Positions 1-64,000 of a DNA stretch of 64,000 nt are shown here, in pieces. This DNA comes from Vicinamibacterales bacterium. Lineage in GTDB: Bacteria; Acidobacteriota; Vicinamibacteria; Vicinamibacterales; 2-12-FULL-66-21. Within the stretch, counting starts at the first letter, position 1; every line of letters starts with the position of its first letter. A model generated the notes under the pieces. The model had not been told where the DNA came from. It saw only the letters and a program-made list of their open reading frames with translations, and ran no database searches. A program made the position numbers and the translations under genes. The stretch covers positions 1-64,000 of the forward strand of contig DASSPH010000046.1 of assembly GCA_035699745.1 (NCBI GenBank). Direction: 5' to 3'.

Positions 1-2
1 GC

Positions 3-146
3 ATCGGCCACCAGCTCGCCGCGACGAATCCGGTCCGCCGCGCGAAGCTGTTCCACGAGGACAACTCGCGGTTGGGATACCGCTCGCGCGAGGAGTACGA
101 CTCAGCGCTCGGGCGAGAAGTGCCGCCGTGCGAAAGCCCGGTCTGA
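3..146 (+). CDS. C-terminal end of an unidentified protein (5' truncated)
   Basis: An open frame enters from the left edge and ends with TGA at 144-146, giving 47 residues that run from IGHQLAATNPVRRAKLF to a Cys-Glu-Ser-Pro-Val tail. The codons are GC-rich at third positions, as in real genes here. I do not recognise the family. An amidohydrolase C-terminus is one possibility, but no catalytic motif lies in this fragment. The end overlaps the convergent GIY-YIG gene by about 45 bases, so one of the two calls may be wrong in its last few codons. Confidence 0.4.
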   Translation: MGHQLAATNPVRRAKLFHEDNSRLGYRSREEYDSALGREVPPCESPV

Positions 147-368
147 CCCGGACTTCAAGTACTGCTCGAAGCGCACCGCCGTGCGCTCGTCGCCAAACTC
201 GATCTGCACGACCACCCGCCATGGACGATAGGGAATCGTGACGGCGGAAGGGCCGCCATTGTGCCATGCGAGTCGTTCGTCGACGTCTGCCGTCACGCCG
301 ACATAGTGCCGTTCAGGATCACGCTCGCTGCGGAAGATGTACACGAACCGCTTTCCAACGCCCTGCAT
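102..368 (-). CDS. GIY-YIG nuclease-domain protein (UvrC N-terminal-like, single domain)
   Basis: This 88-residue protein is almost entirely one GIY-YIG domain. It shows VYI at residues 9-11 and YVG at 22-24 in place of GIY...YIG, the conserved Arg near residue 32 followed by His-Asn at 36-37, and the metal-binding Glu near residue 68 in FEQYLKSG. Small stand-alone GIY-YIG proteins are predicted structure-specific DNA endonucleases, but most have no assigned role. I chose the ATG at 368 because the domain starts within ten residues of it; the longer upstream frame runs through the tRNA gene and is not credible. Confidence 0.8.
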   Translation of the reverse strand: MQGVGKRFVYIFRSERDPERHYVGVTADVDERLAWHNGGPSAVTIPYRPWRVVVQIEFGDERTAVRFEQYLKSGSDRAFARRHFSPER

Positions 369-525
369 GCCCCGGCGGTGGCATAAGGCACGCCAGCGGA
401 TTTGTCGAACGTTTTCACAACACTCGGCCGGCCTGACGGACGGCGCTTGTCCGGATGGAAACGGCAGTTGACGGGGACGCGATTGCTGTCGGCGCGGTCG
501 CGAAAAGGGCACGCGAGGAGGTCCG

Positions 526-634
526 CCTTCGCTCGCCTGACCTGTGCGCGAGCTTCGGCGAGACAGCCTTCGCCAGAGGGGTAGCGCGCTCGCCTGCCTG
601 GCCGGAGCTCGCCCGCAGTTCAGGCGAGCGAAGG
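526..634. repeat. Imperfect inverted repeat, MITE/REP-like, beside tRNA-Asn
   Basis: A perfect 15-base arm (CCTTCGCTCGCCTGA) at 526-540 is matched by its reverse complement at 620-634. Similarity between the arms continues inward imperfectly for about 30 more bases, so the whole 109-base unit could fold as one long hairpin. It starts one base after the CCA end of the tRNA gene. No coding frame is credible inside it. It could act as a transcription terminator for the tRNA, or be a dispersed mobile palindromic element; one window cannot separate these. Confidence 0.65.
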
Positions 635-635
635 C

Positions 636-710
636 TGGCTCCTCGGGCTGGACTCGAACCAGCAACCCTCCGGTTAACAGCCGGATGCTCTGCCATTGAG
701 CTACCGAGGA
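636..710 (-). tRNA. tRNA-Asn (anticodon GTT) with encoded CCA
   Basis: The reverse strand folds into a complete cloverleaf. The acceptor stem is TCCTCGG paired with CCGAGGA, the D arm is GCTC/GAGC, and the anticodon stem is TCCGG/CCGGA with loop CTGTTAA, so the anticodon is GTT, reading Asn codons. The T arm is GCTGG/CCAGC with TTCGAGT in the loop, followed by discriminator G and a genome-encoded CCA at 636-638. All stems are perfectly paired, so this looks like a functional gene. Confidence 0.97.
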
Positions 711-909
711 ATATGGCGGGCTGCCCGCCGGGCGCGCAGACGCGCGCCGCCGGGAAACCCCAAGTGTAGCGCATGCGCCGCGGCGCGCGCAATCGACGGC
801 GACGCCGGACGGATCCGCCGCCCGACGCACACCTCACCCGCGGTTACCCACGCCGACCGTGCGAATGGTGCGAATGGAATGTAAGAGACGGGGACCCCGC
901 CCCGCGGCG

Positions 910-1275
910 CTACGCGGCGCGGGACGGGAACAGGGCCGCGATCAGATCGTCGTCCGAATACCGCTCGAACGTGTCGGCACTGATTTCCTGGAAGCGCCGG
1001 AGATCGTCCGGGCCGACGTCCACGTGCAGCGTCTTCCGCTCGGCATCGAGGCGTGCCGGTGTGAGCGGGACGAGGTGGCGCCGGCTCCTGAGCAGCTTGC
1101 GCGATCGCACCACGAGATAGCGAACCTGCTTCTCGATCGGATCGATGACGAGGCCGTCGAGCGTGCCGACGGGTTCGTGACGCGGGCCGACGACCATCGT
1201 GCCCTGGAGGGCACCCTGCGGCGTGTCGACGTGATCGGCCCCGATGTAGCGCAAGCCTGAGTCCGCGTGCTCCAT
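910..1275 (-). CDS. PRC-barrel domain protein
   Basis: This 121-residue soluble protein has the PRC-barrel pattern. A beta-rich stretch runs from about residue 25 to 75, with VGTLDGLVIDPIEKQVRYLV at its core, where strands place a substance-of-unknown-function barrel like that of photosynthetic reaction centre H subunits and RimM. Stand-alone PRC-barrel proteins are usually linked to stress or envelope functions without a defined reaction. ATG at 1275 is chosen because residues before the barrel are few and no better start exists. It lies on the same strand as the upstream TRAP genes, 105 bases beyond them, so it is probably transcribed separately. Confidence 0.8.
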   Translation of the reverse strand: MEHADSGLRYIGADHVDTPQGALQGTMVVGPRHEPVGTLDGLVIDPIEKQVRYLVVRSRKLLRSRRHLVPLTPARLDAERKTLHVDVGPDDLRRFQEISADTFERYSDDDLIAALFPSRAA

Positions 1276-1380
1276 ACCGCTGTCGACAGCAAACGGCAGG
1301 CCAGCAGGGAATGGCGTAGTTCCCCGGCAGCGACGTTTGGTTCAGTAACGTTTCTGAATCCGTGTCGGCAACTCCTACAT

Positions 1381-3309
1381 CTATGGCTGAGGTAGCGCGG
1401 CGTCTCTGCGCAGGAAATGCACGACAATCGCGATCGCGAACGACGCTGCCCCGGCCGCTGCGGCGGCGGATCCTGGAGCGAACAGCAGCAGCCCGCCGGC
1501 CACGGCAAGCACGCGCTCGGCAACGCTCGCGCGCCCTCGAATCCATCCGCCCAGCCCCGCCGCCAGCGCGACGACGCCGAGAGCGGCGACCGAAGATCCG
1601 ATCAGGATCTGCGCGAGCGATCCCTGCATCAGCAGAGCCAGCCCTCGCGGACCGAGTGTGAAGGCGAAGGGAAAGACGAAGGCCGGCAGCGTGTACTTCC
1701 ACGCCAGCCACATCGTCGGCACCTGGCGTCCGCCGGTGATCGCCGCGGCTGCCATTGGCGACAGGGCGGTCGGCGGGCTCACTTCCGACAGCACCGCGTA
1801 ATAGAAGATGAACATGTGCGCCGCGAGGTCGGGGACGCCGACCGAGGTCATCGCCGGCGCCACCATCACCGCCGCGATGATGTACGACGCGGTCACCGGC
1901 ACCGCGAGGCCGAGCACGAGGACGGCGATCGCGGAATACAACACCGTCAGGAACAGACTGCCGCCCGCAAACGCGACGATCAGCCCCGCGATCTTCAGAC
2001 CGAGACCCGTCAGCGTCACCACGCCGACGATGACGCCGGCCGTCGCCGTCGTCGCCGCCACCGAGACGACGCTCCTGCCGCCGGTCGCGAGCGCCTCGAG
2101 CAGACGGCGCGGCCAGAGCGCATGGCGTCGATCGAAGAAGCTCAGTCCGATCGCGAGCAGCATCGCGTAAAAGACCGCGCGGAACGCGGACGTGCCGGTT
2201 GCGAGCATGATCGGCAGTCCGGCGATCGGCAGGAAGTGGTAGCCGTGCCGCCGCGTCAGCTCCCGGAGAGGCGGGCCTGCCGTCTCGAGCGGCCGCATGC
2301 CGAACCGCCGCGTGTCCGCCTCGATCATCAGGAGCACGCCGAGGAAGTAGAGCAGCGCCGGAATGATCGCCATCACGACGACCTGCAGGTATGGAATGTT
2401 GAGGAGCTCGGCGATGATGAACGCCGCCGCGCCGAGCGCCGGCGGGCAGATGATCGCGCCGATGCCGGCAGCCGCCAGAATGGCGGCGCCCGTGGTCGCC
2501 GGATAGCCGGCCTTCCTCAGGACCGGCCAGGTCATCGCGCCGAGCGTGACGGTATTGGCGACGCCGCTGCCGGACACCGCGCCGAGCAGCAGCCCGGCGA
2601 GCGTGACCGCGCGGCCCGCGCCGGCGCCATGACGGCTGCGCCCGACGGCGGCGAGCGCCCACTCGACGAGGAACGCGCCGGTGCCCGAGACGCTGAGCAC
2701 CGCGCCGAAGATGGTGAACAGCGCGATGTAGGTCGCGGCGACGTCGAGCGGCACGCCGAAGATCCCTTCGAGCGTCATGTAGAGCGTGCCGACGATGCGC
2801 GCGGGATCGTAGCCGCGGTGCGCGACGAAGCCGAGGCCGACGAGATCCAGCAGCGGTCCGTAGAACGCATACGCGACGAACAGCAGCGCCGTCACCGGCA
2901 GAATCGGGCCCGCCGTCCGCCGCGTGGCTTCGAGGACGACGCCGATCAGCGCCGCGCCGAGCGCGACGTCGGTCAGCGTCGGATCCGCGGCGCGATAGAT
3001 GAACCGTTCGAAGTCCGCCAGCGGCCAGAGCAGCGCCGCCGCGGCGACCGCGATCAACAGCCAGTCGGCCGCCGCGACGCCGGCGCGATCGGCGCGGCCG
3101 CGCGGGTAGAGGAGGAAACTGAGCGTCAGCGCGAGCAGCAGAAAGGTGATGCGATACGCCTGCGGCTGGATGACGCCAATCACCCAGTACAGCGCATAGC
3201 CCGAGATCGCAATGCTGACGAACCACGCGACGGTGGCCGTCCGCCCCCGCAAATCACGCGTCGGGGATTCGAACGCGAGGTCTTCCACCGGCGCCGCCGC
3301 GCCGTTCAC
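1381..3309 (-). CDS. TRAP transporter fused permease (TAXI type, 4TM+12TM)
   Basis: A membrane protein of about 640 residues whose hydrophobic segments run nearly from end to end, matching the fused small-and-large permease subunits found with TAXI-type TRAP transporters. These are secondary transporters that use an ion gradient and a periplasmic binding protein to import small organic acids or amino acids. The GTG start at 3309 overlaps the stop of the binding-protein gene as GTGA, implying translational coupling; an in-frame GTG at 3318 is an alternative. A very long frame upstream of these starts is a shadow of the binding-protein gene. The substrate cannot be read from sequence. Confidence 0.88.
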   Translation of the reverse strand: MNGAAAPVEDLAFESPTRDLRGRTATVAWFVSIAISGYALYWVIGVIQPQAYRITFLLLALTLSFLLYPRGRADRAGVAAADWLLIAVAAAALLWPLADFERFIYRAADPTLTDVALGAALIGVVLEATRRTAGPILPVTALLFVAYAFYGPLLDLVGLGFVAHRGYDPARIVGTLYMTLEGIFGVPLDVAATYIALFTIFGAVLSVSGTGAFLVEWALAAVGRSRHGAGAGRAVTLAGLLLGAVSGSGVANTVTLGAMTWPVLRKAGYPATTGAAILAAAGIGAIICPPALGAAAFIIAELLNIPYLQVVVMAIIPALLYFLGVLLMIEADTRRFGMRPLETAGPPLRELTRRHGYHFLPIAGLPIMLATGTSAFRAVFYAMLLAIGLSFFDRRHALWPRRLLEALATGGRSVVSVAATTATAGVIVGVVTLTGLGLKIAGLIVAFAGGSLFLTVLYSAIAVLVLGLAVPVTASYIIAAVMVAPAMTSVGVPDLAAHMFIFYYAVLSEVSPPTALSPMAAAAITGGRQVPTMWLAWKYTLPAFVFPFAFTLGPRGLALLMQGSLAQILIGSSVAALGVVALAAGLGGWIRGRASVAERVLAVAGGLLLFAPGSAAAAAGAASFAIAIVVHFLRRDAALPQP

Positions 3310-4304
3310 TGTTTCCACGCGCCGCGTTCCCGGTAGAAGCGTTCGGCGCCGGGATGGAACGGCGCCGGCGAACCCTCGACTGCCGAGGGGAGCGAGAGGT
3401 GGCGCGCTTCGGGGTGGATGGCCGTCAGCGCCGCGCGCCGTTCGAAGAGCACGCGCGTCAGGTCGTAGGCGAGCGGCTCCTCCATCTTCCCGTGCACGAC
3501 CAGCGCGTTCTGCACCGCGACCACGCCGACCTCGCTGGTCATCCCCGGGTACGAACCCTTCGGGATGACGCGGCGCGTGTACAGCGCATCGCCGAACTGG
3601 CGCTGCAGCGCGGGGATGACTTCGTCGTTGGGAATCAGACGGGCGCGGATGCCGACCGAGCTGGCGAGATCGAGGATCGATGCGGTCGGCAGGCCGCCGC
3701 TCCAAAAGAACGCATCGATCTTGCCGTCCTTGAGCGCGTCGACGGACGCGTTGACGCTGAGCGCCTGGCGGCGCACGTCCCGGTCGGGGTCGACGCCGGC
3801 GGCGCGCAGCACGCGCAAGGCGATCACCTCGGTGCCGCTGCCAGGAGAACCGGTCGACACCACCCGTCCGCGCAGATCCGGGATCCGGTCGACGCCGTTG
3901 CCGGCGACGGTGGCGAGGTGCGTGTAGTTGGGGTAGAGCACGGCGAGCGTCCGCGCCTCGATCGGGCCGGTGCGCGCAAACGCGCCGCGCCCCGCGATGG
4001 CATCGTCGAGGGTATCGGCGAGCGTGAACGCGATGTCGACCTTGCGCTGCTGGATCAGCTTGAGGTTGTCGACGGATGCTGCGGTCACTTCGGCGGTCGC
4101 CTGCACCCGCAGCGACTCGCCGATCACCTTGGCCAGTCCGCCGCCGTATGGATAGTAGACGCCGCCGGTGTTTCCCGTCGCGATCGACAGCCGCACCACG
4201 CCGCCGTGCGCGCGCGCGAACTCGCGCGGATTCGAGCCGACGGCGATCATGCCGAGGGCGCACAGCGCTGCGCCGGCAGCCGCGGCCAGGTTCCTGACGG
4301 TCAC
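3306..4304 (-). CDS. TAXI family TRAP transporter solute-binding protein
   Basis: This 332-residue protein begins with a hydrophobic signal segment (residues about 5-24). It then shows the TAXI-family signature in TGNTGGVYYPYGGGLAKVI near residue 45 and the following segment on immature substrate-binding lobes (ASVDNLKLIQQRKVDIAF). It should bind the substrate in the periplasm and deliver it to the fused permease encoded next, whose start overlaps this stop. Its own start lies only 27 bases from the divergent start of the beta-propeller gene at 4332, so the two promoters must overlap or lie in neighbouring coding sequence. Confidence 0.9.
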   Translation of the reverse strand: MTVRNLAAAAGAALCALGMIAVGSNPREFARAHGGVVRLSIATGNTGGVYYPYGGGLAKVIGESLRVQATAEVTAASVDNLKLIQQRKVDIAFTLADTLDDAIAGRGAFARTGPIEARTLAVLYPNYTHLATVAGNGVDRIPDLRGRVVSTGSPGSGTEVIALRVLRAAGVDPDRDVRRQALSVNASVDALKDGKIDAFFWSGGLPTASILDLASSVGIRARLIPNDEVIPALQRQFGDALYTRRVIPKGSYPGMTSEVGVVAVQNALVVHGKMEEPLAYDLTRVLFERRAALTAIHPEARHLSLPSAVEGSPAPFHPGAERFYRERGAWKQ

Positions 4305-4331
4305 GATTCCGTCCAGTGTATTCTCAGCCGC

Positions 4332-5612
4332 ATGCGCACCACGTTTCTGTGCACGGCGGCGATCGCGCTGTGTCTCTGTTCCGGGCCGGCGGCGCGGCAG
4401 GCGCCGGCCGACTGGCCGCAGTGGGGCGGACCGAACCGCAACTTCGTGTCACCGTCCACGGGTCTGGCGAGCGGCTGGCCGGCGGGCGGCCCGCGCAAGC
4501 TCTGGTCGCGAACGCTCGGCGAGGGGCATTCGGCCATCGCCGTCGAAGGCGGCCGCCTCTACACGATGTATCGTCCGCTCGGCCTGCTCGCGGCCATCCG
4601 GCGCAGCCAGGAGGAAGTCGTCACCGCGATCGACGCGGCGACGGGGAAGGCGATCTGGGAGCACAAGTTTCCATCGCCGACCGAGGGGGTGAACTTCTCG
4701 GAAGGGGCGGGGCCGCATTCGACGCCGCTCGTCACCGCCGACCGCGTGTTCGCCATCGGCAGCCGCAAGGAGCTGATGGCGCTGAACAAGGCGACCGGCC
4801 AGCTCCTCTGGTCGCACGACATGATCAAGGAGTACAACGCGGAGCCTCCGGACCGCGGCTACGCGCCGAGCCCGCTGCTCCACGGCGACACCGTGATCGT
4901 GCCGATGGGCGGCCCCGGGCAGGTGCTCGCCGCCTTCAACGCGAAGAGCGGCGCGCTCGTCTGGAAGGCGGGGGATTTCCAGTTCTCTCCGGCGTCGCCG
5001 GCGATCATCGACGTCGACGGGCAGAAGCAGCTGCTCTATTTCGCCGGCAACGCGGTCGCCGGTTTCGATCCGGCCACCGGCCGGACGCTGTGGAGCCATC
5101 CGCACAAGACGGATTGGGGGCTCAACATCAGCACGCCGATCTGGTCGCCGTCGGATCATCTGCTCTTCGTGTCCTCGGCGTACGGCACCGGCAGCCGGGT
5201 GCTCGAGCTGCGGCAGGCCGGCGGCAAGACGACGGCGACGGAGAAGTGGTTCAACAACCGGATGCGGATTCACATCGGCACGGCGATCCGCGTCGGCAAC
5301 CACGTCTTCGGATCGAGCGGCGATTTCGGTCCGGCGTTCCTCACCGCGGTTGACGTCACGTCGGGCAGGCTGGCCTGGCAGGACCGCAGCTTCGCCCGCG
5401 CGCAGCTGCTGCATGCGGACAACAAGCTGGTGATCCTCGACGAGGACGGCACGCTCGGGCTCGCCACCGTGTCGCCGGCGGGCCTGCAGGTGCTCGCGAA
5501 GGCGCCGATTCTCGATCACCTCGCGTGGACGCCGCCGACCCTCGTGGGCACGCGGCTGTTCGTGCGCGATCGCAAGACGATCGCCGCCTTCGACCTCGGC
5601 GGCGGCAAGTAA
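4332..5612 (+). CDS. Secreted PQQ-binding-like beta-propeller repeat protein
   Basis: A 426-residue protein with a cleavable signal peptide (residues 1-22). The mature part opens with DWPQWGGPNRNF, the typical start of Acidobacteria and Planctomycetes outer-membrane PQQ-like propellers. Repeated blades of the type tAIDAATGKAIWEHKF follow, with tryptophan-docking motifs (GxxLWS, GALVWK, GRTLWS). Such proteins can be BamB-like scaffolds or quinoprotein-related, but no dehydrogenase active-site residues stand out here. I chose ATG 4332 because it gives the signal peptide; the frame extending to 3354 is an antisense shadow. It is divergent from the TRAP genes and appears monocistronic. Confidence 0.87.
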   Translation: MRTTFLCTAAIALCLCSGPAARQAPADWPQWGGPNRNFVSPSTGLASGWPAGGPRKLWSRTLGEGHSAIAVEGGRLYTMYRPLGLLAAIRRSQEEVVTAIDAATGKAIWEHKFPSPTEGVNFSEGAGPHSTPLVTADRVFAIGSRKELMALNKATGQLLWSHDMIKEYNAEPPDRGYAPSPLLHGDTVIVPMGGPGQVLAAFNAKSGALVWKAGDFQFSPASPAIIDVDGQKQLLYFAGNAVAGFDPATGRTLWSHPHKTDWGLNISTPIWSPSDHLLFVSSAYGTGSRVLELRQAGGKTTATEKWFNNRMRIHIGTAIRVGNHVFGSSGDFGPAFLTAVDVTSGRLAWQDRSFARAQLLHADNKLVILDEDGTLGLATVSPAGLQVLAKAPILDHLAWTPPTLVGTRLFVRDRKTIAAFDLGGGK

Positions 5613-5690
5613 GCCGGCGACAGCCGGCCAGGGCTCACGACTCCGGCGGTACATCCGCACGCCGCTCGTGCGCATACGCAGTGAGCCGGT

Positions 5691-7148
5691 ATGCGCGGAG
5701 AAGAGCGATTCGATCTCGTGGTCATCGGCGGAGGGCCGGCGGGTTCGACGGCGGCGACGCTCGTGGCGATGCAGGGGCACCGCGTGCTGCTGCTGGAGAA
5801 GGAGGCGTTTCCGCGGTACCAGATCGGCGAGTCGCTGCTGCCGCTGACGATCCACGCGATCTGCGCGATGCTCGGGGTGACCGACGAGATCAAGCAGGCG
5901 GGATTCGTGCCCAAGTTCGGCGGCGTGTTTCGCTGGGGGCTGCGCGAAGAGCCGTGGCACTTCACTTTCGGCACGGTACGGGATCTTGCGAAGGCGGGCG
6001 CCGGCTACGCGTACCAGGTCGAGCGCGCGCGCTTCGATCACATTCTGTTGAACAACGCACGGCGGCGCGGCGTGGACGTGCGCGAGCGGCACGCGGTGCT
6101 CGAGCCGCTGTTCGAGAACGAGCGCGTGAGCGGCGTGCGCTTTGCCGACCCGGGCGGCACCGAGCGGGTGGCGCGCGCGGCCTTCGTCATCGACGCCTCC
6201 GGAAACGGCAGCCCGCTCCACCGCCACGTCGGGACGCGCGTCTACTCTGAGTTCTTCCGCAACGTCGCGCTGTTCTGTTATTACGAGAACGCCGCGCGGC
6301 TGCCGGGGGACCAGGCCGGCAGCGTCGTGAGCGCGGCGTTCGACGAAGGATGGTTCTGGTTCATCCCGCTGTCGGACACGCTCACCAGCGTGGGCGCCGT
6401 GATCGCGCGCGAGCACGCCGAGCGCCTGCAGCAGGATCACGAGCAGGCGATGCGCGGCTTCATCGACGCCTGCCCGTTCATCAGGACGCTGCTGGCGGGG
6501 GCGACACGCGTCACCGACGGCCCGTACGGCCGCTTCCGGGTCCGCAAGGATTACTCGTACACGAACACGCACTTCTGGCGGCCGGGCTTGATCCTGATCG
6601 GCGACGCCGCCTGCTTCATCGATCCGATCTTCTCGTCCGGCGTGCACCTGGCGACCTACGCGGCGCTGCTCGCGGCACGTTCGATCAACACCATTCTGCG
6701 CGGCGGGGTGGACGAGCCGCGCGCCCTGGTCGAGTTCGAGCGGCGCTACCGCGCCGAGTTCGAGAACGTCTTCGGCTTCCTGGTGAGCTTCTACGACGTG
6801 CACCAGGACGAAGACTCGTATTTCTGGCGCGCACGCAAGATCCTCCACACCACCGAACGCGCCAACGAAGCGTTCGTCCGGCTGATCTCCGGCTTCTCCA
6901 CGGCGGAATCCACCATCTTCGAGACCGCCAGCCGCGTCAGCGCGCACATGAAGGAATTCGAGCGCTCCGGCAGCCGCGAGGCGCTGTGCCGCATCGAGGA
7001 GCTCGGGCGGCCGAACCCGCGCGCGCTGCGCACACCGGGATCGGCCGCCGCCGCGCCAGCACCGGAAACACCACGCTGGCCGGGCGGACTGATCACCAGC
7101 CCTGACGGGTTCTACTGGACACTGCCGGGGCACCCGGTCGCACGCTGA
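5691..7148 (+). CDS. FAD-dependent oxidoreductase of the halogenase/geranylgeranyl-reductase type
   Basis: A 485-residue flavoprotein. The dinucleotide-binding motif GGGPAGST lies at about residues 15-22, followed by GESLLP near residue 45. A second FAD signature, LIGDAACFIDPIFSSGVHLA, lies near residue 305. The segment GWFWFIPL near residue 220 resembles the WxWxIP motif of flavin-dependent halogenases. Members of this group include chloramphenicol- and tryptophan-type halogenases but also many non-halogenating hydroxylases and reductases. No carrier protein or natural-product genes lie beside it, so the substrate is unknown. It stands alone between a propeller gene and a convergent peroxidase gene. 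Confidence 0.8.
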   Translation: MRGEERFDLVVIGGGPAGSTAATLVAMQGHRVLLLEKEAFPRYQIGESLLPLTIHAICAMLGVTDEIKQAGFVPKFGGVFRWGLREEPWHFTFGTVRDLAKAGAGYAYQVERARFDHILLNNARRRGVDVRERHAVLEPLFENERVSGVRFADPGGTERVARAAFVIDASGNGSPLHRHVGTRVYSEFFRNVALFCYYENAARLPGDQAGSVVSAAFDEGWFWFIPLSDTLTSVGAVIAREHAERLQQDHEQAMRGFIDACPFIRTLLAGATRVTDGPYGRFRVRKDYSYTNTHFWRPGLILIGDAACFIDPIFSSGVHLATYAALLAARSINTILRGGVDEPRALVEFERRYRAEFENVFGFLVSFYDVHQDEDSYFWRARKILHTTERANEAFVRLISGFSTAESTIFETASRVSAHMKEFERSGSREALCRIEELGRPNPRALRTPGSAAAAPAPETPRWPGGLITSPDGFYWTLPGHPVAR

Positions 7149-7176
7149 TCGCAGGACGCCGCAATAACGGCGCGGC

Positions 7177-7196
7177 GGCCGGAGCGGCCACCGGCC
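7177..7196. terminator. GC hairpin between convergent genes, possible terminator
   Basis: Six-base arms GGCCGG (7177-7182) and CCGGCC (7191-7196) flank an eight-base loop, followed on the plus strand by a short pyrimidine-rich stretch, TTCCTCTATT. It lies in the 53-base gap between the stops of the convergent flavoprotein and peroxidase genes, where a bidirectional terminator is expected. The T tract is weak, so the call is tentative. Confidence 0.3.
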
Positions 7197-7201
7197 TTCC
7201 T

Positions 7202-8404
7202 CTATTGCACGCGTCCGCCGACCGGCAGGCCGCTCGGCACGCGCGGTGGAATCGTCCGGTCGAACGCCGGATCGTCGAGCGCCCGCAGGAACTCGACGAT
7301 GTCGCGCTGGCCGCGGCCGCGCAGGTCCAGCTGTCGGACGAGCGGGTCCACCGCCGCCGGGCCGACGTTGGGATTTCCTCCCCGCCCGCCTCCCCGCCCG
7401 CCCCCACCTCCGCGCCGGCCGCCGCCTCGACTAATCCGCTGGTAGAAGTCGATCACATCGGGCAGCGAACGGAAGACGCCGTTGTGCATGTACGGCGCCG
7501 TCTCGCTCAGGTTGCGCAGCGATGGCGTGCGGAACGCATAGGTCTGGTCGACGCCGGAGTCCGACTGCTCCAGCTTGCGGTTATCAGGAACCGGGAGCAC
7601 GTGCGCGGTGAAATCGGAGAACATCGGCCCGTTGTGGCAGTTCACGCAGCCGGCCGTCTGGAAGCGCTCCATCCCGCGGATCTGCTCCTCCGTCATCGCG
7701 TTCGCATCCCTCCGCATGTAGCGATCGAACGGCGAGTTCACCGCGACGAGCGTCCGCTGGAACGCCGCCAGCGCGCGGCCGAGATTCTGCGCGTTCACCG
7801 GCTGCGAGCCGCCGAACGCGCGGCCGAACAGCCGCCGGTATTCCGCAATCGCGTTCAGGCGGCCGACGACGCGCGGGATCGCGTGCGCCTCGTCGTAGGC
7901 GCTGCCGCGCATCTCCTCGAGGGCCTTGAGCGGCTCGAGCGCCTGCGCCTCGAGCGACCGCGCGCGCAGGTCCCAGAACATCGGCGCCGTCTGCGGCGAC
8001 GGATCGCCGCTGACGGTGAGGCCGTTGAACGCCGCGTTCACCACCGTCTGGCTGTTGCGTTTCACGAGGCGCGCAGGCCGGCCGGCGACGAACGCGCGGT
8101 TCGTTCCGAGGCCCGCGCCGTTGATGCCAATCGAGAGATCCAGGCCATCGGCGTATCCGAGCGCCGGATGGTGGCACGTCGCGCACGCGACGTCTCTGGG
8201 ACCGGACAGCACCGGATCCCAGAACAGGAGACGTCCGAGCGCCACGCGATCCGGCGTCGTCGGATTGTCGGGAGGAGCCGGAACGGTGGTGGGCAGCGCC
8301 GCGATCCGGGCCTGCGCGGCCGTCTGCTTCGCGCCCGCCAGCGCCAGCGCCGCCGTCAGGCCGCCGGCCAGCAGGAGCATCGCCGGCCGGGTGAGGGTAC
8401 GCAT
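7202..8404 (-). CDS. MauG/cytochrome-c-peroxidase-type di-haem protein
   Basis: A 400-residue periplasmic protein with a signal peptide (residues 1-30). It has two c-type haem sites, CATCH near residue 75 and CVNCH near residue 255, spaced as in bacterial di-haem peroxidases. The conserved LRNLSETAPYMHNGVFRSL segment, including the distal-site region, is present near residue 297. These enzymes reduce hydrogen peroxide or carry out MauG-like oxidations. An unusual Gly/Arg-rich run of about 20 residues (around 327-347) interrupts the C-terminal region between the YMHNG segment and the last helix. The gene is convergent with the flavoprotein gene and upstream of nothing obviously related. Confidence 0.9.
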   Translation of the reverse strand: MRTLTRPAMLLLAGGLTAALALAGAKQTAAQARIAALPTTVPAPPDNPTTPDRVALGRLLFWDPVLSGPRDVACATCHHPALGYADGLDLSIGINGAGLGTNRAFVAGRPARLVKRNSQTVVNAAFNGLTVSGDPSPQTAPMFWDLRARSLEAQALEPLKALEEMRGSAYDEAHAIPRVVGRLNAIAEYRRLFGRAFGGSQPVNAQNLGRALAAFQRTLVAVNSPFDRYMRRDANAMTEEQIRGMERFQTAGCVNCHNGPMFSDFTAHVLPVPDNRKLEQSDSGVDQTYAFRTPSLRNLSETAPYMHNGVFRSLPDVIDFYQRISRGGGRRGGGGGRGGGRGGNPNVGPAAVDPLVRQLDLRGRGQRDIVEFLRALDDPAFDRTIPPRVPSGLPVGGRVQ

Positions 8405-8492
8405 ACACCAGACTCTACGTCCGCGGCGGCTGCCGAAGACGCTGCCACGGTTTTTTCACCAGCGGCGGCGCCGCGCGGCGGCCGCCGCGGCG

Positions 8493-9548
8493 TCAATCGG
8501 ACGTGAAGACGCGCATGCGCTTCGGCGTCACGTAGGCGCGTGCGCCGACCCCGAGCTGCAGCGCGTCGAACTGCTGCCGCCCGAGCTCCACCTGAATCAT
8601 GTTGTCCCCCCCGTCCGCCAGCTCCATCTTCACCAGCGCACCGGCGAGACGAATGTCGCGGACGATCGTCCAGACGCCGTCGCCCGTGTCCGTCGCACTC
8701 AGCTCGAGCTCGTGCGGCCGCGTGTAGCCGACGGCGTTGCGCGGCTCCCTGGACGCGTGCGCCGGATAATCGAGCGCGAGCGGACCGAGCGTCGCCCGGC
8801 CGCCCTGCACGCGCCCGTGAAAGATGTTGACGTTGCCGACGAAGGTCAGCACGAACGGCGTGGCCGGCTGCTCGACGATCGCCTCGGGCGTGCCGTCCTG
8901 CTCGATCCGTCCCTCGTTCATCACGACGACGCGATCGGCGAGCTCGAGCGCTTCCTCCTGATCGTGGGTGACGAACACGCTGGTGACGTGAATCTGGGTG
9001 TGCAGCCGGCGCAGCCAGCGGCGCAGCTCCTGTCGCACTTTCGCGTCCAGCGCGCCGAACGGCTCGTCCAGGAGCAGCACCTTCGGCTCGACGGCCAGCG
9101 CGCGCGCCAGCGCCACGCGCTGCCGTTGGCCGCCGGAGAGCTGCGATGGCCGGCGGTCCCCGAGGTAATCGAGCTGCACCAGCGAGAGCAGCTCGTTCAC
9201 GCGGCGGCGGATCTCGGATTCCGGCGGACGCTGGGCGCGCGGGCGCACGCGCAGCCCGAACGCGACGTTCTCGAACACCGACATGTGGCGGAAGAGCGCG
9301 TAGTGCTGGAACACGAAGCCGACGTGGCGATCGGTCGCGCTCCGGCCGGTGGCGTCGCCGCCGTCGAAGTGCACCGTCCCGGAGTCGGGCGCCTCCAGCC
9401 CGGCGATCACCCGCAGGAGGGTCGTCTTTCCGGAACCCGACGGCCCGAGCAGCGCGAGCAGCTCGCCCGGCTCGACCGTCAGGCTGACGTCGTGCAGCGC
9501 GGGATGGCTGCCGTAGGTCTTGAACAAGCGGCGGACTTCGATGCTCAT
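8493..9548 (-). CDS. cysA: Sulfate/thiosulfate ABC transporter ATP-binding protein CysA
   Basis: This 351-residue ATPase has Walker [10 protein letters not shown] at residues 35-43, the signature [15 protein letters not shown] near 130-144, Walker B LLLDEP near 155 and the switch His in [14 protein letters not shown]-type C-terminal domain follows (about 240-351) with NVNIFHGRV near its start, as in CysA. It powers sulfate import together with the two permeases upstream. Its ATG at 9548 overlaps the cysW stop as ATGA, so it is the translationally coupled last gene of the porin-sbp-cysT-cysW-cysA operon. Confidence 0.93.
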
Positions 9549-10402
9549 TTGCGTCGCTCCGCAATCGTCTTCAGCACGAGCGTGACGAGCGCCAGCGCCG
9601 TCAGGATCGAGGCGACGGCGAAGGACGCCTGGAACCGGTACTCGTTGTAGAGAATCTCGACGTGCAGCGGCAAGGTGTTGGTCACGCCGCGAATGCGGCC
9701 CGAGACCACCGAGACGGCGCCGAACTCGCCGAGCACCCGCGCGGTGCTGAGGATGACGCCGTAGACCACGCCCCACTTGATGCCCGGCAGCGTCACGCGC
9801 ACGAACGTCTGCCAGCCGCCGGCGCCGAGGACGCGGGCCGCTTCTTCTTCCTGCGTACCGGTCGCCTCCATGATCGGGATCACTTCGCGCGCCACGAAGG
9901 GAAACGACACGAAGATGCTGGCCAGCACGATCCCGGGCACGGCGAAAATGATCTGCACGTCGTGTTCGGCGAGCCAGGGTCCCAGCAGTCCTTGACGGCC
10001 CGCGAGCAGGACGAAGACGAGCCCGGCGATCACCGGCGAAACGGCGAACGGCAGGTCGACCAGCGTGGTCAGCAGCGAGCGCCCGCGGAAGCGGAACTTG
10101 GCGATCGCCCAGCCGGCGCACAGCCCGAAGATCGTGTTTGCCGGGACGGCGATGGCGGCGGCCAGCAGCGTCAGCTTCAACGCGGCGAGCGCCTCCGGCT
10201 CGACGATCGCCGACACGTACGCCGCGGCGCCGTTGGCGAGCGCCTCGGCGAACACCAGCGCGAGCGGGACGAGAAGGAACAGCGCCAGGAAGCCGACGGC
10301 GGCGGCGATCAGCGCCCAGCGCACCAGCGCCGGTTCGGTCAGCGCCCGCCGCTGCGCCGCGGCCGTGGCCGCGAGCGCGTTCGTCGGCGCCGCGGCGATC
10401 AT
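9545..10402 (-). CDS. cysW: Sulfate ABC transporter permease CysW
   Basis: A 285-residue permease with six predicted membrane segments after a short Ala-rich N-terminus. It has the binding-protein-dependent transport EAA-type loop in [19 protein letters not shown] near residue 175 and [12 protein letters not shown] near 225, both typical of CysW. It pairs with CysT to form the membrane channel of the sulfate importer. ATG 10402 is chosen for its four-base ATGA overlap with the cysT stop; longer frames upstream are shadows of cysT. Confidence 0.92.
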
Positions 10403-11214
10403 GCCGCCACCTTCCTGGCCGTCCAGCCCTGCAGCAGATTGATCAGCAGCAGCAGCGCGAACGAGATCAGCAGCATCACGAACGCGACCGCGGTGGCGCC
10501 GGCATAATCGTACTGCTCGAGCTTCGTGACAATGAGCAGCGGCGTGATCTCGGTCTTCATCGGCATGTTGCCCGAGATGAAGACCACGGAACCGTACTCG
10601 CCGATCGCCCGCGCGAAGGCGAGCGCGACACCCGTCAGCCACGCCGGCAGAAGGTAGGGAAGGATGATCCGGTGCATCACCTGCCAGCGGCGCGCGCCGA
10701 GGCTGGCCGCCGCCTCTTCCACCTCCGCCTCGAGCTCTCCGATCACGGGCTGCATCGCCCGGATGACGAACGGCATCCCGATGAAGATCAGCGCGACGGT
10801 GATGCCAGCCGGCGTGAACGCAACCGGAATCCCGCGCTCGGCCAGCGGACGTCCGATCCACCCGTTCGGCGCATACAGCGTCGTCAGAGTGATTCCGGCG
10901 ACCGCGGTGGGCAGCGCGAACGGCAGATCCACGATCGCGTCCATCAGCCGGCGCCCCGGGAAGTCATAGCGAACGAGCACCCAGGCGACGATCAGCCCGA
11001 ACACGCCGTTCACCATCGCGGCGACGAGCGAGGTCGTGAACGTCAGGCGGTACGAGGCGACGACGCGCGGGTCGGTGACCGTGCGCCAGAACGCGTCCCA
11101 TCCCATCGTCGCCGTCCTGGCCGGCAGCCCGAAGAGCGGGACGAGGACGATCACCGCCAGGTAGAGCAGCGTGAAGGCCAGCGTGACGCGGAAGCCGGGG
11201 AGAACGGAGTTCAT
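10399..11214 (-). CDS. cysT: Sulfate ABC transporter permease CysT (CysU)
   Basis: A 271-residue inner-membrane permease with about six hydrophobic segments. Family marks include [15 protein letters not shown] near residue 98, the EAA-loop [19 protein letters not shown] near 160-178 and [15 protein letters not shown] near 207. It forms a heterodimer with CysW. It starts six bases after the binding-protein stop and overlaps cysW by four bases, so the three proteins should be made in linked amounts. Confidence 0.93.
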
Positions 11215-11220
11215 CGTGCG

Positions 11221-12246
11221 CTATGTCCCCGGTTTGTAGATCTGGTCGAACGTGCCGCCGTCCGCGAAGTGCGTCTTCTGCGCGCTCTGCCAGCCGCCGA
11301 ACGCCTCGTCGATGGTGAACAGCTGCACCCTGGCGAAGCTGGCGGCGTGCTTGAGCGCGACCTCGGCGTTGCGCGGCCGATAGTGATGCTTCGCCACGAT
11401 GTCCTGTCCTTCGGCGGTGTAGAGGAACTGCAGATAGGCTTCCGCGGCGGCGCGCGTCCCCTTGCGGTCGGCGACCTTGTCGAGCACGGCGACAGGCGGC
11501 TCGGCCAGGATGCTGAGCGACGGCGTCACGATCTCGATCTCTCCCCTGGTTTCCTCGAGGGCGAGGTAGGCCTCGTTCTCCCAGGCCAGCAGTACGTCGC
11601 CGATCTTGCGCTGCACGAACGTGTTGGTGGCGCCGCGGGCGCCCGAATCGAGCACCGGGACGTTGCGGAAGAGCGCCGACATGAACGCCCGCGTCTTCGC
11701 CTCGTCGCCGTTCGCCTGCCGCCTGGCGTACTCCCACGCCGCGAGATAGTTCCAGCGCGCGCCGCCGGATGTCTTCGGATTCGGCGTGATGACGCCGACG
11801 CCCGGTTTCACCAGGTCGCTCCAGTCCTTGATCTGCCTGGGATTCCCCTTGCGGACCAGAAACACGATGGTGGAGGTGTAGGGCGCGCTGTTGTCGGGCA
11901 GCCGCTTCTGCCAGCCCGCCGCGAGCAGCCCGGACGTCGCGATCGCGTCGATGTCGTAGGCGAGCGCCAGCGTCACGACCGACGCTTCGAGTCCGTCGAT
12001 CACGGCACGCGCCTGGGCGCCCGACCCGCCGTGCGACTGCTTCACTGTCACCTTCCGCCCCGTGCTTGCTTCGTAGCTCCTGGCGAACGCGGTGTTGAGT
12101 TCGGCGTACAGCTCGCGCGTCGGGTCGTACGACACGTTCAGCAGCTCGATCGGCGCGCCGCCCGCGTCAGATGACGACTGAGAGGACGAGCAGCCGGCCG
12201 CCAGCGCGGCGATCAGAACGGCCATCACGGGACGGAAACTTTTCAC
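11221..12246 (-). CDS. sbp: Sulfate-binding lipoprotein (Sbp/CysP family)
   Basis: A 341-residue periplasmic binding protein with a lipoprotein signal: hydrophobic core then AAGC lipobox with Cys at about residue 19, so it is probably lipid-anchored. The mature part shows the family start [17 protein letters not shown] and sulfate-family blocks ([16 protein letters not shown] near 69 and [19 protein letters not shown] near 153). It captures sulfate or thiosulfate for CysTWA. The gene follows the porin by nine bases and precedes cysT by six. Confidence 0.94.
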
Positions 12247-12255
12247 GACAGACTC

Positions 12256-13494
12256 CTAGAAATAGACCTGCGATCGGAACACCACGGCGTTCTCGGAAGG
12301 GCGCGCGCTGCCGGCGGCGCGGTCGAACACCGTCCGCTCCACGTTGACGAGGTAGCGGATGTTCGGGGTCAGGTACCAGTTGACGCCGAGCGTCCACGCT
12401 TCCGCCTCGAGCGCACTGCCGGCTGCCGCGAATCGGCGCGCCGCCTCGTCCACCTCGAGGTGGTGATACCGCGCGGCAAGCTGCACCGCGCCCCAGTGGC
12501 CGCTCTCGACATCGAAGTTCGCGCGCGGGCGGATGCCGGTGCTGCCGTCGGTGGCCGCTTCGCCGGTCAGCAGATACGAACCGGCAATCTGCCAGGCGCG
12601 GTGCGCGACGTCGGCGCGCACCGCTGCGGACGCGATCGGCATTTCGCTGTGCACGTACTCGGCGAACGCGCTGAACGAGCGATGCACGTAGGACGCCTGC
12701 GGCGAGTAGCGCGTGCGCGTCCCCGCCGCCGCGGCGCCGGTATAGGCGACGATCGTCTGCTGCAGCGAGGACGTGCGCAGCGTCGGCAGCGCGGCTGCGC
12801 CGGCCTGCTTGCCGGCGGTCGCGGCGAATCCGAGTGCAAGGCCGCGAAGCGGATCCGTGGCGCCGCGCTTCTGGAACGGCCGGACCAGGATGCGGCCGGC
12901 GACATCCTTGCCATCGCTGATGTCGGTGTCGCCGCTGCCGCCGTCCGCCACGCCGTTCAGCACTCCCGCCTGATAGCTCACGAGGCCGCCGGCGAGATCC
13001 CCGAGGACCTGGACGCCGGCATCGCGGTTCGGCACCAGCGCCGTCGGCAGCGCGCGCTCGTAGAACACCATGTAGGCGACCGTCTGCAGGCGCTCCAGGC
13101 CGAACGGCGTCTTGCTCTTGCCGATGCGAACGCGGAACGCGCGAGAGAAGACGGTATCGAGATACGCGTCCTGCACCACGACCGTGCCGCCGGCGAAGTC
13201 GGGATTGAGGGTGAATTCGAAGTAGCGCGTAAGCCTGCCGCGCAGTGCCGGTCGGACGCGGCGAATCGTGAACGTATCGACCACGCGCCCGGCGTCATCG
13301 CCGGGCGCGAACCGGCCGTCGGCCTGCAACAGCGCGCCGATACGAAGCTGATAGTCGCCGTTCTGCGACTGAATGGTGAAGCCGTTGTCCCCTGCGCTGA
13401 CCGCAGGCGCGGCGCTGCGATCCTGGGCCGCGGCGGATTCGGGCAGCACGGTGGCGAGCGCGATGACGAAAAACGAAGGTGCGAGTAGACGCAT
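12256..13494 (-). CDS. OprO/OprP-type anion-selective outer-membrane porin
   Basis: A 412-residue protein with signal peptide MRLLAPSFFVIALATVLPES and an Ala-Gln-like cleavage site. It is rich in alternating beta strands and ends in an aromatic (Val-Tyr-Phe), the usual Bam-recognised C-terminus. Segments such as IRRVRPALRGRLTRYFEF and RIGKSKTPFGLERLQ fit the phosphate-selective porin O/P family. As first gene of a sulfate-uptake operon it probably passes sulfate or another oxyanion through the outer membrane. ATG 13494 gives the best signal peptide, although its GGAG lies directly against it; a TTG at 13512 is an alternative. Confidence 0.85.
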   Translation of the reverse strand: MRLLAPSFFVIALATVLPESAAAQDRSAAPAVSAGDNGFTIQSQNGDYQLRIGALLQADGRFAPGDDAGRVVDTFTIRRVRPALRGRLTRYFEFTLNPDFAGGTVVVQDAYLDTVFSRAFRVRIGKSKTPFGLERLQTVAYMVFYERALPTALVPNRDAGVQVLGDLAGGLVSYQAGVLNGVADGGSGDTDISDGKDVAGRILVRPFQKRGATDPLRGLALGFAATAGKQAGAAALPTLRTSSLQQTIVAYTGAAAAGTRTRYSPQASYVHRSFSAFAEYVHSEMPIASAAVRADVAHRAWQIAGSYLLTGEAATDGSTGIRPRANFDVESGHWGAVQLAARYHHLEVDEAARRFAAAGSALEAEAWTLGVNWYLTPNIRYLVNVERTVFDRAAGSARPSENAVVFRSQVYF

Positions 13495-13571
13495 CTCCGG
13501 ACGATAGAGCAAGATCGCGGCCCGCTGAAATCCCCAATGATCTTGCGTTTGCTTGGCTCTGAGCTGGATTG

Positions 13572-13589
13572 TCCGTGAAATATGACGGA
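13572..13589. promoter_or_regulatory. Small dyad upstream of the porin-sulfate operon, possible operator
   Basis: TCCGT (13572-13576) and ACGGA (13585-13589) form an inverted repeat around an AT-rich centre, GAAATATG, in the 95-base gap upstream of the porin start. The local base composition is clearly more AT-rich than the surroundings, as expected for a promoter. Which regulator would bind is unknown, and the arms are short. Confidence 0.3.
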
Positions 13590-15803
13590 TTAACTTGTAT
13601 ATGAGCTAAGCACCTGCAGCATCTCACGTGCGGAGCGGAACCGATCCGCGGGGTCGGCGGCCAGGGCCTGGCGAAAAAATCCCCGAAGCCGCTCGTCCGC
13701 GCCGGCTGACGCCTGCAGCAGGACGACGGCCAGCGCCCACAGATCCCCGGCCGCGTCCGCGACGGCGCCGTCGAGTGTTTCCGGCGGCAGATAGCCTGGA
13801 GTGCCGGCCGGCGAGCCGTCCGCGCCGGAGAGTCCGAAGTCGAGCAGCTTTGCGGCGCCGTCCGCGGTGAAGCCGATGTTGCTCGGCTTCACATCGCGGT
13901 GCAGGAGTCCGCGTTCGTGCATGTAAGCGAGCGCGTCCGCCAGCCGCTGCCCGAGCGCGATCACCTCGTTCGCCGGCAGCGCCCGGCAAGCCAGCCGGCC
14001 GGCAAGGGTCCCGCCGGCAAGATGCTCGACGACGAGGACGGGCGTGCCGCGCCAGACCTCCAGACCGTAGATCGTGGCGAGTGCGTCGTGATTCAACGCC
14101 GCCATCGACCGCGCTTCGTCGCGCAGCCGCGAGACGGCGTGCCCCTGGCGCCGCGGCAGTGTCTTCAGCGCGACGTCACGCCCGAGCGTGACGTCGCGCG
14201 CCAGGTACACGACGCCCGTGCCTCCCTCGCCGAGCCGGCGCTGGACGTCGAATTTGCCGGCGAGCCGCCGCGGCAGCAACGCCGGGATCGGGTCGCCGCC
14301 ACACCCGCACGCGGCCGCCTCGCCGGACACGCGTCCGCAGCGCGTGCATTCCCATGCCGCGGTGTCCGCGAGACGGTCGCGCGCGTCCCACATCGCCGCA
14401 GCGACGGCGACCAGCGTCGAGATCATCCAGCGATCCGTACGGTCGTACGCGCCGCCGCCGCGGCGCGGGCCCAGCAGGACGATGGCGGCAAGCGATCCAT
14501 CGCGCAGCCGGATCGCCGCGGCGAGCGAGACGTCTCTCGCGTCGAGCCACGCACGGTCCGCCGGCGGCAGCAGCAGGAATGGCTCGGCGTGGCGATCGAG
14601 CACGATCGGCGACGGCGTGTCCTCGAGCATCACCGGCAGCGCCGACTGCAGTGGCAGGTCGCCCGCCGGAACGACTGTCGCCCGCGCCGCGCGCACGCCG
14701 AGCTGCAGCTCGCGCGACAGCATCGCGGGAATGGCGCGCACGCCTGGCGCCAGACGCAGCCGATCGAGCGCGGCAGCGAGCTGTTCGCGCCGCGGCGACG
14801 AGGGGAAGCGCGGCCAGCCGCCTCCGAACGCGCGCAGCTCGAACGGCCGATCGACGATGACCGCGAGCGTGGCGAGCACGGGCATGGCGGCAAGGCCGCA
14901 GAAGACCAGCGCGTCCACGGCACCGCGCGCCGCGCTGTCCGCCGTCAGCATCCAGCGGTCGACGTTCGAGAAGGCGAGGCGCGACAGGCCGACGACCAGG
15001 AGCGGCGCGGCACTGACCGCGAGCACCGCGCCGAGCCGCGCGGCCTTGCGGCGCTCCACCGGCGCGGACCAGTGCGCGCGCACGAAGATGGTGGCGAACC
15101 CGGGCAGCGCGGCCGCCGCGAACAGATGCCAGAACAGGTTCCGGGGATCGTCGCGGTGCAGCGCGCGGCTCCACGCCGCATCCCACCCGTACGCGGCGGC
15201 GAGCTGCACCAGGAAGAGTGCGGACCCCAGCGCCCAGACGCCCGCCGCGATTCGCCGCGACCAGACGTCGAACCTGGTGAACCGCTGCACGCCGGGAAAG
15301 AGGATCGCGAACTGCCAGAGAGCCGCCGGAACGAAGGTCTCCGGGAACAGCCCGCGGAACAGGCCGCTCGCCGCCAGCGGACCGGAACCGTGCGCCGACA
15401 CGATGGCGCGCGCGAAGGCGCTCGCGGCAAAGGTGAACGTCGCAAGCAGGAGCAGCACGCGCCGATCGCGAGCCGACGCCGACGCGAGCAGCAGCGCGGC
15501 CGATGCGAACGCGGCGACGACGAACACCTGCGGCCAGACGGGATCGAACGACCGGGTCGTGACGACGAGTGCCGCCGCGACCATGAGCGCGGCGAGCGTC
15601 TGCAGGGCGGCCACCGCGACCAGCAGGCGGAGCAGTCCGGTTGCGGCCCCCGGCGCGGCGGGCACGGCAGACGCTGCCGGCACGCCGCGCAAGGCATCGA
15701 GACGGCGCAGCGACTCGAGCGCGGCGCGCCCGGCAGGATCGCGCACCCGCGCCAGCAGCGCGTTCCAGTCGATCGACGCGCGATCGGCGAACGCGCGGGT
15801 CAC
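13590..15803 (-). CDS. Membrane-anchored Ser/Thr protein kinase with zinc-ribbon linker
   Basis: A protein of about 737 residues. The first 340 or so carry some eight hydrophobic segments. A middle region without a recognised domain follows, then a four-cysteine ribbon (CTRCG...CGCGG) near residue 495. A full kinase domain comes last: GEGGTGVVYLA glycine loop, VALKTL lysine, HRDVKPSN catalytic loop, LLDFGLSG and a truncated C-lobe. The order sensor-membrane-kinase is the reverse of usual PknB proteins. GTG 15803 is chosen because earlier starts would lie inside the sigma-factor gene; it has no clear Shine-Dalgarno. Its stop lies 22 bases downstream of no partner other than the sigma factor preceding it, so the two are likely one signalling unit. 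Confidence 0.82.
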   Translation of the reverse strand: MTRAFADRASIDWNALLARVRDPAGRAALESLRRLDALRGVPAASAVPAAPGAATGLLRLLVAVAALQTLAALMVAAALVVTTRSFDPVWPQVFVVAAFASAALLLASASARDRRVLLLLATFTFAASAFARAIVSAHGSGPLAASGLFRGLFPETFVPAALWQFAILFPGVQRFTRFDVWSRRIAAGVWALGSALFLVQLAAAYGWDAAWSRALHRDDPRNLFWHLFAAAALPGFATIFVRAHWSAPVERRKAARLGAVLAVSAAPLLVVGLSRLAFSNVDRWMLTADSAARGAVDALVFCGLAAMPVLATLAVIVDRPFELRAFGGGWPRFPSSPRREQLAAALDRLRLAPGVRAIPAMLSRELQLGVRAARATVVPAGDLPLQSALPVMLEDTPSPIVLDRHAEPFLLLPPADRAWLDARDVSLAAAIRLRDGSLAAIVLLGPRRGGGAYDRTDRWMISTLVAVAAAMWDARDRLADTAAWECTRCGRVSGEAAACGCGGDPIPALLPRRLAGKFDVQRRLGEGGTGVVYLARDVTLGRDVALKTLPRRQGHAVSRLRDEARSMAALNHDALATIYGLEVWRGTPVLVVEHLAGGTLAGRLACRALPANEVIALGQRLADALAYMHERGLLHRDVKPSNIGFTADGAAKLLDFGLSGADGSPAGTPGYLPPETLDGAVADAAGDLWALAVVLLQASAGADERLRGFFRQALAADPADRFRSAREMLQVLSSYTS

Positions 15804-15825
15804 GGCGCGCGGGATCGGCGGCGGC

Positions 15826-16482
15826 TCAGTCGCGCATCTGCGCGGCGAGCCGCGCAATCGCGCGCGTGAGCGCCATGCGTGCGGCATGCGGGGACCGGCC
15901 AATCATGCATCCCAGCTGGGCGTGGGAGTAATCGAGCTCGAAGTGCGCCACGATCAACTGCTGATCGCGGGTGGAGAGGCGGGCGAGCGCGGCGCGGTAC
16001 CGCCGCTCGGTTTCGTGGTCGATCGCCTGCTGCAGCGGCGATGCGGCGTCCGACGGCAGGGCCTCAGCAGGCGCGGCCGAGACCAGCCAGCGGGCGGCGC
16101 GGCGGTGCTCGTCCGCGATGCGGTTGCGGACCGCCGTCCGCAGATATCCGGCGAGCGCGCGCCGGCCCTGCGGCTGAAACGCATCGAGACGCGCCAGCGT
16201 TCCGAGCACCGCATCCTGGACGACGTCGTGCGTATCGGCGGCGGAGCGGATCCAGCGGGGCAGCCGCCGGTGCGCCCATTTGTGGAGATCGGGCAGGCAG
16301 CGCGCGATCAGGAGGCCCAGCGCGCCCGCCTCTCCGCGCCGCGCGCGCGCGAGCAGCCGCTCCGTTGTCGGCGTAGGCAGCGGCGCAGCGGCCGGCGTCA
16401 GCGCAGTCACGACTCCCTCGAGGTCGATCGTACGCCCGGCCTCAAGGGTGCAATTGGTGTGATTATCGGCGTAACCCGGCAT
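15826..16482 (-). CDS. ECF-like RNA polymerase sigma factor
   Basis: A 218-residue sigma factor. Region 2 lies at about 60-130 (DTHDVVQDAVLGTLARLDAF, then YLRTAVRNRIADEHRR). Region 4 lies at about 160-215, with SHAQLGCMIGRSPHAARMAL as its helix-turn-helix. It resembles the sigma factors that precede Ser/Thr kinase genes in Acidobacteria and Planctomycetes, and here too a kinase follows after 22 bases. ATG 16482 is the first plausible start, though the first 35 residues are not conserved and an internal GTG is possible. It is divergent from the XRE gene at 16528. Confidence 0.85.
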   Translation of the reverse strand: MPGYADNHTNCTLEAGRTIDLEGVVTALTPAAAPLPTPTTERLLARARRGEAGALGLLIARCLPDLHKWAHRRLPRWIRSAADTHDVVQDAVLGTLARLDAFQPQGRRALAGYLRTAVRNRIADEHRRAARWLVSAAPAEALPSDAASPLQQAIDHETERRYRAALARLSTRDQQLIVAHFELDYSHAQLGCMIGRSPHAARMALTRAIARLAAQMRD

Positions 16483-16527
16483 ATAGCGGGTGGAAGCGGC
16501 GCGCCGGTTGGCGAATAGTCGGGCGTC

Positions 16528-16872
16528 ATGCCCGATCCCGCACGCGCGCTGCGCCTGCGCGTCGGCCGCGCGATCCAGCGGCTCCGTCTCGCGCGCGGCT
16601 ACAGTCAGGAGACGCTCGCCGAGCGCGCGCACAGCTCCGGCAAGTACATCGGCGCGATCGAGCGCGGCGAAACCAACGCCGGCCTCGACGTGCTCGGACG
16701 GATTGCCGCCGCCCTGGCGGTCGATCCCGCCGACCTCCTCGTCCCTCCCCGCGGCCGCGGCCGCATCGAGGCCGCGCATCTCATCGCCCGCGCCGATCTC
16801 GACACGCTGGTGGAAATCGTGCAGCGCGTGAAGGCGGTCCGCGCCCGCCGAACGCCTCGCGCCGCACGGTAG
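16528..16872 (+). CDS. XRE-family helix-turn-helix regulator
   Basis: A 114-residue DNA-binding protein with one HTH_3 domain at about residues 10-65: VGRAIQRLRLARGYSQETLA, then SSGKYIGAIERGETNAGLDV, ending in LAVDPADLL. The C-terminal 45 residues are charged and may aid dimerisation. It is divergent from the sigma-factor gene (45-base gap) and convergent with a second, similar XRE gene at 17022, suggesting an ancestral duplication-inversion or cross-regulation. Confidence 0.88.
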   Translation: MPDPARALRLRVGRAIQRLRLARGYSQETLAERAHSSGKYIGAIERGETNAGLDVLGRIAAALAVDPADLLVPPRGRGRIEAAHLIARADLDTLVEIVQRVKAVRARRTPRAAR

Positions 16873-16904
16873 CAGCGGCCGCCCTCCACAGAGGGTCTTG
16901 CCTT

Positions 16905-16975
16905 GTCGTTATAACAACGATGAGGGGTATTGAGATTTGACAATGCCACTTTTAGATGTCATCGTCCTTTTCTGG
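16905..16975. other. AT-rich patch with dyads between convergent XRE genes
   Basis: This short stretch is markedly more AT-rich than its surroundings. It contains the dyad TCGTT-ATAAC-AACGA around the 8-base palindrome GTTATAAC, and TGACA...TGTCA separated by 14 bases (16938-16961). A TTGACA box is present but no matching -10 at the right spacing. It may hold a terminator-like or binding site for one of the XRE proteins, or encode nothing. Confidence 0.3.
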
Positions 16976-17021
16976 AAAACGCGCGGCTCGGGAAGCGCGG
17001 CGCGGAAGCGGCGCGGACGCG

Positions 17022-17420
17022 TCAACGGGTGCGGCGGGGCGCCCGGCTGGTGAGCGGGCGCGGCTTCGGCGAGAGAAGCCGTTCGACCGCCGCCGTCAGC
17101 GCATGGAGCGCCGCGGTGGCGTCCGCGGCCTCGCTCGCGGGCGGCCACACCGGGGCGCCGGCGGACGGCGTGATCGTTTCGAACAGCTCGCCCACGGGCA
17201 CACGCAGCGCGCGGGCGAGACGCACGAGCACGTCGGCCCCGGGATCAGCCTTCCCGAGTTCGACGCGGCCAATGTACTTGTAATTCAAGGAAGCCAGTTC
17301 AGCGAGAGCTTCCTGCGTCATCCGCCGCTCGAGGCGGAGGCGGCGGAGCTGCGCTCCGAGCGGCCGCAGAACGGCCGGCCGCGGTGGTGGTTTCTCTTGT
17401 GCCGGCTTCCGACGAGACAC
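17022..17420 (-). CDS. XRE-family helix-turn-helix regulator
   Basis: A 132-residue protein with an HTH_3 domain at about 20-80 (LGAQLRRLRLERRMTQEALA, LNYKYIGRVELGKADPGADV, LRVPVGELF). Its KYIG-x-x-E-x-G and DVL-x-R-x-A-x-AL pattern closely follows the XRE protein at 16528, so they are likely paralogues. A basic tail rich in Pro/Arg follows the domain. Its 5' end overlaps, head to head, the region just upstream of the ECF gene at 17474, so it may control that promoter. Confidence 0.87.
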   Translation of the reverse strand: MSRRKPAQEKPPPRPAVLRPLGAQLRRLRLERRMTQEALAELASLNYKYIGRVELGKADPGADVLVRLARALRVPVGELFETITPSAGAPVWPPASEAADATAALHALTAAVERLLSPKPRPLTSRAPRRTR

Positions 17421-17473
17421 AGGCTGTTGTGTACCGCACAGCCCTGGTCAGTAGAACCACCTATCGAGGGCAC

Positions 17474-18163
17474 ATGCGCAAGATAGTAACATCTATCGAG
17501 CCTGGCCGCGACGCCGGCGCGGCCGGGGAGGAGTCGGACGCCGAGCTGGCGCGCGACATGTGCGCGAAACGCGCCGAGGCGCTCGAGCGCATCTTCCATC
17601 GCTACGTACGGCTCGTCACCGGCATCGCGCATCGCATTCTCAACGATCGCGCCGAGGCCGAAGACGTGACCCAGGAGGTGTTCCTGGAGATTTACCGCAA
17701 GGCCCACCTCTACGCGCCGTCACGCGGATCGTTCAGAGTCTGGCTGCTGCAATACGTCTATCACCGCACGCTGCGCCGGAAGGCGGTGCTCCGCCGCCGC
17801 GCCGCATACGGTGGCCAGCCGATTGAGACCCTTGACGAGCCGGCGCCGGACCTTCGCCCGGCACTGACCCGCGACGAGTGCCGGTGGATCCTGAACGGGC
17901 TGTTCGCGCAGCTGCCGGTCAATCAGCGCATCACGCTGGAGCTGACGTGCTTCGAGGACCTGCCTCTCCGCGACGTCGCCGCGCGGCTGGGCGTGTCGGT
18001 GGGGAGCACGCGCCACTATTACTACCGCGGCCTGGCCCGCCTGCAGCATAGCGTTCGCGTCAGCGAGCGACGCTCGCCGGCCGCGGAATGCCATGACGTC
18101 TCACGATCCGGTAGAGCTGGTGCCGCGAGACGCCGAGATCCGCCGCCGTACGCCCGAATCTGA
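17474..18163 (+). CDS. ECF-family RNA polymerase sigma factor
   Basis: A 229-residue sigma factor. Region 2 lies at about 35-105 (HRYVRLVTGIAHRILNDRAE, EDVTQEVFLEIYR). Region 4 lies at about 140-195 (LNGLFAQLPVNQRITLELTC, RDVAARLGVSVGSTRHYYYR). ATG 17474 is chosen because GAGGG lies just upstream and homology starts soon after; longer frames begin inside the divergent XRE gene. The last 35 residues are Arg-rich, overlap the convergent sigma-54 activator by 104 bases and look unconserved. No anti-sigma gene is adjacent. Confidence 0.82.
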   Translation: MRKIVTSIEPGRDAGAAGEESDAELARDMCAKRAEALERIFHRYVRLVTGIAHRILNDRAEAEDVTQEVFLEIYRKAHLYAPSRGSFRVWLLQYVYHRTLRRKAVLRRRAAYGGQPIETLDEPAPDLRPALTRDECRWILNGLFAQLPVNQRITLELTCFEDLPLRDVAARLGVSVGSTRHYYYRGLARLQHSVRVSERRSPAAECHDVSRSGRAGAARRRDPPPYARI

Positions 18164-19058
18164 ACCCGTTGCGGTGCAGCGCGTCGACGACGCGATCGAG
18201 CGGTGGGAAGGCTGGAACCGGCGCGCTCGCCTGCGTCGAGCGCAGCTGGCGCGGCAGATGCCTCGTCGTCAACACCGGCTCGCCGCCGGCGGCGACGACC
18301 ATCCGCTCGAGCACGTTCTCCAGCTCGCGGACGTTTCCCGGCCACGTGTGTCCAATCAGCACGTCGAGCACCGCCTCTTCGATCGCCGGCGGGAGGCGGC
18401 CGCGCCGGGCCGCCAGCCGGCTCACGATCGCCGCCGACAGCATCCGCACGTCGTCTTTCCCTCGACGCCGCAGCGCCGGCACCACGAGCTCGAAGACGTC
18501 GAGGCGATAGTAGAGATCCTGACGGAACCTGCCGCGCGCGACCGCCGCCGCGAGGTCGACGTGCGTCGCCGCGATGACGCGCACGTCGAACGCGCGCCGC
18601 TGCGATCCGCCGAGCCGCTGCACCGTGCGCGACTGGATCGCGCGAAGCAGCTTCATCTGCACGTCGGCCGGCAGTTCGCCGATTTCGTCGAGCAGGACCG
18701 TCCCGCCGTCCGCGCGCTCGAACGGACCGGCGCGATCGTCGACGGCGCCGGTGAACGCTCCCCGTACGTGCCCGAACAGCGCGTCTTCGGCGAGCGTGGC
18801 CGGCATTCCCGCGCAGTCGATGACGACGAACGGGGCGCACCCGCGGGGGGACGCGCGGTGGATGGCCTCGGCGACGCGTTCCTTGCCGGTCCCGGATTCG
18901 CCGGCGATGAGCACGCTGACGTGCGGATCGGCCGCCACCGCGCGCATGTCGCGCTTGAGGGCCGCGATCGGCGCGGACACGCCGTCGATCTCGGGGAAGT
19001 CCTCGCGCGCGTCGAGCTCGAGGCAGCGATCCCTGCCGAACGGGCGTATCCGGGCCAC
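18060..19058 (-). CDS. Sigma-54-dependent AAA+ transcriptional activator, no receiver domain
   Basis: A 332-residue NtrC-type protein made only of the AAA+ core and a FIS-type DNA-binding end. Walker A GESGTGKE is at 53-60, the sigma-54-contact loop GAFTGA at 100-105 and Walker B VLLDEIGELP at 121-130. The arginine-finger region FRQDLYYRL and the TWPGNVRELENVLERM sensor-2 block follow, with a recognition helix near 300-325. It lacks any N-terminal sensor, so its activity is probably set by expression or partner binding (PspF-like). No convincing -24/-12 element is visible nearby. Confidence 0.9.
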   Translation of the reverse strand: MARIRPFGRDRCLELDAREDFPEIDGVSAPIAALKRDMRAVAADPHVSVLIAGESGTGKERVAEAIHRASPRGCAPFVVIDCAGMPATLAEDALFGHVRGAFTGAVDDRAGPFERADGGTVLLDEIGELPADVQMKLLRAIQSRTVQRLGGSQRRAFDVRVIAATHVDLAAAVARGRFRQDLYYRLDVFELVVPALRRRGKDDVRMLSAAIVSRLAARRGRLPPAIEEAVLDVLIGHTWPGNVRELENVLERMVVAAGGEPVLTTRHLPRQLRSTQASAPVPAFPPLDRVVDALHRNGFRFGRTAADLGVSRHQLYRIVRRHGIPRPASVAR

Positions 19059-19099
19059 GCCGCTCTAAACGGTTGACACGCGCGAAGCGCACAACCGGA

Positions 19100-19510
19100 T
19101 CAGCGGTCGCGGTAGACCGACAGCCAGGTGAGCCCGAAGGCGAGCCCGGCGTAGAAATACGCCGTATCCGACACGCCTTGCACGTGCAGCGCCGCACGCT
19201 CGATCCGCTCCCGGTCGGCGAACTCGAGCGCCGCGCCGCGCACGGCCGCCTTCCACGACGCGCGCGCCTGCGCCTGCCCGAGATGCCGCCGGGCGATCAC
19301 GTCGATGGCGGTGAACAGCTCGTGGTCGCCCCGCGAGGCGGGATCGAAGATGCCCCGCGATGGCACTTTCCGGACTGCGAGCGCCGTGAGATCCCGCAGC
19401 GCCTGCGCGTGTCCTTTCGGACATTCACGCGCCGCGGCGCGGAAGACGTGACGGAAATGCGGCGGAAGGTCGGGGGTGACGGACTTTGCGGACGGCGAAC
19501 GGCGCGGCAT
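19100..19510 (-). CDS. Hypothetical protein
   Basis: A 136-residue protein I do not recognise. It is basic and helix-rich, with one hydrophobic stretch near the C-terminus (DTAYFYAGLAFGLTWLSVYRD, about 115-134) that could be a short membrane or buried helix. ATG 19510 has a good AAGGAG five bases upstream, which decides against the longer frame starting near 19657. It lies between the sigma-54 activator and the divergent RiPP cluster, with no evident link to either. Confidence 0.6.
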   Translation of the reverse strand: MPRRSPSAKSVTPDLPPHFRHVFRAAARECPKGHAQALRDLTALAVRKVPSRGIFDPASRGDHELFTAIDVIARRHLGQAQARASWKAAVRGAALEFADRERIERAALHVQGVSDTAYFYAGLAFGLTWLSVYRDR

Positions 19511-19668
19511 GACGGCTCCTTCGTGGAGTGACGTGCGGGTCGCGGCTTGCCGCTGTGCCAGCGGGTGCGGCGCCAGGTGAGGGATCGGATGGGCGCGCGC
19601 AGTGAGAAACGAGCAAGCGAACACGGTCAGGCTAGCGCCCTCCACCCCGAAAGACAAGCGAGAAGGTC

Positions 19669-19800
19669 ATGCCAACTCTCCCGCTGCGCGAGGCGCGCGC
19701 GCACGGCGCGCGCACGGCCGCGCCGCCGCCGATCGCGTCCAACCGTGCGGATTTCACCTCGTTCGCCGCGGCACGGCGGTTGCGCGAGGCGCGGGCGTGA
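19669..19800 (+). CDS. Small ORF coupled to the RiPP cluster (43 residues)
   Basis: A 43-codon frame with an Ala/Arg-rich product and strongly GC-rich third positions. GAGAAGG lies just before its ATG and its TGA overlaps the GTG of the PqqD-like gene, the usual sign of translational coupling. It carries no lasso leader motif and no plausible ring residue, so it is probably not a precursor. It may be a leader ORF that sets expression of the operon, or a chance frame. Confidence 0.4.
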   Translation: MPTLPLREARAHGARTAAPPPIASNRADFTSFAAARRLREARA

Positions 19801-20087
19801 ACCGCACGATCGACGACGATCGCTTCCACCCGTCTCCTTCGGTCAGGGCGTCGGTCTCGGGAGACGGCCTGGTGCTGCTCGACATGAGCGGCGGCCTCGT
19901 CCTCTCCTCGAACGCCGCCGGCGCCCGCATCTGGGAGCTGCTCGAGCAGCGCCGCGCGCGACGCGAGATCGCCCGGCACCTCGCCGGCGAGTATGCCATT
20001 CCACTCGATCGAGCCGAGCGGGACGTCGCCGCCTTCGTTGCGGCGCTCGTCGCGCGCGGCCTGGTCGTCGCGGACGGACGGCCATGA
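19797..20087 (+). CDS. PqqD-like RiPP recognition protein (lasso B1)
   Basis: A 96-residue PqqD-family protein: short N-terminal strands (VSGDGLVLLDMSGGLVLSSN), the NAAGARIWELLEQRR helix and a winged C-terminal part ending in VAALVARGLVVAD. In lasso-peptide pathways the stand-alone B1 protein is the RiPP recognition element that binds the precursor leader and presents it to the B2 protease. GTG 19797 is chosen because it overlaps the upstream small ORF stop and homology starts directly after it. The stop overlaps the next gene as ATGA. Confidence 0.87.
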   Translation: MNRTIDDDRFHPSPSVRASVSGDGLVLLDMSGGLVLSSNAAGARIWELLEQRRARREIARHLAGEYAIPLDRAERDVAAFVAALVARGLVVADGRP

Positions 20088-20473
20088 CGGCAAGGCCGCT
20101 TCGCCGTCTCGCGCTGGTGTCGCGCGCGTGGATAGAGCTGGCGCGATTCGACCTGAGACGTCCGGCGGGGTTCGCGCGGCAGTGCGCGCTCCTCGGCCGC
20201 ACGAGCGTATCGGCCCCTCCGTCCCTGGTGACGGCGGAGGACGTCGTGTGGGCCGTGGACGAAGCCTGCGTCTGGTACGTAAAGCGCGCCGCTTGCCTGC
20301 AGCGCTCGTTCGTCGCGGCGCGCCTGCTGCGCCGCTGCGGCTTCGCCGCCGAAATGGTCATCGGCTGCCGTCCGCTGCCCTTCGAGTCGCACGCGTGGGT
20401 CGAGATCGACGGCCGTGTCGTGAACGACCTGCCGCAGTATCGCCGCGCCTTCACAGTGCTCAATCGTCTCTGA
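20084..20473 (+). CDS. Lasso peptide leader protease B2 (transglutaminase-like Cys protease)
   Basis: This 129-residue protein matches the lasso B2 family over its full length. The catalytic triad is visible: Cys71 in CLQRSFVAARLLRRCG, His103 in FESHAWVEIDG, and Asp115 in VVNDLPQ, 12 residues after the His as in McjB. The enzyme cuts the leader from the precursor so that the cyclase can act. It overlaps the B1 gene by four bases, and the cyclase gene follows after nine bases, giving the standard B1-B2-C order. Confidence 0.92.
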   Translation: MTARPLRRLALVSRAWIELARFDLRRPAGFARQCALLGRTSVSAPPSLVTAEDVVWAVDEACVWYVKRAACLQRSFVAARLLRRCGFAAEMVIGCRPLPFESHAWVEIDGRVVNDLPQYRRAFTVLNRL

Positions 20474-20482
20474 ACCGGAATC

Positions 20483-22213
20483 ATGGCGATCCAATCAGGC
20501 ACGTTCACCTTCGATCGCGGCGCCGTCCTCGATGACCACGGCGGGAGCCTGCGCCGGCATCCCTCCGGTCTCGCCGCCACGTTCGACGGGCGGATCGACA
20601 ACGGCGACGAGATCCGCATGCGACTGCCGGACGCGGCGAATGACGCGGCCGACGCCGACCTGGCGCTCTCGATGTTCGAGCGATGGCGAACGGCCGGTCT
20701 CGGATCGATGGTCGGGGAATGGGCGCTCGCGATCTGGGACCCGCACCGGAGAACGCTGCATCTGGCGCGCGACTACATGGGCGCGCGGCCGCTGTATTAC
20801 GCCAGGGCAGCTGACGGCGTGCTGTGGTCCACCGACCTGGCCGACGTCGTGGTCCGGGCCGGCAGCGCCGACGAATTGAGCGATCGCTTCGCGGCCCGGT
20901 TCATGGCGCTGGCGCCGCATCCCGACACGACGCCCTACGAGCGCGTGCACGCGGTGCCGCCGGGCGTGTGCGTCTCGATCGCCGCCACGGGCGGCATCAC
21001 GCAGAGCCGTTTCTGGCACCTGCGCGCCGACGACATCCGCTATCGCGACCCGCGCACCTACGAAGAGCATTTGCGGCGGCTCTGGCGGGACGCTGTGCGG
21101 TCGCGGCTTCGCACCAGCGAGACGGTGTGGGCGGAATTGAGCGGCGGTCTCGACTCGTCGTCCGTCGCGTGCATGGCGGGGCTCCTCATCCACGCCCGGG
21201 CAGCCGCCGCGCCGGCAATCCGTTTCGTGTCGCACGCCACGCTGCACTCCCCGGAAGGGGACGAACGGCGGTTCATCGCGGAGGTGGAGCGCCGCGTCGG
21301 CGTGCGAACCGAGATCGTCGGCGTCGAGGAGAGCCAGAACGACGCCGACCCACGACGCGCGTGGCTGACGCCCTACGCGCTTCACGGCGTCGGCCTGGCG
21401 ACCGTGCGGCGCGTCCGTGCCGGCGGAGGACGGCTCGTCCTCTCCGGGCGGCTTGGCGACGCCATCATGGGCTGTCAGCCCGACAACAGCATCGCGGTGC
21501 TGGACGATCTGCGGAGCGGACACGCGCTCTCGGCGCTGCGCAACATGCGCGCATGGAGCCGCGCCACGCGCAAGCCGTTCGTCGAGATCGCCTGGGGGCT
21601 GCTTGCCGGCGACCGTCGCGCCGCACCGGACGGCGGCCTCGCACTCCTGACGCCGGACCTGCGCGCGCTGGTGCGCGACCTGCGCGCTCCCGAGCCGCCG
21701 GCCGACGTGCGTCGTTCGAAGCGGCCACTCGCGCGCATGCTCCTGGGCTATGCGGCTGGAGCGCGTCTCGACATTCCCGACCGCTCGCCGGACGTCGTCT
21801 ACAGCTATCCGTTCACGCACCGGCCGCTCGTCGAGTTCATGCTCGCGATTCCAGGCGAGCAGTTGAGCGCGCCGGGCGCGACCCGCGCGCTGATGCGGCG
21901 CGCCTTCGCGACCTTCGTGCCGCCACGAATCATCAGCCGCATCTCGAAGGGCTACTACCCGCCGGCTGCGTACCGCGCCGCACGCCGCGCGGTCGCCGCA
22001 ATGCAGGTGCGTGACCTGGAAGTGGTGCAGCGCGGATGGATCGATCCGGATCGCCTGCAGGCCGCGATGCACGCCCTCAGCGCCGGCGGCGGCGAGAGCG
22101 GCGGCGAGATCCACGCCGTGCTCAGGCTCGAGGCGTGGCTGCAGGCCCGTCGTCACACCGCTACAACGCCACAACGGAAGGAGGTGAACACCGATGAAGT
22201 ACTCCACGCCTGA
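20483..22213 (+). CDS. Lasso peptide macrolactam synthetase (asparagine-synthetase-like, protein C)
   Basis: A 576-residue asparagine-synthetase homologue. The N-terminal half keeps the glutaminase fold (GEWALAIWDPHRRTLHLARD, GARPLYY) but lacks the Cys2 nucleophile of true glutamine-dependent enzymes. The synthetase half has the PP-loop SGGLDSS at 220-226. In lasso pathways this enzyme adenylates a side-chain Asp or Glu of the core and closes the ring with the new N-terminus. Its last codons overlap the first precursor gene by 20 bases, and the precursor's ribosome site lies inside it. Confidence 0.92.
   Translation: MAIQSGTFTFDRGAVLDDHGGSLRRHPSGLAATFDGRIDNGDEIRMRLPDAANDAADADLALSMFERWRTAGLGSMVGEWALAIWDPHRRTLHLARDYMGARPLYYARAADGVLWSTDLADVVVRAGSADELSDRFAARFMALAPHPDTTPYERVHAVPPGVCVSIAATGGITQSRFWHLRADDIRYRDPRTYEEHLRRLWRDAVRSRLRTSETVWAELSGGLDSSSVACMAGLLIHARAAAAPAIRFVSHATLHSPEGDERRFIAEVERRVGVRTEIVGVEESQNDADPRRAWLTPYALHGVGLATVRRVRAGGGRLVLSGRLGDAIMGCQPDNSIAVLDDLRSGHALSALRNMRAWSRATRKPFVEIAWGLLAGDRRAAPDGGLALLTPDLRALVRDLRAPEPPADVRRSKRPLARMLLGYAAGARLDIPDRSPDVVYSYPFTHRPLVEFMLAIPGEQLSAPGATRALMRRAFATFVPPRIISRISKGYYPPAAYRAARRAVAAMQVRDLEVVQRGWIDPDRLQAAMHALSAGGGESGGEIHAVLRLEAWLQARRHTATTPQRKEVNTDEVLHA
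22178..22187 (+). promoter_or_regulatory. Perfect Shine-Dalgarno for the first precursor
   Basis: AAGGAGGTGA, the full complement of the 16S rRNA 3' end, sits six bases before ATG 22194 and inside the last codons of the cyclase gene. Most genes in this window have weak sites, so the precursor is set for far stronger translation than the enzymes. Confidence 0.85.
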
Positions 22214-22334
22214 ACTCGTGGTGCTCGGTTCGGCCGCAGCGCTGGTCCTCGGCGACGTCGAAGGGTATCTGGACAACGTGTCCACGTTCATGACGCGGCC
22301 GCCCGTTGGCGTCGCGCTCGGCGTCGACGAGTAG
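22194..22334 (+). CDS. Lasso-type RiPP precursor peptide 1 (46 residues)
   Basis: A 46-residue peptide opening with the lasso leader signature Y-x-x-P-x-L-x-x-x-G (Tyr3, Pro6, Leu8, Gly12) that B1 proteins bind. If the core begins at Gly20, Asp27 is its eighth residue and could close an eight-member ring, leaving a tail to Glu46. The usual Thr at position -2 is absent (Val18). The C-terminal GVALGVDE closely resembles that of precursor 2, while the centre differs. It follows the cyclase gene in the same operon and was too short for ordinary gene callers. Confidence 0.85.
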   Translation: MKYSTPELVVLGSAAALVLGDVEGYLDNVSTFMTRPPVGVALGVDE

Positions 22335-22364
22335 CGCCCCGCACGCGCGGCATCCCGCAGATGG

Positions 22365-22374
22365 AAGGAGGTGA
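22365..22374 (+). promoter_or_regulatory. Perfect Shine-Dalgarno for the second precursor
   Basis: AAGGAGGTGA lies five bases before ATG 22380. It repeats the site of the first precursor, showing that the duplication included the translation signal. Confidence 0.85.
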
Positions 22375-22379
22375 CAACC

Positions 22380-22523
22380 ATGAAGTACGCAGCCCCGGAG
22401 CTCGTCGTCCTCGGCTCGGCGTCCGCTCTCGTCCAGGGCAGCCAGATCGAAGGCCGGCTGGACAACGGTGACTCGGAGACGTCCAAGCCTGCCGCCGGTC
22501 TCGCGCTCGGTCTCGACGACTGA
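22380..22523 (+). CDS. Lasso-type RiPP precursor peptide 2 (47 residues)
   Basis: A 47-residue paralogue of precursor 1. The leader again has Tyr3, Pro6, Leu8 and Gly12 and is nearly identical through residue 17. With a core start at Gly20, Asp28 is the ninth residue, so this peptide would form a nine-member ring where precursor 1 forms eight. The middle (SETSKPAAG) differs from precursor 1, but an E-G-x-L-D-N block and the end GLALGLDD are shared. It lies 45 bases after precursor 1. No Thr at -2 is present (Val18). Confidence 0.85.
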   Translation: MKYAAPELVVLGSASALVQGSQIEGRLDNGDSETSKPAAGLALGLDD

Positions 22524-22583
22524 GGCGGCCACACCGGGGGACGGATCCGGCCATCGGAGTCGTCCCCCGGTTCCGCTGTTCCG

Positions 22584-23798
22584 ATGGATCAACGGCTGCA
22601 TCTCCTGATCGTCGATCGCCGCCGCGGCACGGCGCTCGCGGCGCGCTACGGGCCGCGCTGGCTGTGGCCCACGATCGCGTGCGGCGAGCGTGTCCGCGCC
22701 GGACTCGCGGCCGCGCGATGGTGCGCGGCGCGCGGCCTCGCCGCCGACATCGCGGGGCAGTGGCTCGGCAGGATAGACGCGGGCGTCAGCGACTGGCTGA
22801 TCGCGGTCGCAGCCCGCGGAGCACGGAGTGGCGCCGTCGCCCCGCTCGAGTGGATCGAGCTGGACGCGCTGCTCGACGCGGCGTCGGTGCTCGACTACCA
22901 GACCTGGGCGCTGGCACGATGCGTCCGGCGAGGCGCGATGCCTGAAGTCGACGGCCCATTCGGAAATCTCGACTGGCCGGCCCACGTGGGCGAATGGATC
23001 CGCGCGGCGGTCGACTCCGACGTGCGTGAGTGGATCCCTTATCGGATCAGCGCGCACGAGCTGGTCCTCGGCGTCGAGACTGCGAGGACCCGGGTCTTCT
23101 TCAAGGGGCTGACTGGGGCACGAACATCGGAGGCATGCATCACGCAGACGCTGTGCGCGGCGCTGCCGGACTCGTTCGCGCCGACTCTCGCGCTCGCGCC
23201 GCGCCCCGCAGCGACGGTGTGGTGGCTGACGGGATTCTGCACCGGGCACGCATGCCGCGATGCATCACTGGTGGCCACGGCGCTCGCGCGCGTGCAGCAA
23301 CGGCTCGCACTGTCGACCGGGGATGGCTGCAGCCTCGATCCGTTGCCGATCGAGCGCGCCGCCGCGTGGGCCGCGGCCGCACCGGCCGGCATCGAACGCG
23401 ACCTGACGATCGACGCGTGCGCCCACGTGATGGACGCGTCCCCGGCGCGTTCGTGGATTCCCATGGACCTCGATCCGTCCAACGTAGTCGCCGACGGGGA
23501 CCGCGTCCGCTTCATCGACGTCGACGACTCGTTCGCCGGACCGGCGCCGCTGGCGCTGGCGGCCTTTGCGCGACGCTGCGGCGACCGCAGCGGCTACGCC
23601 GCGTATGAACTCGCCTGGTCGCCGCCCCTCGAGGGGATCGACTGGCGCCGTCATGAGATCGCCGCGGCGGTCTTTCAGGCGTGGAGCGGACTCGAGTCAT
23701 TCAGACGGAACGCCGCGCGCGGTGAACTGCGCGCCGCGCCGGACGAGGTCGAGCTGCGCGTGCGGAAGCGCTTGGCGATGGAGCTTCACCGCCGGTAG
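22584..23798 (+). CDS. Putative RiPP-tailoring kinase: degenerate Nudix domain + APH-type phosphotransferase
   Basis: A 404-residue protein last in the RiPP operon. Residues 1-115 follow the Nudix fold pattern (LLIVDRRRG..., RWLWPTIACGE, GLAADIAGQW, PLEWIELDAL), but every acidic residue of the Nudix box is lost, so hydrolysis is unlikely. Residues 150-400 resemble aminoglycoside-phosphotransferase kinases: Lys174 in RVFFKGL, Glu183, catalytic Asp295 and Asn300 in MDLDPSN, and metal-binding Asp312 in FIDVDD. The usual His of HGD is replaced by Pro-Met. It may phosphorylate the lasso peptide or a small molecule; neither is shown. Confidence 0.65.
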   Translation: MDQRLHLLIVDRRRGTALAARYGPRWLWPTIACGERVRAGLAAARWCAARGLAADIAGQWLGRIDAGVSDWLIAVAARGARSGAVAPLEWIELDALLDAASVLDYQTWALARCVRRGAMPEVDGPFGNLDWPAHVGEWIRAAVDSDVREWIPYRISAHELVLGVETARTRVFFKGLTGARTSEACITQTLCAALPDSFAPTLALAPRPAATVWWLTGFCTGHACRDASLVATALARVQQRLALSTGDGCSLDPLPIERAAAWAAAAPAGIERDLTIDACAHVMDASPARSWIPMDLDPSNVVADGDRVRFIDVDDSFAGPAPLALAAFARRCGDRSGYAAYELAWSPPLEGIDWRRHEIAAAVFQAWSGLESFRRNAARGELRAAPDEVELRVRKRLAMELHRR

Positions 23799-26700
23799 AT
23801 GCCCGAGCCGATTGCGACGGGGCGATCGCGCAGCGTGAATCGCGGCGTCCGCGTCCAGGGGCGATCGATCTGGCCGCGCTCCAGGGCAGCGTCGAGCAAT
23901 TCGATCAGCAGTACCGAGGTCTTTCCCGCAACCGCATCGGGCAGCTCGACATCCGGCAGTGTTTCGCGCCAGCGGTTCCCGATGCCGCGTGCTCCCGCCG
24001 AAGCTCGCCCGACCGGCGGCCCGGTCGTGACGATCTCGTCCAGCACGAAGCTGCCCGGCGCGGCAGGAAACGGCGCCGCGTTGACGGCCGCGACCCAGCG
24101 TCCGGCGTTCGGCTTGCGGACGACCAGCGTGTGCGCGCCGGCAGCGGGGAAGCCGATGTCGTACGAGAAGCACTCGCCGGTGGAACAGTCGTAGACGTGC
24201 AGCTCGGCGGTCGCGCCCGCGCCGGCGCGCAACTGCAGCGACAGCGTCGCCGTCTCCGCCGGTACGTCGATGTCGATGACAGTCGGCAGCCCGGAGGGGT
24301 TGAAGCTGCGGCGATGTGATGTCAGGCGTGCCGGCGAGATCAGGAGCGTCGGTTCCGCGACAGCGCCCCTGACATTCGCGATCTCGATCGCGATGGTTCC
24401 ATCGGGTTGTGTGGAGGTGTCGATCGTGGCCTGCAGCGGCGCGACGGTGAAGCGGTACTCCGCGTCGCTGTCGTCTCCCTTCACGCCGCTTCCCGGGATG
24501 GAGAAGTAAGTCGATCCGGTGTCGATCCGAAGGGTCCACGTACCCGGCTGCGGATTGGGCAGCACGAGGCGGTAGGTGCCCGGACCCATGAACTCGAGAT
24601 TGTTCGGGTGGACGTGCATGTAGTAGCCGCTGTGCAGCCCGTGCGCGGCGATGACGGTCGGCCGGATGACGCCGCGAATGACCTGAAGGTCGAAGGCGAG
24701 CGCACGCACACCGGCGGGAACGCGGAAGTAGTGGGCTCGCTGCCGCATCAGGCCCACCGTTCCGGTCATGCGGATCTCGCCGGTGACGGCATCCGGCCGT
24801 TCGGTTGCGGCGATCGTTGCCTGGGTGCGGAAGACGACCGCCTTCGAACTTCGATCGCGAAGCGTCAGCAATCCGCTGTGCGCACCTGCTTCTTGGACCG
24901 CGATGCGAACCGGCAGCGACACGTTCGTCTGCAGCGGGAGCGTCACGGAACGCGCGGTGCTGAACGTGCCGTCGTCGGCGGACCAATCGACGTCGTAGGT
25001 CAGGGCTCGTGTCGGCCCCGATTCGCGGCGCAGCACGATCGTGCGCGTGGCTGTCATGCCAGGCGTCCATCCCTCGACCTCGAAGATGCCCGTACCCTGC
25101 AGACCGCGCGCCGAGTAGTGTGCGAGGGGGTGCAGGATCGACGCCGATGCCGTGATGCGCGGCGGATCGCCGCTTCGTGTGAGCGCACGCCAGGCGTCGT
25201 TGACGTTCAGCGCGCCATTGCCCTGCTGATGTGCCTGGAACCCGGGCACGAGCACCGCCGTCGTCCGCAGGGCGCGGCTCAACGTCTCGGGTGCGTACGA
25301 GACGCCCGTTTGCTTCGCGGCACTGATCAGCAGCGCGAGCACGCCGGCGGCGTACGGACTCGTCGCCGAGGTGCAGCAGCTGATCTGATACCCGGGCGGC
25401 AGGCGCCGGAGCGGGGTGTTGCGAGGCGAGGTCTCGATTCCCGCGTTCCACGGCAGGTCGGCCGACAGGCGTTCCATCGGCGCGAGGAAGTCCGGCTTGA
25501 TCGCGCCGTCGAGCGATGGCCCGGCTGCAGAGACGGGATGGACGATCGTGCGATCGAGCGCACGTCCGCCGTATAAGGCCGCGTACGTCTGCGGGCTGAG
25601 GATTCCGCCGACCGAGAGCGCCGCGCCGTAGGCGTGGACGCTTCCCAGCATCTGGCTGGTGTTCGCAGCCGACCAGACGATCGGCTTGCGATAGACCGCG
25701 ACGAGACGTCCGATCAGCTCGCCGGCGAAATCCGCGGCGGTATCCGGCACCAGTCCGACACCGAGCGACGCGCCGATGACGTCCACGTCCGGCCGCTTTG
25801 CCGCGGCGACGCAGCCTTCGAAGACTCTGGCGAGGTCCGGATCCGGTGAGGCGACACGTACGAGGAGCACGCGGGCGCCGGGCGCCACCCCGAACGCCAG
25901 CCCTTCGTCCGTCCGGCTGCCGGCCGCCACGCTCAGCGTCATGCTCTGATGGCTGCCGATGCTGACGTAGACGTGGACGACGTGCGGCTCGCGCCCGCGC
26001 GTCATCACGAACTGCACGGCGGCTCTGCGCGGATGCGACACGATCAGCGGCCGCGGCTCGAACCGATCGTTGACGTCGGCGAGCGGCGTCTCGTCCTTGA
26101 ACGACGCGTCGCCGTTCGCATCGAGCCAGACGCTTCCATCCGCGGGATCTTCCACGATGGCGAACTTGTGGACGAGATTGCCGCCGCCGGGCAGTTCGAG
26201 CACGCCGAATCTATACGTGCCGGGATGGGGAAGGAGGTAGGTCCGGTTGCCGACTCTCGTCCACGTGGTTCGTGCCTCGATGACGGTGTCGAGCTCGACG
26301 CGCGTCTCGTCGGCGCCCGGGGTGTCCGGCACGTTCAGGATGCCGGCGATCTTCGACACGTCGCGTCCGTCGAGTGTCGTGGCGCCGCGCAGCGTCGGGT
26401 CGCCGAACGACGGCAGCGCGTTTTCGAGCAGGGCAATCGTCACACCGCGGCCGTCGAAAGTCGGGTTTGCCTCGAGCCACCGACCGACCCCGACGTCGTC
26501 CGCCGTGAAGCCTTGCCTGCGAGATTCCGCGGCCGACAGCAGGGGCAGGTCGGGCCGGGTCGATGGGCGTTCGGGCGGCGCGATCGGTGTGGTCTCGAAC
26601 CCGCGAAAGAGTTCCGCGTTGCGGAGCGGCGGGCCGTCGCGGTACCACGCTCCACGCGACAGCGAGGCGATCTGGTAGGCCGCGATGTCGGCAGAGTCCA

Positions 26701-27007
26701 CAAGGTCGATCAGCCGTTCGGCGGGGATCTCGATCCGTAGATATCCAATGGCCGGTTCGGAGTGGCGGACGCGGCCGCCGAACTGCGTCAGGCGCGACGA
26801 GACGCGCGCCGCCTCCGCGCCGGCCCGCTCTCCGGTCCCGGCGAGCAGGAGCATCACCTCGATCGAGGGGAGGCCGCTGAGGACGGCGCGATTGAGGAGC
26901 AGCCGGTTCTGGAAGGACATGCGCCGCGGCTCCGGCCGCGGCGGCGCTGTCGGCGCGGAGACGAGTGCGGCGCACAGCGCAGCCGCTGCGGCCGCCGGAA
27001 GGCGCAT
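23786..27007 (-). CDS. Large secreted subtilase (S8, TPP II-like spacing) with Asp-to-Glu change
   Basis: A 1073-residue secreted protein with signal peptide at 1-18. The S8 blocks are recognisable: VTIALLENAL at 189-198, where the catalytic Asp of VLDTG is Glu195; GSHQSMTLSVAAG with His353; WSAANTS with Asn449; and CTSATSPYAAG with Ser547. About 150 residues separate the first two blocks, as in tripeptidyl-peptidase II. Beta-sandwich and PPC-like regions follow Ser547. It begins one base after the TonB-receptor stop, and its 3' end overlaps the convergent RiPP kinase gene by 13 bases. Confidence 0.82.
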   Translation of the reverse strand: MRLPAAAAAALCAALVSAPTAPPRPEPRRMSFQNRLLLNRAVLSGLPSIEVMLLLAGTGERAGAEAARVSSRLTQFGGRVRHSEPAIGYLRIEIPAERLIDLVDSADIAAYQIASLSRGAWYRDGPPLRNAELFRGFETTPIAPPERPSTRPDLPLLSAAESRRQGFTADDVGVGRWLEANPTFDGRGVTIALLENALPSFGDPTLRGATTLDGRDVSKIAGILNVPDTPGADETRVELDTVIEARTTWTRVGNRTYLLPHPGTYRFGVLELPGGGNLVHKFAIVEDPADGSVWLDANGDASFKDETPLADVNDRFEPRPLIVSHPRRAAVQFVMTRGREPHVVHVYVSIGSHQSMTLSVAAGSRTDEGLAFGVAPGARVLLVRVASPDPDLARVFEGCVAAAKRPDVDVIGASLGVGLVPDTAADFAGELIGRLVAVYRKPIVWSAANTSQMLGSVHAYGAALSVGGILSPQTYAALYGGRALDRTIVHPVSAAGPSLDGAIKPDFLAPMERLSADLPWNAGIETSPRNTPLRRLPPGYQISCCTSATSPYAAGVLALLISAAKQTGVSYAPETLSRALRTTAVLVPGFQAHQQGNGALNVNDAWRALTRSGDPPRITASASILHPLAHYSARGLQGTGIFEVEGWTPGMTATRTIVLRRESGPTRALTYDVDWSADDGTFSTARSVTLPLQTNVSLPVRIAVQEAGAHSGLLTLRDRSSKAVVFRTQATIAATERPDAVTGEIRMTGTVGLMRQRAHYFRVPAGVRALAFDLQVIRGVIRPTVIAAHGLHSGYYMHVHPNNLEFMGPGTYRLVLPNPQPGTWTLRIDTGSTYFSIPGSGVKGDDSDAEYRFTVAPLQATIDTSTQPDGTIAIEIANVRGAVAEPTLLISPARLTSHRRSFNPSGLPTVIDIDVPAETATLSLQLRAGAGATAELHVYDCSTGECFSYDIGFPAAGAHTLVVRKPNAGRWVAAVNAAPFPAAPGSFVLDEIVTTGPPVGRASAGARGIGNRWRETLPDVELPDAVAGKTSVLLIELLDAALERGQIDRPWTRTPRFTLRDRPVAIGSGIYRR

Positions 27008-27008
27008 C

Positions 27009-29873
27009 TCAGAAGGCGGCGCGGATCACGATCTGCGCCGAGCGAGGACGCTGCCGATCGATGGTGACGCCGAACAGCGGGTTGTAGGTCTGGTTGGCGC
27101 CGAACTCGAAGCCGAGATCCGCGCCGCGATTGGCGGCGTTGAAGACGTCGAGGCTCGCGTCCAGCTTCACCCGGCGCAGCGTAAAGCGCCGCCCGGCCCG
27201 CAGGTTGAGGACGTGCAGGTCGGGCGTGCGCAGCTGGCCTTCGCCGCGCGTCGGATAGGCGAATCGCAGCAGGGTCGCCAGCGGGTTGCTGACGGTGCGG
27301 CCGTTCGACAGGGTCACCGTCGGCGGTCCGAAGGCCGGATCCGGCGCGGACACGCGCGTGACGATCGGTCCGGACCAGGTGCCGGACTGGAACGTGTAGT
27401 TCGCCGAGAGCATCAGCGACCACGGCGCGTTGACGGCGGCTGCCGCGCGGACGACGTGATCCTGCCATTGCGCGCTCGCGGTGACGCTCTGCGTCATGTG
27501 GAAGCCGCTCAGGCTGTTCGAGTCGAACGTCGCGGTGGCGGTGCCGGTCGAGCTGCCGATGCCCCTGTCGTTCGCGAACGCCTCCGGCTGGATGAAGCCG
27601 GCCGGATCGTGCGGCTGCCACGTCCCGTCGATGTGCCGCCACTGCCGCACGTAGCTGACGAGCGTCTGCACGCGGGGCGTGTGTTTGGTCAGCGACAGTT
27701 CGAGCGAGCTGTAGACCGGGGTGTTCCAGCGGTTGTTCGTCGCGGCGTAGATGTCGTTCTGCGACTCGTTGATGTACCCGGCGAACGTGCGGCCGTTGAA
27801 CCTGCCGTTGGTCTCGAGCAGGGTGGTGCGGTCGACGAACCGCCGCCGCGCGACGTCGACGTTCGCGGCGATGCCGCGCGGCAGCTGGCGGCTGTAGCCG
27901 GCGCCCCATTCCTGCACGTACGGCTGGTGCAGGTCCGGATCGATCGTGCGATTCAGGATCGTGCCGGTCGTCGGCGGGGTCACGAACACCGTCTCGAACG
28001 TGCCGTCCAGGTTCAGGTCGTACAGATCGCGCTGCCCGACGGTCGGCGTCCCCGTCGTGGTGACGATGCCGGGCTGATCGTGGACGCGAGCCCAGTGTGC
28101 GCGGGCGACGTTGCGGCTGTCGGCGGTGAGGGCATGGTTCACCCCCGCGCGCGGCCCGACTTCGAGGCTGCGCTGCGTGGTGAGGTGGAAGACCGTGTCC
28201 TCGACGAGAATCTGATCGACGCGAACGCCGGCGGTGACGGTGATCCGCGGCGAGGGGCGCCAGGCATCCTGGACGTACGCGGCGAGATCGCGCGCCGTCT
28301 GGTTGAACGTCGTCAATTCGGGCCCGTTCATGATCTGCCTGTGGAACGCGATCGATCCGCCGGTGAGCACGCCGGCTTGCCGCAGGACGTGCTCTTCGAG
28401 CGTGAACCCGTCGTTGGTGTAGACGAGGTGGTTCCCCTGGACGCGACGCTGCGCGAAGAGGCCGGCCTGGATCTCGTGCGCCGTCGATCCCTGCGAGAGA
28501 TAGAGCGTGGCGTCGAGCGAGCCGGTGATCTTGTCGTTCGGCTGTGTCGGCCGCGAGAGCACGGGGCTGCCGAGGCTCGCGAGCTGGCCGTTGCCCGTGA
28601 GCCGTCCGCCGGACGCGATGGTGCCGCTGTAGATGCGCAGGTTGGGACCGCCGGCGCCGGAAGTGAGCCCTTCGCGGCTCTTGTCGTTGTAGCTGACGCC
28701 GGCGCGCGTGGTCAGCCGGTTGGACCAGATCGACGACAGGCGTACGGATGCCGCGGACCCGCCGGTGGCCTGTCCCGACGGGAACTGGCTGGTCGCGCCG
28801 ATCGTGAACACCGGATTCGCGTCTTCCTGGTAGAACGCGGCGAGCTGGTGACGTCCGGCCTGGGCGGTGATCTTCGTCATCCAGAAATGCGCCTGGTTGG
28901 TGCTGTCGATCGGCTCGAATCCGCTGACGAGCGCGCGCAGCGCGGCGAGCTGCGCGGCGCTGCGGCTCACGCCCGTCGAGGTGTCGACGTGGCGGAACGA
29001 CCCGAAGCCCCAGACGCGATCGCGGAGCACCGGGCCGCCGAGCGAGAGATCGATCTGGGTCTGATCGACGGCCGTGCTGGTGCCGCCGGGCTGGTTCGAA
29101 TCGTTCCAGCGACGCGGCTGCGCGAACACCGTGGCGGCCCCTCTGACGCGATTGGTGCCGCTCGCCGTCGCGATGTTGATCACGCCGCCGCTGCCGAGCG
29201 GCGCCGCCGCGCTCGGACCTCCGGTCTGAATCTGGATGTCGTCGATCGCGTCGGTGTTCAACTGCACGTAGCTGACGCCGGGCCTGCCGGCCGCCGTGAC
29301 ATCGGCCCCGTCGATCTGCACCAGCGTCATCCCGGTATCCGAGCCGCGGACGTAGAACAGCTTCGAGCCGGCGAACTCCGAGGTGACGACGCCCGGCGTC
29401 GCCGCGAGCGCGCCGTACCATTCGCGGCGCTCGGTGAGCGGCACGCTTCTGAGCAGCTCGCCGCTCACGTTCACCGCCTGCGAGCCGTGCCGCGTGTCGA
29501 GCAGCGGCGTCTCCATCCGAACCTCCACCGTCTCGCCGATTCCACCCACGACCATGGTGAGGTCCACGGTGGCGGCGAGCCCCGCCCGCACCACAACCGC
29601 CGCGCGTTTCACGGTGGCGAACCCGGCGATCTCCGCGGTGATCTCGTATTCCGCCGGCGGCAGATCCGTCAGGTGATACGTGCCGGTACGGTCGGTCGTC
29701 GTGCGATAGACGCCCGGCGCGCCATCACTGCGCGCCGAGATGGCGACGCCCGGCATCGCCGCGCCTTGTTCGTCCTTCACCGAGCCGCTCACGCGGCCGC
29801 CGGCGGGCGTTTGCGCCGCCAGCCACGCCGGGGTCATCAGGGTCAGCAGCAGGGCACCGAACACTCCGCGCAT
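27009..29873 (-). CDS. TonB-dependent receptor with carboxypeptidase-regulatory N-domain
   Basis: A 954-residue outer-membrane protein. A signal peptide (1-20) is followed by an Ig-like carboxypeptidase regulatory domain (about 25-110, GRVSGSVKDEQGAAMPGVAI). A plug domain follows (LVQIDGADVTAAGRPGVS, IDDIQIQTGG, GSGGVINIATASGTN) and then a long beta-barrel ending in a C-terminal Phe. Such receptors import or surface-handle polymers and peptides in Acidobacteria. It heads a two-gene operon with the subtilase, so the substrate may be a peptide. Confidence 0.9.
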   Translation of the reverse strand: MRGVFGALLLTLMTPAWLAAQTPAGGRVSGSVKDEQGAAMPGVAISARSDGAPGVYRTTTDRTGTYHLTDLPPAEYEITAEIAGFATVKRAAVVVRAGLAATVDLTMVVGGIGETVEVRMETPLLDTRHGSQAVNVSGELLRSVPLTERREWYGALAATPGVVTSEFAGSKLFYVRGSDTGMTLVQIDGADVTAAGRPGVSYVQLNTDAIDDIQIQTGGPSAAAPLGSGGVINIATASGTNRVRGAATVFAQPRRWNDSNQPGGTSTAVDQTQIDLSLGGPVLRDRVWGFGSFRHVDTSTGVSRSAAQLAALRALVSGFEPIDSTNQAHFWMTKITAQAGRHQLAAFYQEDANPVFTIGATSQFPSGQATGGSAASVRLSSIWSNRLTTRAGVSYNDKSREGLTSGAGGPNLRIYSGTIASGGRLTGNGQLASLGSPVLSRPTQPNDKITGSLDATLYLSQGSTAHEIQAGLFAQRRVQGNHLVYTNDGFTLEEHVLRQAGVLTGGSIAFHRQIMNGPELTTFNQTARDLAAYVQDAWRPSPRITVTAGVRVDQILVEDTVFHLTTQRSLEVGPRAGVNHALTADSRNVARAHWARVHDQPGIVTTTGTPTVGQRDLYDLNLDGTFETVFVTPPTTGTILNRTIDPDLHQPYVQEWGAGYSRQLPRGIAANVDVARRRFVDRTTLLETNGRFNGRTFAGYINESQNDIYAATNNRWNTPVYSSLELSLTKHTPRVQTLVSYVRQWRHIDGTWQPHDPAGFIQPEAFANDRGIGSSTGTATATFDSNSLSGFHMTQSVTASAQWQDHVVRAAAAVNAPWSLMLSANYTFQSGTWSGPIVTRVSAPDPAFGPPTVTLSNGRTVSNPLATLLRFAYPTRGEGQLRTPDLHVLNLRAGRRFTLRRVKLDASLDVFNAANRGADLGFEFGANQTYNPLFGVTIDRQRPRSAQIVIRAAF

Positions 29874-29988
29874 CGGCAGACACTCCTCTGATGAAATCTG
29901 TGGTGGGAGAGACAGCGGGAACGCCGCCGTGGCGCCGGAGCGCCACAGCGGATCGTCGAATCGCTCGCGCCCATCCCGGCGCGAATCG

Positions 29989-30414
29989 TCAGATCGGCTC
30001 GGGAACGCGCACCTTGGCGTGCGTCTGGTCAGCGTGCTGCGCCTGCTCGGGCGGCGGCTCGTCTCCCGGCGGACGGCAGTACTCGTAGGCGAGCGGCGTG
30101 CTCTCCGCCCGCACGGTGCAGTCCTCGCGCACCGCCTGGAACGCGCGGCTCAGCGCCTCGGCGCCGACCATGCGATCGCGATTGCCGTAGAACTCCGCCA
30201 GCGCCCCGACATACCGGCCGTTGTCGCGCATCCGCTGGCCGTGATCCGACCAGCGCCGCGGACCATCAGCGTGGCCGAGGATCCGCTCGAAGTTCGGCCG
30301 CACCCGCTCCATCAACGCCTGCAGCGCCGCCTCGTCGATCGGCAGCCGGCACGCCGCGCGCAGTTCGCCGAAACACTCGCGCAAGGCGATGTCCGGCAGT
30401 CTCCGCATCATCAT
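29989..30414 (-). CDS. Hypothetical protein
   Basis: A 141-residue soluble protein I do not recognise. It is helical and Arg-rich, with three cysteines (in ALRECFG, ELRAACR and EDCTV) plus one near the C-terminus, and a Pro/Gln-rich tail. Start 30414 is set by GGAGGTG a few bases upstream and gives Met-Met-Met-Arg. It is divergent from the flavoprotein gene at 30547 and 115 bases upstream of the TonB receptor on the same strand, so it could be transcribed with either neighbour or alone. Confidence 0.6.
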   Translation of the reverse strand: MMMRRLPDIALRECFGELRAACRLPIDEAALQALMERVRPNFERILGHADGPRRWSDHGQRMRDNGRYVGALAEFYGNRDRMVGAEALSRAFQAVREDCTVRAESTPLAYEYCRPPGDEPPPEQAQHADQTHAKVRVPEPI

Positions 30415-30546
30415 GAACACCTCCGAAGGTTTTCGGACTTCAGAGGTGAATGCGCAGCGTGCGCGCGATCTGTACCCGACGGCGGATCCCCCGCCCAATT
30501 TGGAAGCGAGGCCCGGATCTCATATGTTCTTCCCGGCGGAAGGCCC

Positions 30547-31950
30547 ATGCGAACTGGAGTGACCCGGCGGGAAATGCTGCAGGCGGTCGGCGCCCTCGCC
30601 GCCACACACGTGCTGGACGGACGCGCCGCCGCCCTGCCGCGCGTCGGCATCATCGGCGGCGGCATGGCCGGCGTGTCGCTCGCCTGGATGCTCGACGGCC
30701 ACTACGACGTCACGCTGCTGGAGGCGGCGCCGGCGATCGGCGGCAACGTCCGCGGTGTGGACGTCGATCTCGACGGACATCAGTTCGTCGTCGATCTCGG
30801 CGCGCAGTTCTTTCATCCCGGACCGTATCCGGCCTACACCGCGCTCCTGACGTCACTCGGCCTCTATCCGCCCGTGGCCGCGTCGCCATCCAGCGCGCAC
30901 AGCTTTCCAGCGTCGATCACCGTCGCGGCGCAGAGCACCCCGCTGCCGCGGTTCGTCTCGCCGGTAATCCCGGATCGGACGTGGCCGCTGCTTGCGGCGT
31001 GGAACGGCGCGGGCACCTCCGCGTTCGCGACCGCGTTCGCCGCCGCACGGCTGCGCGAGCAGTTGAACGGCGCCTGGACGCTCACGCTCGGCGACTGGCT
31101 CCCGACGCTCGGCCTGACGCAGGCGCAATGGGAAGGCATCCTGCTGCCCTGGGCGGCGTCGCTCTTCTCCGGCAGCATCGAGCAGGCGCGCGGCCTCTCG
31201 GCGCGTGCCGCCATGGTGTTTGCGGCCAGGGCCCTGCCGGCCAACCCGCTCGATCCGCTTCTCTACTACGTGCTCAAGCCCGGCATGGGCGACGTGCTCG
31301 CGCGTCTCATCGCCCAGTGCACCACGCTGCAGCTCCGCACGAACGCTGCCGTACAGCAGGTGTCCCGCAATCTCGACGGCAGCTACCAGATCCAATGCGC
31401 CGACAGCTTCACCGTCCCGGTCGATCAGGTGGTCTTCGCCGCCTCGGGTCCGGCGACGCGGCAGCTGGTGTCGAGACTGCCGGGAACGGCCACGCAGACG
31501 GCCGCCCTCGCCGGCATCGAGTTCCACGACGCGACGCTCGCGCTGCACACCGATCCGGTGTACGCGCCATCGCACCCGCTGTTCTGGTCGTTCCTGAACA
31601 GCCGGATCGACGGCGCGTTCTGCGAGGCGTCGATGTGGATGGCTCCGGTGATCGCCACCGCGCCGCTCGCGACCACGGCGAAAGTGTGGAAGAGCTGGAC
31701 GACGCATCGCAGTCAGCAGCCGGCGCAGGTGCTGCACGAAGCCGCGTTCCAGCACATGCTGCCGACCCCCTCGACCCTCCTCGCGCAGAGCGTGCTTCGG
31801 CTGCTTCAGGGGCGCGACGGCATCTGGTTCGCCGGCGGCTACCTGTTCCCGTACGACGCGCAGGAAACGGCCTTGCTCTCCGCCCTGGGGGTTGCCCTCG
31901 GTCTCGGCGCCTCGACGGCGCGCGTCCGCACGCTTGAAGGCGCCCGCTGA
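30547..31950 (+). CDS. Tat-exported amine-oxidase-like FAD protein
   Basis: A 467-residue flavoprotein. The N-terminus has a Tat-type pattern, TRREMLQAVGALAATHVL, suggesting export of the folded protein. The FAD motif VGIIGGGMAGVSLAWML begins near residue 32, followed by LEAAPAIGGNVRG. A second binding segment lies near the C-terminus (IWFAGGYLFPYDAQE). It belongs to the amine oxidase / protoporphyrinogen oxidase superfamily, whose members oxidise amines or desaturate isoprenoids. The substrate cannot be deduced. GGAAGG lies before the ATG. The MlaF-like gene follows after 22 bases. Confidence 0.8.
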   Translation: MRTGVTRREMLQAVGALAATHVLDGRAAALPRVGIIGGGMAGVSLAWMLDGHYDVTLLEAAPAIGGNVRGVDVDLDGHQFVVDLGAQFFHPGPYPAYTALLTSLGLYPPVAASPSSAHSFPASITVAAQSTPLPRFVSPVIPDRTWPLLAAWNGAGTSAFATAFAAARLREQLNGAWTLTLGDWLPTLGLTQAQWEGILLPWAASLFSGSIEQARGLSARAAMVFAARALPANPLDPLLYYVLKPGMGDVLARLIAQCTTLQLRTNAAVQQVSRNLDGSYQIQCADSFTVPVDQVVFAASGPATRQLVSRLPGTATQTAALAGIEFHDATLALHTDPVYAPSHPLFWSFLNSRIDGAFCEASMWMAPVIATAPLATTAKVWKSWTTHRSQQPAQVLHEAAFQHMLPTPSTLLAQSVLRLLQGRDGIWFAGGYLFPYDAQETALLSALGVALGLGASTARVRTLEGAR

Positions 31951-31972
31951 AGCCGGGTCATAATCGATCGCG

Positions 31973-32785
31973 ATGCCGGCAGCGGTCGAATTCAATCGCG
32001 TCTCGCTCGCCTTCGACGACCACGTCGTCCTGCGCGATCTCAGCTTCAGCGTTCCCGAGGGATCGATGCGGATCCTGCTCGGTCCGAGCGGGGTCGGCAA
32101 GACGCTGGTGCTCAAGCTGATTCTCGGGTTGCTGCGGCCTGACGCCGGCGAGGTGCTGGTGAACGGCCGGCGGGTCGACACGATGCCGGAGGCCGAGCTG
32201 CTGGCGATGCGCTCGGACATCGGCATGGTGTTCCAGGAGAATGCGCTGTTCGACTCGCTCACCGTCGCGGAGAACGTCGGCTACCGGCTCTACGAGGAGA
32301 CCAGGCTCTCGCTGCAGGAGGTGCGGGCGCGCGTCGAGGAGGTGCTCGCCTTCCTCGGGCTGAGCGACTTCATCGATCGCATGCCGGCGACCCTCTCCGG
32401 CGGTCAGCGGCGCCGCGTCGGCATCGCGCGCGCGATGGCGTCGAAGCCGAACCTGATGCTCTTCGACGACTCGACCACCGGACTCGACCCGGTGATCGCC
32501 GCGACCGTGGACGACGAGATCGTCAAGCTGCGCGATCTGCAGAACGTCACGTCGATCGTCGTGTCGCAGCAGATCCGCGACGCCTTCTACATCGCCGAAC
32601 ATCACGCCGTGCGCGACGACGGCGCCGTCCGCATGGAGAAGCTGGACGCCCGCGGCCCCGCGCTGGCCGAGTTCCTCGTTCTGTACGAAGGGCGGATCCA
32701 TTTCAGCGGCACCGCGCCGGAGCTGCTGGCCTCGCACGACCCGTATCTCGAGAGATTTCTCTACCGGACCCTGCCGCCCTGGTGA
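31973..32785 (+). CDS. MlaF-like ABC ATPase with altered catalytic residues
   Basis: A 270-residue ATPase of the MlaF (lipid transport) type: Walker A GPSGVGKT at 37-44, signature LSGGQRRRVGIARAM near 142, D-loop TTGLDP. In Walker B the sequence reads LMLFDDSTTG, so the catalytic Glu is Asp. The switch His of VTHD is Gln (IVVSQQIRDAF). No MlaE, MlaD or other permease genes are adjacent, so this is an orphan subunit. It may hydrolyse ATP poorly or serve a regulatory role; weak assignment of substrate to phospholipids rests on family only. Confidence 0.78.
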   Translation: MPAAVEFNRVSLAFDDHVVLRDLSFSVPEGSMRILLGPSGVGKTLVLKLILGLLRPDAGEVLVNGRRVDTMPEAELLAMRSDIGMVFQENALFDSLTVAENVGYRLYEETRLSLQEVRARVEEVLAFLGLSDFIDRMPATLSGGQRRRVGIARAMASKPNLMLFDDSTTGLDPVIAATVDDEIVKLRDLQNVTSIVVSQQIRDAFYIAEHHAVRDDGAVRMEKLDARGPALAEFLVLYEGRIHFSGTAPELLASHDPYLERFLYRTLPPW

Positions 32786-32792
32786 AAAGGCG

Positions 32793-33647
32793 CTAGCGGA
32801 AACGCCCGCTGCCGCCGGGGTCGGCGGCGGCGACTGGCGGCAGCTCGATGATGCGCACGAGCCCCTTGCGGCGATCGATCGTGAATACCGTCCGCGAGCC
32901 GTCCTGCGCCCACGAGAACGCCTGCCCTTCGGCTTCGAGATCGATCGTCGCGACGTGAATCAGCGCCGGCCCCATCGGCGGCCGCGCCACGACATACATC
33001 TCCGGACGATCGTGGCCGAGGAGATACAGCCATCCGTCCGGTCCGATCGCGCCGCCTGACGCGGCGTAGGGGGCCATGCGTTCGAGCACCGATGCCGGCA
33101 ACAGCCAGCCGCCGGTGCGGCGCCACTCGGCGTCGAAGGCGACCACGCTCGAGAAGCGATGGTTCTTGAACGGCAGCCCGCCGTTCTGGTCGTAATGCGC
33201 GAAGCCGGCGATCCACCCGCCGCCTGCACGATCGAACCAGGTCAGCGACCCCTCTTCGGTCATGCCAAGGCTGTGGCTCCCGGCATGCCGCATCGTCGCC
33301 GCGTCGAAGATCTCGATCGACGATGCCATCGGCGTCTGCGGGTAATTGGAGTTGGCGCAGCGGATCCGGCCGGCGCCGGCGAGGCAGCTGTTCAGATGCC
33401 GCACCAGGCCATCGCGCGGCCCCGTCCACGCGCCGACCCGCCTGCCGGTCGCGATCTCGTATTTCGCGACCACGGTGTCATCGACGGGATAGAAATGGCG
33501 CGCGTCAGCGGCGACGCCTTGTCGCGCCTCCGGCGCGGTGAACGTGCGCAGCGTGCGCGCGGTGAGCCGGCGGACATCCGGCGGTTTGTCTGGGGGACTC
33601 TGGTCGATCAGCACGACGGCCAGCAGCGCCGTCAGGAGCGCGCGCAT
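32793..33647 (-). CDS. Hypothetical secreted beta-propeller-like protein
   Basis: A 284-residue protein with a short signal peptide (1-16). The rest is beta-rich, with repeated strands of the type VVAKYEIATGRRVGAWTG, SIEIFDAATMRHAGSH and GWLYLLGHDRPEMYVV, which suggests a small NHL/6-bladed propeller fold. No enzymatic motif or haem site is seen. Its function is unknown. Its stop lies seven bases from the convergent MlaF-like gene's stop. Confidence 0.6.
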   Translation of the reverse strand: MRALLTALLAVVLIDQSPPDKPPDVRRLTARTLRTFTAPEARQGVAADARHFYPVDDTVVAKYEIATGRRVGAWTGPRDGLVRHLNSCLAGAGRIRCANSNYPQTPMASSIEIFDAATMRHAGSHSLGMTEEGSLTWFDRAGGGWIAGFAHYDQNGGLPFKNHRFSSVVAFDAEWRRTGGWLLPASVLERMAPYAASGGAIGPDGWLYLLGHDRPEMYVVARPPMGPALIHVATIDLEAEGQAFSWAQDGSRTVFTIDRRKGLVRIIELPPVAAADPGGSGRFR

Positions 33648-33691
33648 CGGCCCGCATTCTTACCCAGCGGGACCGCTCGCGCAAACGCGGA

Positions 33692-35398
33692 CTACGAGGC
33701 TTCGGCGGCGTTGCGCGACTTCACCGTGCGCCCGGAGACCGCGGCGAGATGCGTGGCAAACGGCGTGTCGGGCGCGCCCTCCAGCAGCGCGGCGATCTCG
33801 TCGTCCAGCAGCGCGGCGGCGTCGCCGCCTTCGAGGGCGACGCGGCTGTCGAAGATGCTGCGCGCGTACTCCAGGTTCCCCTTCAGGCGGGTCTGCAGCT
33901 CGTCTCCGTGCTTTCCGCTCTGCTGATCGGCGGAGTACATCTCCTCGAGCTCGCGCAGCAGCGACTGTGCGTAGGTCTGCAGCTCGGCGCGCGCCTTCAG
34001 CTCGTTGGTCATCCGCATCAGCAGGGCGACGGCGTGATACTGCATCGCTTCGGCGAACCGCGCCGCCACCATCGCCGCATCGCTGTTCCGGCGGCTCTTT
34101 CCGCCGCCCGCATCGTCGGCGTAGACGACGGCGAGCGTTTCGCCGGCGGCGACGATCGGGACGGCGAGCGCGAAGCGCGGTGAGCCGCTGAAGGGGGCGC
34201 CGGGCCCTTCCTTCAGCTCGTCGCCGCTCATCCGCTCGATCAAGCCGGAGCTCACGGCGCGCACCGGCAGGGAATCCATGCCGAGCGGCAGGATGACCTT
34301 GCCGATGTCGGTCTTCAGGTCGAAGCCGATTTGATGCTCTCCCTGCAGATGGCTCTTGCGGACGCGGAAGAGCGCGACGCGCGTGAACTGGGCGGCGAGC
34401 TGCTCGACGAACGTGGTGAGCACGTCGCTCATCGTCGCGGCGGATTCGAGCGCCTGGAAGCCGGCGAGCAGCTCGTCGAACATCGGCAGCGACGTGGGCG
34501 CGGCGGCGGCCGCGGCTGCGGGAGCCGGCGCGGCAGCGGGCGCGGCGGCAGCGGCCTTCAGGCGCGCTTCGAGATCCTGGACGATTCGCTCGTGTTCGTG
34601 TTTCTCGCGTTCGAGCGTCTTCACCCGCGCGGCGCTCTTGTTGAACAGGTCGGTGACGGCCACGAGCTTGGCCTCGGCGGCTTCGGTCTGGCTGTTCGCG
34701 ATGCTGACGGTCTCTTCGAGCGCGGCGCGGTCGCCGGCGGCCTTCTCGAGCTTCTTCTCCGCGGCGCCGAGCGCGGCGCTGGTGACCTGCAGCTGCTCGC
34801 GGATCTTGCGCAGCTCGGTCTCGAAGCCCGTCTTCGCCCGCGCCTCGTCGTCGCGCGCCAGGATCAATTCATCGCGAACCAGCTCGAGCTTCTCGTTCGC
34901 TTTGCGGGCCTCGGCCAGCTGGGTGCTGGCGACGCTGCCGCGCTCGGTCGCCGCCTTGAGGTCGGTCCGCGCCGATTCCAGCTCGCCGCGCGCGGTCTGC
35001 AGCTTGCCGCGCAGGCTGTCGGCTTCGCCGCGCGTCGAGGCCAGCTCCTTGCGGACGGTTTCCAGCTCGGTGCGGACGGCGTCCGTTTGACCCCGCAGGG
35101 TCGCCAGTTCGCCGCGCACGGCCTCGAGCTGCGTCTGGCTGTCCTGGAGCGAGGCGGCCGCCGCGGCCTTCTGCTTGACGGCGTTCTGCAGCTCGCCGCG
35201 GAGGGTATCGGCTGCCTTCTGACCGTCCTCGGCGACCTTCTTCAGCTCCGCCTGCATCTGCGCGCGGAGCGTGTCGAGGGCCTGGCGCCCCTCCGCCTCG
35301 GCCTTCGAGGCAGCGCGATCCGCCGCCGCGGCCGCGGCCTTGGTCAGGCGCTCGGCGAGGTCGGCGACCTCTCTGGCGGCGTAGTCCCGGAACTCCAT
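33692..35398 (-). CDS. Coiled-coil protein with GAF domain
   Basis: A 568-residue soluble protein. Residues 10-280 form an uninterrupted heptad-rich coiled coil (Ala/Glu/Leu repeats). An Ala/Pro linker follows (about 280-300). A GAF-like domain comes next at roughly 305-450 (FDELLAGFQALESAATMSDV, VALFRVRKSHLQGEHQIGF, RFALAVPIVAAGETLAVVYA), and a helical end completes the protein. GAF domains bind small ligands or act as dimer switches. The absence of any output domain suggests a structural or scaffold sensor. ATG 35398 is chosen as the coiled coil begins right after it; longer frames upstream lose coding character. Confidence 0.75.
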   Translation of the reverse strand: MEFRDYAAREVADLAERLTKAAAAAADRAASKAEAEGRQALDTLRAQMQAELKKVAEDGQKAADTLRGELQNAVKQKAAAAASLQDSQTQLEAVRGELATLRGQTDAVRTELETVRKELASTRGEADSLRGKLQTARGELESARTDLKAATERGSVASTQLAEARKANEKLELVRDELILARDDEARAKTGFETELRKIREQLQVTSAALGAAEKKLEKAAGDRAALEETVSIANSQTEAAEAKLVAVTDLFNKSAARVKTLEREKHEHERIVQDLEARLKAAAAAPAAAPAPAAAAAAAPTSLPMFDELLAGFQALESAATMSDVLTTFVEQLAAQFTRVALFRVRKSHLQGEHQIGFDLKTDIGKVILPLGMDSLPVRAVSSGLIERMSGDELKEGPGAPFSGSPRFALAVPIVAAGETLAVVYADDAGGGKSRRNSDAAMVAARFAEAMQYHAVALLMRMTNELKARAELQTYAQSLLRELEEMYSADQQSGKHGDELQTRLKGNLEYARSIFDSRVALEGGDAAALLDDEIAALLEGAPDTPFATHLAAVSGRTVKSRNAAEAS

Positions 35399-35620
35399 CG
35401 ACTTGTCAGAATGCGACACGGGTGTCGGGGCCACTGCAAGTCGCACACCCCATGACCGCCGCCGTCTGCTCAATGATTTCGCCGGGCGGTCCCGCACACG
35501 CGCCGACAAATCCGAATGCGCCCTAACTGTTCCGTCATCGTGCCAGGCGCACACGACGGCGGTTGAGGGACTTAGACGACGAGCGCGCGGCACCCGGATT
35601 GCTGCCTGAGGGCTGTCCCC

Positions 35621-36517
35621 ATGAACGCACAGAGACCCTCGGGCGGAGCGGCCCGGAGGACCGCCGCGGCGGTGGGCTGCGTCATCGCGGCGTCGGTATT
35701 CGTCGCGACGGCGGACGCGCGTGCCGCCTGGGTGCAGCTCGCGCAGCTCCTCAGCCTGCAAGGCAAACCGGAGCCGGCGTCCGCGAACCTGCTGTCGGAG
35801 CATCACCTCGAAGCGCTCGATGGCATGCCGCCGCAGGCACAGGCCGAGTTCCTGCTGGAGCGCGCGATCAACCATTACGCCAACGCGAACCGCGAGATCG
35901 AGGCGCGGCTGGCGTCGTGGCGGGGCAAGCTGCAGCAGGGCGAGCGCTACGAATCGCTGTTCCGGATGGCGATCAACTCGGACGATCTCCGCGTCCGCGC
36001 CGCCGCGATCGAGATCAACATCCTGGTGCGCGGCCTGGACAAGAGCGCTGCGACGGTGGACCGGCTGGAGCCGCTCGCGCGGACCGCACCGCAGGGGCCG
36101 CGCGCCAACGCGCTATGGGATCTCGGGCTGCTCGGCGGACGCGGCGTGGAGCCGCAGCGGGTCGCCGGCATCCTGCTCGCGTCGATCCACGACGAGAACG
36201 TCAACGTGCGGTACTGGGCCGTCGAGGGTCTGGCCTACCTGGCGACGGATGACACGATCGAGCCGCTGCTGCGGATCTTCCACGACGACCCGTCGCCGAT
36301 GATCCGCGAGCGCGCGGCGTGCAGTCTGGCGCAATCGGGCATGCTGACCCGTGCCCAGCGGATGATCGCGGTCCCGACCCTGATCGACTATGCGGCCGAC
36401 ATGGCGCTGGACGAGCAGACGCGCGGGTGGGTGTTCCAGGCGCTGCGGGACATCACCGGCGAGAGCCTCGGCAGGGATCCCGCCGCCTGGCGCGCATGGT
36501 GGGGCAGACAGAGGTAG
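35621..36517 (+). CDS. HEAT-repeat protein with signal peptide
   Basis: A 298-residue protein with an N-terminal hydrophobic segment (residues 15-33), probably exported. The second half carries HEAT-like pairs of helices (VNVRYWAVEGLAYLATDDTI, MIRERAACSLAQSGML), as in armadillo/HEAT scaffolds. A Trp-rich end (DPAAWRAWWGRQR) closes it. The role is unknown; such proteins usually mediate protein contacts. The 222-base gap upstream shows no other gene. Confidence 0.68.
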   Translation: MNAQRPSGGAARRTAAAVGCVIAASVFVATADARAAWVQLAQLLSLQGKPEPASANLLSEHHLEALDGMPPQAQAEFLLERAINHYANANREIEARLASWRGKLQQGERYESLFRMAINSDDLRVRAAAIEINILVRGLDKSAATVDRLEPLARTAPQGPRANALWDLGLLGGRGVEPQRVAGILLASIHDENVNVRYWAVEGLAYLATDDTIEPLLRIFHDDPSPMIRERAACSLAQSGMLTRAQRMIAVPTLIDYAADMALDEQTRGWVFQALRDITGESLGRDPAAWRAWWGRQR

Positions 36518-36524
36518 ATCTGCG

Positions 36525-36552
36525 GCCTGCCGCTGTCCGCCTGCCGCTTTCC
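36525..36552. repeat. Degenerate heptad repeat (4 units)
   Basis: Four 7-base units, GCCTGCC-GCTGTCC-GCCTGCC-GCTTTCC, fill the short gap before the CE15 gene. Similar heptads occur at 51145 and 61608. Confidence 0.5.
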
Positions 36553-36568
36553 GCCTAGAATAGCGCGC

Positions 36569-37807
36569 ATGATTCGGCTCTTCAGTCCGGCCCTGCTGCT
36601 TGCGGCGGTCGCGGTGACGATGCACGCACAGCAGCCGGCGGCGCCCCAACAACAACAGCAGCAACAGACGAACCTGGGCAGCGACGCCAACGGCAATCCC
36701 CTGCGCCGCGCGCTCGCCACCGGTCACGTCTCCAACTACGACGAGGCGAAGGTCAAGGCCTATACGCTGCCCGATCCCCTCGTGTTCGCCGACGGCACGC
36801 CGGTGCGCACCGCGCGCGACTGGACCGCCCGGCGGCGCGCGGAGATCCTGCGGCTGTACGAATCCGAGATCTTCGGCCGGATTCCCGCCTCGGCGCCGCG
36901 CGTCACCTGGGTCGTGAAAGAAGATCACGGCCCGCGCAAGTCCATCGTCGGGACGGTCGGCTCCCTCGCCGATGCGCCGCGGATTAACGTGACGCTGGAC
37001 CTGCCGCAGAAGACGAGCGGCCGCGTTCCGGTCATCCTTCTTCTGAGCTTCGGCGGCGCGGGCGCGCCCATTGCGGATCCGCCGGTCGCGGCCGACATCC
37101 TCGCCCGCGGCTGGGGCTACGCGAAGGTCGGGTACCAGGAGATTCAGCCCGATCGCAACAACACGTTCGACAAGGGTGTCATCGGCGTCACCTCGACGTC
37201 GCCGCGCGGCGCGGATGCGTGGGGGGCGATCAGCGCGTGGGCGTGGGGCGCCAGCCGCGTCATCGATTATCTGCAGACGGATCCGGCCGTCGACGGCACG
37301 CGCATCGCGCTGTTCGGACACTCGCGCCTCGGCAAGACCGCGTTGTGGGCGTCGGCGCTCGATCCACGGATCGCGGCCGTGTTCTCGAGCTGTTCGGGCG
37401 AGATGGGGGCCGCCCTTGCACGGCGCGATTGGGGAGAGACCGTGGACGACATGGCGCAGAACTTTCCGTGGTGGTTCGCGCCCGCGTTCACCAAGTGGGC
37501 GGGGCGCTGGAACGACATGCCGGTCGACGCGCACATGCTGATCGCGCTCAGCGCGCCGCGGCCGGTGTTCGTCACCGGCGGGACCGGCGATCAGTGGGCC
37601 GATCCGAAAGGAGAGTTCCTCGCGCAGGTCGCCGCCGGACCCGTGTACCGGTTGCTCGGCAGGAAGGATCTCGGCGTCTCGTCACTGCCGCCGCTCGACA
37701 CCCCGATCATCGACGGCGATCTCGGCTGGCACTACCACACGGGCGGCCACGTCGCCTCCCGCGCCGACTGGCTGGCGTTCCTCACCTTCTTCGAGAAGCA
37801 CCTATGA
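36569..37807 (+). CDS. Glucuronoyl-esterase-like (CE15) alpha/beta hydrolase
   Basis: A 412-residue secreted hydrolase. A signal peptide (1-20) is followed by a run of seven Gln (residues about 27-35), unusual for bacteria. The CE15 nucleophile motif G-H-S-R-L-G-K is present with Ser252, and a C-terminal catalytic His in WHYHTGGH. CE15 enzymes split ester links between lignin and glucuronoxylan; many bacterial members have only been assigned by homology. The gene overlaps the S9 peptidase start as ATGA, so the two are made together. Confidence 0.82.
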   Translation: MIRLFSPALLLAAVAVTMHAQQPAAPQQQQQQQTNLGSDANGNPLRRALATGHVSNYDEAKVKAYTLPDPLVFADGTPVRTARDWTARRRAEILRLYESEIFGRIPASAPRVTWVVKEDHGPRKSIVGTVGSLADAPRINVTLDLPQKTSGRVPVILLLSFGGAGAPIADPPVAADILARGWGYAKVGYQEIQPDRNNTFDKGVIGVTSTSPRGADAWGAISAWAWGASRVIDYLQTDPAVDGTRIALFGHSRLGKTALWASALDPRIAAVFSSCSGEMGAALARRDWGETVDDMAQNFPWWFAPAFTKWAGRWNDMPVDAHMLIALSAPRPVFVTGGTGDQWADPKGEFLAQVAAGPVYRLLGRKDLGVSSLPPLDTPIIDGDLGWHYHTGGHVASRADWLAFLTFFEKHL

Positions 37808-39861
37808 AGCGACTGTCGATCGTCGTCGCCCTGCTGTTCGCCACTTCGCTGTCGGCGCAGCCCGCCAGGCGCGTCATCACGCACGAGGACGTCTACACGA
37901 TGGCGCGCACCACCCGGCCGGTGGTCAGTCCCGACGGCCAATCGATCGTCTACAACGTCACCGAGCCCAGCTACGACCCCGCCGCGGCGGTGACGGATCT
38001 GTGGATCGTCTCGCCTGACGGCCGATCGAAACCGCGGCGCCTGACCTCGACGAAGGAGGCCGAGTCCGGCGCGGCGTGGTCCCCCGACGGGAAGTGGATT
38101 GCCTTCGCCGCCAGGCGGAGCGGCGACTCCGCCGATCAGATCTACGTCATCGCCGTGGACGGCGGCGAGGCGCGGCGGGTCACGTCGATCGCCACCGGCG
38201 CCGCCAATCCGAAGTGGCGGCCCGATGGCAAGGCGCTGCTGTTCGAAAGCTCCGTCAAGCGTGCCGGCGCGCCCGCGGACAAGTCCACCGCGCGCGCGTT
38301 CGACGCGATGCCCATCCGCTACTGGAACGCCTGGCTCGACGGATCGAAGCCCCACATCTTCGTGGCGCCGCTCGAGGGCGGCGCCGCCGAGGACTGGCTC
38401 GAAGGAACGAAGCTCGCGGCGATGTCCGGGTTCGACGGCGCGTTCACCGGGGAGGGGGCGACGCGCGCGTTGTCGCCGGTGTGGGCCCCCGGCGGCGACG
38501 AGATCGTCTTCGTCGCCGCCACCAACCAGGACGCGATGATGCGCGAGGAAGTGCCGTCGCGGCTGTTCCGGATGAAGAAAGGGCAGGAGCCGATCGCCAT
38601 CGGCACTGCGGCACACGACTTCGCCGACCCGGCGTTCTCGCGCGACGGGCGCGTGCTCATTGCCCGCGCGCGCCGGGTGTCGACGGCGAAGCAGCCGTAT
38701 ACGCTCACGCGCCTGGCGCGCTTCGACTGGCCGTCCGCAGCGGGGCCGACGATGCTGACCGAGGCGCTGGATCGCGCGGTCGGCAGCTTCACGATCGCGC
38801 GGGACAGCGCGTCCGTGCTGTTCGACGCCCAGGACAGCGGCTTCACGCAGTTGTTCCGCGTTTCCATCGGCGGCGGCACGCCGGCGCGGCTGTTCGACGT
38901 GAAGGAAGGCAATTACGGCTCGCCCGCCGAAGCCGACGGCGGCATCGTCGCCACCTACGTCGCCAGCACGCAGCCGACGGAGATCGTTCGCGTGAATGCG
39001 GCGGCGGGCACGCACGTGCTGCTGACCGACGCGAACCGCGCGGTGCTCGACGCGCTCGATCTGCCGAAGCCGGAGCACTTCTGGTTCACCGCGAAGAACG
39101 GCAAGCGGATCCACAACGTGATCTATTTCCCGCCGCGGCTCGATCGTTCGCGCAAGTATCCGCTGCTGGTGATGCCCCACGGCGGGCCGAACGCGATGGA
39201 CGGCGACAATTTCTCGACGCGATGGAACGCGCACCTGCTCACCGCCCCCGGCTACGCGCTCGTCCTGACCAACTACACCGGGTCGACGGGGTTCGGCGAG
39301 GCGTTCGCGGGCGACATCGAGCGCGACGTGCTGCGCGGACCGGCGCTCGAGGTCCTCGAAGGCGCGCAGGAAGCGATTCGACGCTACCCGTTCATCGACA
39401 GCACGCGGCAGTGCGCCCTCGGCGCGAGCTACGGCGGCTACCTCATGAACTGGTTCAACGGTCATACGACCCAGTTCCGCTGTCTCGTCATTCACGCCGG
39501 CGCGTCGAACAACGAATCGCAGTACGGCGTCAACGACGGCGGCATCGGCCGTGAGTGGCGCATGGGCGGGCCGGTCTGGGAAGGCAAGGGACAGTGGATG
39601 GACCAGAGCCCGTTCCGCTACGCCGGCAGCTGGAAGACGCCGGCGCTCATCACGCAGGGGGAGCTCGATTTCCGCGTGCCGCTGAACGAGAGCATCACGA
39701 CGTTCAAGCTGCTGCAGCGTCAGGGCGTCCGCGCCCGCCTGCTCACGTTCCCCGACGAGGGGCACTGGATCCTCAAGGGGGAGAACAGCCGCCGGCATCT
39801 CGCCGAAATTCACGCGTGGCTGCGGCACTACCTCTCGCCGCGAGCGGGCGACAGTCAGTAA
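37804..39861 (+). CDS. S9-family prolyl-oligopeptidase-like serine peptidase
   Basis: A 685-residue exported peptidase (signal 1-19). The first 400 residues form WD/TolB-type propeller blades (VVSPDGQSIVYNVTEPSY, AAWSPDGKWIAFAARRSGD). The C-terminal alpha/beta-hydrolase domain holds the triad Ser542 in GASYGGY, Asp622 in GELDFRVPL and His654 in DEGHWI. Such acylaminoacyl/dipeptidyl peptidases trim short peptides in the periplasm or outside. It is translationally coupled to the CE15 esterase and a beta-helix gene follows, suggesting a polymer-use locus. Confidence 0.92.
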   Translation: MKRLSIVVALLFATSLSAQPARRVITHEDVYTMARTTRPVVSPDGQSIVYNVTEPSYDPAAAVTDLWIVSPDGRSKPRRLTSTKEAESGAAWSPDGKWIAFAARRSGDSADQIYVIAVDGGEARRVTSIATGAANPKWRPDGKALLFESSVKRAGAPADKSTARAFDAMPIRYWNAWLDGSKPHIFVAPLEGGAAEDWLEGTKLAAMSGFDGAFTGEGATRALSPVWAPGGDEIVFVAATNQDAMMREEVPSRLFRMKKGQEPIAIGTAAHDFADPAFSRDGRVLIARARRVSTAKQPYTLTRLARFDWPSAAGPTMLTEALDRAVGSFTIARDSASVLFDAQDSGFTQLFRVSIGGGTPARLFDVKEGNYGSPAEADGGIVATYVASTQPTEIVRVNAAAGTHVLLTDANRAVLDALDLPKPEHFWFTAKNGKRIHNVIYFPPRLDRSRKYPLLVMPHGGPNAMDGDNFSTRWNAHLLTAPGYALVLTNYTGSTGFGEAFAGDIERDVLRGPALEVLEGAQEAIRRYPFIDSTRQCALGASYGGYLMNWFNGHTTQFRCLVIHAGASNNESQYGVNDGGIGREWRMGGPVWEGKGQWMDQSPFRYAGSWKTPALITQGELDFRVPLNESITTFKLLQRQGVRARLLTFPDEGHWILKGENSRRHLAEIHAWLRHYLSPRAGDSQ

Positions 39862-40023
39862 TTGCCGGAACGAATTACGCAGCTCTGCCGGAGATTCGTG
39901 AAGAATTGACCCGGCAGCGCTGCGCGCGCCCCCGTTTTCCTCGTCTTTCGCTCGAATTCTCCTGGCCCGCCGCTTGCCTCGGCAATGCGCACCTCAACCT
40001 CTGTTGCGAGCCGGGTATTACTG

Positions 40024-42600
40024 ATGAGACATCTGGTCGGATTCTGTCTGTGTGTGTCCGTGTTCCTCTCTGCGCGCGCCGCCGGCGCCGCAACGCTGAC
40101 GGTGAACGCCGGTGGAGATTTGCAGGCGGCGATCGACGCCGCACAGCCCGGCGATACGATTCTCATCGCCGCCGGCGCCGTCTTCACCGGCAACTACACG
40201 CTGCCCGCAAAGGGGGGCTCTGCCTACATCACGATCCGCTCTGCGGCATCTGACGCCTCGCTGCCCGCCGCGGGCGTCCGAATCGATCCGTCGTACGCCG
40301 GCGCGCTGCCGAAGATCCGCTCCACGCAGAACGGTCCTGCCTTCCGCACGATCGGCGCCGCATCGTACTGGCGCCTCCAGTTCCTGGAGATTCTGCCGAG
40401 CGTATCGACCAGCGCGGCCAACCTGCTCGAGCTCGGCACGACCGGTCCGTGGCAGACGTCGCTCAGCCAGGTGCCGCACCACCTGATCGTCGACCGCTGC
40501 TACATCCACGGCAATCCGTCGTACGCGCAGCGGCGCGCCATCGCCCTCAACAGCGGCGACACCCAGATCGTCGGCTCCCACATCTCGGACATCAAGGGGG
40601 AGTGGCTCGACACGCAGGCGATCGCGGGCTGGAACGGCCCCGGCCCGTACCTGATCGAGAACAACCACATCGAAGCCGCCGCCGAGAACATCCTGTTCGG
40701 CGGAAGCGATCCTGCGATCCCGAACCTGGTGCCGTCGAACATCACGATCCGCCGGAACCTGATCACCAAGCCGATCTCGTGGATGTACGCCTCGTGGACG
40801 GTGAAGAACCTCATCGAGCTGAAGAACGCCGACACGGTGCTCATCGAGGGCAACATCATCGAGAACAACTGGGCCGCCGGGCAGCAGGGCTACTCGATCG
40901 TGCTGACGCCGCGCAACCAGGAGAACACCGCACCGTGGACCGTCGTGCAGAACATCGTGGTCCAGAACAACATCATCCGGCACGTCGCCGCGGTGTTCAA
41001 TATCCTCGGCTACGACAACAACGCCACCAGCCGGCAGACCGCCAACATCTACGTCCGCAACAACCTGATCTACGACGTCAGCACCTACTACTCGACCGCG
41101 GGGAATCCGGGCAACGGCTGGTTCGCGGTGATCGGCAACGGGCCGCGCGACATCGTGTTCGATCACAACACCGTCGACAACGACGGCAACGACACCATCG
41201 TGTTCTACGAAGCGTCCGGCTGGCCGGCCACGACCCAGATTCCCGGCGTCGTCATCACCAACAACCTCCTGCGCGACAACCTGTACGGCATCTTCGGCTC
41301 GAACTCGCAGGAAGGATCGGTCACGCTGAACGCGTATGCGCCCGGCGCGGTGGTGCTGCGCAACGCGATCGCCGGAGCGGACAGCCGCTATCCCGCCGGC
41401 AACGACTTCCCCACGCTGTCGCAGTGGATCGCCGACTTCGTGAATCGCGGCGCCGCCGATTACCGGCTGGTCTCGACCAGCGCTTCGAAGGGAGCGGGAA
41501 CCGACGGCAAGGACATCGGCGTCGACCTGTACACCTTGAACGCCGCGATGGCCGCCGCCAGCGCGCCCACGGCGCCGCCTCCTGCGCCCGCGCCGCCGCC
41601 GCCGACCTCCGCAGGCTCCGCGCCGTTCACCGGCACGCCGATCGCGCTGCCAGGCTGGATCGAGGCGGAGGCGTACGACAAGGGCGGCGAAGGTCTCGCG
41701 TATCACGACACGACGTCGGGCAACAGCTCCGGCGCCTACCGGACCGACGACGTCGACATTCGGGTGACGTCGGACGCGAGCGGCACCTACAACGTGAAAT
41801 CGGTGCGCGCCGGCGAGTGGCTCGCCTACACCGTGAGCATCGCCGCCGCCGGAACCTACGGGGTCGAGTTCCGCGTCGCCTCGAGCGGAACCGGCGGCAC
41901 GGTGCGTCTCCTGGTCGACGGCACGGACGTCAGCGGCGCGATCGCGCTGCCCGACACCGGCGGATGGAGCGTCTGGCAGACCGTGCGCAAGGACGGCATC
42001 ACGCTCCCGGCAGGGACGCACGTGCTGCGGCTGTCGATCGAGGCGAACGGCTCCACCGGCACCGCCGCCGACATCAACTGGATGCGGGTGTCAGCGACGA
42101 CGTCGGCGCCGCCGCCGCCGTCGCCGGCCTACAGCGGCACCGCGCTCGCGCTGCCCAATCGCATCGAGGCGGAGAACTACGACCGCGGCGGCGAAGGCTC
42201 CGCGTACCACGACACCACCGCCGGCAACAGCTCCGGTGCGTACCGCAGCGACGACGTGGACATCAGGGTGACGTCGGATTCGAGCGGCGGCTACAACATC
42301 AAGTCGGTGCGCGCGGGGGAGTGGCTCGCCTACTCGGTGAACGTCGTGACCGCCGGCACGTACTCGCTGGACCTCCGCGTCGCCTCCGCGGGAGGCGGCG
42401 GCACCGTCAGCCTGCTGGTCGACGGCGCGAACGTGACCGGGCCGATCGTCCTGCCCGACACCGGAGGCTGGAACGTGTGGCAGACCGTCACTAAGGCCGG
42501 CGTGTCGCTCAGCGCCGGACCGCACGTCCTGCGCCTCGTCGTGTCGGCCAACGGCCCCCTCGGCACGGCGGCTGACATCAACTGGATCGCGATCAGATAG
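40024..42600 (+). CDS. Parallel beta-helix protein with two CBM6-like modules
   Basis: An exported protein of about 858 residues. A signal peptide (MRHLVGFCLCVSVFLSARAAG) precedes a right-handed beta-helix (about 20-500, with NITIRRNLIT, DTVLIEGNIIENNW, NIVVQNNIIRH rungs), as in pectate lyases and related polysaccharide-active or adhesive proteins. An Ala/Pro linker and two tandem carbohydrate-binding-like repeats of about 150 residues follow, both starting with a G-T-x-(I/L)-A-L-P block and sharing KSVRAGEWLAY. ATG 39985 would add 13 residues; 40024 gives the cleaner signal peptide. Confidence 0.82.
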   Translation: MRHLVGFCLCVSVFLSARAAGAATLTVNAGGDLQAAIDAAQPGDTILIAAGAVFTGNYTLPAKGGSAYITIRSAASDASLPAAGVRIDPSYAGALPKIRSTQNGPAFRTIGAASYWRLQFLEILPSVSTSAANLLELGTTGPWQTSLSQVPHHLIVDRCYIHGNPSYAQRRAIALNSGDTQIVGSHISDIKGEWLDTQAIAGWNGPGPYLIENNHIEAAAENILFGGSDPAIPNLVPSNITIRRNLITKPISWMYASWTVKNLIELKNADTVLIEGNIIENNWAAGQQGYSIVLTPRNQENTAPWTVVQNIVVQNNIIRHVAAVFNILGYDNNATSRQTANIYVRNNLIYDVSTYYSTAGNPGNGWFAVIGNGPRDIVFDHNTVDNDGNDTIVFYEASGWPATTQIPGVVITNNLLRDNLYGIFGSNSQEGSVTLNAYAPGAVVLRNAIAGADSRYPAGNDFPTLSQWIADFVNRGAADYRLVSTSASKGAGTDGKDIGVDLYTLNAAMAAASAPTAPPPAPAPPPPTSAGSAPFTGTPIALPGWIEAEAYDKGGEGLAYHDTTSGNSSGAYRTDDVDIRVTSDASGTYNVKSVRAGEWLAYTVSIAAAGTYGVEFRVASSGTGGTVRLLVDGTDVSGAIALPDTGGWSVWQTVRKDGITLPAGTHVLRLSIEANGSTGTAADINWMRVSATTSAPPPPSPAYSGTALALPNRIEAENYDRGGEGSAYHDTTAGNSSGAYRSDDVDIRVTSDSSGGYNIKSVRAGEWLAYSVNVVTAGTYSLDLRVASAGGGGTVSLLVDGANVTGPIVLPDTGGWNVWQTVTKAGVSLSAGPHVLRLVVSANGPLGTAADINWIAIR

Positions 42601-42624
42601 GCGGTTTTGATCTATAGTTGCGCC

Positions 42625-44652
42625 GTGCCAGGGTGGCGTCGGCACGTGGCTGCGACGCGTGCGGTCGTTCTCGTCGGGTACTCCGCTCTCGCGTGCCTGC
42701 TCACGTGGCCGCTGCCGCTCCATCTGCGGACCCACCTGCTTGGCAGCACCGGCGGAGATACCGGGATATACCTCTGGAATCTCTGGATCTTCCGCCACGA
42801 GCTGGTGCGCCACGCGCGGCTCCCGTTCTCGACCGATCACGTCTTCGCGTACACCGGCGGCACTGACTTCGCGCTGCACAACTACACGCCGGTCGCCGGG
42901 CTGCTCGGGTTTCCGCTCGTCGGCCCGCTCGGCGTCGTCGGCGCCTACAACGTCGTGATGATCGCGTTCGTCGCGCTGAGCGGCGCGGCCGCGTTCCTGC
43001 TGGCCAGACAGGTCGGTCTGTCGCGGGCGGCGGCGGGGCTGTGCGGCGCCGTATTCGCCGCTTCGCCGTTCATCACGGCGCGCGAGACGGCCCACCTGAG
43101 CCTGGTCATCGCGGCGCCGTTGCCGTTGTTCTTGTGGGCGCTGCTGCGCACGCTCGACACCCGGCGCTACCGGGATGCCGTCCTGATCGGCACGGTCGTC
43201 GCCATCGCGACCTACTCCGACGCGTACTACGGCATCTACTGCGTGGTGATGGGGACGTTCATCGTCGGCTGGCGTTTCACTGCCTGGTCGCGAGGGGCGG
43301 CGACGCGCGCCAGCATCGCCGCCGTGCGGGTGCTCGACGTGCTGACGGCGCTGGTTGCCGCGCTGATCGTGTGGCGGGCGGTCAACGGCCCGACCGACCT
43401 GGTGACCGGCGGCATGACGATCAAGCTGCAGACGGTCTACACGCCGATGCTGGCGCTCTCGTGCCTGCTCGTGCTGCGCGCCTGGCAGACGTGGCGTCCG
43501 CGGGTGCGGATCGACGACCCGGCGCGTGCGCTCCCGCGGCTTACCGCGCTCGGCGCCGTGGCCGCCGGCGTCTGCCTGGTTCTGCTGTCGCCGTTGCTCG
43601 TCGGGATCGTGGTCCGCGCGATGACCGACCGGCTGCCGGCGGTCGAAGTGTTCTGGCGCTCGAGTCCGCGCGGTGTCGATCTGCTGGCCTACTTCGTGCC
43701 GAACCCGAATCAGGCGTGGTTCGGCGGCTGGACCCGCCCGTGGTTCCTTCCGCCGCGCACGGACGCGTTCCCGGAGTTCGTCGCGTCCTTCCCGCTGGCC
43801 GCCCTCGCCGCGATCGCCGTCGCCGCCTGGCGCGGCTTGCTGCCGAGGATGTGGATGGCCTTCACGGCGGCGTTCGTGCTGCTGTCGCTCGGGCCGTTCG
43901 TGCACGTGGCCGGCCTGAATACCTACCTGCCGACGCCGTGGGCCCTGCTGCGCTACGTGCCGGTGTTCAGTCTGGCGCGATCGCCGTCGCGCTTCGCGGT
44001 GGTGGCGGCGCTCGGATTGTCGCTGTTGTTCGCATTCGCGGTGCAGGAGCTGTGGCGGCGGCGCACGGCGCGCGCGCCGCTCTGGATCGTGGCGCTCGCC
44101 GTGGCGCTGGCGGTGGAATTGCTGCCCGCGCCGCGCCCGCTGCACGCGGCCGTCGTGCCGCACGTCTACGAGTTGATCGCCACGACGGCCCGCCATCCCG
44201 ACGAAGCCGCGCGGCTGCTGGAACTGCCCGCCGGTTTGCGCGACGGGACCTCATCGCTCGGCAACTACAATCCGGCGTCCCCGTTCTTCCAGACGAGGCA
44301 CCGCCGCCCGGTGATCGGCGGGTATCTGTCGCGGGTCTCGAAGTGGCGGAAGCGGCGCAACGCGTCGGATCCGATGATGGGGGCGCTGACGACACTCAGC
44401 GAGGGACGGCCGCTCTCCGCCGAGGCGGCGGCCGCGGCGCGCGACTGGCGCGAAACCTTCCTGCGGCGATCCTGCGTGCGTTACGTCATCCTCGACGCCG
44501 GGCGCGCGCCTGGCGGGCTGCGCGAGATGGCGGTCGATCTCCTCGACCTGGCGTCGGTCCATCGCGACGGCACGTACGAGCTGTTCACGCCGAAGGATCC
44601 GCCCTCGTGCGATCCCCCTCCGCCGCGGAAGCGCCGCCGTTTCCTGCCTTGA
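42625..44652 (+). CDS. Polytopic membrane protein (GT-C/YfhO-like)
   Basis: A membrane protein of about 675 residues with some 11 hydrophobic segments and a large C-terminal soluble part. It fits the general layout of membrane-bound GT-C-type glycosyltransferases (a loop with GGDTGIYLWNLWIFRHEL after the first segment, Asp-Thr-Gly rather than the canonical DXD). No close family name can be given. GTG 42625 is preferred over the earlier TTG 42607 because it starts nearer the first helix. The 3' end overlaps the convergent gene at 44585 by 68 bases. Confidence 0.68.
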   Translation: MPGWRRHVAATRAVVLVGYSALACLLTWPLPLHLRTHLLGSTGGDTGIYLWNLWIFRHELVRHARLPFSTDHVFAYTGGTDFALHNYTPVAGLLGFPLVGPLGVVGAYNVVMIAFVALSGAAAFLLARQVGLSRAAAGLCGAVFAASPFITARETAHLSLVIAAPLPLFLWALLRTLDTRRYRDAVLIGTVVAIATYSDAYYGIYCVVMGTFIVGWRFTAWSRGAATRASIAAVRVLDVLTALVAALIVWRAVNGPTDLVTGGMTIKLQTVYTPMLALSCLLVLRAWQTWRPRVRIDDPARALPRLTALGAVAAGVCLVLLSPLLVGIVVRAMTDRLPAVEVFWRSSPRGVDLLAYFVPNPNQAWFGGWTRPWFLPPRTDAFPEFVASFPLAALAAIAVAAWRGLLPRMWMAFTAAFVLLSLGPFVHVAGLNTYLPTPWALLRYVPVFSLARSPSRFAVVAALGLSLLFAFAVQELWRRRTARAPLWIVALAVALAVELLPAPRPLHAAVVPHVYELIATTARHPDEAARLLELPAGLRDGTSSLGNYNPASPFFQTRHRRPVIGGYLSRVSKWRKRRNASDPMMGALTTLSEGRPLSAEAAAAARDWRETFLRRSCVRYVILDAGRAPGGLREMAVDLLDLASVHRDGTYELFTPKDPPSCDPPPPRKRRRFLP

Positions 44653-45376
44653 TGGGCAGGTCGTAGTAGACGGACTTGCGGATCGCTTCGAAGTCCTTGT
44701 GCTCCGTCAGCGGATACAGCGTCCGCAGACGGCCGGCGATCGTCCGTTCCACGGGTTCGCCGATGCGGTATGCCGCATCCGCGGTGAACACGGTGACCCC
44801 CTTCTCCCATCCGGGCTTCACCCTCGACGCAACGATCACGAGATCGCAGCCCGGCAGTCCGGCGGCGCTGGGGCTCACCAGGCGATCGGGAACTTCAGGC
44901 CCTTCGAGCGCGTCGCGTCGCCGGCGTGAGCGTTCGCGCCGGCCGCGGTCGCGGCCTCCCGTCACCGCCGCATCGATCGCCGTGAGGATCGGATCGCCAA
45001 CCGGGTCCTCGAACCACGCGCCGGCGGCGCGCACGGCGCCGCTGCCGAGCAGATAGAGCGTGAGCAGTCCGGTCGGCGTGAGAAAGAGGAACGTGAAGAT
45101 CGAGAGGCCCGAGAAGCCCATCACCATGCCGCGGTTGTAATCGACGGCGCTGTTTCGCTGCGCTTCGCGCACGATCGTCTCGTTGACGAACGAGATGTTC
45201 GCGCCGGCGTGCTCCAGGAAGCCGGGTATCCCGATGGCGGCTCCGGCGAGGATCGTCAACAGACCCGAGATCACCGCGGCGCGTTCGACCGGAATCGAGG
45301 AAGGCAGGGCGCGCCAGCGGCGATGCGGCAGCCACGCGGCGATCATTGCCGCACCCCAGGCGGCCAGCATCCTCAT
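44585..45376 (-). CDS. Membrane protein of unknown function
   Basis: A 263-residue protein with three or four hydrophobic segments in its first 130 residues (AAVISGLLTILAGAAIGIPG, MGFSGLSIFTFLFLTPTGLL), then a charged cytoplasmic-like half. I see no enzyme motif. It lies 30 bases downstream of the Ser/Thr kinase gene on the same strand, so it could be a target or partner of that kinase. The C-terminal 20 codons overlap the convergent gene and look less conserved. Confidence 0.6.
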   Translation of the reverse strand: MRMLAAWGAAMIAAWLPHRRWRALPSSIPVERAAVISGLLTILAGAAIGIPGFLEHAGANISFVNETIVREAQRNSAVDYNRGMVMGFSGLSIFTFLFLTPTGLLTLYLLGSGAVRAAGAWFEDPVGDPILTAIDAAVTGGRDRGRRERSRRRRDALEGPEVPDRLVSPSAAGLPGCDLVIVASRVKPGWEKGVTVFTADAAYRIGEPVERTIAGRLRTLYPLTEHKDFEAIRKSVYYDLPIKAGNGGASAAEGDRTRADPSA

Positions 45377-45406
45377 CGTCCTGCGCGGCTCGCGTGACCC
45401 ATCGGT

Positions 45407-46894
45407 TCACCCCTGGTTGAGTGATGCCCGCGTCGTCGCCGGTTCGATGACCAGCAGCGAGATCAGCAGCAGCAGCGCGGTGACGATCAGATGCGCCGCG
45501 GTTCCGTCCGCCGGGCCGGAGATGATGATGCCGAGCCCCATGAGGATGCCGACGAGCAGCGACTCGCAGAAGACCACCCACTGCAGGACTCGCCCGCGCA
45601 GCGCGATCAGCGCGGCGGGATGGACCTGCGAGACGAACCACATGTGGAGGCGCAGGGTGGTGGAAATCGTCGCCAGGACCAGGACGACCAGGAAGACGGG
45701 CGACCCGTACGGCGCGATCCACTGCCGGACGCGGTAGCCGACCTGCAGAACGACGGCGATCGTCATGATCGCCACGGCAACCTGATGGAACTTCCACCAC
45801 CACGCGCCTTGGAGCGACGGCGGAGCGGGGTCCGGTTTTGCCGCGGCGGGCTGCAGCCGGCGCAGGGCCTCGAGCAGTTCGGCCCCCGAGCCGTAGCGCG
45901 CCGCGGGATCGCCGCGCAGGCAGGTGCGGATGATGCGATCGAGGCCCTGTGGTTCGAGCGGGCGCGACAGCGGCGGGTCGTCCGATACGAGCCGTTCGAG
46001 CAGCGCCGCGGGGTCGCTGCCGCCGAACGGATGGCTGCCGGTCGCAAGCTCGTAGGCCATCACGCCGAAGGCGAAGATGTCGGCGCGCGCGTCGATCGGC
46101 CGGCCGCGCAGCTGCTCCGGTGCCATGTAGCCGGGCGTTCCGAGCTGCGTCCCGGTGAGCGTCAGGCCGTGCGCGCCGTTGCCGAGCGGCGGCGTGAGGT
46201 GGCGCGCGATCCCGAAATCGACGACCTTGATCCGTCCTTCTGCGGTACGCAGCACGTTGTCCGGCTTCAGATCGCGATGCACGATCCCGTGCTGATGCGC
46301 GGCGGCGAGCGCTTCGGCGATCTGCGTCAGCGTGTCGAGCAGCCCCTCGCGCGGCAGGTGTCCGGAGGCCAGCGCCGACCGCAGCGTCGCGCCGCGGACC
46401 AGCTCGCTGGCGATGAACAGGGTGCCGTCGATCTCCTCGAGCGCGTAGATGGTCGCGATCGACGGATGGGACAGCGCCGCCGCCGCGCGCGCTTCGCGCG
46501 CCAGACGCTCGCGCGCGACCGTATCGCGGCTGTAGGCGGGCGGCAGCATCTTCAGCGCGACGACGCGGCCGAGACGCTCGTCTTCGGCGGCGTAGACGAC
46601 GCCCATGCCGCCGCGGCCGACCTCTTCGCGGACGGCGTACGGACCGATGCGGCGCCCGGTCAGCGAGTTCTCGGCGGCGGTTTCCGACAGCAGCTCCGGC
46701 GCGTCGGCCCACGCCGACGACTCGAGGAACCCGCCGGATCGATCGTGGGCGCGGAGCATGGCGCGGACTTCGGCCGCCACCGCCGGGCGCTCTTCCGCCT
46801 CGCGCGCGAGCGCCTCCTCGCGCTTCGGAGGGGCCAGCTCCAGCACCTCCGCGAACAGCGCGTTCACGCGCGCCCAGTCGTCCCGCGCGGTCAC
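45407..46894 (-). CDS. Membrane Ser/Thr protein kinase
   Basis: A 495-residue kinase of the PknB/Hanks type. The catalytic domain spans about 87-345: GRGGMGVVYAAED with Lys115 in VALKML, HRDLKPDN at 206-213, DFG at 226-228, TPGYMAPEQL in the activation segment and an intact ADIFAFGVMAYEL. The N-terminal 75 residues are acidic/helical. Four hydrophobic segments after residue 370 anchor it in the membrane without an extracellular sensor. It follows the ECF sigma gene by 27 bases on the same strand, a common pair in this group. Confidence 0.92.
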   Translation of the reverse strand: MTARDDWARVNALFAEVLELAPPKREEALAREAEERPAVAAEVRAMLRAHDRSGGFLESSAWADAPELLSETAAENSLTGRRIGPYAVREEVGRGGMGVVYAAEDERLGRVVALKMLPPAYSRDTVARERLAREARAAAALSHPSIATIYALEEIDGTLFIASELVRGATLRSALASGHLPREGLLDTLTQIAEALAAAHQHGIVHRDLKPDNVLRTAEGRIKVVDFGIARHLTPPLGNGAHGLTLTGTQLGTPGYMAPEQLRGRPIDARADIFAFGVMAYELATGSHPFGGSDPAALLERLVSDDPPLSRPLEPQGLDRIIRTCLRGDPAARYGSGAELLEALRRLQPAAAKPDPAPPSLQGAWWWKFHQVAVAIMTIAVVLQVGYRVRQWIAPYGSPVFLVVLVLATISTTLRLHMWFVSQVHPAALIALRGRVLQWVVFCESLLVGILMGLGIIISGPADGTAAHLIVTALLLLISLLVIEPATTRASLNQG

Positions 46895-46921
46895 GTCGTT
46901 ACCCGCGTGGTCCGGGGCGGA

Positions 46922-47482
46922 TCACGGCTCCAGCTCTTTCGCGAGCCACGCGCGCGCGGCGGCCCAGTGCCGCTTGACGGTGGCGGGGGAAATCTTCATC
47001 GCCTCGGCGGTCTCCTCGATCGAGAGTCCGCCGAAGTAGCGCAGCTCGACGATTCGCGCCTGCCCGGCATCGAGCTCGGCGAGACGATCCAGGGCGGCGT
47101 CGAGCGCCAGCATGTCGACCGATTGTGCCGGTGCCGGCGCCGGCAGCGCTTCGTCGAACGTGACGCGCGGCTGGCCGCCGCCGCGCTTCAGCGCGTGCCG
47201 CGCGCGGGCGCGCTCGATCAGGATCTGGCGCATCGCGTGCGCCGCGATGGCGCAGAAGTGCGCGCGGTTCTGCCAGCGCTCGGGGCGATCCTTGAGCAGC
47301 TTGAGGTAGGCCTCGTGGACGAGCGCCGTCGGCTGCAGCGTCTGGCCGGGGCGCTCCCCCTTGAGGTAGTGCGCCGCGAGGCGCCGCAGCTCGGCGTAGA
47401 CGAGCGGCATCAGCGCCTCGAGCGCGGGAGCATCTCCGCGCGTCGCCCGATCGACCAGGTCGTCGAACGGCGCGGGATCCAT
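46922..47482 (-). CDS. ECF sigma factor (kinase-linked type)
   Basis: A 186-residue sigma factor of the type found with Ser/Thr kinases in Acidobacteria. Region 2 spans about 5-75 (VYAELRRLAAHYLKGERPG, LVHEAYLKLL) and region 4 about 110-180 (LAELDAGQARIVELRYFGGL, SIEETAEAMKISPATVKRHW). Its start shares a base with the cyclophilin stop and it precedes the kinase gene, so transcription of all three is probably joined. Control is likely by kinase phosphorylation rather than an anti-sigma protein, which is absent. Confidence 0.9.
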   Translation of the reverse strand: MDPAPFDDLVDRATRGDAPALEALMPLVYAELRRLAAHYLKGERPGQTLQPTALVHEAYLKLLKDRPERWQNRAHFCAIAAHAMRQILIERARARHALKRGGGQPRVTFDEALPAPAPAQSVDMLALDAALDRLAELDAGQARIVELRYFGGLSIEETAEAMKISPATVKRHWAAARAWLAKELEP

Positions 47483-47997
47483 CAGGCCGTCCGCTCGATG
47501 GAGACTTTGTTGATCACGACCGGCGTCACCGGCCGATCCTGCCGGCCGGTGGGAACGGCGCCGATCTTCTTCACGACGTCCAGCCCTTCGACCACCTCAC
47601 CGAACACGGAGTGCCGGCGATCGAGATGCGGCGTCGGTCCGAGGGTGATGAAGAACTGGCTGCCGTTGGTGTTCGGCCCGGCATTCGCCATCGACAGGAT
47701 TCCCGCCTTGTCGTGCCGCAGCTGCGGATGGAACTCGTCCGCGAAGTTGTAGCCAGGCCCGCCGGTGCCCTGGCCGAGCGGATCGCCGCCCTGAATCATG
47801 AAGCCGTTGATGACGCGGTGGAAGATGATGCCGTCGTAGAACGGGGCCTTCTTGCGCTCGCCGGTCTTCGGATCCCGCCATTCCTTGGTGCCCTCGGCGA
47901 GCCCGACGAAATTGCCCACCGTGTTCGGTGCCTCCTGGTCGAACAGGCGGATCTTGAAATTGCCTTCGGTCGTCTCGAACTTTGCGTAGGTTGCCAC
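47482..47997 (-). CDS. Peptidyl-prolyl cis-trans isomerase, cyclophilin type
   Basis: A 171-residue cyclophilin without a signal peptide, so probably cytoplasmic. It carries the family blocks [20 protein letters not shown] and [20 protein letters not shown]. The Arg-Phe-His active-site neighbourhood is present. It speeds proline isomerisation during folding. The only oddity is a short charged insert, [16 protein letters not shown], near residue 38. It is upstream of an ECF sigma/kinase pair with a one-base overlap. Confidence 0.95.
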
Positions 47998-48038
47998 ATC
48001 ACCTCCGTGTGAACCCGGAGATTATCCCACTCGTATAG

Positions 48039-48082
48039 GTACGAAGGTTTTCGTTGACACTACGAAGGTTGTCGTAGATACT
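48039..48082 (+). promoter_or_regulatory. Promoter with two BlaI-type operators for the blaI-blaR1 operon
   Basis: A TTGACA -35 (48054-48059), 17-base spacer and GATACT -10 (48077-48082) precede the BlaI-like gene by nine bases. Two dyads overlap it: ACGAA-GGTT-TTCGT (48041-48054), just before the -35, and CTACGA-AGGTTG-TCGTAG (48060-48077), within the spacer. They share the core TACGAAGGTT-x-TCGT and begin 21 bases apart, about two helical turns, as for cooperatively bound dimers. Repressor binding here would block RNA polymerase. Confidence 0.85.
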
Positions 48083-48090
48083 CCGCTCCT

Positions 48091-48504
48091 ATGTCCCGAG
48101 CCACCGTCCCGAAGCCGACCGACGCCGAACTGGCGATCCTGCGGATCCTGTGGGATCGCGGTCCCAGCACCGTCCGGCAGGTCCACGAGATTCTCGCCGC
48201 CGAGCGGACGGCCGCCTATACGACGGCCTTGAAGCTCCTGCAGATCATGACGGAGAAGGGGCTGGTGGAGCGCGACGAGCGCGACCGCACGCACATCTAT
48301 CGCGCGCGCCTCAGCGAGGAAGTCACGCAGCGGCAGCTCCTCCGCGATCTGCTGGAGCGCGCCTTCGGCGGCTCGTCGGGCAAGCTCGTGATGCAGGCGC
48401 TCGCCACGAAACGTGCGTCCGCGGAAGAGCTGCGCGACATCCGGAAGGCGATCGACAGCGCCAGGAACGACAGGGAGGTCCGCGATGTTGACACCCGCGA
48501 TTGA
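48091..48504 (+). CDS. BlaI/MecI/CopY-family transcriptional repressor
   Basis: A 137-residue winged-helix protein: PTDAELAILRILWDRGPSTV, YTTALKLLQIMTEKGLVERD, then a C-terminal dimerisation helix. BlaI-type repressors bind short dyads and are inactivated by cleavage by the partner M56 peptidase. The matching dyads lie at its own promoter, so it is probably autoregulated. The BlaR1-type gene overlaps its end by 20 bases. Confidence 0.94.
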   Translation: MSRATVPKPTDAELAILRILWDRGPSTVRQVHEILAAERTAAYTTALKLLQIMTEKGLVERDERDRTHIYRARLSEEVTQRQLLRDLLERAFGGSSGKLVMQALATKRASAEELRDIRKAIDSARNDREVRDVDTRD

Positions 48505-51142
48505 CACGCTGCTCCAGCAGCCGGCCCCGCAGGCGGTGGGCTGGGCGCTGCTCCAGTTCGTGTGGCAGGGAGCCGCGATCGGCGTGCTGACTGCCCTCGC
48601 CCTCGCCGTGCTTCGCCGCAGCGCCTCCGACGTTCGGTACGTGGTGGCGACCAGCGGCCTCGCGCTGATGCTGACGCTGCCGATCGTCACCGGCGTGCAG
48701 AGGTACCAGTCGCTCGGCCTCGTCAGCGACGCCGGAGCCGCAAGTGCCGCTCAGCCGCCCGTGATCGACAGCAGCGTCGCGTTGGGCGGCGGACCGGCGG
48801 CGAGCGGCAGCGAGGTCGCGGCGTCCGCGCCGGTGCGCACCGCCTCGTGGCGTGCGCTGGCGCTCGATCGCATGCGCGCGGTGCGCATCGAGCCGCTGCT
48901 TCCGTCGCTGATGCTCGCATGGCTGATCGGCGTGTCGCTGCTCAGCCTGCGGCTGCTGACCGGTTGGTGGTGGATTCAGCGTCTGCGCACGCACGGCGTC
49001 AGCACCGCGGATGACGCCTGCCGGCGCATGGCCGCCCGCCTGTCGCGGCGGCTGCACATCACGCGCGCGATCACTCTGCTCGAGTCGACGCTGGTCGACG
49101 TCCCGACGGTGATCGGATTCGTGCGGCCGGTGATACTGCTGCCGGCCAGTGTGCTCGGCGGCCTGACGCCGCAGCAGCTCGAAGCCATCCTGGCGCACGA
49201 GCTCGCGCACATCCGGCGCCACGACTACGTCGTGAACCTGCTGCAGACGCTCGTCGAGACCGTGCTCTTCTATCATCCGGCGGTGTGGTGGGTCTCACGC
49301 CGGATCCGCGTGGAGCGCGAGAACTGCTGCGACGATCTCGCGGTGTCGCTGTGCGGCGATCCGGTCGCCTATGCCAGCGCGCTGGCCGATCTGGAAGCGC
49401 TGCGCTCCGGTCCCGCGCCGGATCATCACATCGCGATGGCGGCGACGGGCGGCTCGCTGCTGGAGCGGGTGCGCCGCCTGCTCGGCGCTCCGTCATCGCA
49501 CACTGTCCGCGGGCCCGCGTGGCTTGCCGGCACCGTTGCGCTGCTGTTGATCGGCGGCATCGCCGTCGACCCGGACACCCTCCAGGCCGGGCAGTCGTCC
49601 GTAGCGACGACGAGTTCGTACGCCACCCTGCAGCGCGTCCCGTTCGCCCCCCCGCCCGCGCCCCCCGCCCCGCCGGCTCCGCCCGCGCCGCCATCGGCAG
49701 AACCCGGAGCCCCGCGTGAACCCGCACTCGAACCCGGAGAACCCGAACCCGTAGAACCCGAACCCGTAGAACCCGTAGAACCCGTAGAACCCGTAGAACC
49801 CGTAGAACCCGGAGAACCCGTGCCCCCCGTGCCCCCCGTGCCCCCCGCCCCCCCGGCGCCGGACGGCCGCCAGAGCATCAGCCACCACGCGGACGACACC
49901 CGCGGCACGTGGGTCTGGTCGAGCAACGGCGAGAAGCTCGAGGTGAAGTACGCGGGCGCGTTCGAATTCTCGGACGACGACAGCGACGTTCGTCAGATCT
50001 CGCCGGGCGGCTATCTCAAGATCACGGACGGGAACTGGATCGGCCGCCATTCGGTCGAGATCAGCGAGCGCGGCGGGCAGCTCGAGCGCCGCTATTTCGT
50101 GAACGGGTCCGAGCGGCCGTTCGAGCCGGCGGGGCGCACCTGGCTGCAGCAGAACCTGCCGAAGTTCGTGCGCAACACCGGCATCGGCGCCCCGGCGCGG
50201 GTCGCGCGCTTCCTCCGCAGCGGCGGCGTGGCCGCGGTGATGAGCGAGATCGGCCGCATTCAGTCCACCTACGTGAAGGGGCTGTACTTCCGTGAGCTGT
50301 TCAAGCAGGCCACGCTCACGCCCGAACAGTACAAGCAGGTGATGGTGCAGGCCTCCGGCGAGATGCGCAGTTCCAGTTACGAGCTCGCGCAGCTGCTCAT
50401 CGCCATCGCCGACAAACTGCCGGCCGACGACGCGTCGCGGCGCGCCTACTTCCAGGCCGCTTCCGGCATCGGCTCCGATTACGAGCTGCGTCGTGTGTAT
50501 TCGGCGATGCTCAAGCGCGGACCGGTCAGCTCCGGGACGCTCGCCGCGATCCTCGAGAACACCGCGACGATCCAGTCGAACTACGAGCTGTCCGAGCTGC
50601 TCCGCCAGATCCTGTCGCAGCAGCCGCTCGACGAACGCAACCGCGCCGCGTTCTTCCGCGTCGTCGGCACCATCCAGAGCGACTACGAGCGGCGCCGCGT
50701 GCTCAGCGCCGCGGTGAGCGACACGCAGCCGAGCGATCAGGCGCTGCTCGCGTCGGCGCTGACGGCCGCAGCGCCGATGAGCAGCAGCTACGAAACGGCG
50801 TCGTTCCTGCTCGAGGTGCTGAAGCAGAACGGCGTCGAGGGGGCCGCGCGCGGTCCCTTCTTCAAGACCGTCGCGGCGGTGAGCTCCGGCTACGAGCGCG
50901 GCCGCGTGCTGCAGGCGGTCGTCCGCAACCCGGCGGCCGGTGCCGAGACGCTGCGGGAGGTGCTGCGCGCCTCGAGCGGCATGAGCGGCTACGAACTGTC
51001 GCAGCTGCTGCAGCTGATCGCCCGCACCCATTCGCTCAGCGGCGACGTGCGCGACGCCTACCTCGCGTCCGCCGAGCGGCTCTCGGGGTACGAGCAGGAT
51101 CAGGTGTTCGCCGCCCTGGTCAAGAACGAGCGACGAAAGTAG
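48485..51142 (+). CDS. M56 (BlaR1-type) metallopeptidase sensor with S-x-Y-E repeat domain
   Basis: An 885-residue membrane protein. Hydrophobic segments lie near 18-45, 55-75 and 136-160. The zinc site HELAH is at 238-242 with Glu279 as likely third ligand (ERENCCDD). A further membrane segment occurs near 360. A Pro/Glu/Val-rich linker (about 390-460) carries a tandem 9-base repeat. Instead of a penicillin-binding sensor, the C-terminus (about 590-880) holds eight or nine repeats near 35 residues long, each with an S-x-Y-E-type block (GSDYELRRV, SNYELSELL, SGYERGRVL). The sensed signal is unknown. ATG 48485 lies within blaI. Confidence 0.85.
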   Translation: MLTPAIDTLLQQPAPQAVGWALLQFVWQGAAIGVLTALALAVLRRSASDVRYVVATSGLALMLTLPIVTGVQRYQSLGLVSDAGAASAAQPPVIDSSVALGGGPAASGSEVAASAPVRTASWRALALDRMRAVRIEPLLPSLMLAWLIGVSLLSLRLLTGWWWIQRLRTHGVSTADDACRRMAARLSRRLHITRAITLLESTLVDVPTVIGFVRPVILLPASVLGGLTPQQLEAILAHELAHIRRHDYVVNLLQTLVETVLFYHPAVWWVSRRIRVERENCCDDLAVSLCGDPVAYASALADLEALRSGPAPDHHIAMAATGGSLLERVRRLLGAPSSHTVRGPAWLAGTVALLLIGGIAVDPDTLQAGQSSVATTSSYATLQRVPFAPPPAPPAPPAPPAPPSAEPGAPREPALEPGEPEPVEPEPVEPVEPVEPVEPVEPGEPVPPVPPVPPAPPAPDGRQSISHHADDTRGTWVWSSNGEKLEVKYAGAFEFSDDDSDVRQISPGGYLKITDGNWIGRHSVEISERGGQLERRYFVNGSERPFEPAGRTWLQQNLPKFVRNTGIGAPARVARFLRSGGVAAVMSEIGRIQSTYVKGLYFRELFKQATLTPEQYKQVMVQASGEMRSSSYELAQLLIAIADKLPADDASRRAYFQAASGIGSDYELRRVYSAMLKRGPVSSGTLAAILENTATIQSNYELSELLRQILSQQPLDERNRAAFFRVVGTIQSDYERRRVLSAAVSDTQPSDQALLASALTAAAPMSSSYETASFLLEVLKQNGVEGAARGPFFKTVAAVSSGYERGRVLQAVVRNPAAGAETLREVLRASSGMSGYELSQLLQLIARTHSLSGDVRDAYLASAERLSGYEQDQVFAALVKNERRK
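49751..49846 (+). repeat. 9-base tandem repeats within blaR1-type gene
   Basis: GTAGAACCC occurs at 49751 and then five times in perfect tandem at 49766-49810. GTGCCCCCC follows three times at 49820-49846. Both are in frame and encode the Val-Glu-Pro and Val-Pro-Pro runs of the linker. Length changes by slippage would add or remove three-residue units without breaking the frame. Confidence 0.85.
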
Positions 51143-51144
51143 AC

Positions 51145-51179
51145 GCCGGAAGCCGGAAGCCGGCCGCTGCCAGCCGGCA
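51145..51179. repeat. Degenerate heptad repeat (5 units)
   Basis: GCCGGAA-GCCGGAA-GCCGGCC-GCTGCCA-GCCGGCA fills the gap between the BlaR1-type gene and the histidine kinase gene. It belongs to the same family as the heptads at 36525 and 61608. Confidence 0.5.
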
Positions 51180-51196
51180 GCCAGTACAATTCGGCA

Positions 51197-52312
51197 ATGC
51201 GGGATCCCGTGCTCGATGGTGCATTCGACGCGATCATCACCATGAGCGCGGACGGCGCCGTCGTCGACTTGAACGCGGCGGCGGAGCGCATGTTCGAGGT
51301 GACGCGCGAACAGGCCGTCGGCCGCGAGCTTGCCGCCCTGATCATCCCGGAAGAACAGCGTGAGGAGCACCGCCGCGCGCTGGCGGCGTTCCGCGTCGGC
51401 GCCCCCTCCCGCATCGTCGGGCGCCGGCTCGAGCTGTACGGCCTCCGCGGCGGGACGGAGCGGTTCCCGCTCGAGCTGTCGGTCTCGCGCGTCGACACGC
51501 CTGCCGGGCCGGTGTTCGCGGCGTGGATCCGCGATCTCAGCGAACGGCGCGCCGCCGAAGAGGCGCTCCGCCACAGCGAGCTGCAGCTCCGGCAGGCGCA
51601 GAAGATGGAGGCGGTCGGCCGGCTCGCCGGCGGCGTGGCGCACGACTTCAACAACGTGCTCACCGCGATCTTCGGCTACGCGGATCTGCTGCTCGACGGC
51701 TTCGCGGCGGAGGATCCGCGCCGCGCCGACGTCGAGGAGATCAAGCGGGCGGCCAACCGCGCCGCCGCGCTCACGCGGCAGCTGCTCGCGTTCAGCCGCA
51801 AGCAGGTGATGCAGCCGCGCCGGCTGAACCTCAACGACATCATCCAGAACATCCAGAAGCTGCTGGGCAAGCTGCTCGGCGACGAGGTGGAGCTGCGGGT
51901 CGAGACGGATCCGCTGCTCGGCGACGTCAGGGCGGATCCCGGACAACTGGAGCAGGTGCTGATGAACCTCGCGGCCAACGCGCGCGACGCGATGCCCGAG
52001 GGAGGCAGGGTCACGATTGTGACCGCCAATCAGGACCTGCGCCTCGAAGACACGGCGGGACTCGTCGGGCTCGTGCCCGGGTCGTTCGTGACGCTCACCG
52101 TGTCGGACACCGGCCACGGCATCCCGGAGCAGGTGCGCCGCCACATCTTCGAGCCGTTCTACACCACCAAGGCACAGGGGAAGGGGACCGGCCTGGGGCT
52201 GGCGACGGTCTACGGGATCGTGAAGCAGAGCGGCGGGTGGATTTACCTGAACGAGGCGCCGGGACCAGGCGCCTCGTTCCGGATCTATCTGCCGCGGCTC
52301 GATGCGGCGTAG
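51197..52312 (+). CDS. PAS-domain sensor histidine kinase
   Basis: A 371-residue soluble kinase. A PAS domain (about 5-115) is followed by a HisKA segment, VGRLAGGVAHDFNNVLTAI, with the phospho-acceptor His149. The ATPase domain has the N box (NLAANARDAMP), G1 (DTGHGIP), F (FYTTK) and G2 (GKGTGLGLA). It has no receiver or response regulator gene beside it, so its partner must lie elsewhere. The PAS domain suggests cytoplasmic sensing of a small ligand or redox state. Confidence 0.92.
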   Translation: MRDPVLDGAFDAIITMSADGAVVDLNAAAERMFEVTREQAVGRELAALIIPEEQREEHRRALAAFRVGAPSRIVGRRLELYGLRGGTERFPLELSVSRVDTPAGPVFAAWIRDLSERRAAEEALRHSELQLRQAQKMEAVGRLAGGVAHDFNNVLTAIFGYADLLLDGFAAEDPRRADVEEIKRAANRAAALTRQLLAFSRKQVMQPRRLNLNDIIQNIQKLLGKLLGDEVELRVETDPLLGDVRADPGQLEQVLMNLAANARDAMPEGGRVTIVTANQDLRLEDTAGLVGLVPGSFVTLTVSDTGHGIPEQVRRHIFEPFYTTKAQGKGTGLGLATVYGIVKQSGGWIYLNEAPGPGASFRIYLPRLDAA

Positions 52313-52321
52313 CGCGGCGGG

Positions 52322-53314
52322 TTACTTCTTCTCTTTATAGTCCGCCGGCACCGCCAGATCGGTCGCGGCGACGGACTTCGAGATGTCGAGCAGCTGGTGG
52401 ATCGAGGTGAAGATCGTCGCCCGCTGTTTCGGATCCTCTTTCTTCATCAGCTTCTTCGCGAGCAGGCCGCCGATGCCGCCGCCGCCCGACTTCTGCTGAT
52501 CCGCCTTGGCCTGCGCCAGCTGCTCGTCGCTCAGCACCGCCTCGAACGTCATCGTCGTATCGAGCGGCGTGCCGGCGAGCTTGTCCCCTTCCTTCTGCAT
52601 CCGTTCCATCGCTTTGGCGACGAGCGGATACATCGCCAGCACCGCGGACATCTGCTCCGCCGACATCGCGGCGGTCTGCGGGCCCTGAAGCTGCTTCCAG
52701 TACTTCATCTCGAATTCGGCCAGCTCCTTGAGCTCCGGAATCTGCGGGCCCAGCCACATGTCGTTGGTCATCACCATGCCGCCTGACTCTTCGAGCTTGC
52801 GCCCCTTCTCGCGGACGGTGATGGTCACGATCGTATTGCGCGCGTCGTAGCCGGCGATCTGTCGGCGCTGGCCGGTGTCCTTGACGTCGAAGTCGACCTC
52901 GAATTCCTTCGCCGGCTTCTGCTCCTGCGGCCGCTCGGACGGGTCCTTGCCCGACTCCTTTTCCGCTTCCTTTCTGGCGCGCTCCTGCGCTTCGCGCATC
53001 CGGCGGCGGATCTCGTCGAACGTGGTGACGGTGTACTGTTTCTTCTTGGCGTCGAGCTCGTAGACCTTTTCTTCCGTGAGATCGACGATGGTGCCGCCGT
53101 TGTCGTTGAGCGAGGCCTTGCGGTTCCCCTTCACGGCCGTGCGGCTTTCGATCCCCTCTTTCGCGTTCTTGCCGCCAAAGAGGTTGAACATGCGCCCGAG
53201 CATGCCCTCGAACTTGACCTGCGTCTTCTCGCGCGTCTTGACCTCGGCGTAGGCCGGGACCGCCAGCGTCATCAGCGGCAGCGCGACCAGACCCATCCTC
53301 ACCAGGCGTTTCAT
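52322..53314 (-). CDS. Hypothetical secreted protein
   Basis: A 330-residue protein with a signal peptide (1-23, ending AYAEV). The middle is highly charged and helical (REAQERARKEAEKESGKD near 105-130). Beta-rich ends include KTREKTQVKFEGMLGRMFNLF and EVDFDVKDTGQRRQIAGYDA. The GLLAKKLMKKEDPK region is basic. I do not recognise a family, though such LolA/DUF-like periplasmic proteins often handle lipids or matrix. It is divergent from the ECF gene at 53386 (71-base gap). Confidence 0.58.
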   Translation of the reverse strand: MKRLVRMGLVALPLMTLAVPAYAEVKTREKTQVKFEGMLGRMFNLFGGKNAKEGIESRTAVKGNRKASLNDNGGTIVDLTEEKVYELDAKKKQYTVTTFDEIRRRMREAQERARKEAEKESGKDPSERPQEQKPAKEFEVDFDVKDTGQRRQIAGYDARNTIVTITVREKGRKLEESGGMVMTNDMWLGPQIPELKELAEFEMKYWKQLQGPQTAAMSAEQMSAVLAMYPLVAKAMERMQKEGDKLAGTPLDTTMTFEAVLSDEQLAQAKADQQKSGGGGIGGLLAKKLMKKEDPKQRATIFTSIHQLLDISKSVAATDLAVPADYKEKK

Positions 53315-53385
53315 TCGGACCCTCCGTGTTCGGCGTTTGATCTGACGGAGCCGACATTGTACACAGTCCGTGTTAACGGCTCAGG

Positions 53386-54015
53386 ATGTCCCGCGTCATC
53401 CCTCCCAGCGGCGCCGGCGCGCCTGATACTGACATTGCTGTGATCGGCGACAGGGCCGCGGTCACGCGGTTTCCGGCGGGCCACGCGGCCGAGGACGGCG
53501 CGCTCGTTCGCGCGGCGCGGCGCGGCGACGCCTCCGCCTTCGCGCGGCTGTACGATCGCTATGCGCGGATCGTGCATGCGGCGCTGCTGGCCCGCGTCCC
53601 GCGGCAGGATGTGGAGGACCTGGTTCAGGACGTGTTTCTCGCCGCCTGGAGACGCCTCGACGATTTGCGCGATCCGGCGGCGTTCGGCGGGTGGATCGCG
53701 AGGATCGCGCGCAACCGCGCGACCGACTCGCGCCGGCGCAGCGCGGATTTCGTCGAGCTGCCGGCTGATCTGCAGGGTCCGGGCGCGGCGTCGGCGGAAC
53801 TGGAAGCGCACGCGGCGCTCGACGCGATCCGCGCACTGCCGGAGGCATATCGTGAAACACTGCTGCTCCGTCTCGTCGAGGGGCTCACCGGCCCGGAGAT
53901 CGCGGAGCGCACCGGCCTGACGCCAGCGTCGGTGCGCGTCAACCTGCATCGGGGGATGAAGCTGTTGCGGGAGCGATTGGGCGGAGGACCCGCGGCCGCG
54001 CGCGAAGAGCGATGA
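53386..54015 (+). CDS. ECF sigma factor (anti-sigma/FecR type)
   Basis: A 209-residue sigma factor. Region 2 spans about 40-115 (FARLYDRYARIVHAALLARV, DVEDLVQDVFLAAWRRLDD) and region 4 about 140-195 (RALPEAYRETLLLRLVEGLT, IAERTGLTPASVRVNLHRGM). It heads a row of genes each joined to the next by overlaps of a few bases. The FecR-like protein encoded next (four-base overlap) is the likely anti-sigma or membrane signal partner. Confidence 0.92.
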   Translation: MSRVIPPSGAGAPDTDIAVIGDRAAVTRFPAGHAAEDGALVRAARRGDASAFARLYDRYARIVHAALLARVPRQDVEDLVQDVFLAAWRRLDDLRDPAAFGGWIARIARNRATDSRRRSADFVELPADLQGPGAASAELEAHAALDAIRALPEAYRETLLLRLVEGLTGPEIAERTGLTPASVRVNLHRGMKLLRERLGGGPAAAREER

Positions 54016-55037
54016 AGCAGGACAAGGCACCCGACGGCGACTACCTGTGGGACGGCTCGGGCGAGCCCGATCCCGGGGTCGTCCGCCTCGAGCAGCTGCT
54101 CGCCCGCTATCGCCATCGCGGCACGCCACCGTCCCTGCCGCGCCGCGAAACGTCGCCGCGACGGTTCGCCGCGCAGGCCGCGCTGCAGATCCTCGTCACG
54201 GCCGCGTCGCTGCTGCTGGTCGCCGCCGCCGCGTGGTTTGCGCACGCGGTCCGGCCGGCCGGCTGGACGGTGCAGTCGCTCGCCGGCGCGCCGACGGTCG
54301 CCGGTGCGCCGATCGACGGTCCCGCGCGTCTGCCGGTCGGTGAAACGATGATCACCGATGCCGCGTCGCGGGCCCGGATGGACGTGGGATCGATCGGGGT
54401 GGTGGACGTCGAACCGAACAGCCGCGTCCGGCTGCTCGCGTCGCGGCTCGGACAGCACCGGATGGCGCTGGATCGCGGGCGGATCCGCGCCCTCATCTGG
54501 GCGCCGCCGCGCCTGTTCTTCGTCAACACGCCGTCGTCCACGGCGATCGATCTCGGCTGCGCCTACACGCTCGACGTGGACGATCGCGGCTGGGGGCACC
54601 TGGTGGTGGAGAGCGGCTGGGTCGCGTTCCAGCACGGCGGACGGGAGTCGTTCATCCCGCAGGGGGCCATCTGCGCGACGCGCCCCGGCGTCGGTCCGGG
54701 GACGCCGTGCTACGCCGACGCCGCGCCGGCGATCCCCGAAGCGCTTACGATTCTCGATTTCGCGCCGACACAGGACGTAAGGCGCGAGGCCGCGCTCCGG
54801 ACGGTGCTGACGCTCGCGCGCCGCAAAGATGCGCTGACGCTGTGGCATCTGCTGTCCCGAGGCACGCCCGCGGAGCGGGCGCAGGTGTACGACCGGCTGG
54901 CATCGCTCGTGCCTCCACCTGACGGAGTCACCCGGGAGGCGGTGCTCGGCGGCAAGCGCCGCGCGCTCGACGCGTGGTGGGACGCGCTGGGCCTCGACAG
55001 CGTCACCTGGTGGCGCATTTGGAAACGCACATGGTGA
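54012..55037 (+). CDS. FecR-domain membrane protein
   Basis: A 341-residue protein. A hydrophobic segment near 57-80 (LQILVTAASLLLVAAAAWFA) separates a short cytoplasmic end from a periplasmic FecR-like domain (about 95-230, LPVGETMITDAASRARMDVG, LGCAYTLDVDDRGWG). A helical C-terminus follows. FecR proteins relay outer-membrane receptor signals to ECF sigma factors, but no TonB receptor is adjacent. The start overlaps the sigma stop and the end overlaps the next gene by seven bases. Confidence 0.85.
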   Translation: MKQDKAPDGDYLWDGSGEPDPGVVRLEQLLARYRHRGTPPSLPRRETSPRRFAAQAALQILVTAASLLLVAAAAWFAHAVRPAGWTVQSLAGAPTVAGAPIDGPARLPVGETMITDAASRARMDVGSIGVVDVEPNSRVRLLASRLGQHRMALDRGRIRALIWAPPRLFFVNTPSSTAIDLGCAYTLDVDDRGWGHLVVESGWVAFQHGGRESFIPQGAICATRPGVGPGTPCYADAAPAIPEALTILDFAPTQDVRREAALRTVLTLARRKDALTLWHLLSRGTPAERAQVYDRLASLVPPPDGVTREAVLGGKRRALDAWWDALGLDSVTWWRIWKRTW

Positions 55038-55492
55038 GATTCGCTCGATTCGCCCGCTGGGGGCTGCTGCTGTTCCTGGTCCTGTTCATCGGGGCGCAGG
55101 CCTTTCGCCCCGATCGCACCAACCCGCCCTCGACGCCGGGGGGGTCGCTGGTTGCGCATGCGACGCCGGAAGTGGCGGCGATCCTCGATCGGGCCTGCCG
55201 CGACTGTCACTCGAACGACACGCGGTGGCCGTGGTACACCAACGTCTCGCCGACGTCGTGGCTGGTCGCCAACCACGTGAGCCACGGCCGCGAGCACTTC
55301 AACTACTCGGAGTGGACGGCGATCGACGAAGACGACCAGGACTCGCTGCTCGGCGGCATGTGCAGCCTCGCCGAGCGCGGCCGGATGCCGCTGCCGTCGT
55401 ACCTCATCGTTCACCGCGAGGCCAGGCTGTCGCCGGCCGACGTCAAGACCCTCTGCGCGTGGACGGAGAAGATGCGGGATATGCTTCAATGA
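55031..55492 (+). CDS. Haem-binding domain protein, single CxxCH
   Basis: A 153-residue membrane-anchored protein: an N-terminal helix (10-25), then a c-type haem site C56-R-D-C59-H60 followed by conserved Trp/Tyr (TRWPWYTNVSPTSWLV). Such small haem_bd-family proteins are often found near di-haem oxidases and may carry electrons at the periplasmic face. The gene lies between a FecR protein and a RidA-type protein, without a partner oxidase in this window. Confidence 0.87.
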   Translation: MVRFARFARWGLLLFLVLFIGAQAFRPDRTNPPSTPGGSLVAHATPEVAAILDRACRDCHSNDTRWPWYTNVSPTSWLVANHVSHGREHFNYSEWTAIDEDDQDSLLGGMCSLAERGRMPLPSYLIVHREARLSPADVKTLCAWTEKMRDMLQ

Positions 55493-55495
55493 GCC

Positions 55496-56533
55496 ATGTC
55501 CCACATCGTCTTCGTGCCGGCGACGGCGGCCGCTGACACCGGCGCGGACGTCGCCCGCCAGGCGACGCTGGCGCTGGCGCGCGTGGACGAGCGGCTGCGC
55601 GCCGAACGCTCGTCGCTGGCCGACGCCGCCGCCATCACCGTCTACCTGAAGCGCGCGGCCGATTTCGCGGCGATGAACGACGCGTACCGGCAGGCGTTCA
55701 CCGCGACACCGCCTACGCGCACGACCGTCGTCACCGAGCCGCTCACCGCGGGCGCGCTGGTCGAGATCTCGGCGATCGCCGCCCGCACGGGCGCGGATCG
55801 CCGCAGCGTTCATCCGGCGTCGTGGATGGCGTCGCCCAACCCGTATTCCTACGCGATCCGAACCGGCGACACGCTGTTCCTGTCGGGCCTGATTGCGCGC
55901 AACGGCACCGACAACTCGGTGGTGAACGGCGACGTGGCCGCACAGACCCGCGCCGTCATGGAGAACGCGCGCGCGCTGCTCGAGGCCGCGGGTCTCGGCT
56001 TCGGGCACCTCGTGAGCGCCCGCGCCTTCCTTCCCGATCTGCAGGACTTCGCAGAGTTCAACCGCGTCTACCGCGAGTACGTCGGGGCTCACCGTCCGGC
56101 GCGCGCGACGGTTGGCGCGGCGTTGACGGGCAGCGCCTACAAAGTGGAAGTGACGTTCGTCGCGTCGGCGGCGCCCAGGCAGGCGATTGAGATCGCGCCC
56201 GAGCCGAACCCGAACCTGAGCACGGCGGTCAAGGCCGGCGCGAGTCTGTACATCTCCGGCCTGCTTGCCGACGCCGCCGCCATCCAGGCCGGCCCGGCCG
56301 CCGAGACGCGCGACATCGTCGGCAAGATCCACGCGATTGTGTCGAAAGCCGGGCTGTCGAAGACCGACGTGCGCGACCTCCTCGTTTACGTGACCGACGA
56401 CGAGGCGGGGAAGGCGGCACTGGCGGAGTGCCGCGCGGCGTTCGGCACCTCGGTGGCGGCGAGCCCGGTGCGGGCCGGTCTGGCGCTGCCTGGCGCGCGC
56501 GTGGAGATCATGTCGTACGCGGAGCGGGGATGA
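55496..56533 (+). CDS. Triple RidA/YjgF-domain protein
   Basis: A 345-residue protein made of three RidA-like units in tandem (about 1-98, 105-230 and 238-340). Each ends with a P-x-R type site (PPTRTT, RPARAT, SPVRAG), the position of the Arg that binds the carboxylate of the imine substrate in RidA. The second unit is the most complete (YAIRTGDTLFLSGLIARNGT, ARATVGAALTGSAYKVEV). RidA proteins destroy reactive enamines/imines from PLP enzymes. One long polypeptide would build a pseudo-trimer from a single chain. Confidence 0.8.
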   Translation: MSHIVFVPATAAADTGADVARQATLALARVDERLRAERSSLADAAAITVYLKRAADFAAMNDAYRQAFTATPPTRTTVVTEPLTAGALVEISAIAARTGADRRSVHPASWMASPNPYSYAIRTGDTLFLSGLIARNGTDNSVVNGDVAAQTRAVMENARALLEAAGLGFGHLVSARAFLPDLQDFAEFNRVYREYVGAHRPARATVGAALTGSAYKVEVTFVASAAPRQAIEIAPEPNPNLSTAVKAGASLYISGLLADAAAIQAGPAAETRDIVGKIHAIVSKAGLSKTDVRDLLVYVTDDEAGKAALAECRAAFGTSVAASPVRAGLALPGARVEIMSYAERG

Positions 56534-57480
56534 CGCCGCTGCGGATCGGCATCTCGTCCTGCCTGCTGGGCGACGAGGTCCGGTTCGACGGGGGGCACAA
56601 GCGGGACCCGTTTCTCACCGAGACGCTGGGGCCCTTCGTCGAGTGGGTCCGGGTCTGTCCGGAAGTCGAAGTCGGCATGGGGGTGCCGCGCGAGACGCTG
56701 AGGCTCGTCAAGGTCGGCGGCGACACGCGCATGATCACCACGCGTACCGGCATCGATCACACCGATGAGATGCGCGCCTTCGCCGCGCGGCGGGCCAGGG
56801 AGCTGGCGGCGCTCGGGCTGCGCGGCTATGTCCTGAAGAAGGACTCGCCGAGCTGCGGCATGACGCGCGTGAAGGTGTACGACGCGGAGGCGAAGGCGCC
56901 GGTGCGCGACGGCGTCGGCATCTACGCCGCCGTCCTTGCCGCCGCCTTTCCGGCGCTGCCGATCGAGGAGGAAGGACGGCTGCAGGACCCGGTGCTGCGC
57001 GAGAACTTCATCGAGCGCGTGTTCGCCTGCGATCGGCTGCGCACGCTGTTCGACGGGCGATGGACGCTGAGCGATCTGATCGGGTTCCACACCGCGCACA
57101 AGATGGCGCTGCTCGCGCACTCGACCTCCGCCTATCACGAGCTCGGCCGCCTGGTCGCCGCCGCCAAGGGTGTCCCGCGGGGCGAGCTGCGCCGGCGCTA
57201 CGAAGCGCTGTTCATGAAGACGCTCGCGCGCCCGGCAACGCCGGCGCGGCACACCAACGTGCTCAGGCACATGGCGGGGCACTTGAAGAAGCTCCTCGAC
57301 GACGGATCGCGGCGCGAGCTCGGCGAATGCATCGAGGAGTACCGCCGCGAGCTGGTCCCTTTGATCGTGCCGCTCACGCTGCTGCGCCATCACGTCCGCG
57401 CCCACGGCGTGGCGTACCTGGCGGGGCAGACGTACCTGGAGCCGCATCCGCGCGAGTTGATGCTGCGCAATCATGTCTGA
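56530..57480 (+). CDS. DUF523/DUF1722 (YbgA-type) fusion protein
   Basis: A 316-residue protein. Residues 1-145 form the DUF523 domain with conserved cysteines (SSCLLGDEVRFDGGHKRD, VCPEVEVGMGVPR, KKDSPSCGM). Residues 185-305 form the DUF1722 domain (DRLRTLFDGRWTLSDLIGFH, RHTNVLRHMAGHLKKLLD). Fused proteins of this type occur in many bacteria and have been linked to DNA repair or stress only by context. ATG 56530 overlaps the previous stop by four bases. Confidence 0.9.
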   Translation: MTPLRIGISSCLLGDEVRFDGGHKRDPFLTETLGPFVEWVRVCPEVEVGMGVPRETLRLVKVGGDTRMITTRTGIDHTDEMRAFAARRARELAALGLRGYVLKKDSPSCGMTRVKVYDAEAKAPVRDGVGIYAAVLAAAFPALPIEEEGRLQDPVLRENFIERVFACDRLRTLFDGRWTLSDLIGFHTAHKMALLAHSTSAYHELGRLVAAAKGVPRGELRRRYEALFMKTLARPATPARHTNVLRHMAGHLKKLLDDGSRRELGECIEEYRRELVPLIVPLTLLRHHVRAHGVAYLAGQTYLEPHPRELMLRNHV

Positions 57481-58333
57481 CGGCCTCGATCCGCCGCCGC
57501 CGGAAGGGCTCACGCCGACGCGCGACCTCGACGTCACACGCGTGGGCCCCGGCGGCGCCATTCGTACGCGCGATCGCGTGGCGGCGGAGGAGCCGCTCGA
57601 CGTCCGTCTCCACGGCCGCTCGTTTGCCGTGATCATGCGGACTCCCGGCGAGGATCGCGCCCTCGCGGCGGGATTCCTGCTGTCCGAGCGCATCATCCGG
57701 TCGGCCGCCGACATCGGCGCCATCGAGCACTGTCGCCATCCCGATCAGACGCGCGCGCATCACGTGGTGGACGTGTTCCTGGTCGGCGACGCGGCGTCGC
57801 GCGTGCCGGCGCTGCTGGAACGCCGGCGGCAGGTGATCGCCAACAGCTCGTGCGGCGTCTGCGGCCGCGCCACGATCGACGAACTCGCCGCCGACGTCGC
57901 CCCGTTGACATCGATGCACGCGATGCCCCTCGGCACCCTCCGCGAGCTGCCGCACCGGTTGCGGGAGTCGCAGACGCGGTTCGACGAAACCGGAGGACTC
58001 CATGGAGCGGCGATCTTCGCGCGCGACGGCGCGTTGCTGGGTTCGGCCGAAGACGTCGGCCGGCACAACGCCGTCGACAAGGCGATCGGCGCCTTCCTGC
58101 TGAGCGAGAATCCGCCGCAGGCTCCGTTCGGCGCGCTCATGGTCAGCGGCCGCGTGTCCTTCGAGATCGTGCAGAAGGCATGGCTCGCCGGGATCGAGAT
58201 CGTCGCGGCAGTGTCGGCGCCCACGAGCCTCGCAATCGAGCTGGCGGACGCCGCCGGCATCACGCTGCTCGGCTTCGTGCGGGACGCCAGCCTCAACATC
58301 TACACGCATACGGCTCGGATCGCCGGTGTGTAG
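57473..58333 (+). CDS. fdhD: FdhD sulfurtransferase (formate dehydrogenase accessory)
   Basis: A 286-residue FdhD-family protein with the CGVCG motif (Cys127 and Cys130) that takes sulfur from IscS and passes it to molybdenum cofactor of formate dehydrogenase. Other blocks include GEDRALAAGFLLSERI and AEDVGRHNAVDKAIG. It overlaps the previous gene by eight bases. No formate dehydrogenase or molybdopterin genes lie in this window, so the client enzyme must be elsewhere. Confidence 0.94.
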   Translation: MSDGLDPPPPEGLTPTRDLDVTRVGPGGAIRTRDRVAAEEPLDVRLHGRSFAVIMRTPGEDRALAAGFLLSERIIRSAADIGAIEHCRHPDQTRAHHVVDVFLVGDAASRVPALLERRRQVIANSSCGVCGRATIDELAADVAPLTSMHAMPLGTLRELPHRLRESQTRFDETGGLHGAAIFARDGALLGSAEDVGRHNAVDKAIGAFLLSENPPQAPFGALMVSGRVSFEIVQKAWLAGIEIVAAVSAPTSLAIELADAAGITLLGFVRDASLNIYTHTARIAGV

Positions 58334-58371
58334 CGCGCTACTCAATTTGCCGGCGTGAGCCGGTCGAGCTT

Positions 58372-58386
58372 GCCCACAATGTGGGC
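58372..58386. other. Small perfect hairpin GCCCAC-AAT-GTGGGC
   Basis: A six-base stem with a three-base loop lies in the 139-base gap between fdhD and the penicillin-binding protein gene. No T tract follows. It could be a weak terminator or a protein site. Confidence 0.25.
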
Positions 58387-58472
58387 CCGGCGCCATTCGA
58401 GGCGACCCAACCGCCCGGATCCGGGGCGCCGATCGTGGCACTGGCGTTGCGCTTTGGTCTCCGGAGCGCAGC

Positions 58473-60692
58473 GTGCGGCGAACGATCTTCATCGGAACCG
58501 TGGTCCTGATCTCGGCCGCCTTGTGGGCGGCGGCGGCCGTCGGGCTGCGGACCGCATGGGCGGTGGCCGGCGAGCTCGCGCATGCCGACTCGCTCGCCGA
58601 GATTGGATCGCACCCGCAGACCACCATCGTCTACGACCGGCATCAGCGTCCGGCCTTCAGGTTCTTCTTCGAACAGCGCATCGACGTGCCGCTCGATCGC
58701 GTCTCGCCGCACATGGTCCACGCGCTGCTCGCGGTCGAGGATCGCCGCTTCTTTTCGCATCACGGCCTGGACCCCCTCCGCATCGTCAAGGCGGCGTACC
58801 GCAACTGGCGCCGCGGGAGGATCGTCGAGGGAGGCAGCACCATCACGCAGCAGCTCGCGCGTCTCGAGCAGCTGTCGCCCGAGCGGACGCTGTCGCGCAA
58901 GCTGCGCGAGGCGGCCATTGCGGTGCGGCTCGAGGAGCGCTATTCGAAGCAGCAGATCCTCCGGGCGTATCTGAACGCGGTGTATTTCGGCGACGGCTAT
59001 TACGGCGTCGAGGCCGCCTCGCGCGGATATTTCGGCAAGCCCGCCGCCGAGCTGCTTCCGCACGAAGGCGCGATGCTGGCAGCGCTGGTGCGATCGCCGA
59101 GCGGCTACTCGCCGACCGCGGCGCCGCAGCGCGCCCTGGCGCGGCGCAATCTCGTGCTGCGGCTGATGCAGAAGACCGGGCGCTTGTCAGAGGCGCAGTA
59201 CCGGGAAGCGGTGGCCATGCCGCTCCCGGCCTCCGCCGGTCCGGCGGCGCTCCACGCGCACACGTCGTGCGGCGGCTATTTCCAGGAGGAGGTGCGACGG
59301 CAGCTGGTGGCGCGGCTCGGCGTGCAGCAGGTGATGAAAGGGGGCCTGCGCGTCCACACGGGATACGACCCGGCGATGCAGTGCGCGGCGGAAGAGACGA
59401 TTACCCGGCGCGTCACCCAGATCGCCAGGACGCGGAAGTCCGCGCGCGATCTGCAGGGCAGCCTGGTCGCGCTCGATCCGATGTCCGGCGAGGTGCGCGC
59501 GCTCGTCGGCGGACGCGACTTCGCCGCCAGCAGCTACATCCGAGCCACCCAGGCTCGGCGCCAGCCCGGATCGGCCTTCAAGCCGATCATCTTCGCCGCC
59601 GCGCTGGAGCGGGGAATGGCGCCAGGATCGATGCTGCATCACCTCGACGAGCCGATCATGACCGAGCAGGGGCCGTGGCTGCCCGGCGGCGAACACGAGG
59701 CCTCGGAGTACACGCTGCGCGCCGCGCTCAAGATGTCGAGCAACCGCGCCGCCGCGCAGCTGCTGCAGCAGGTGGGCTACAGCCAGGCGACCTACTACGC
59801 GCAGCGGCTGGGGATCGAGTCGCAGCTCCCGTCCGTCGCGTCCCTCGCGCTCGGCACCGGCGGCGTCACGCTGCTGGAGCTGACGGCTGCCTACGGCGTC
59901 TTCGCCAACCGCGGAGCCGCCGTCGCGCCGCATCTCATCGTCCGCGTGGAGGACGGCAACGGTCGGACGATCTACTCGGAACCGCCGACGGTGCGCCAGG
60001 CGGTGACGCCGGCGACGGCGTACCTGATGAGCAGCATGCTGGCAGACGTGATCGCCTCGGGGACCGCGGCCGGCGCGCGTTCGGCCGGGTTCAAGCTGCC
60101 GGCGGCGGGGAAGACAGGGACGACGGACAACTACGCCGACGCGTGGTTCGTGGGCTACACGCCGCATCTGGTGACCGGCGTCTGGTTCGGCCTCGACACC
60201 CCCGGGCCGATCATGAGCCGCGGGTTCGCGTCCGTCATTGCCGTTCCGGCATGGGCGGAGTTCATGGCGAAGGCGACCGCCGGCGATCGGCCGGACTGGT
60301 TCACGCCGCCGGCGGATGTCGAGAAGGTGACGATTTGCCGGCTGAGCGGACAGCGTGCGACCGAAGCATGCCGCCACGGCTGGTTCGACACTGGGTATGT
60401 GATGGCTGGGCTGCCGGCGCTGCCGGGCGCTTCCACTCCGGCCGGGAGCAGCAGGCCCACGGCGAAGCCCCCCTCCAACGTCTACGACGACTATTTTCCC
60501 TACGGCACGGCGCCAACGGGGCCATGCGGCCTGCACGCAATGCCGGCGGTTCCCGGCTTCAGCGGCACTGCCGAGTCGGTCAGCACGGGCGCTGCGGCGG
60601 TGAGCGCGTCCCATACGGGATCGGCGATGACGGGCGCGCGCCTGCAGAAGGTGGTTGGCGGGGACGGACGGGCGGTCTGGGTCATCCGATAA
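58473..60692 (+). CDS. Class A penicillin-binding protein (PBP1-type)
   Basis: A 739-residue bifunctional cell-wall enzyme with an N-terminal membrane helix (8-30). The GT51 transglycosylase has the catalytic Glu in VEDRRFFSHHG (89-98) and GGSTITQQLAR at 120-130. The transpeptidase has S367-x-x-K370 in GSAFKP, S422-S423-N424 and KTGT near 545. It polymerises and crosslinks peptidoglycan. GTG is the start; no better start was seen. The last 100 residues are Gly/Ser/Ala-rich with a possible Cys pair and no family domain. Its end overlaps the convergent AraC gene by 11 bases. Confidence 0.93.
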   Translation: MRRTIFIGTVVLISAALWAAAAVGLRTAWAVAGELAHADSLAEIGSHPQTTIVYDRHQRPAFRFFFEQRIDVPLDRVSPHMVHALLAVEDRRFFSHHGLDPLRIVKAAYRNWRRGRIVEGGSTITQQLARLEQLSPERTLSRKLREAAIAVRLEERYSKQQILRAYLNAVYFGDGYYGVEAASRGYFGKPAAELLPHEGAMLAALVRSPSGYSPTAAPQRALARRNLVLRLMQKTGRLSEAQYREAVAMPLPASAGPAALHAHTSCGGYFQEEVRRQLVARLGVQQVMKGGLRVHTGYDPAMQCAAEETITRRVTQIARTRKSARDLQGSLVALDPMSGEVRALVGGRDFAASSYIRATQARRQPGSAFKPIIFAAALERGMAPGSMLHHLDEPIMTEQGPWLPGGEHEASEYTLRAALKMSSNRAAAQLLQQVGYSQATYYAQRLGIESQLPSVASLALGTGGVTLLELTAAYGVFANRGAAVAPHLIVRVEDGNGRTIYSEPPTVRQAVTPATAYLMSSMLADVIASGTAAGARSAGFKLPAAGKTGTTDNYADAWFVGYTPHLVTGVWFGLDTPGPIMSRGFASVIAVPAWAEFMAKATAGDRPDWFTPPADVEKVTICRLSGQRATEACRHGWFDTGYVMAGLPALPGASTPAGSSRPTAKPPSNVYDDYFPYGTAPTGPCGLHAMPAVPGFSGTAESVSTGAAAVSASHTGSAMTGARLQKVVGGDGRAVWVIR

Positions 60693-61107
60693 AGACGAAG
60701 CCCGGCTCGCGCGGGCGGCGTTGTCGCGGGCGTTTGACTGGCGGCGCGTCGGCGCACGGGTCTTCGTGCGGCAGCGTCGTGGTCAGGCCGTTCTCGTGCA
60801 GCGACGACGGCGCCACGCCGTGATAGCGCTCGAAGTCACGCGCGAAATGACGCGGGTCGGCGTAGCCGACCCGCGCCATGGCTTCTCCGACGGTCAGGAA
60901 CGTGCGTTCGATCAGCAGCCGCGCCCGCCGCATCCGGAGCCGCTGCAGGTATTCCACCGGCCCGCATCCCGTCTGCACGCTGAACAGATCGCGGAACCGC
61001 GACGGCGAGAGGTTCACCCGCCCGGCCAGCTCGGCGACGGTGAGCGGCTCCGCGAGATGCCGCTGCATGTAATCCATCGTCCACGTGATCCGCCAGTCGG
61101 TTGCCAT
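60682..61107 (-). CDS. AraC-family transcriptional regulator (DNA-binding domain only)
   Basis: A 141-residue protein with the two AraC helix-turn-helix units at about 10-105 (MQRHLAEPLTVAELAGRVNL, FRDLFSVQTGCGPVEYLQRL, VGYADPRHFARDFERYHGV). It has no N-terminal ligand domain. The tail is basic with KRPRQRRPREPGF. A double dyad lies 30-70 bases upstream of its start and may be its own operator. Its target genes cannot be told. Confidence 0.88.
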   Translation of the reverse strand: MATDWRITWTMDYMQRHLAEPLTVAELAGRVNLSPSRFRDLFSVQTGCGPVEYLQRLRMRRARLLIERTFLTVGEAMARVGYADPRHFARDFERYHGVAPSSLHENGLTTTLPHEDPCADAPPVKRPRQRRPREPGFVFIG

Positions 61108-61137
61108 GGGGCCCGATCCTTCAAGGCCGGGGCCATT

Positions 61138-61178
61138 ATGCTTGAGCGGTCAAGTATAATGCTTAATCGCTCAAGCAT
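61138..61178. promoter_or_regulatory. Double-dyad operator between AraC-type and zinc-ribbon genes
   Basis: Eleven-base arms ATGCTTGAGCG (61138-61148) and CGCTCAAGCAT (61168-61178) form a perfect inverted repeat. Inside it are two CTTGA-type sites, CTTGA-GCGG-TCAAG (61141-61154) and CTTAA-TCGC-TCAAG (61162-61175), set 21 bases apart. A TATAAT (61155-61160) lies between them. This is a strong candidate binding region for a dimeric repressor; the AraC-type protein next door is only one option. Confidence 0.6.
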
Positions 61179-61270
61179 GCGATCGGGAGGCGTGTACATT
61201 GGCCCCTTTGCCCGGGATCCGCGACGCGCCGCCGGCGGCCAACGGCCGGGCTGGCCGCATGCGCGGGGGT

Positions 61271-61609
61271 ATGGGAGACTTTTACGCACCCATGGACGGC
61301 GCGCGTAGCAAGCGTGAACGCGTGCTCCTCGACGTGACCCGGCGCTGTCTGGTCTGCGACTTCGAGGAGCGCGTGACCGAGCCCGAAGAGACCGACGTGC
61401 TCGGCCCCTTGTGCAGCCGCTGCCACGCGCCCAGCGAGCGCATCGGCGTCCTCGCCCGCCGCGTCGAATCCATCGCCCGCAACCCGCACGCCGCCGCCCT
61501 CGGCCGTCTTGGCGGCCTGCGCGGCGGCCTCGCCCGCGCCGCCGCCCTCAGTCCGCGCCGCCGCCGCGAAATCGCCCGCGCCGCCGCCCGCGCCCGCTGG
61601 CGCAAATAA
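61271..61609 (+). CDS. Zinc-ribbon protein with Ala/Arg-rich C-terminus
   Basis: A 112-residue protein. Cys26, Cys29, Cys48 and Cys51 form a CxxC...CxxC ribbon (CLVCDFEERV, LCSRCHAP). A helical, very basic C-terminal half follows (GRLGGLRGGLARAAALSPRR), which could bind nucleic acid. ATG 61271 with GGGGG upstream is chosen; ATG 61292 or 61259 are alternatives. Function unknown. It lies just upstream of, and convergent with, the nei-lhr gene pair. Confidence 0.6.
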   Translation: MGDFYAPMDGARSKRERVLLDVTRRCLVCDFEERVTEPEETDVLGPLCSRCHAPSERIGVLARRVESIARNPHAAALGRLGGLRGGLARAAALSPRRRREIARAAARARWRK

Positions 61610-61642
61610 CCGGCAACCGGCAACCGGCAACTGGCAACCGGC
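61608..61642. repeat. Tandem heptad repeat AACCGGC (5 units)
   Basis: Five 7-base units in tandem, four AACCGGC and one AACTGGC, starting at the stop codon of the zinc-ribbon gene, in the gap before the convergent nei gene. The third copy of the heptad family seen in this window. Confidence 0.65.
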
Positions 61643-61657
61643 AGCTTCCAGCTGCAG

Positions 61658-62485
61658 CTACGTGTGCTGGCAGCGCGGACACCAATATGTCAGCCGCGCA
61701 TGCGGACCCTGGGCACCAACGGCGATCGGCGTCCCGCACTTCCGGCAGGGCTTGCCCGCACGGCCGTACACATACAGGCGTTCCGCCGGATCCGCCCGGC
61801 CCGTCGTCCGCCGATAGCCGCGGTAGGTCACGATCGCCGCCGCCGGATCGATCACGTTGGCCTGCAGGTGCTTGCGTGCCGTCGTCAGGATCGCCGTCAG
61901 CCGCTCGTCATCCAGCTCCGCGACCGGCGTGAGCGGGTCGACTCCGCACAGGAACAGCACCTCGGACTTGTAGACGTTCCCCGCGCCGGCGACGATGCGC
62001 TGGTTGAGGAGCGCGTCGGCGATGGCGAGCGCGGGACGTTCGCGGAAGCGGCGCAGTGCGTCGGCCGTGTCGAACGCGCCGCCGAGCAGGTCCGGGCCCA
62101 TCTGCCGCAGATCGTCCTGGCGCGCCAGCGCGCGCGCGTCCAGGAATTCCGCGACCGGAACGTTGAACCCCACCGCTTCGAATGCCGACGTCGCCACGAC
62201 GATGCGCATGTCGCGGCGCGGCCGGCGCCAGCGTTCGCCCGGACGATAGATGTGCCAGCTGCCGTTCATCCGCATGTGGGTGCGGAGGACCAGGTCCCCC
62301 GTGAAGCGCATCAGCACGTGCTTGCCTGCGGCCGCGACCCCTTCGACGCGGCGGCCGGTGATTGGCGCATCGTCGTGAACGCGCGTGAGCGCGGGGAGGA
62401 CGGACTCGAACCGGACGACTTCGTGGCCCGCGAGCGCGCGGTGCAGCGTGCGCGCGGCGCGGAATATCGTGTCCCCTTCAGGCAC
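61658..62485 (-). CDS. nei: Endonuclease VIII-type DNA glycosylase (Nei)
   Basis: A 275-residue base-excision enzyme. After the initiator comes Pro2-Glu3-Gly-Asp-Thr, where Pro2 is the Schiff-base nucleophile and Glu3 the general acid. The helix-two-turn-helix is near 150-200 (GGAFDTADALRRF, IADALLNQRIVAGAGNVYKS). The C-terminal zinc finger is C-R-K-C...C-P-R-C. It removes oxidised pyrimidines and cuts the strand. GTG 62485 overlaps the helicase stop by eight bases, so the two repair genes are coupled. Confidence 0.93.
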   Translation of the reverse strand: MPEGDTIFRAARTLHRALAGHEVVRFESVLPALTRVHDDAPITGRRVEGVAAAGKHVLMRFTGDLVLRTHMRMNGSWHIYRPGERWRRPRRDMRIVVATSAFEAVGFNVPVAEFLDARALARQDDLRQMGPDLLGGAFDTADALRRFRERPALAIADALLNQRIVAGAGNVYKSEVLFLCGVDPLTPVAELDDERLTAILTTARKHLQANVIDPAAAIVTYRGYRRTTGRADPAERLYVYGRAGKPCRKCGTPIAVGAQGPHARLTYWCPRCQHT

Positions 62486-64000
62486 TGGCCGCCCGCCGCA
62501 TCTGGAATCCCATCGCCGACGGGTTGAATCCGGCCTCGATGAGGTACGGGGCGAGGGGATGGTGTGCCGGCGGCTGACCGTTGATCTCTGCGACCAGCAG
62601 CCCGCCACGCTGCTCGTCGCGAGCGAGCTGCGCCAGCGCGCGCGCGAGGGCACGAGCGACCGCTGATCGCGCCGGTTCGTCCTCCGGCAGATACACGGTG
62701 AGTTGCCGTCCGCCGCGCGGAATGTAGGCCGCGAGCCCGCCGTTCACGAGAATCACGAGTGCGCCGACGGTACGCGTGGGGCCACGTCCCGCGTCCGCGT
62801 CGGAGCCGGACCATTTCAGCGTCGTCCCGTATGGATTGCCCGGATCGGTCGCGGCGAGGACGATCGTCTCCGGTTCGTCCGGCAGGTCGCGCAGCGTGCG
62901 GAGCAGTTCCAGCGCCGGAGGCAGGGCGAATTGCGTTGCGCCGACGCCGACGAAGTATCCGCGCCGCACCCGGCCGGCGTCTTCGAGCGCCTTGAGCACG
63001 TCGTAGACCGCCCCGAAGCCGCCGGAGATGCCCTCCGCGGCCGCGACTTCCCGCGTGACCACGCCGTATCGCGCGAGCAGTTGCTGCGCCATCGCGGCGG
63101 ACCACTGCGTATCGCTCGGCGGCGCCGGCACACGCTCGGCGAGGAGCGACCAGCGGCCTTCCGCCGACGGCGGCGCGACCCGCCGGCTCCTGAACGGGCG
63201 TCCCGGCTGCGCTCCTTTCTGGCGGCGCGGGCGCCGCGACGAGGGGGCGCGCGTGAACGCGCGCAGCGCGTGGAACGTGTCGTTGGTCAGCACGCCTTTC
63301 CAGACGAGATCCCACAGCGCGTCGACCGCGTCCCCCGGATATCCGCCGCCGGCGGCGTCGTGGAGCGCGGCGAAGAAGGATGCGCCGTGTCCCTGCAGGT
63401 GAGACACCATCGCTTCTTCGCGTTCCGACAGCTCCGCCGGCGCACCCGGACGCCAGAGACGGCTGATGTGATCCGTGAGGTAGAGCGCGACCCGGCCGTC
63501 GCGATCGCCGACGGGCTCGACGCCGCGCCACACGACCTCGCCGGCCGCGGCCAGCGCATCGAGGTCGGAGGGCGAGTAGCCTTCGATCCGCGCCGAGAGT
63601 ATCTCGCCTTCGAGAATGGACGCCGGCAGCGGGGCCCCCTGCAGGTTCTCGATCACGTCGAGCAGCGCGTCGAGGCCGGCGCGGCGGCGCGCCAGCCCTT
63701 GCCAATGGGTGACGAGCCGCGCCAGCACCGGCGGCTCGACCGGTTCGACTTCCTTGCGCAGCCGTGCGAGCGAACGGCGGCGGATCGTCTGCAGGACGTC
63801 GGCGTCGCACCACTCGCGTCCGGATCCGCCGGGCCGGAATTCCCCGTCGAGCAGGCGGCCCGCGGCGGCGAGGGTCTTCAGCAGCGCCTCGGCGGTGGAT
63901 CGGCCGAGCGCATACCGCGAGGCGAACTCCGCCGTCGTGAACGGTCCGTGGGTGCGTGCGTAGCGCCGCGCGAGCTCCAGCGCCGCGTCGTGCGAGGGGG
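62478..64000 (-). CDS. lhr: Lhr-type ATP-dependent helicase, C-terminal part (5' truncated)
   Basis: The open frame runs off the right edge, leaving about 506 residues of the C-terminal region of a long Lhr helicase; the motor motifs lie outside the window. Lhr marks seen here are RYARTHGPFTTAEFA, GREWCDADVLQTIRRRSLAR, VLARLVTHWQGLA and the winged-helix/beta-barrel segments (VTREVAAAEGISGGFGAVYD, DLPDEPETIVLAATDPGNPY). Lhr unwinds DNA or DNA:RNA in repair. Its end overlaps nei, supporting a shared repair operon. Confidence 0.9.
   Translation of the reverse strand, partial: PSHDAALELARRYARTHGPFTTAEFASRYALGRSTAEALLKTLAAAGRLLDGEFRPGGSGREWCDADVLQTIRRRSLARLRKEVEPVEPPVLARLVTHWQGLARRRAGLDALLDVIENLQGAPLPASILEGEILSARIEGYSPSDLDALAAAGEVVWRGVEPVGDRDGRVALYLTDHISRLWRPGAPAELSEREEAMVSHLQGHGASFFAALHDAAGGGYPGDAVDALWDLVWKGVLTNDTFHALRAFTRAPSSRRPRRQKGAQPGRPFRSRRVAPPSAEGRWSLLAERVPAPPSDTQWSAAMAQQLLARYGVVTREVAAAEGISGGFGAVYDVLKALEDAGRVRRGYFVGVGATQFALPPALELLRTLRDLPDEPETIVLAATDPGNPYGTTLKWSGSDADAGRGPTRTVGALVILVNGGLAAYIPRGGRQLTVYLPEDEPARSAVARALARALAQLARDEQRGGLLVAEINGQPPAHHPLAPYLIEAGFNPSAMGFQMRRAASA

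Follow-up and report, generated by a model that had tools for sequence, protein, structure and literature searches.

The window, the whole 64-kb stretch of DNA analyzed here, carries on its forward strand a compact cluster of B1, B2, C, two precursor genes, and a kinase-like gene, K, at positions 19797–23798. B1 (19797–20087, + strand) is a PqqD-like RiPP recognition element (RRE; PF05402, 2.5e-16) with 56–69% identity to its counterparts in five other loci. The leader peptidase B2 (20084–20473, +) matches NF033537 (lasso_biosyn_B2) at 9.3e-22 (77.8 bits; cut-off 33), and its triad Cys71-His103-Asp115 is intact in each of five sequences aligned, one of them from the window. C (20483–22213, +) is an Asn-synthetase-like lasso cyclase (PF00733 Asn_synthase, 9.7e-32; 51–58% identity in four loci), and all four cyclases compared contain SGGLDSS and lack Cys2. 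The three proteins of a lasso pathway, an RRE-type B1, a B2 with Cys-His-Asp, and an Asn-synthetase-like C, are all present. The order B1-B2-C-A(-A)-K is the same in four other genera, at 35–70% protein identity, with a sixth locus partial; because these genes recur in identical order, the arrangement reflects more than chance. The cluster is confirmed as real, and lasso formation from it, with a predicted threaded topology, is very likely. A preliminary description had already proposed a lasso-type cluster with these same B2 residue numbers and this cyclase motif, and the family matches, catalytic residues, and conserved precursors bear it out. No B2 relatives were found among viral contigs.

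The preliminary description also counted a small ORF at 19669–19800 as part of the cluster. This is an open frame whose status as a gene is unsupported: we rejected it because none of five related loci contains a significant match to the encoded peptide and because a conserved promoter-like site and the beginning of B1 both fall within it. Its best match (E 0.010) falls elsewhere in the respective locus, and the corresponding place yields only E 3.3 (L013).

Two precursor genes follow the cyclase, delineated from an alignment of nine precursors from five loci. A1 (22194–22334, +; 46 aa, core Gly20-Glu46) starts within the 3′ end of C and is preceded by a Shine-Dalgarno-like GGAAGGAGGTGA; cleavage is predicted after Leu19 and the ring from Gly1 to Asp8. 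A2 (22380–22523, +; 47 aa, core Gly20-Asp47) has a predicted Gly1-Asp9 ring; its reading frame can be extended to a GTG at 22371. Both leaders contain the motif Y-x-x-P-E-L-x-x-x-G and score 17.8 and 18.1 bits with a lasso-leader model, slightly below its cut-off of 19. Every one of the nine precursors carries the leader motif and Gly1 and has Asp as the eighth or ninth core residue, so that the two 46/47-residue peptides described previously stand, and the case named there as contrary, homologs with unconserved peptides, is the opposite of what was found. More than one acidic residue lies within core positions 7–9 in the L012 peptide and in both L013 peptides, and the ring position for A1, A2, and both L011 precursors was taken from the alignment.

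Position −2 of the leader is Val, never Thr, in all nine precursors. This does not disqualify them: phosphorylated lassos with Ile or Val at −2 are known, and BsfA still loses its leader, according to the accessible portion of PMC10368454. Past the ring Asp, by 4 and 7 residues, two tail columns are Ser/Thr in every precursor; at least one invariant Ser/Thr column arose in 5e-5 of the trials in a shuffle test, and two arose in none of 20,000. The cores end in a conserved acidic GxALGLD[DE], of which Gly, Leu, Gly, and Asp are common to all nine.

K (22584–23798, +; 404 aa) has an N-terminal part without known fold, and the window protein itself matches no Pfam or NCBIfam model. Its assignment to the APH kinase superfamily, rather than to the HPr-type lasso kinases, is supported through its homologs. 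Against PF01636 (cut-off 23.2), one of four close homologs scores above the cut-off (36.9 bits), one slightly below, and two have no match, and three of four distant relatives score above it (29.1 to 44.8 bits). No HPr kinase model is matched by these homologs, and an HPr-type identity was therefore rejected; PadeK and ThcoK are HPr-kinase-like. The four distant relatives, elsewhere in the phylum, also sit in lasso loci. K174, E183, D295, N300, and D312 are invariant in all nine K sequences, the usual histidine of the HxD motif is replaced by Pro in this family, and the L013 protein lacks ~50–60 residues in its middle. An AlphaFold2 model, based on the window and L032 only, was poor (mean pLDDT 35, pTM 0.22) and so gives the fold no structural support. 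The APH-like tailoring gene of the preliminary description is thus upheld via homologous PF01636 matches and invariant catalytic residues and not via the window protein itself. Phosphorylation of the lasso precursor by K is likely, with predicted sites in the tail.

Immediately upstream of B1 lies a sigma-54-type promoter motif, GGCACG-N4-TTGC (19770–19783, +). It is the sole exact match in 64 kb, with 0.34 expected, which is not rare by itself because 29 of 100 shuffled sequences hold one. The motif precedes B1 in all six loci, exactly in five and with one mismatch in L011. About 95–160 bp before the promoter, an intergenic alignment of the six loci reveals a conserved block (19609–19676, +), a possible enhancer site. 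Further upstream, on the opposite strand, is a sigma-54 activator gene (18060–19058, −) encoding an AAA+ domain (PF00158, 1.7e-61) and a Fis-type HTH, with no match to a receiver domain; it is matched in all five related loci, in L013 and L034 as two pieces in different frames. Upstream of the activator gene and on the same strand, a gene at 19100–19510 (−) encodes a 136-aa protein without assigned family or Pfam match, which is 52–58% identical in five other loci; its structural model, an all-helical guess at pLDDT 49.8, was too poor to use. A role for it as a general partner of sigma-54 activators was rejected, as no similar activator lies near five weak homologs (L054–L058). An ECF-type sigma factor gene (17384–18163, +; Sigma70_r2 and r4_2; start codon uncertain) is present in four of the five related loci.

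On the far side of the cluster, K converges on a gene for an S8 subtilase of 1073 aa (23786–27007, −; PF00082, 5.2e-18) with the triad Glu195-His353-Ser547 and the oxyanion residue Asn449. Its N terminus, judged by eye, resembles a signal peptide. The 3′ ends of the two genes overlap by 13–16 bases in all five K-bearing loci, which represent five genera. The triad acid is Glu and not Asp in all six subtilase copies that cover the site, five of them beside lasso genes, and His and Ser are present; a cousin S8 without lasso genes carries the Asp. The closest solved relative in sequence is tripeptidyl-peptidase 2 (3lxu, 2.4e-16), with partial coverage. Subtilases of this family (at least 40% identity) occur in six of 193 genomes of the class, and five adjoin K; in the sixth (G037), two partial tandem copies lie on a 3.3-kb contig without context. 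An S8 profile search of contigs from named genomes returned two loci only, L033 and L032 (JAOBWF010000234.1, identical in DNA to L011). L032 derives from a genome of the same order (G048) and is the basis for placing the host in the phylum Acidobacteriota. Our literature search, with most subscription papers outside its reach, found no report of a subtilase in lasso clusters.

Next to the subtilase is the gene for a TonB-dependent receptor of 954 aa (27009–29873, −), which comprises a Plug, a CarboxypepD_reg domain, and an outer-membrane barrel and has orthologs at 57–71% in three loci. The two genes adjoin in the window, L011, and L012; one gene intervenes between receptor and subtilases in G039, and the L013 contig stops short of the receptor position. 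Apart from orthologs, the receptor's best matches in five genomes are its counterparts in two lasso loci of the S9 kind (43% and 45%) and in the Asp-type S8 pair (46%), at 758–864 bits, the next best being 509. Beyond the receptor, a gene at ~30–32 kb encodes an amine-oxidase-like flavoprotein.

The S8 subtilase occupies the slot that an AtxE-type S9 isopeptidase fills in related lasso loci. S9 peptidases are present in six other lasso loci (L023–L026, L052, and L059), and for all four that were searched against the PDB the best match is AtxE2 (9e-28 to 5e-20). L010–L013 and L029–L031 gave no AtxE-like match, and the window has only weak S9-like stretches (21–22%) at 37.8–39.8 kb. No LasD exporter had been seen in the preliminary description, and this holds for the ABC type: none of 29 ABC_membrane (PF00664) rows from five genomes is on a cluster-bearing contig. 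The locus therefore pairs a receptor with a peptidase and lacks an ABC exporter, and its peptidase is not of the AtxE-type S9 kind. This layout is not strictly dependent on K, because L052 has Val(−2), a receptor, and an S9 peptidase and gave no match in a search for APH-type kinases.

From the computed gene content, conservation, motifs, catalytic residues, promoter match, and convergent layout, we consider the best explanation, on balance a probable one, to be a receptor/peptidase-type cluster for a phosphorylated lasso, in a member of the Acidobacteriota, with a Ser-His-Glu subtilase standing in for the lasso isopeptidase. Transcription of B1-B2-C-A-A-K would begin at the sigma-54 promoter, driven by the neighboring activator. 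B1 would bind either precursor, A1 or A2, by its YxxPEL leader, and K would phosphorylate the precursor while it is still linear, the likeliest sites being one or both invariant Ser/Thr residues of the tail. B2 would then remove the leader, cutting behind Val(−2)-x(−1), and C would link Gly1 to Asp8 (A1) or Asp9 (A2). The mature peptide of 27 or 28 residues would exit via an exporter encoded elsewhere and re-enter through the TonB-dependent receptor, after which the adjacent, probably secreted subtilase would linearize or degrade it, probably doing the job of the AtxE-type S9 enzyme. Replacement of the lasso isopeptidase is a plausible predicted role for the subtilase, which could equally trim the tail or perform general proteolysis, and Glu in place of Asp might weaken it. 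The fuller proposal, that a secreted Ser-His-Glu S8 subtilase is a second, unrelated fold for lasso linearization that replaces the AtxE type and acts with the TonB receptor on a lasso phosphorylated by an APH kinase, is offered tentatively, with somewhat less than even confidence.

The lasso cluster could instead be an ordinary one that includes an APH-like kinase, with the subtilase and the receptor as conserved neighbors serving a separate purpose, for example peptide scavenging. A related receptor and Asp-type S8 pair in G191 (L027) would agree with this, having no lasso matches in its two flanks of ~5 and 8 kb and no B2 among the matches listed for its contig, as would the abundance of TonB receptors of this general type, for which each of five genomes has 32 to 71 matches. 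The convergent 3′ overlap throughout the five loci, the rarity of the subtilase family away from K, and the shared subfamily of this receptor and those of S9 lasso loci make such independence unlikely. Less credible still is a subtilase that acts as a maturation protease and removes GxALGLD[DE] as a follower, with the receptor serving another ligand. The C terminus is among the best-conserved parts of the core, which is unusual for a product tail, and tripeptidyl-peptidase 2, the nearest solved sequence relative, is a peptidase that acts on linear chains. A maturation enzyme, however, would fit poorly with the signal-peptide-like N terminus and with a gene on the opposite strand, together with the receptor and outside the lasso operon; moreover, L052, with its S9 peptidase, likewise ends in an acidic tail, LDTDE.

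A further alternative concerns K, which might phosphorylate Ser/Thr merely en route to dehydration or another modification, yielding a lasso with dehydro residues. APH-like kinases phosphorylate toward dehydration in some lanthipeptide pathways, and the combination here of an APH-type kinase with two invariant Ser/Thr columns would suit such chemistry. A dehydroalanine-containing lasso peptide is also cited in the reference list of PMC13352647. With no lyase model among the Pfam matches of the island genes scanned, we regard this outcome as very improbable.

The newest part of the phospho-lasso reading is the convergent subtilase, the TonB receptor, and the sigma-54-type promoter, all of which the first reading missed. 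For the pairing of lasso peptides with an untying enzyme, the consulted sections of PMC9266682 offer hypotheses only. If our reading is true, a layout that has been kept while the peptidase fold was swapped and a kinase of another superfamily was added would count as independent evidence for uptake and linearization being the purpose of such clusters. The locus also offers a natural comparison, S8 with S9 and Glu with Asp, and its likely sigma-54 switch provides a handle for finding the inducing condition.

Among known systems, the closest in layout are the astexin (AtxE), sphingopyxin, and benenodin clusters, which, in the available text of PMC9266682, likewise have no ABC exporter and have a TonB receptor, a sigma factor gene, and a Ser-His-acid peptidase beside the operon. 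The same text gives absence of an ABC exporter as the rule in nearly all isopeptidase-type clusters and a Ser-His-Glu/Asp triad for AtxE-type isopeptidases. The lack of such an exporter here is no proof of the preliminary suggestion that the product may remain within the cell. Unlike those clusters, whose peptidase is of the S9 prolyl-oligopeptidase type, the present one has an S8 subtilase, a sigma-54 activator, and a kinase gene, and neither a GntR nor an anti-sigma gene was noticed in it. The catalytic Asp of tripeptidyl-peptidase 2 (3lxu) aligns with the Glu of the lasso-associated subtilases, in a match that covers only part of the protein.

A kinase within the cluster is shared with the phosphorylated lassos of paeninodin PadeK, ThcoK, and BsfK (PMC9266682 and PMC10368454, in the portions available), and a residue other than Thr at −2 with BsfA and the Acidobacteriaceae (PMC10368454, likewise). 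BsfK is described there as HPr-kinase-like at low identity. Unlike these three enzymes, K is of APH type, and the sites predicted for it are in the tail rather than at the C terminus or at ring Ser3. The preliminary description held that such a family was poorly described. This holds in part. The acidobacterial BGC 482.1 is tabulated in the accessible part of PMC9064862, by annotation only, as containing two precursor genes and a kinase of the aminoglycoside phosphotransferase kind. Ile/Val(−2) precursors have been reported in Acidobacteriaceae, and all such clusters found by those authors encode a kinase or phosphotransferase (PMC10368454, in part). As far as PMC9064862 was accessible, BGC 482.1 resembles our cluster and L023–L026 in having B1, an APH-like kinase, B2, and C, and its two precursors, of 141 bp, reportedly carry Leu and Ser at −2, where ours have Val. 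In loci of the BGC 482.1/L023–L026 type, the kinase lies between B1 and B2, or after C in L025; L023–L026 carry an S9 peptidase versus the S8 subtilase here, and their kinases are only 17–19% identical to K.

The genes reported in the preliminary description, namely B1 (a PqqD-like RRE, 19797-20087), the leader peptidase B2 (20084-20473), the lasso cyclase C (20483-22213), the precursors A1 and A2 (22194-22334 and 22380-22523), and the kinase-like gene K (22584-23798, 404 aa), are all present in the window. The cyclase carries the SGGLDSS motif and lacks Cys at position 2, as described, and the B2 residues Cys71, His103, and Asp115 are conserved in all five aligned sequences. The small ORF placed at the head of the cluster is indeed an open frame, but it matches nothing significantly in five related loci and lies over a site that resembles a promoter. 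A Shine-Dalgarno-like stretch, AAGGAGGTGA, lies upstream of each of the two precursors. All sequence features used to assign a locus to the lasso clusters were found apart from Thr at leader position -2. B1, B2, and C together would very probably form a lasso.

A search of 193 genomes of the class recovered K in five, the window's own included, with the order B1-B2-C-A(-A)-K repeated in four further genera (G039, G048, G192, and G133; loci L010-L013). Three of these loci contain two precursors and that of G192 one; the G048 locus (L011) corresponds to contig JAOBWF010000234.1, with which it shares an identical 60-base stretch. In a sixth genus (G033, locus L034), a 4.6-kb contig covers a sigma factor, an activator, a 136-aa gene, B1, and B2, and breaks off within C. 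Because lasso B2 genes are widespread (66 of 193 genomes above the cut-off, 68 at E 0.001), the K-type clusters constitute a small sub-lineage. One relative, G110, is unusually lasso-rich, with five B2 matches. The host also has a second lasso locus of a different type (G000:C88, L014:6683-12390), comprising a weak PqqD-like match, B2 (69.1 bits), a PF00733 cyclase, a leader-like peptide in which Thr precedes Gly, a protein of 315 aa that matches no Pfam family, and an NTP_transf_5 nucleotidyltransferase.

The K of the window gave no model match in domain-model searches. Among its close homologs, that of L012 scores above the APH cut-off of 23.2 bits (36.9) and that of L010 just below it (23.0), and those of L011 and L013 have no APH match; three of four distant relatives exceed the cut-off (29.1 to 44.8 bits), with L025 below (19.1). 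Lys174, Glu183, Asp295, Asn300, and Asp312 are invariant across nine K proteins, a pattern that fits a kinase active site; the HxD histidine usual in such kinases is replaced by Pro in the window family, and the L013 protein has a gap of some 50-60 residues in its middle. A profile of the nine proteins matched hygromycin-B 4-O-kinase in the PDB (7.5e-4). A profile search across the phylum (396 genomes) recovered K in seven, the four outside the class all belonging to one family (f26), which we infer to be Acidobacteriaceae. All four lie within lasso loci (L023-L026). PMC9064862 already tabulates an acidobacterial lasso cluster with an APH kinase and two precursors, so the presence of such a kinase is not new; no characterization of it was found in the literature searched.

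K probably phosphorylates the precursor. Across nine aligned precursors, with Gly20 taken as core residue 1, Tyr3, Pro6, Glu7, Leu8, Gly12, Ala14, Val18, and Gly20 are invariant, as are the ring Gly, the ring Asp, and a Gly, Leu, Gly, and Asp close to the C-terminal end. The ring Asp is core residue 8 in A1 and 9 in A2; the L012 peptide and both L013 peptides have more than one acid within core 7-9. Val18 occupies leader position -2, where Thr is usual and Ile is functional in BsfA; the same source reports Ile or Val at this position in Acidobacteriaceae, where every such cluster that its authors found has a kinase or phosphotransferase (PMC10368454). Ser or Thr, with both letters occurring, stands at +4 and +7 from the ring Asp in all nine peptides. 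In shuffles within the 11-residue linkers, which ignore the kinship of the peptides, at least one such column arose at a frequency of 5e-5, and none of 20,000 trials produced two. The predicted phospho-acceptors are Thr31 and Thr34 of A1 and Ser32 and Ser35 of A2.

The sequence GGCACG-N4-TTGC, the sigma-54 consensus, occurs exactly once in the 64 kb, at 19770-19783. With 0.34 exact matches expected by chance (at least one in 29 of 100 shuffles) and 12 one-mismatch matches against 9.5 expected, a single match is not rare, and the weight of the site rests on its position before B1. All six loci have it there, L011 with a single mismatch and the other five in exact form. A second exact match occurs elsewhere in L012, and the lasso genes of L023-L026 and of L052, a locus in G191, have no exact match ahead of them. 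A conserved block ~95-160 bp upstream of the site could be a candidate activator-binding place. The product of the nearby activator gene, which adjoins an ECF sigma factor gene, has AAA+ and Fis-type HTH domains and no receiver match; in L013 and L034 the match is split into two pieces in different frames, so this gene may be broken or misassembled there. The conserved 136-aa protein (19100-19510), divergent from B1 and without a Pfam family, is weakly matched in four further genomes, which lack K. Two XRE-type HTH regulators (16528-16872 and 17022-17420) adjoin the sigma factor, and a Ser/Thr protein kinase gene near the island (PF00069, 13590-15902), matched in L010 (45%) and partly in L011, is a candidate member of it.

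Overlooked in the preliminary description were two neighboring genes on the reverse strand: an S8 subtilase (23786-27007), convergent with K, and behind it a TonB-dependent receptor (27009-29873). The 3' ends of K and the subtilase overlap by 13-16 bases in all five K loci. The subtilase family occurs in 7 of 193 genomes: the five with K, where it always adjoins K, G037, and G191. On the 3.3-kb G037 contig, with no visible lasso context, one copy is represented by its end and another by its start, and G039 has two tandem copies separated from the receptor by one further gene, a 1082-aa beta-propeller amidohydrolase (L029:7636-10884). The triad acid is Glu in all six copies spanning the site (window, two of G039, G048, G192, and G037), the G133 fragment stopping short of it, and Asp in the G191 relative; the triad His and Ser and the oxyanion Asn are conserved in seven of seven. 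This G191 protein (31% identity) also adjoins a TonB receptor (L027:4958-11340), with no lasso match in the surrounding 19 kb and no B2 match listed on the same contig, and is possibly, with its receptor, the ancestral pair.

Lasso genes in L023-L026 and in two G191 loci, L052 and L059, have an S9 peptidase gene beside them on the opposite strand, together with a TonB receptor gene; the L024 and L026 receptors run past the ends of the stretches analyzed and are named by eye, and the cyclase is the sole lasso gene of L059 before the contig end. Against a Peptidase_S9 cut-off of 22.6 bits, L023, L024, and the two G191 proteins score 23.6, 32.3, 29.4, and 33.5, with L025 and L026 just below (22.0 and 21.9). 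The best PDB match of all four S9 proteins compared is the lasso isopeptidase AtxE2 (L023, 5e-20; L052, 1.9e-27; L025, 9e-28; L059, 2e-21). No AtxE-like match was found in L010-L013 or the further stretches L029-L031; the window has weak S9-like stretches at 37.8-39.8 kb. In L024 (6580-8613, Pfam) and L026 (9470-11491, by eye), the APH-like kinase gene and B2 flank a gene for a prolyl oligopeptidase, in addition to the S9 gene at the far end, and in L052 (9058-9675) B2 is preceded by two tandem B1-like stretches. The L024 and L025 peptides lack an acid at core 7-9 if cleavage follows Ile(-2)-x. Acidic C-terminal ends (GLDD, LDTDE, YEDNE, YEADE, and YESDE) are common in receptor/peptidase-type loci (window 22194-22523; L024, L025, L026, and L052) and are possibly a signal for the receptor or peptidase.

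Among the matches listed from five genomes, the window receptor is followed by orthologs (57-71%) and then by three G191 receptors (43-46%, 758-864 bits), one adjoining the Asp-type S8 and two in lasso loci with S9; the next match reaches 509 bits (38%), with a partial stretch in G039:C40 at 41%. In a tree of 14 receptors, the four S8-lasso receptors form one group (100/100), within a larger group of unsettled internal order that adds the G191 receptors and three long-branched others; the Acidobacteriaceae-type receptors are placed elsewhere. In 19 other lasso regions, picked from B2 matches by score and contig size rather than at random (some short, three matching no query), neither K nor S8 was found, S9 matched in two (L035 and L052), and the window's receptor type in one.

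On balance, we favor a subtilase that acts on the lasso peptide in some way; that it is the isopeptidase proper is a reading to which we give slightly less than even weight. No S8 subtilase in this role was found described in the literature searched. According to PMC9266682, isopeptidase-type lasso clusters nearly always lack an ABC gene, an absence that the window cluster shares; the defining enzyme of that type was not found in the window, but its layout is present.
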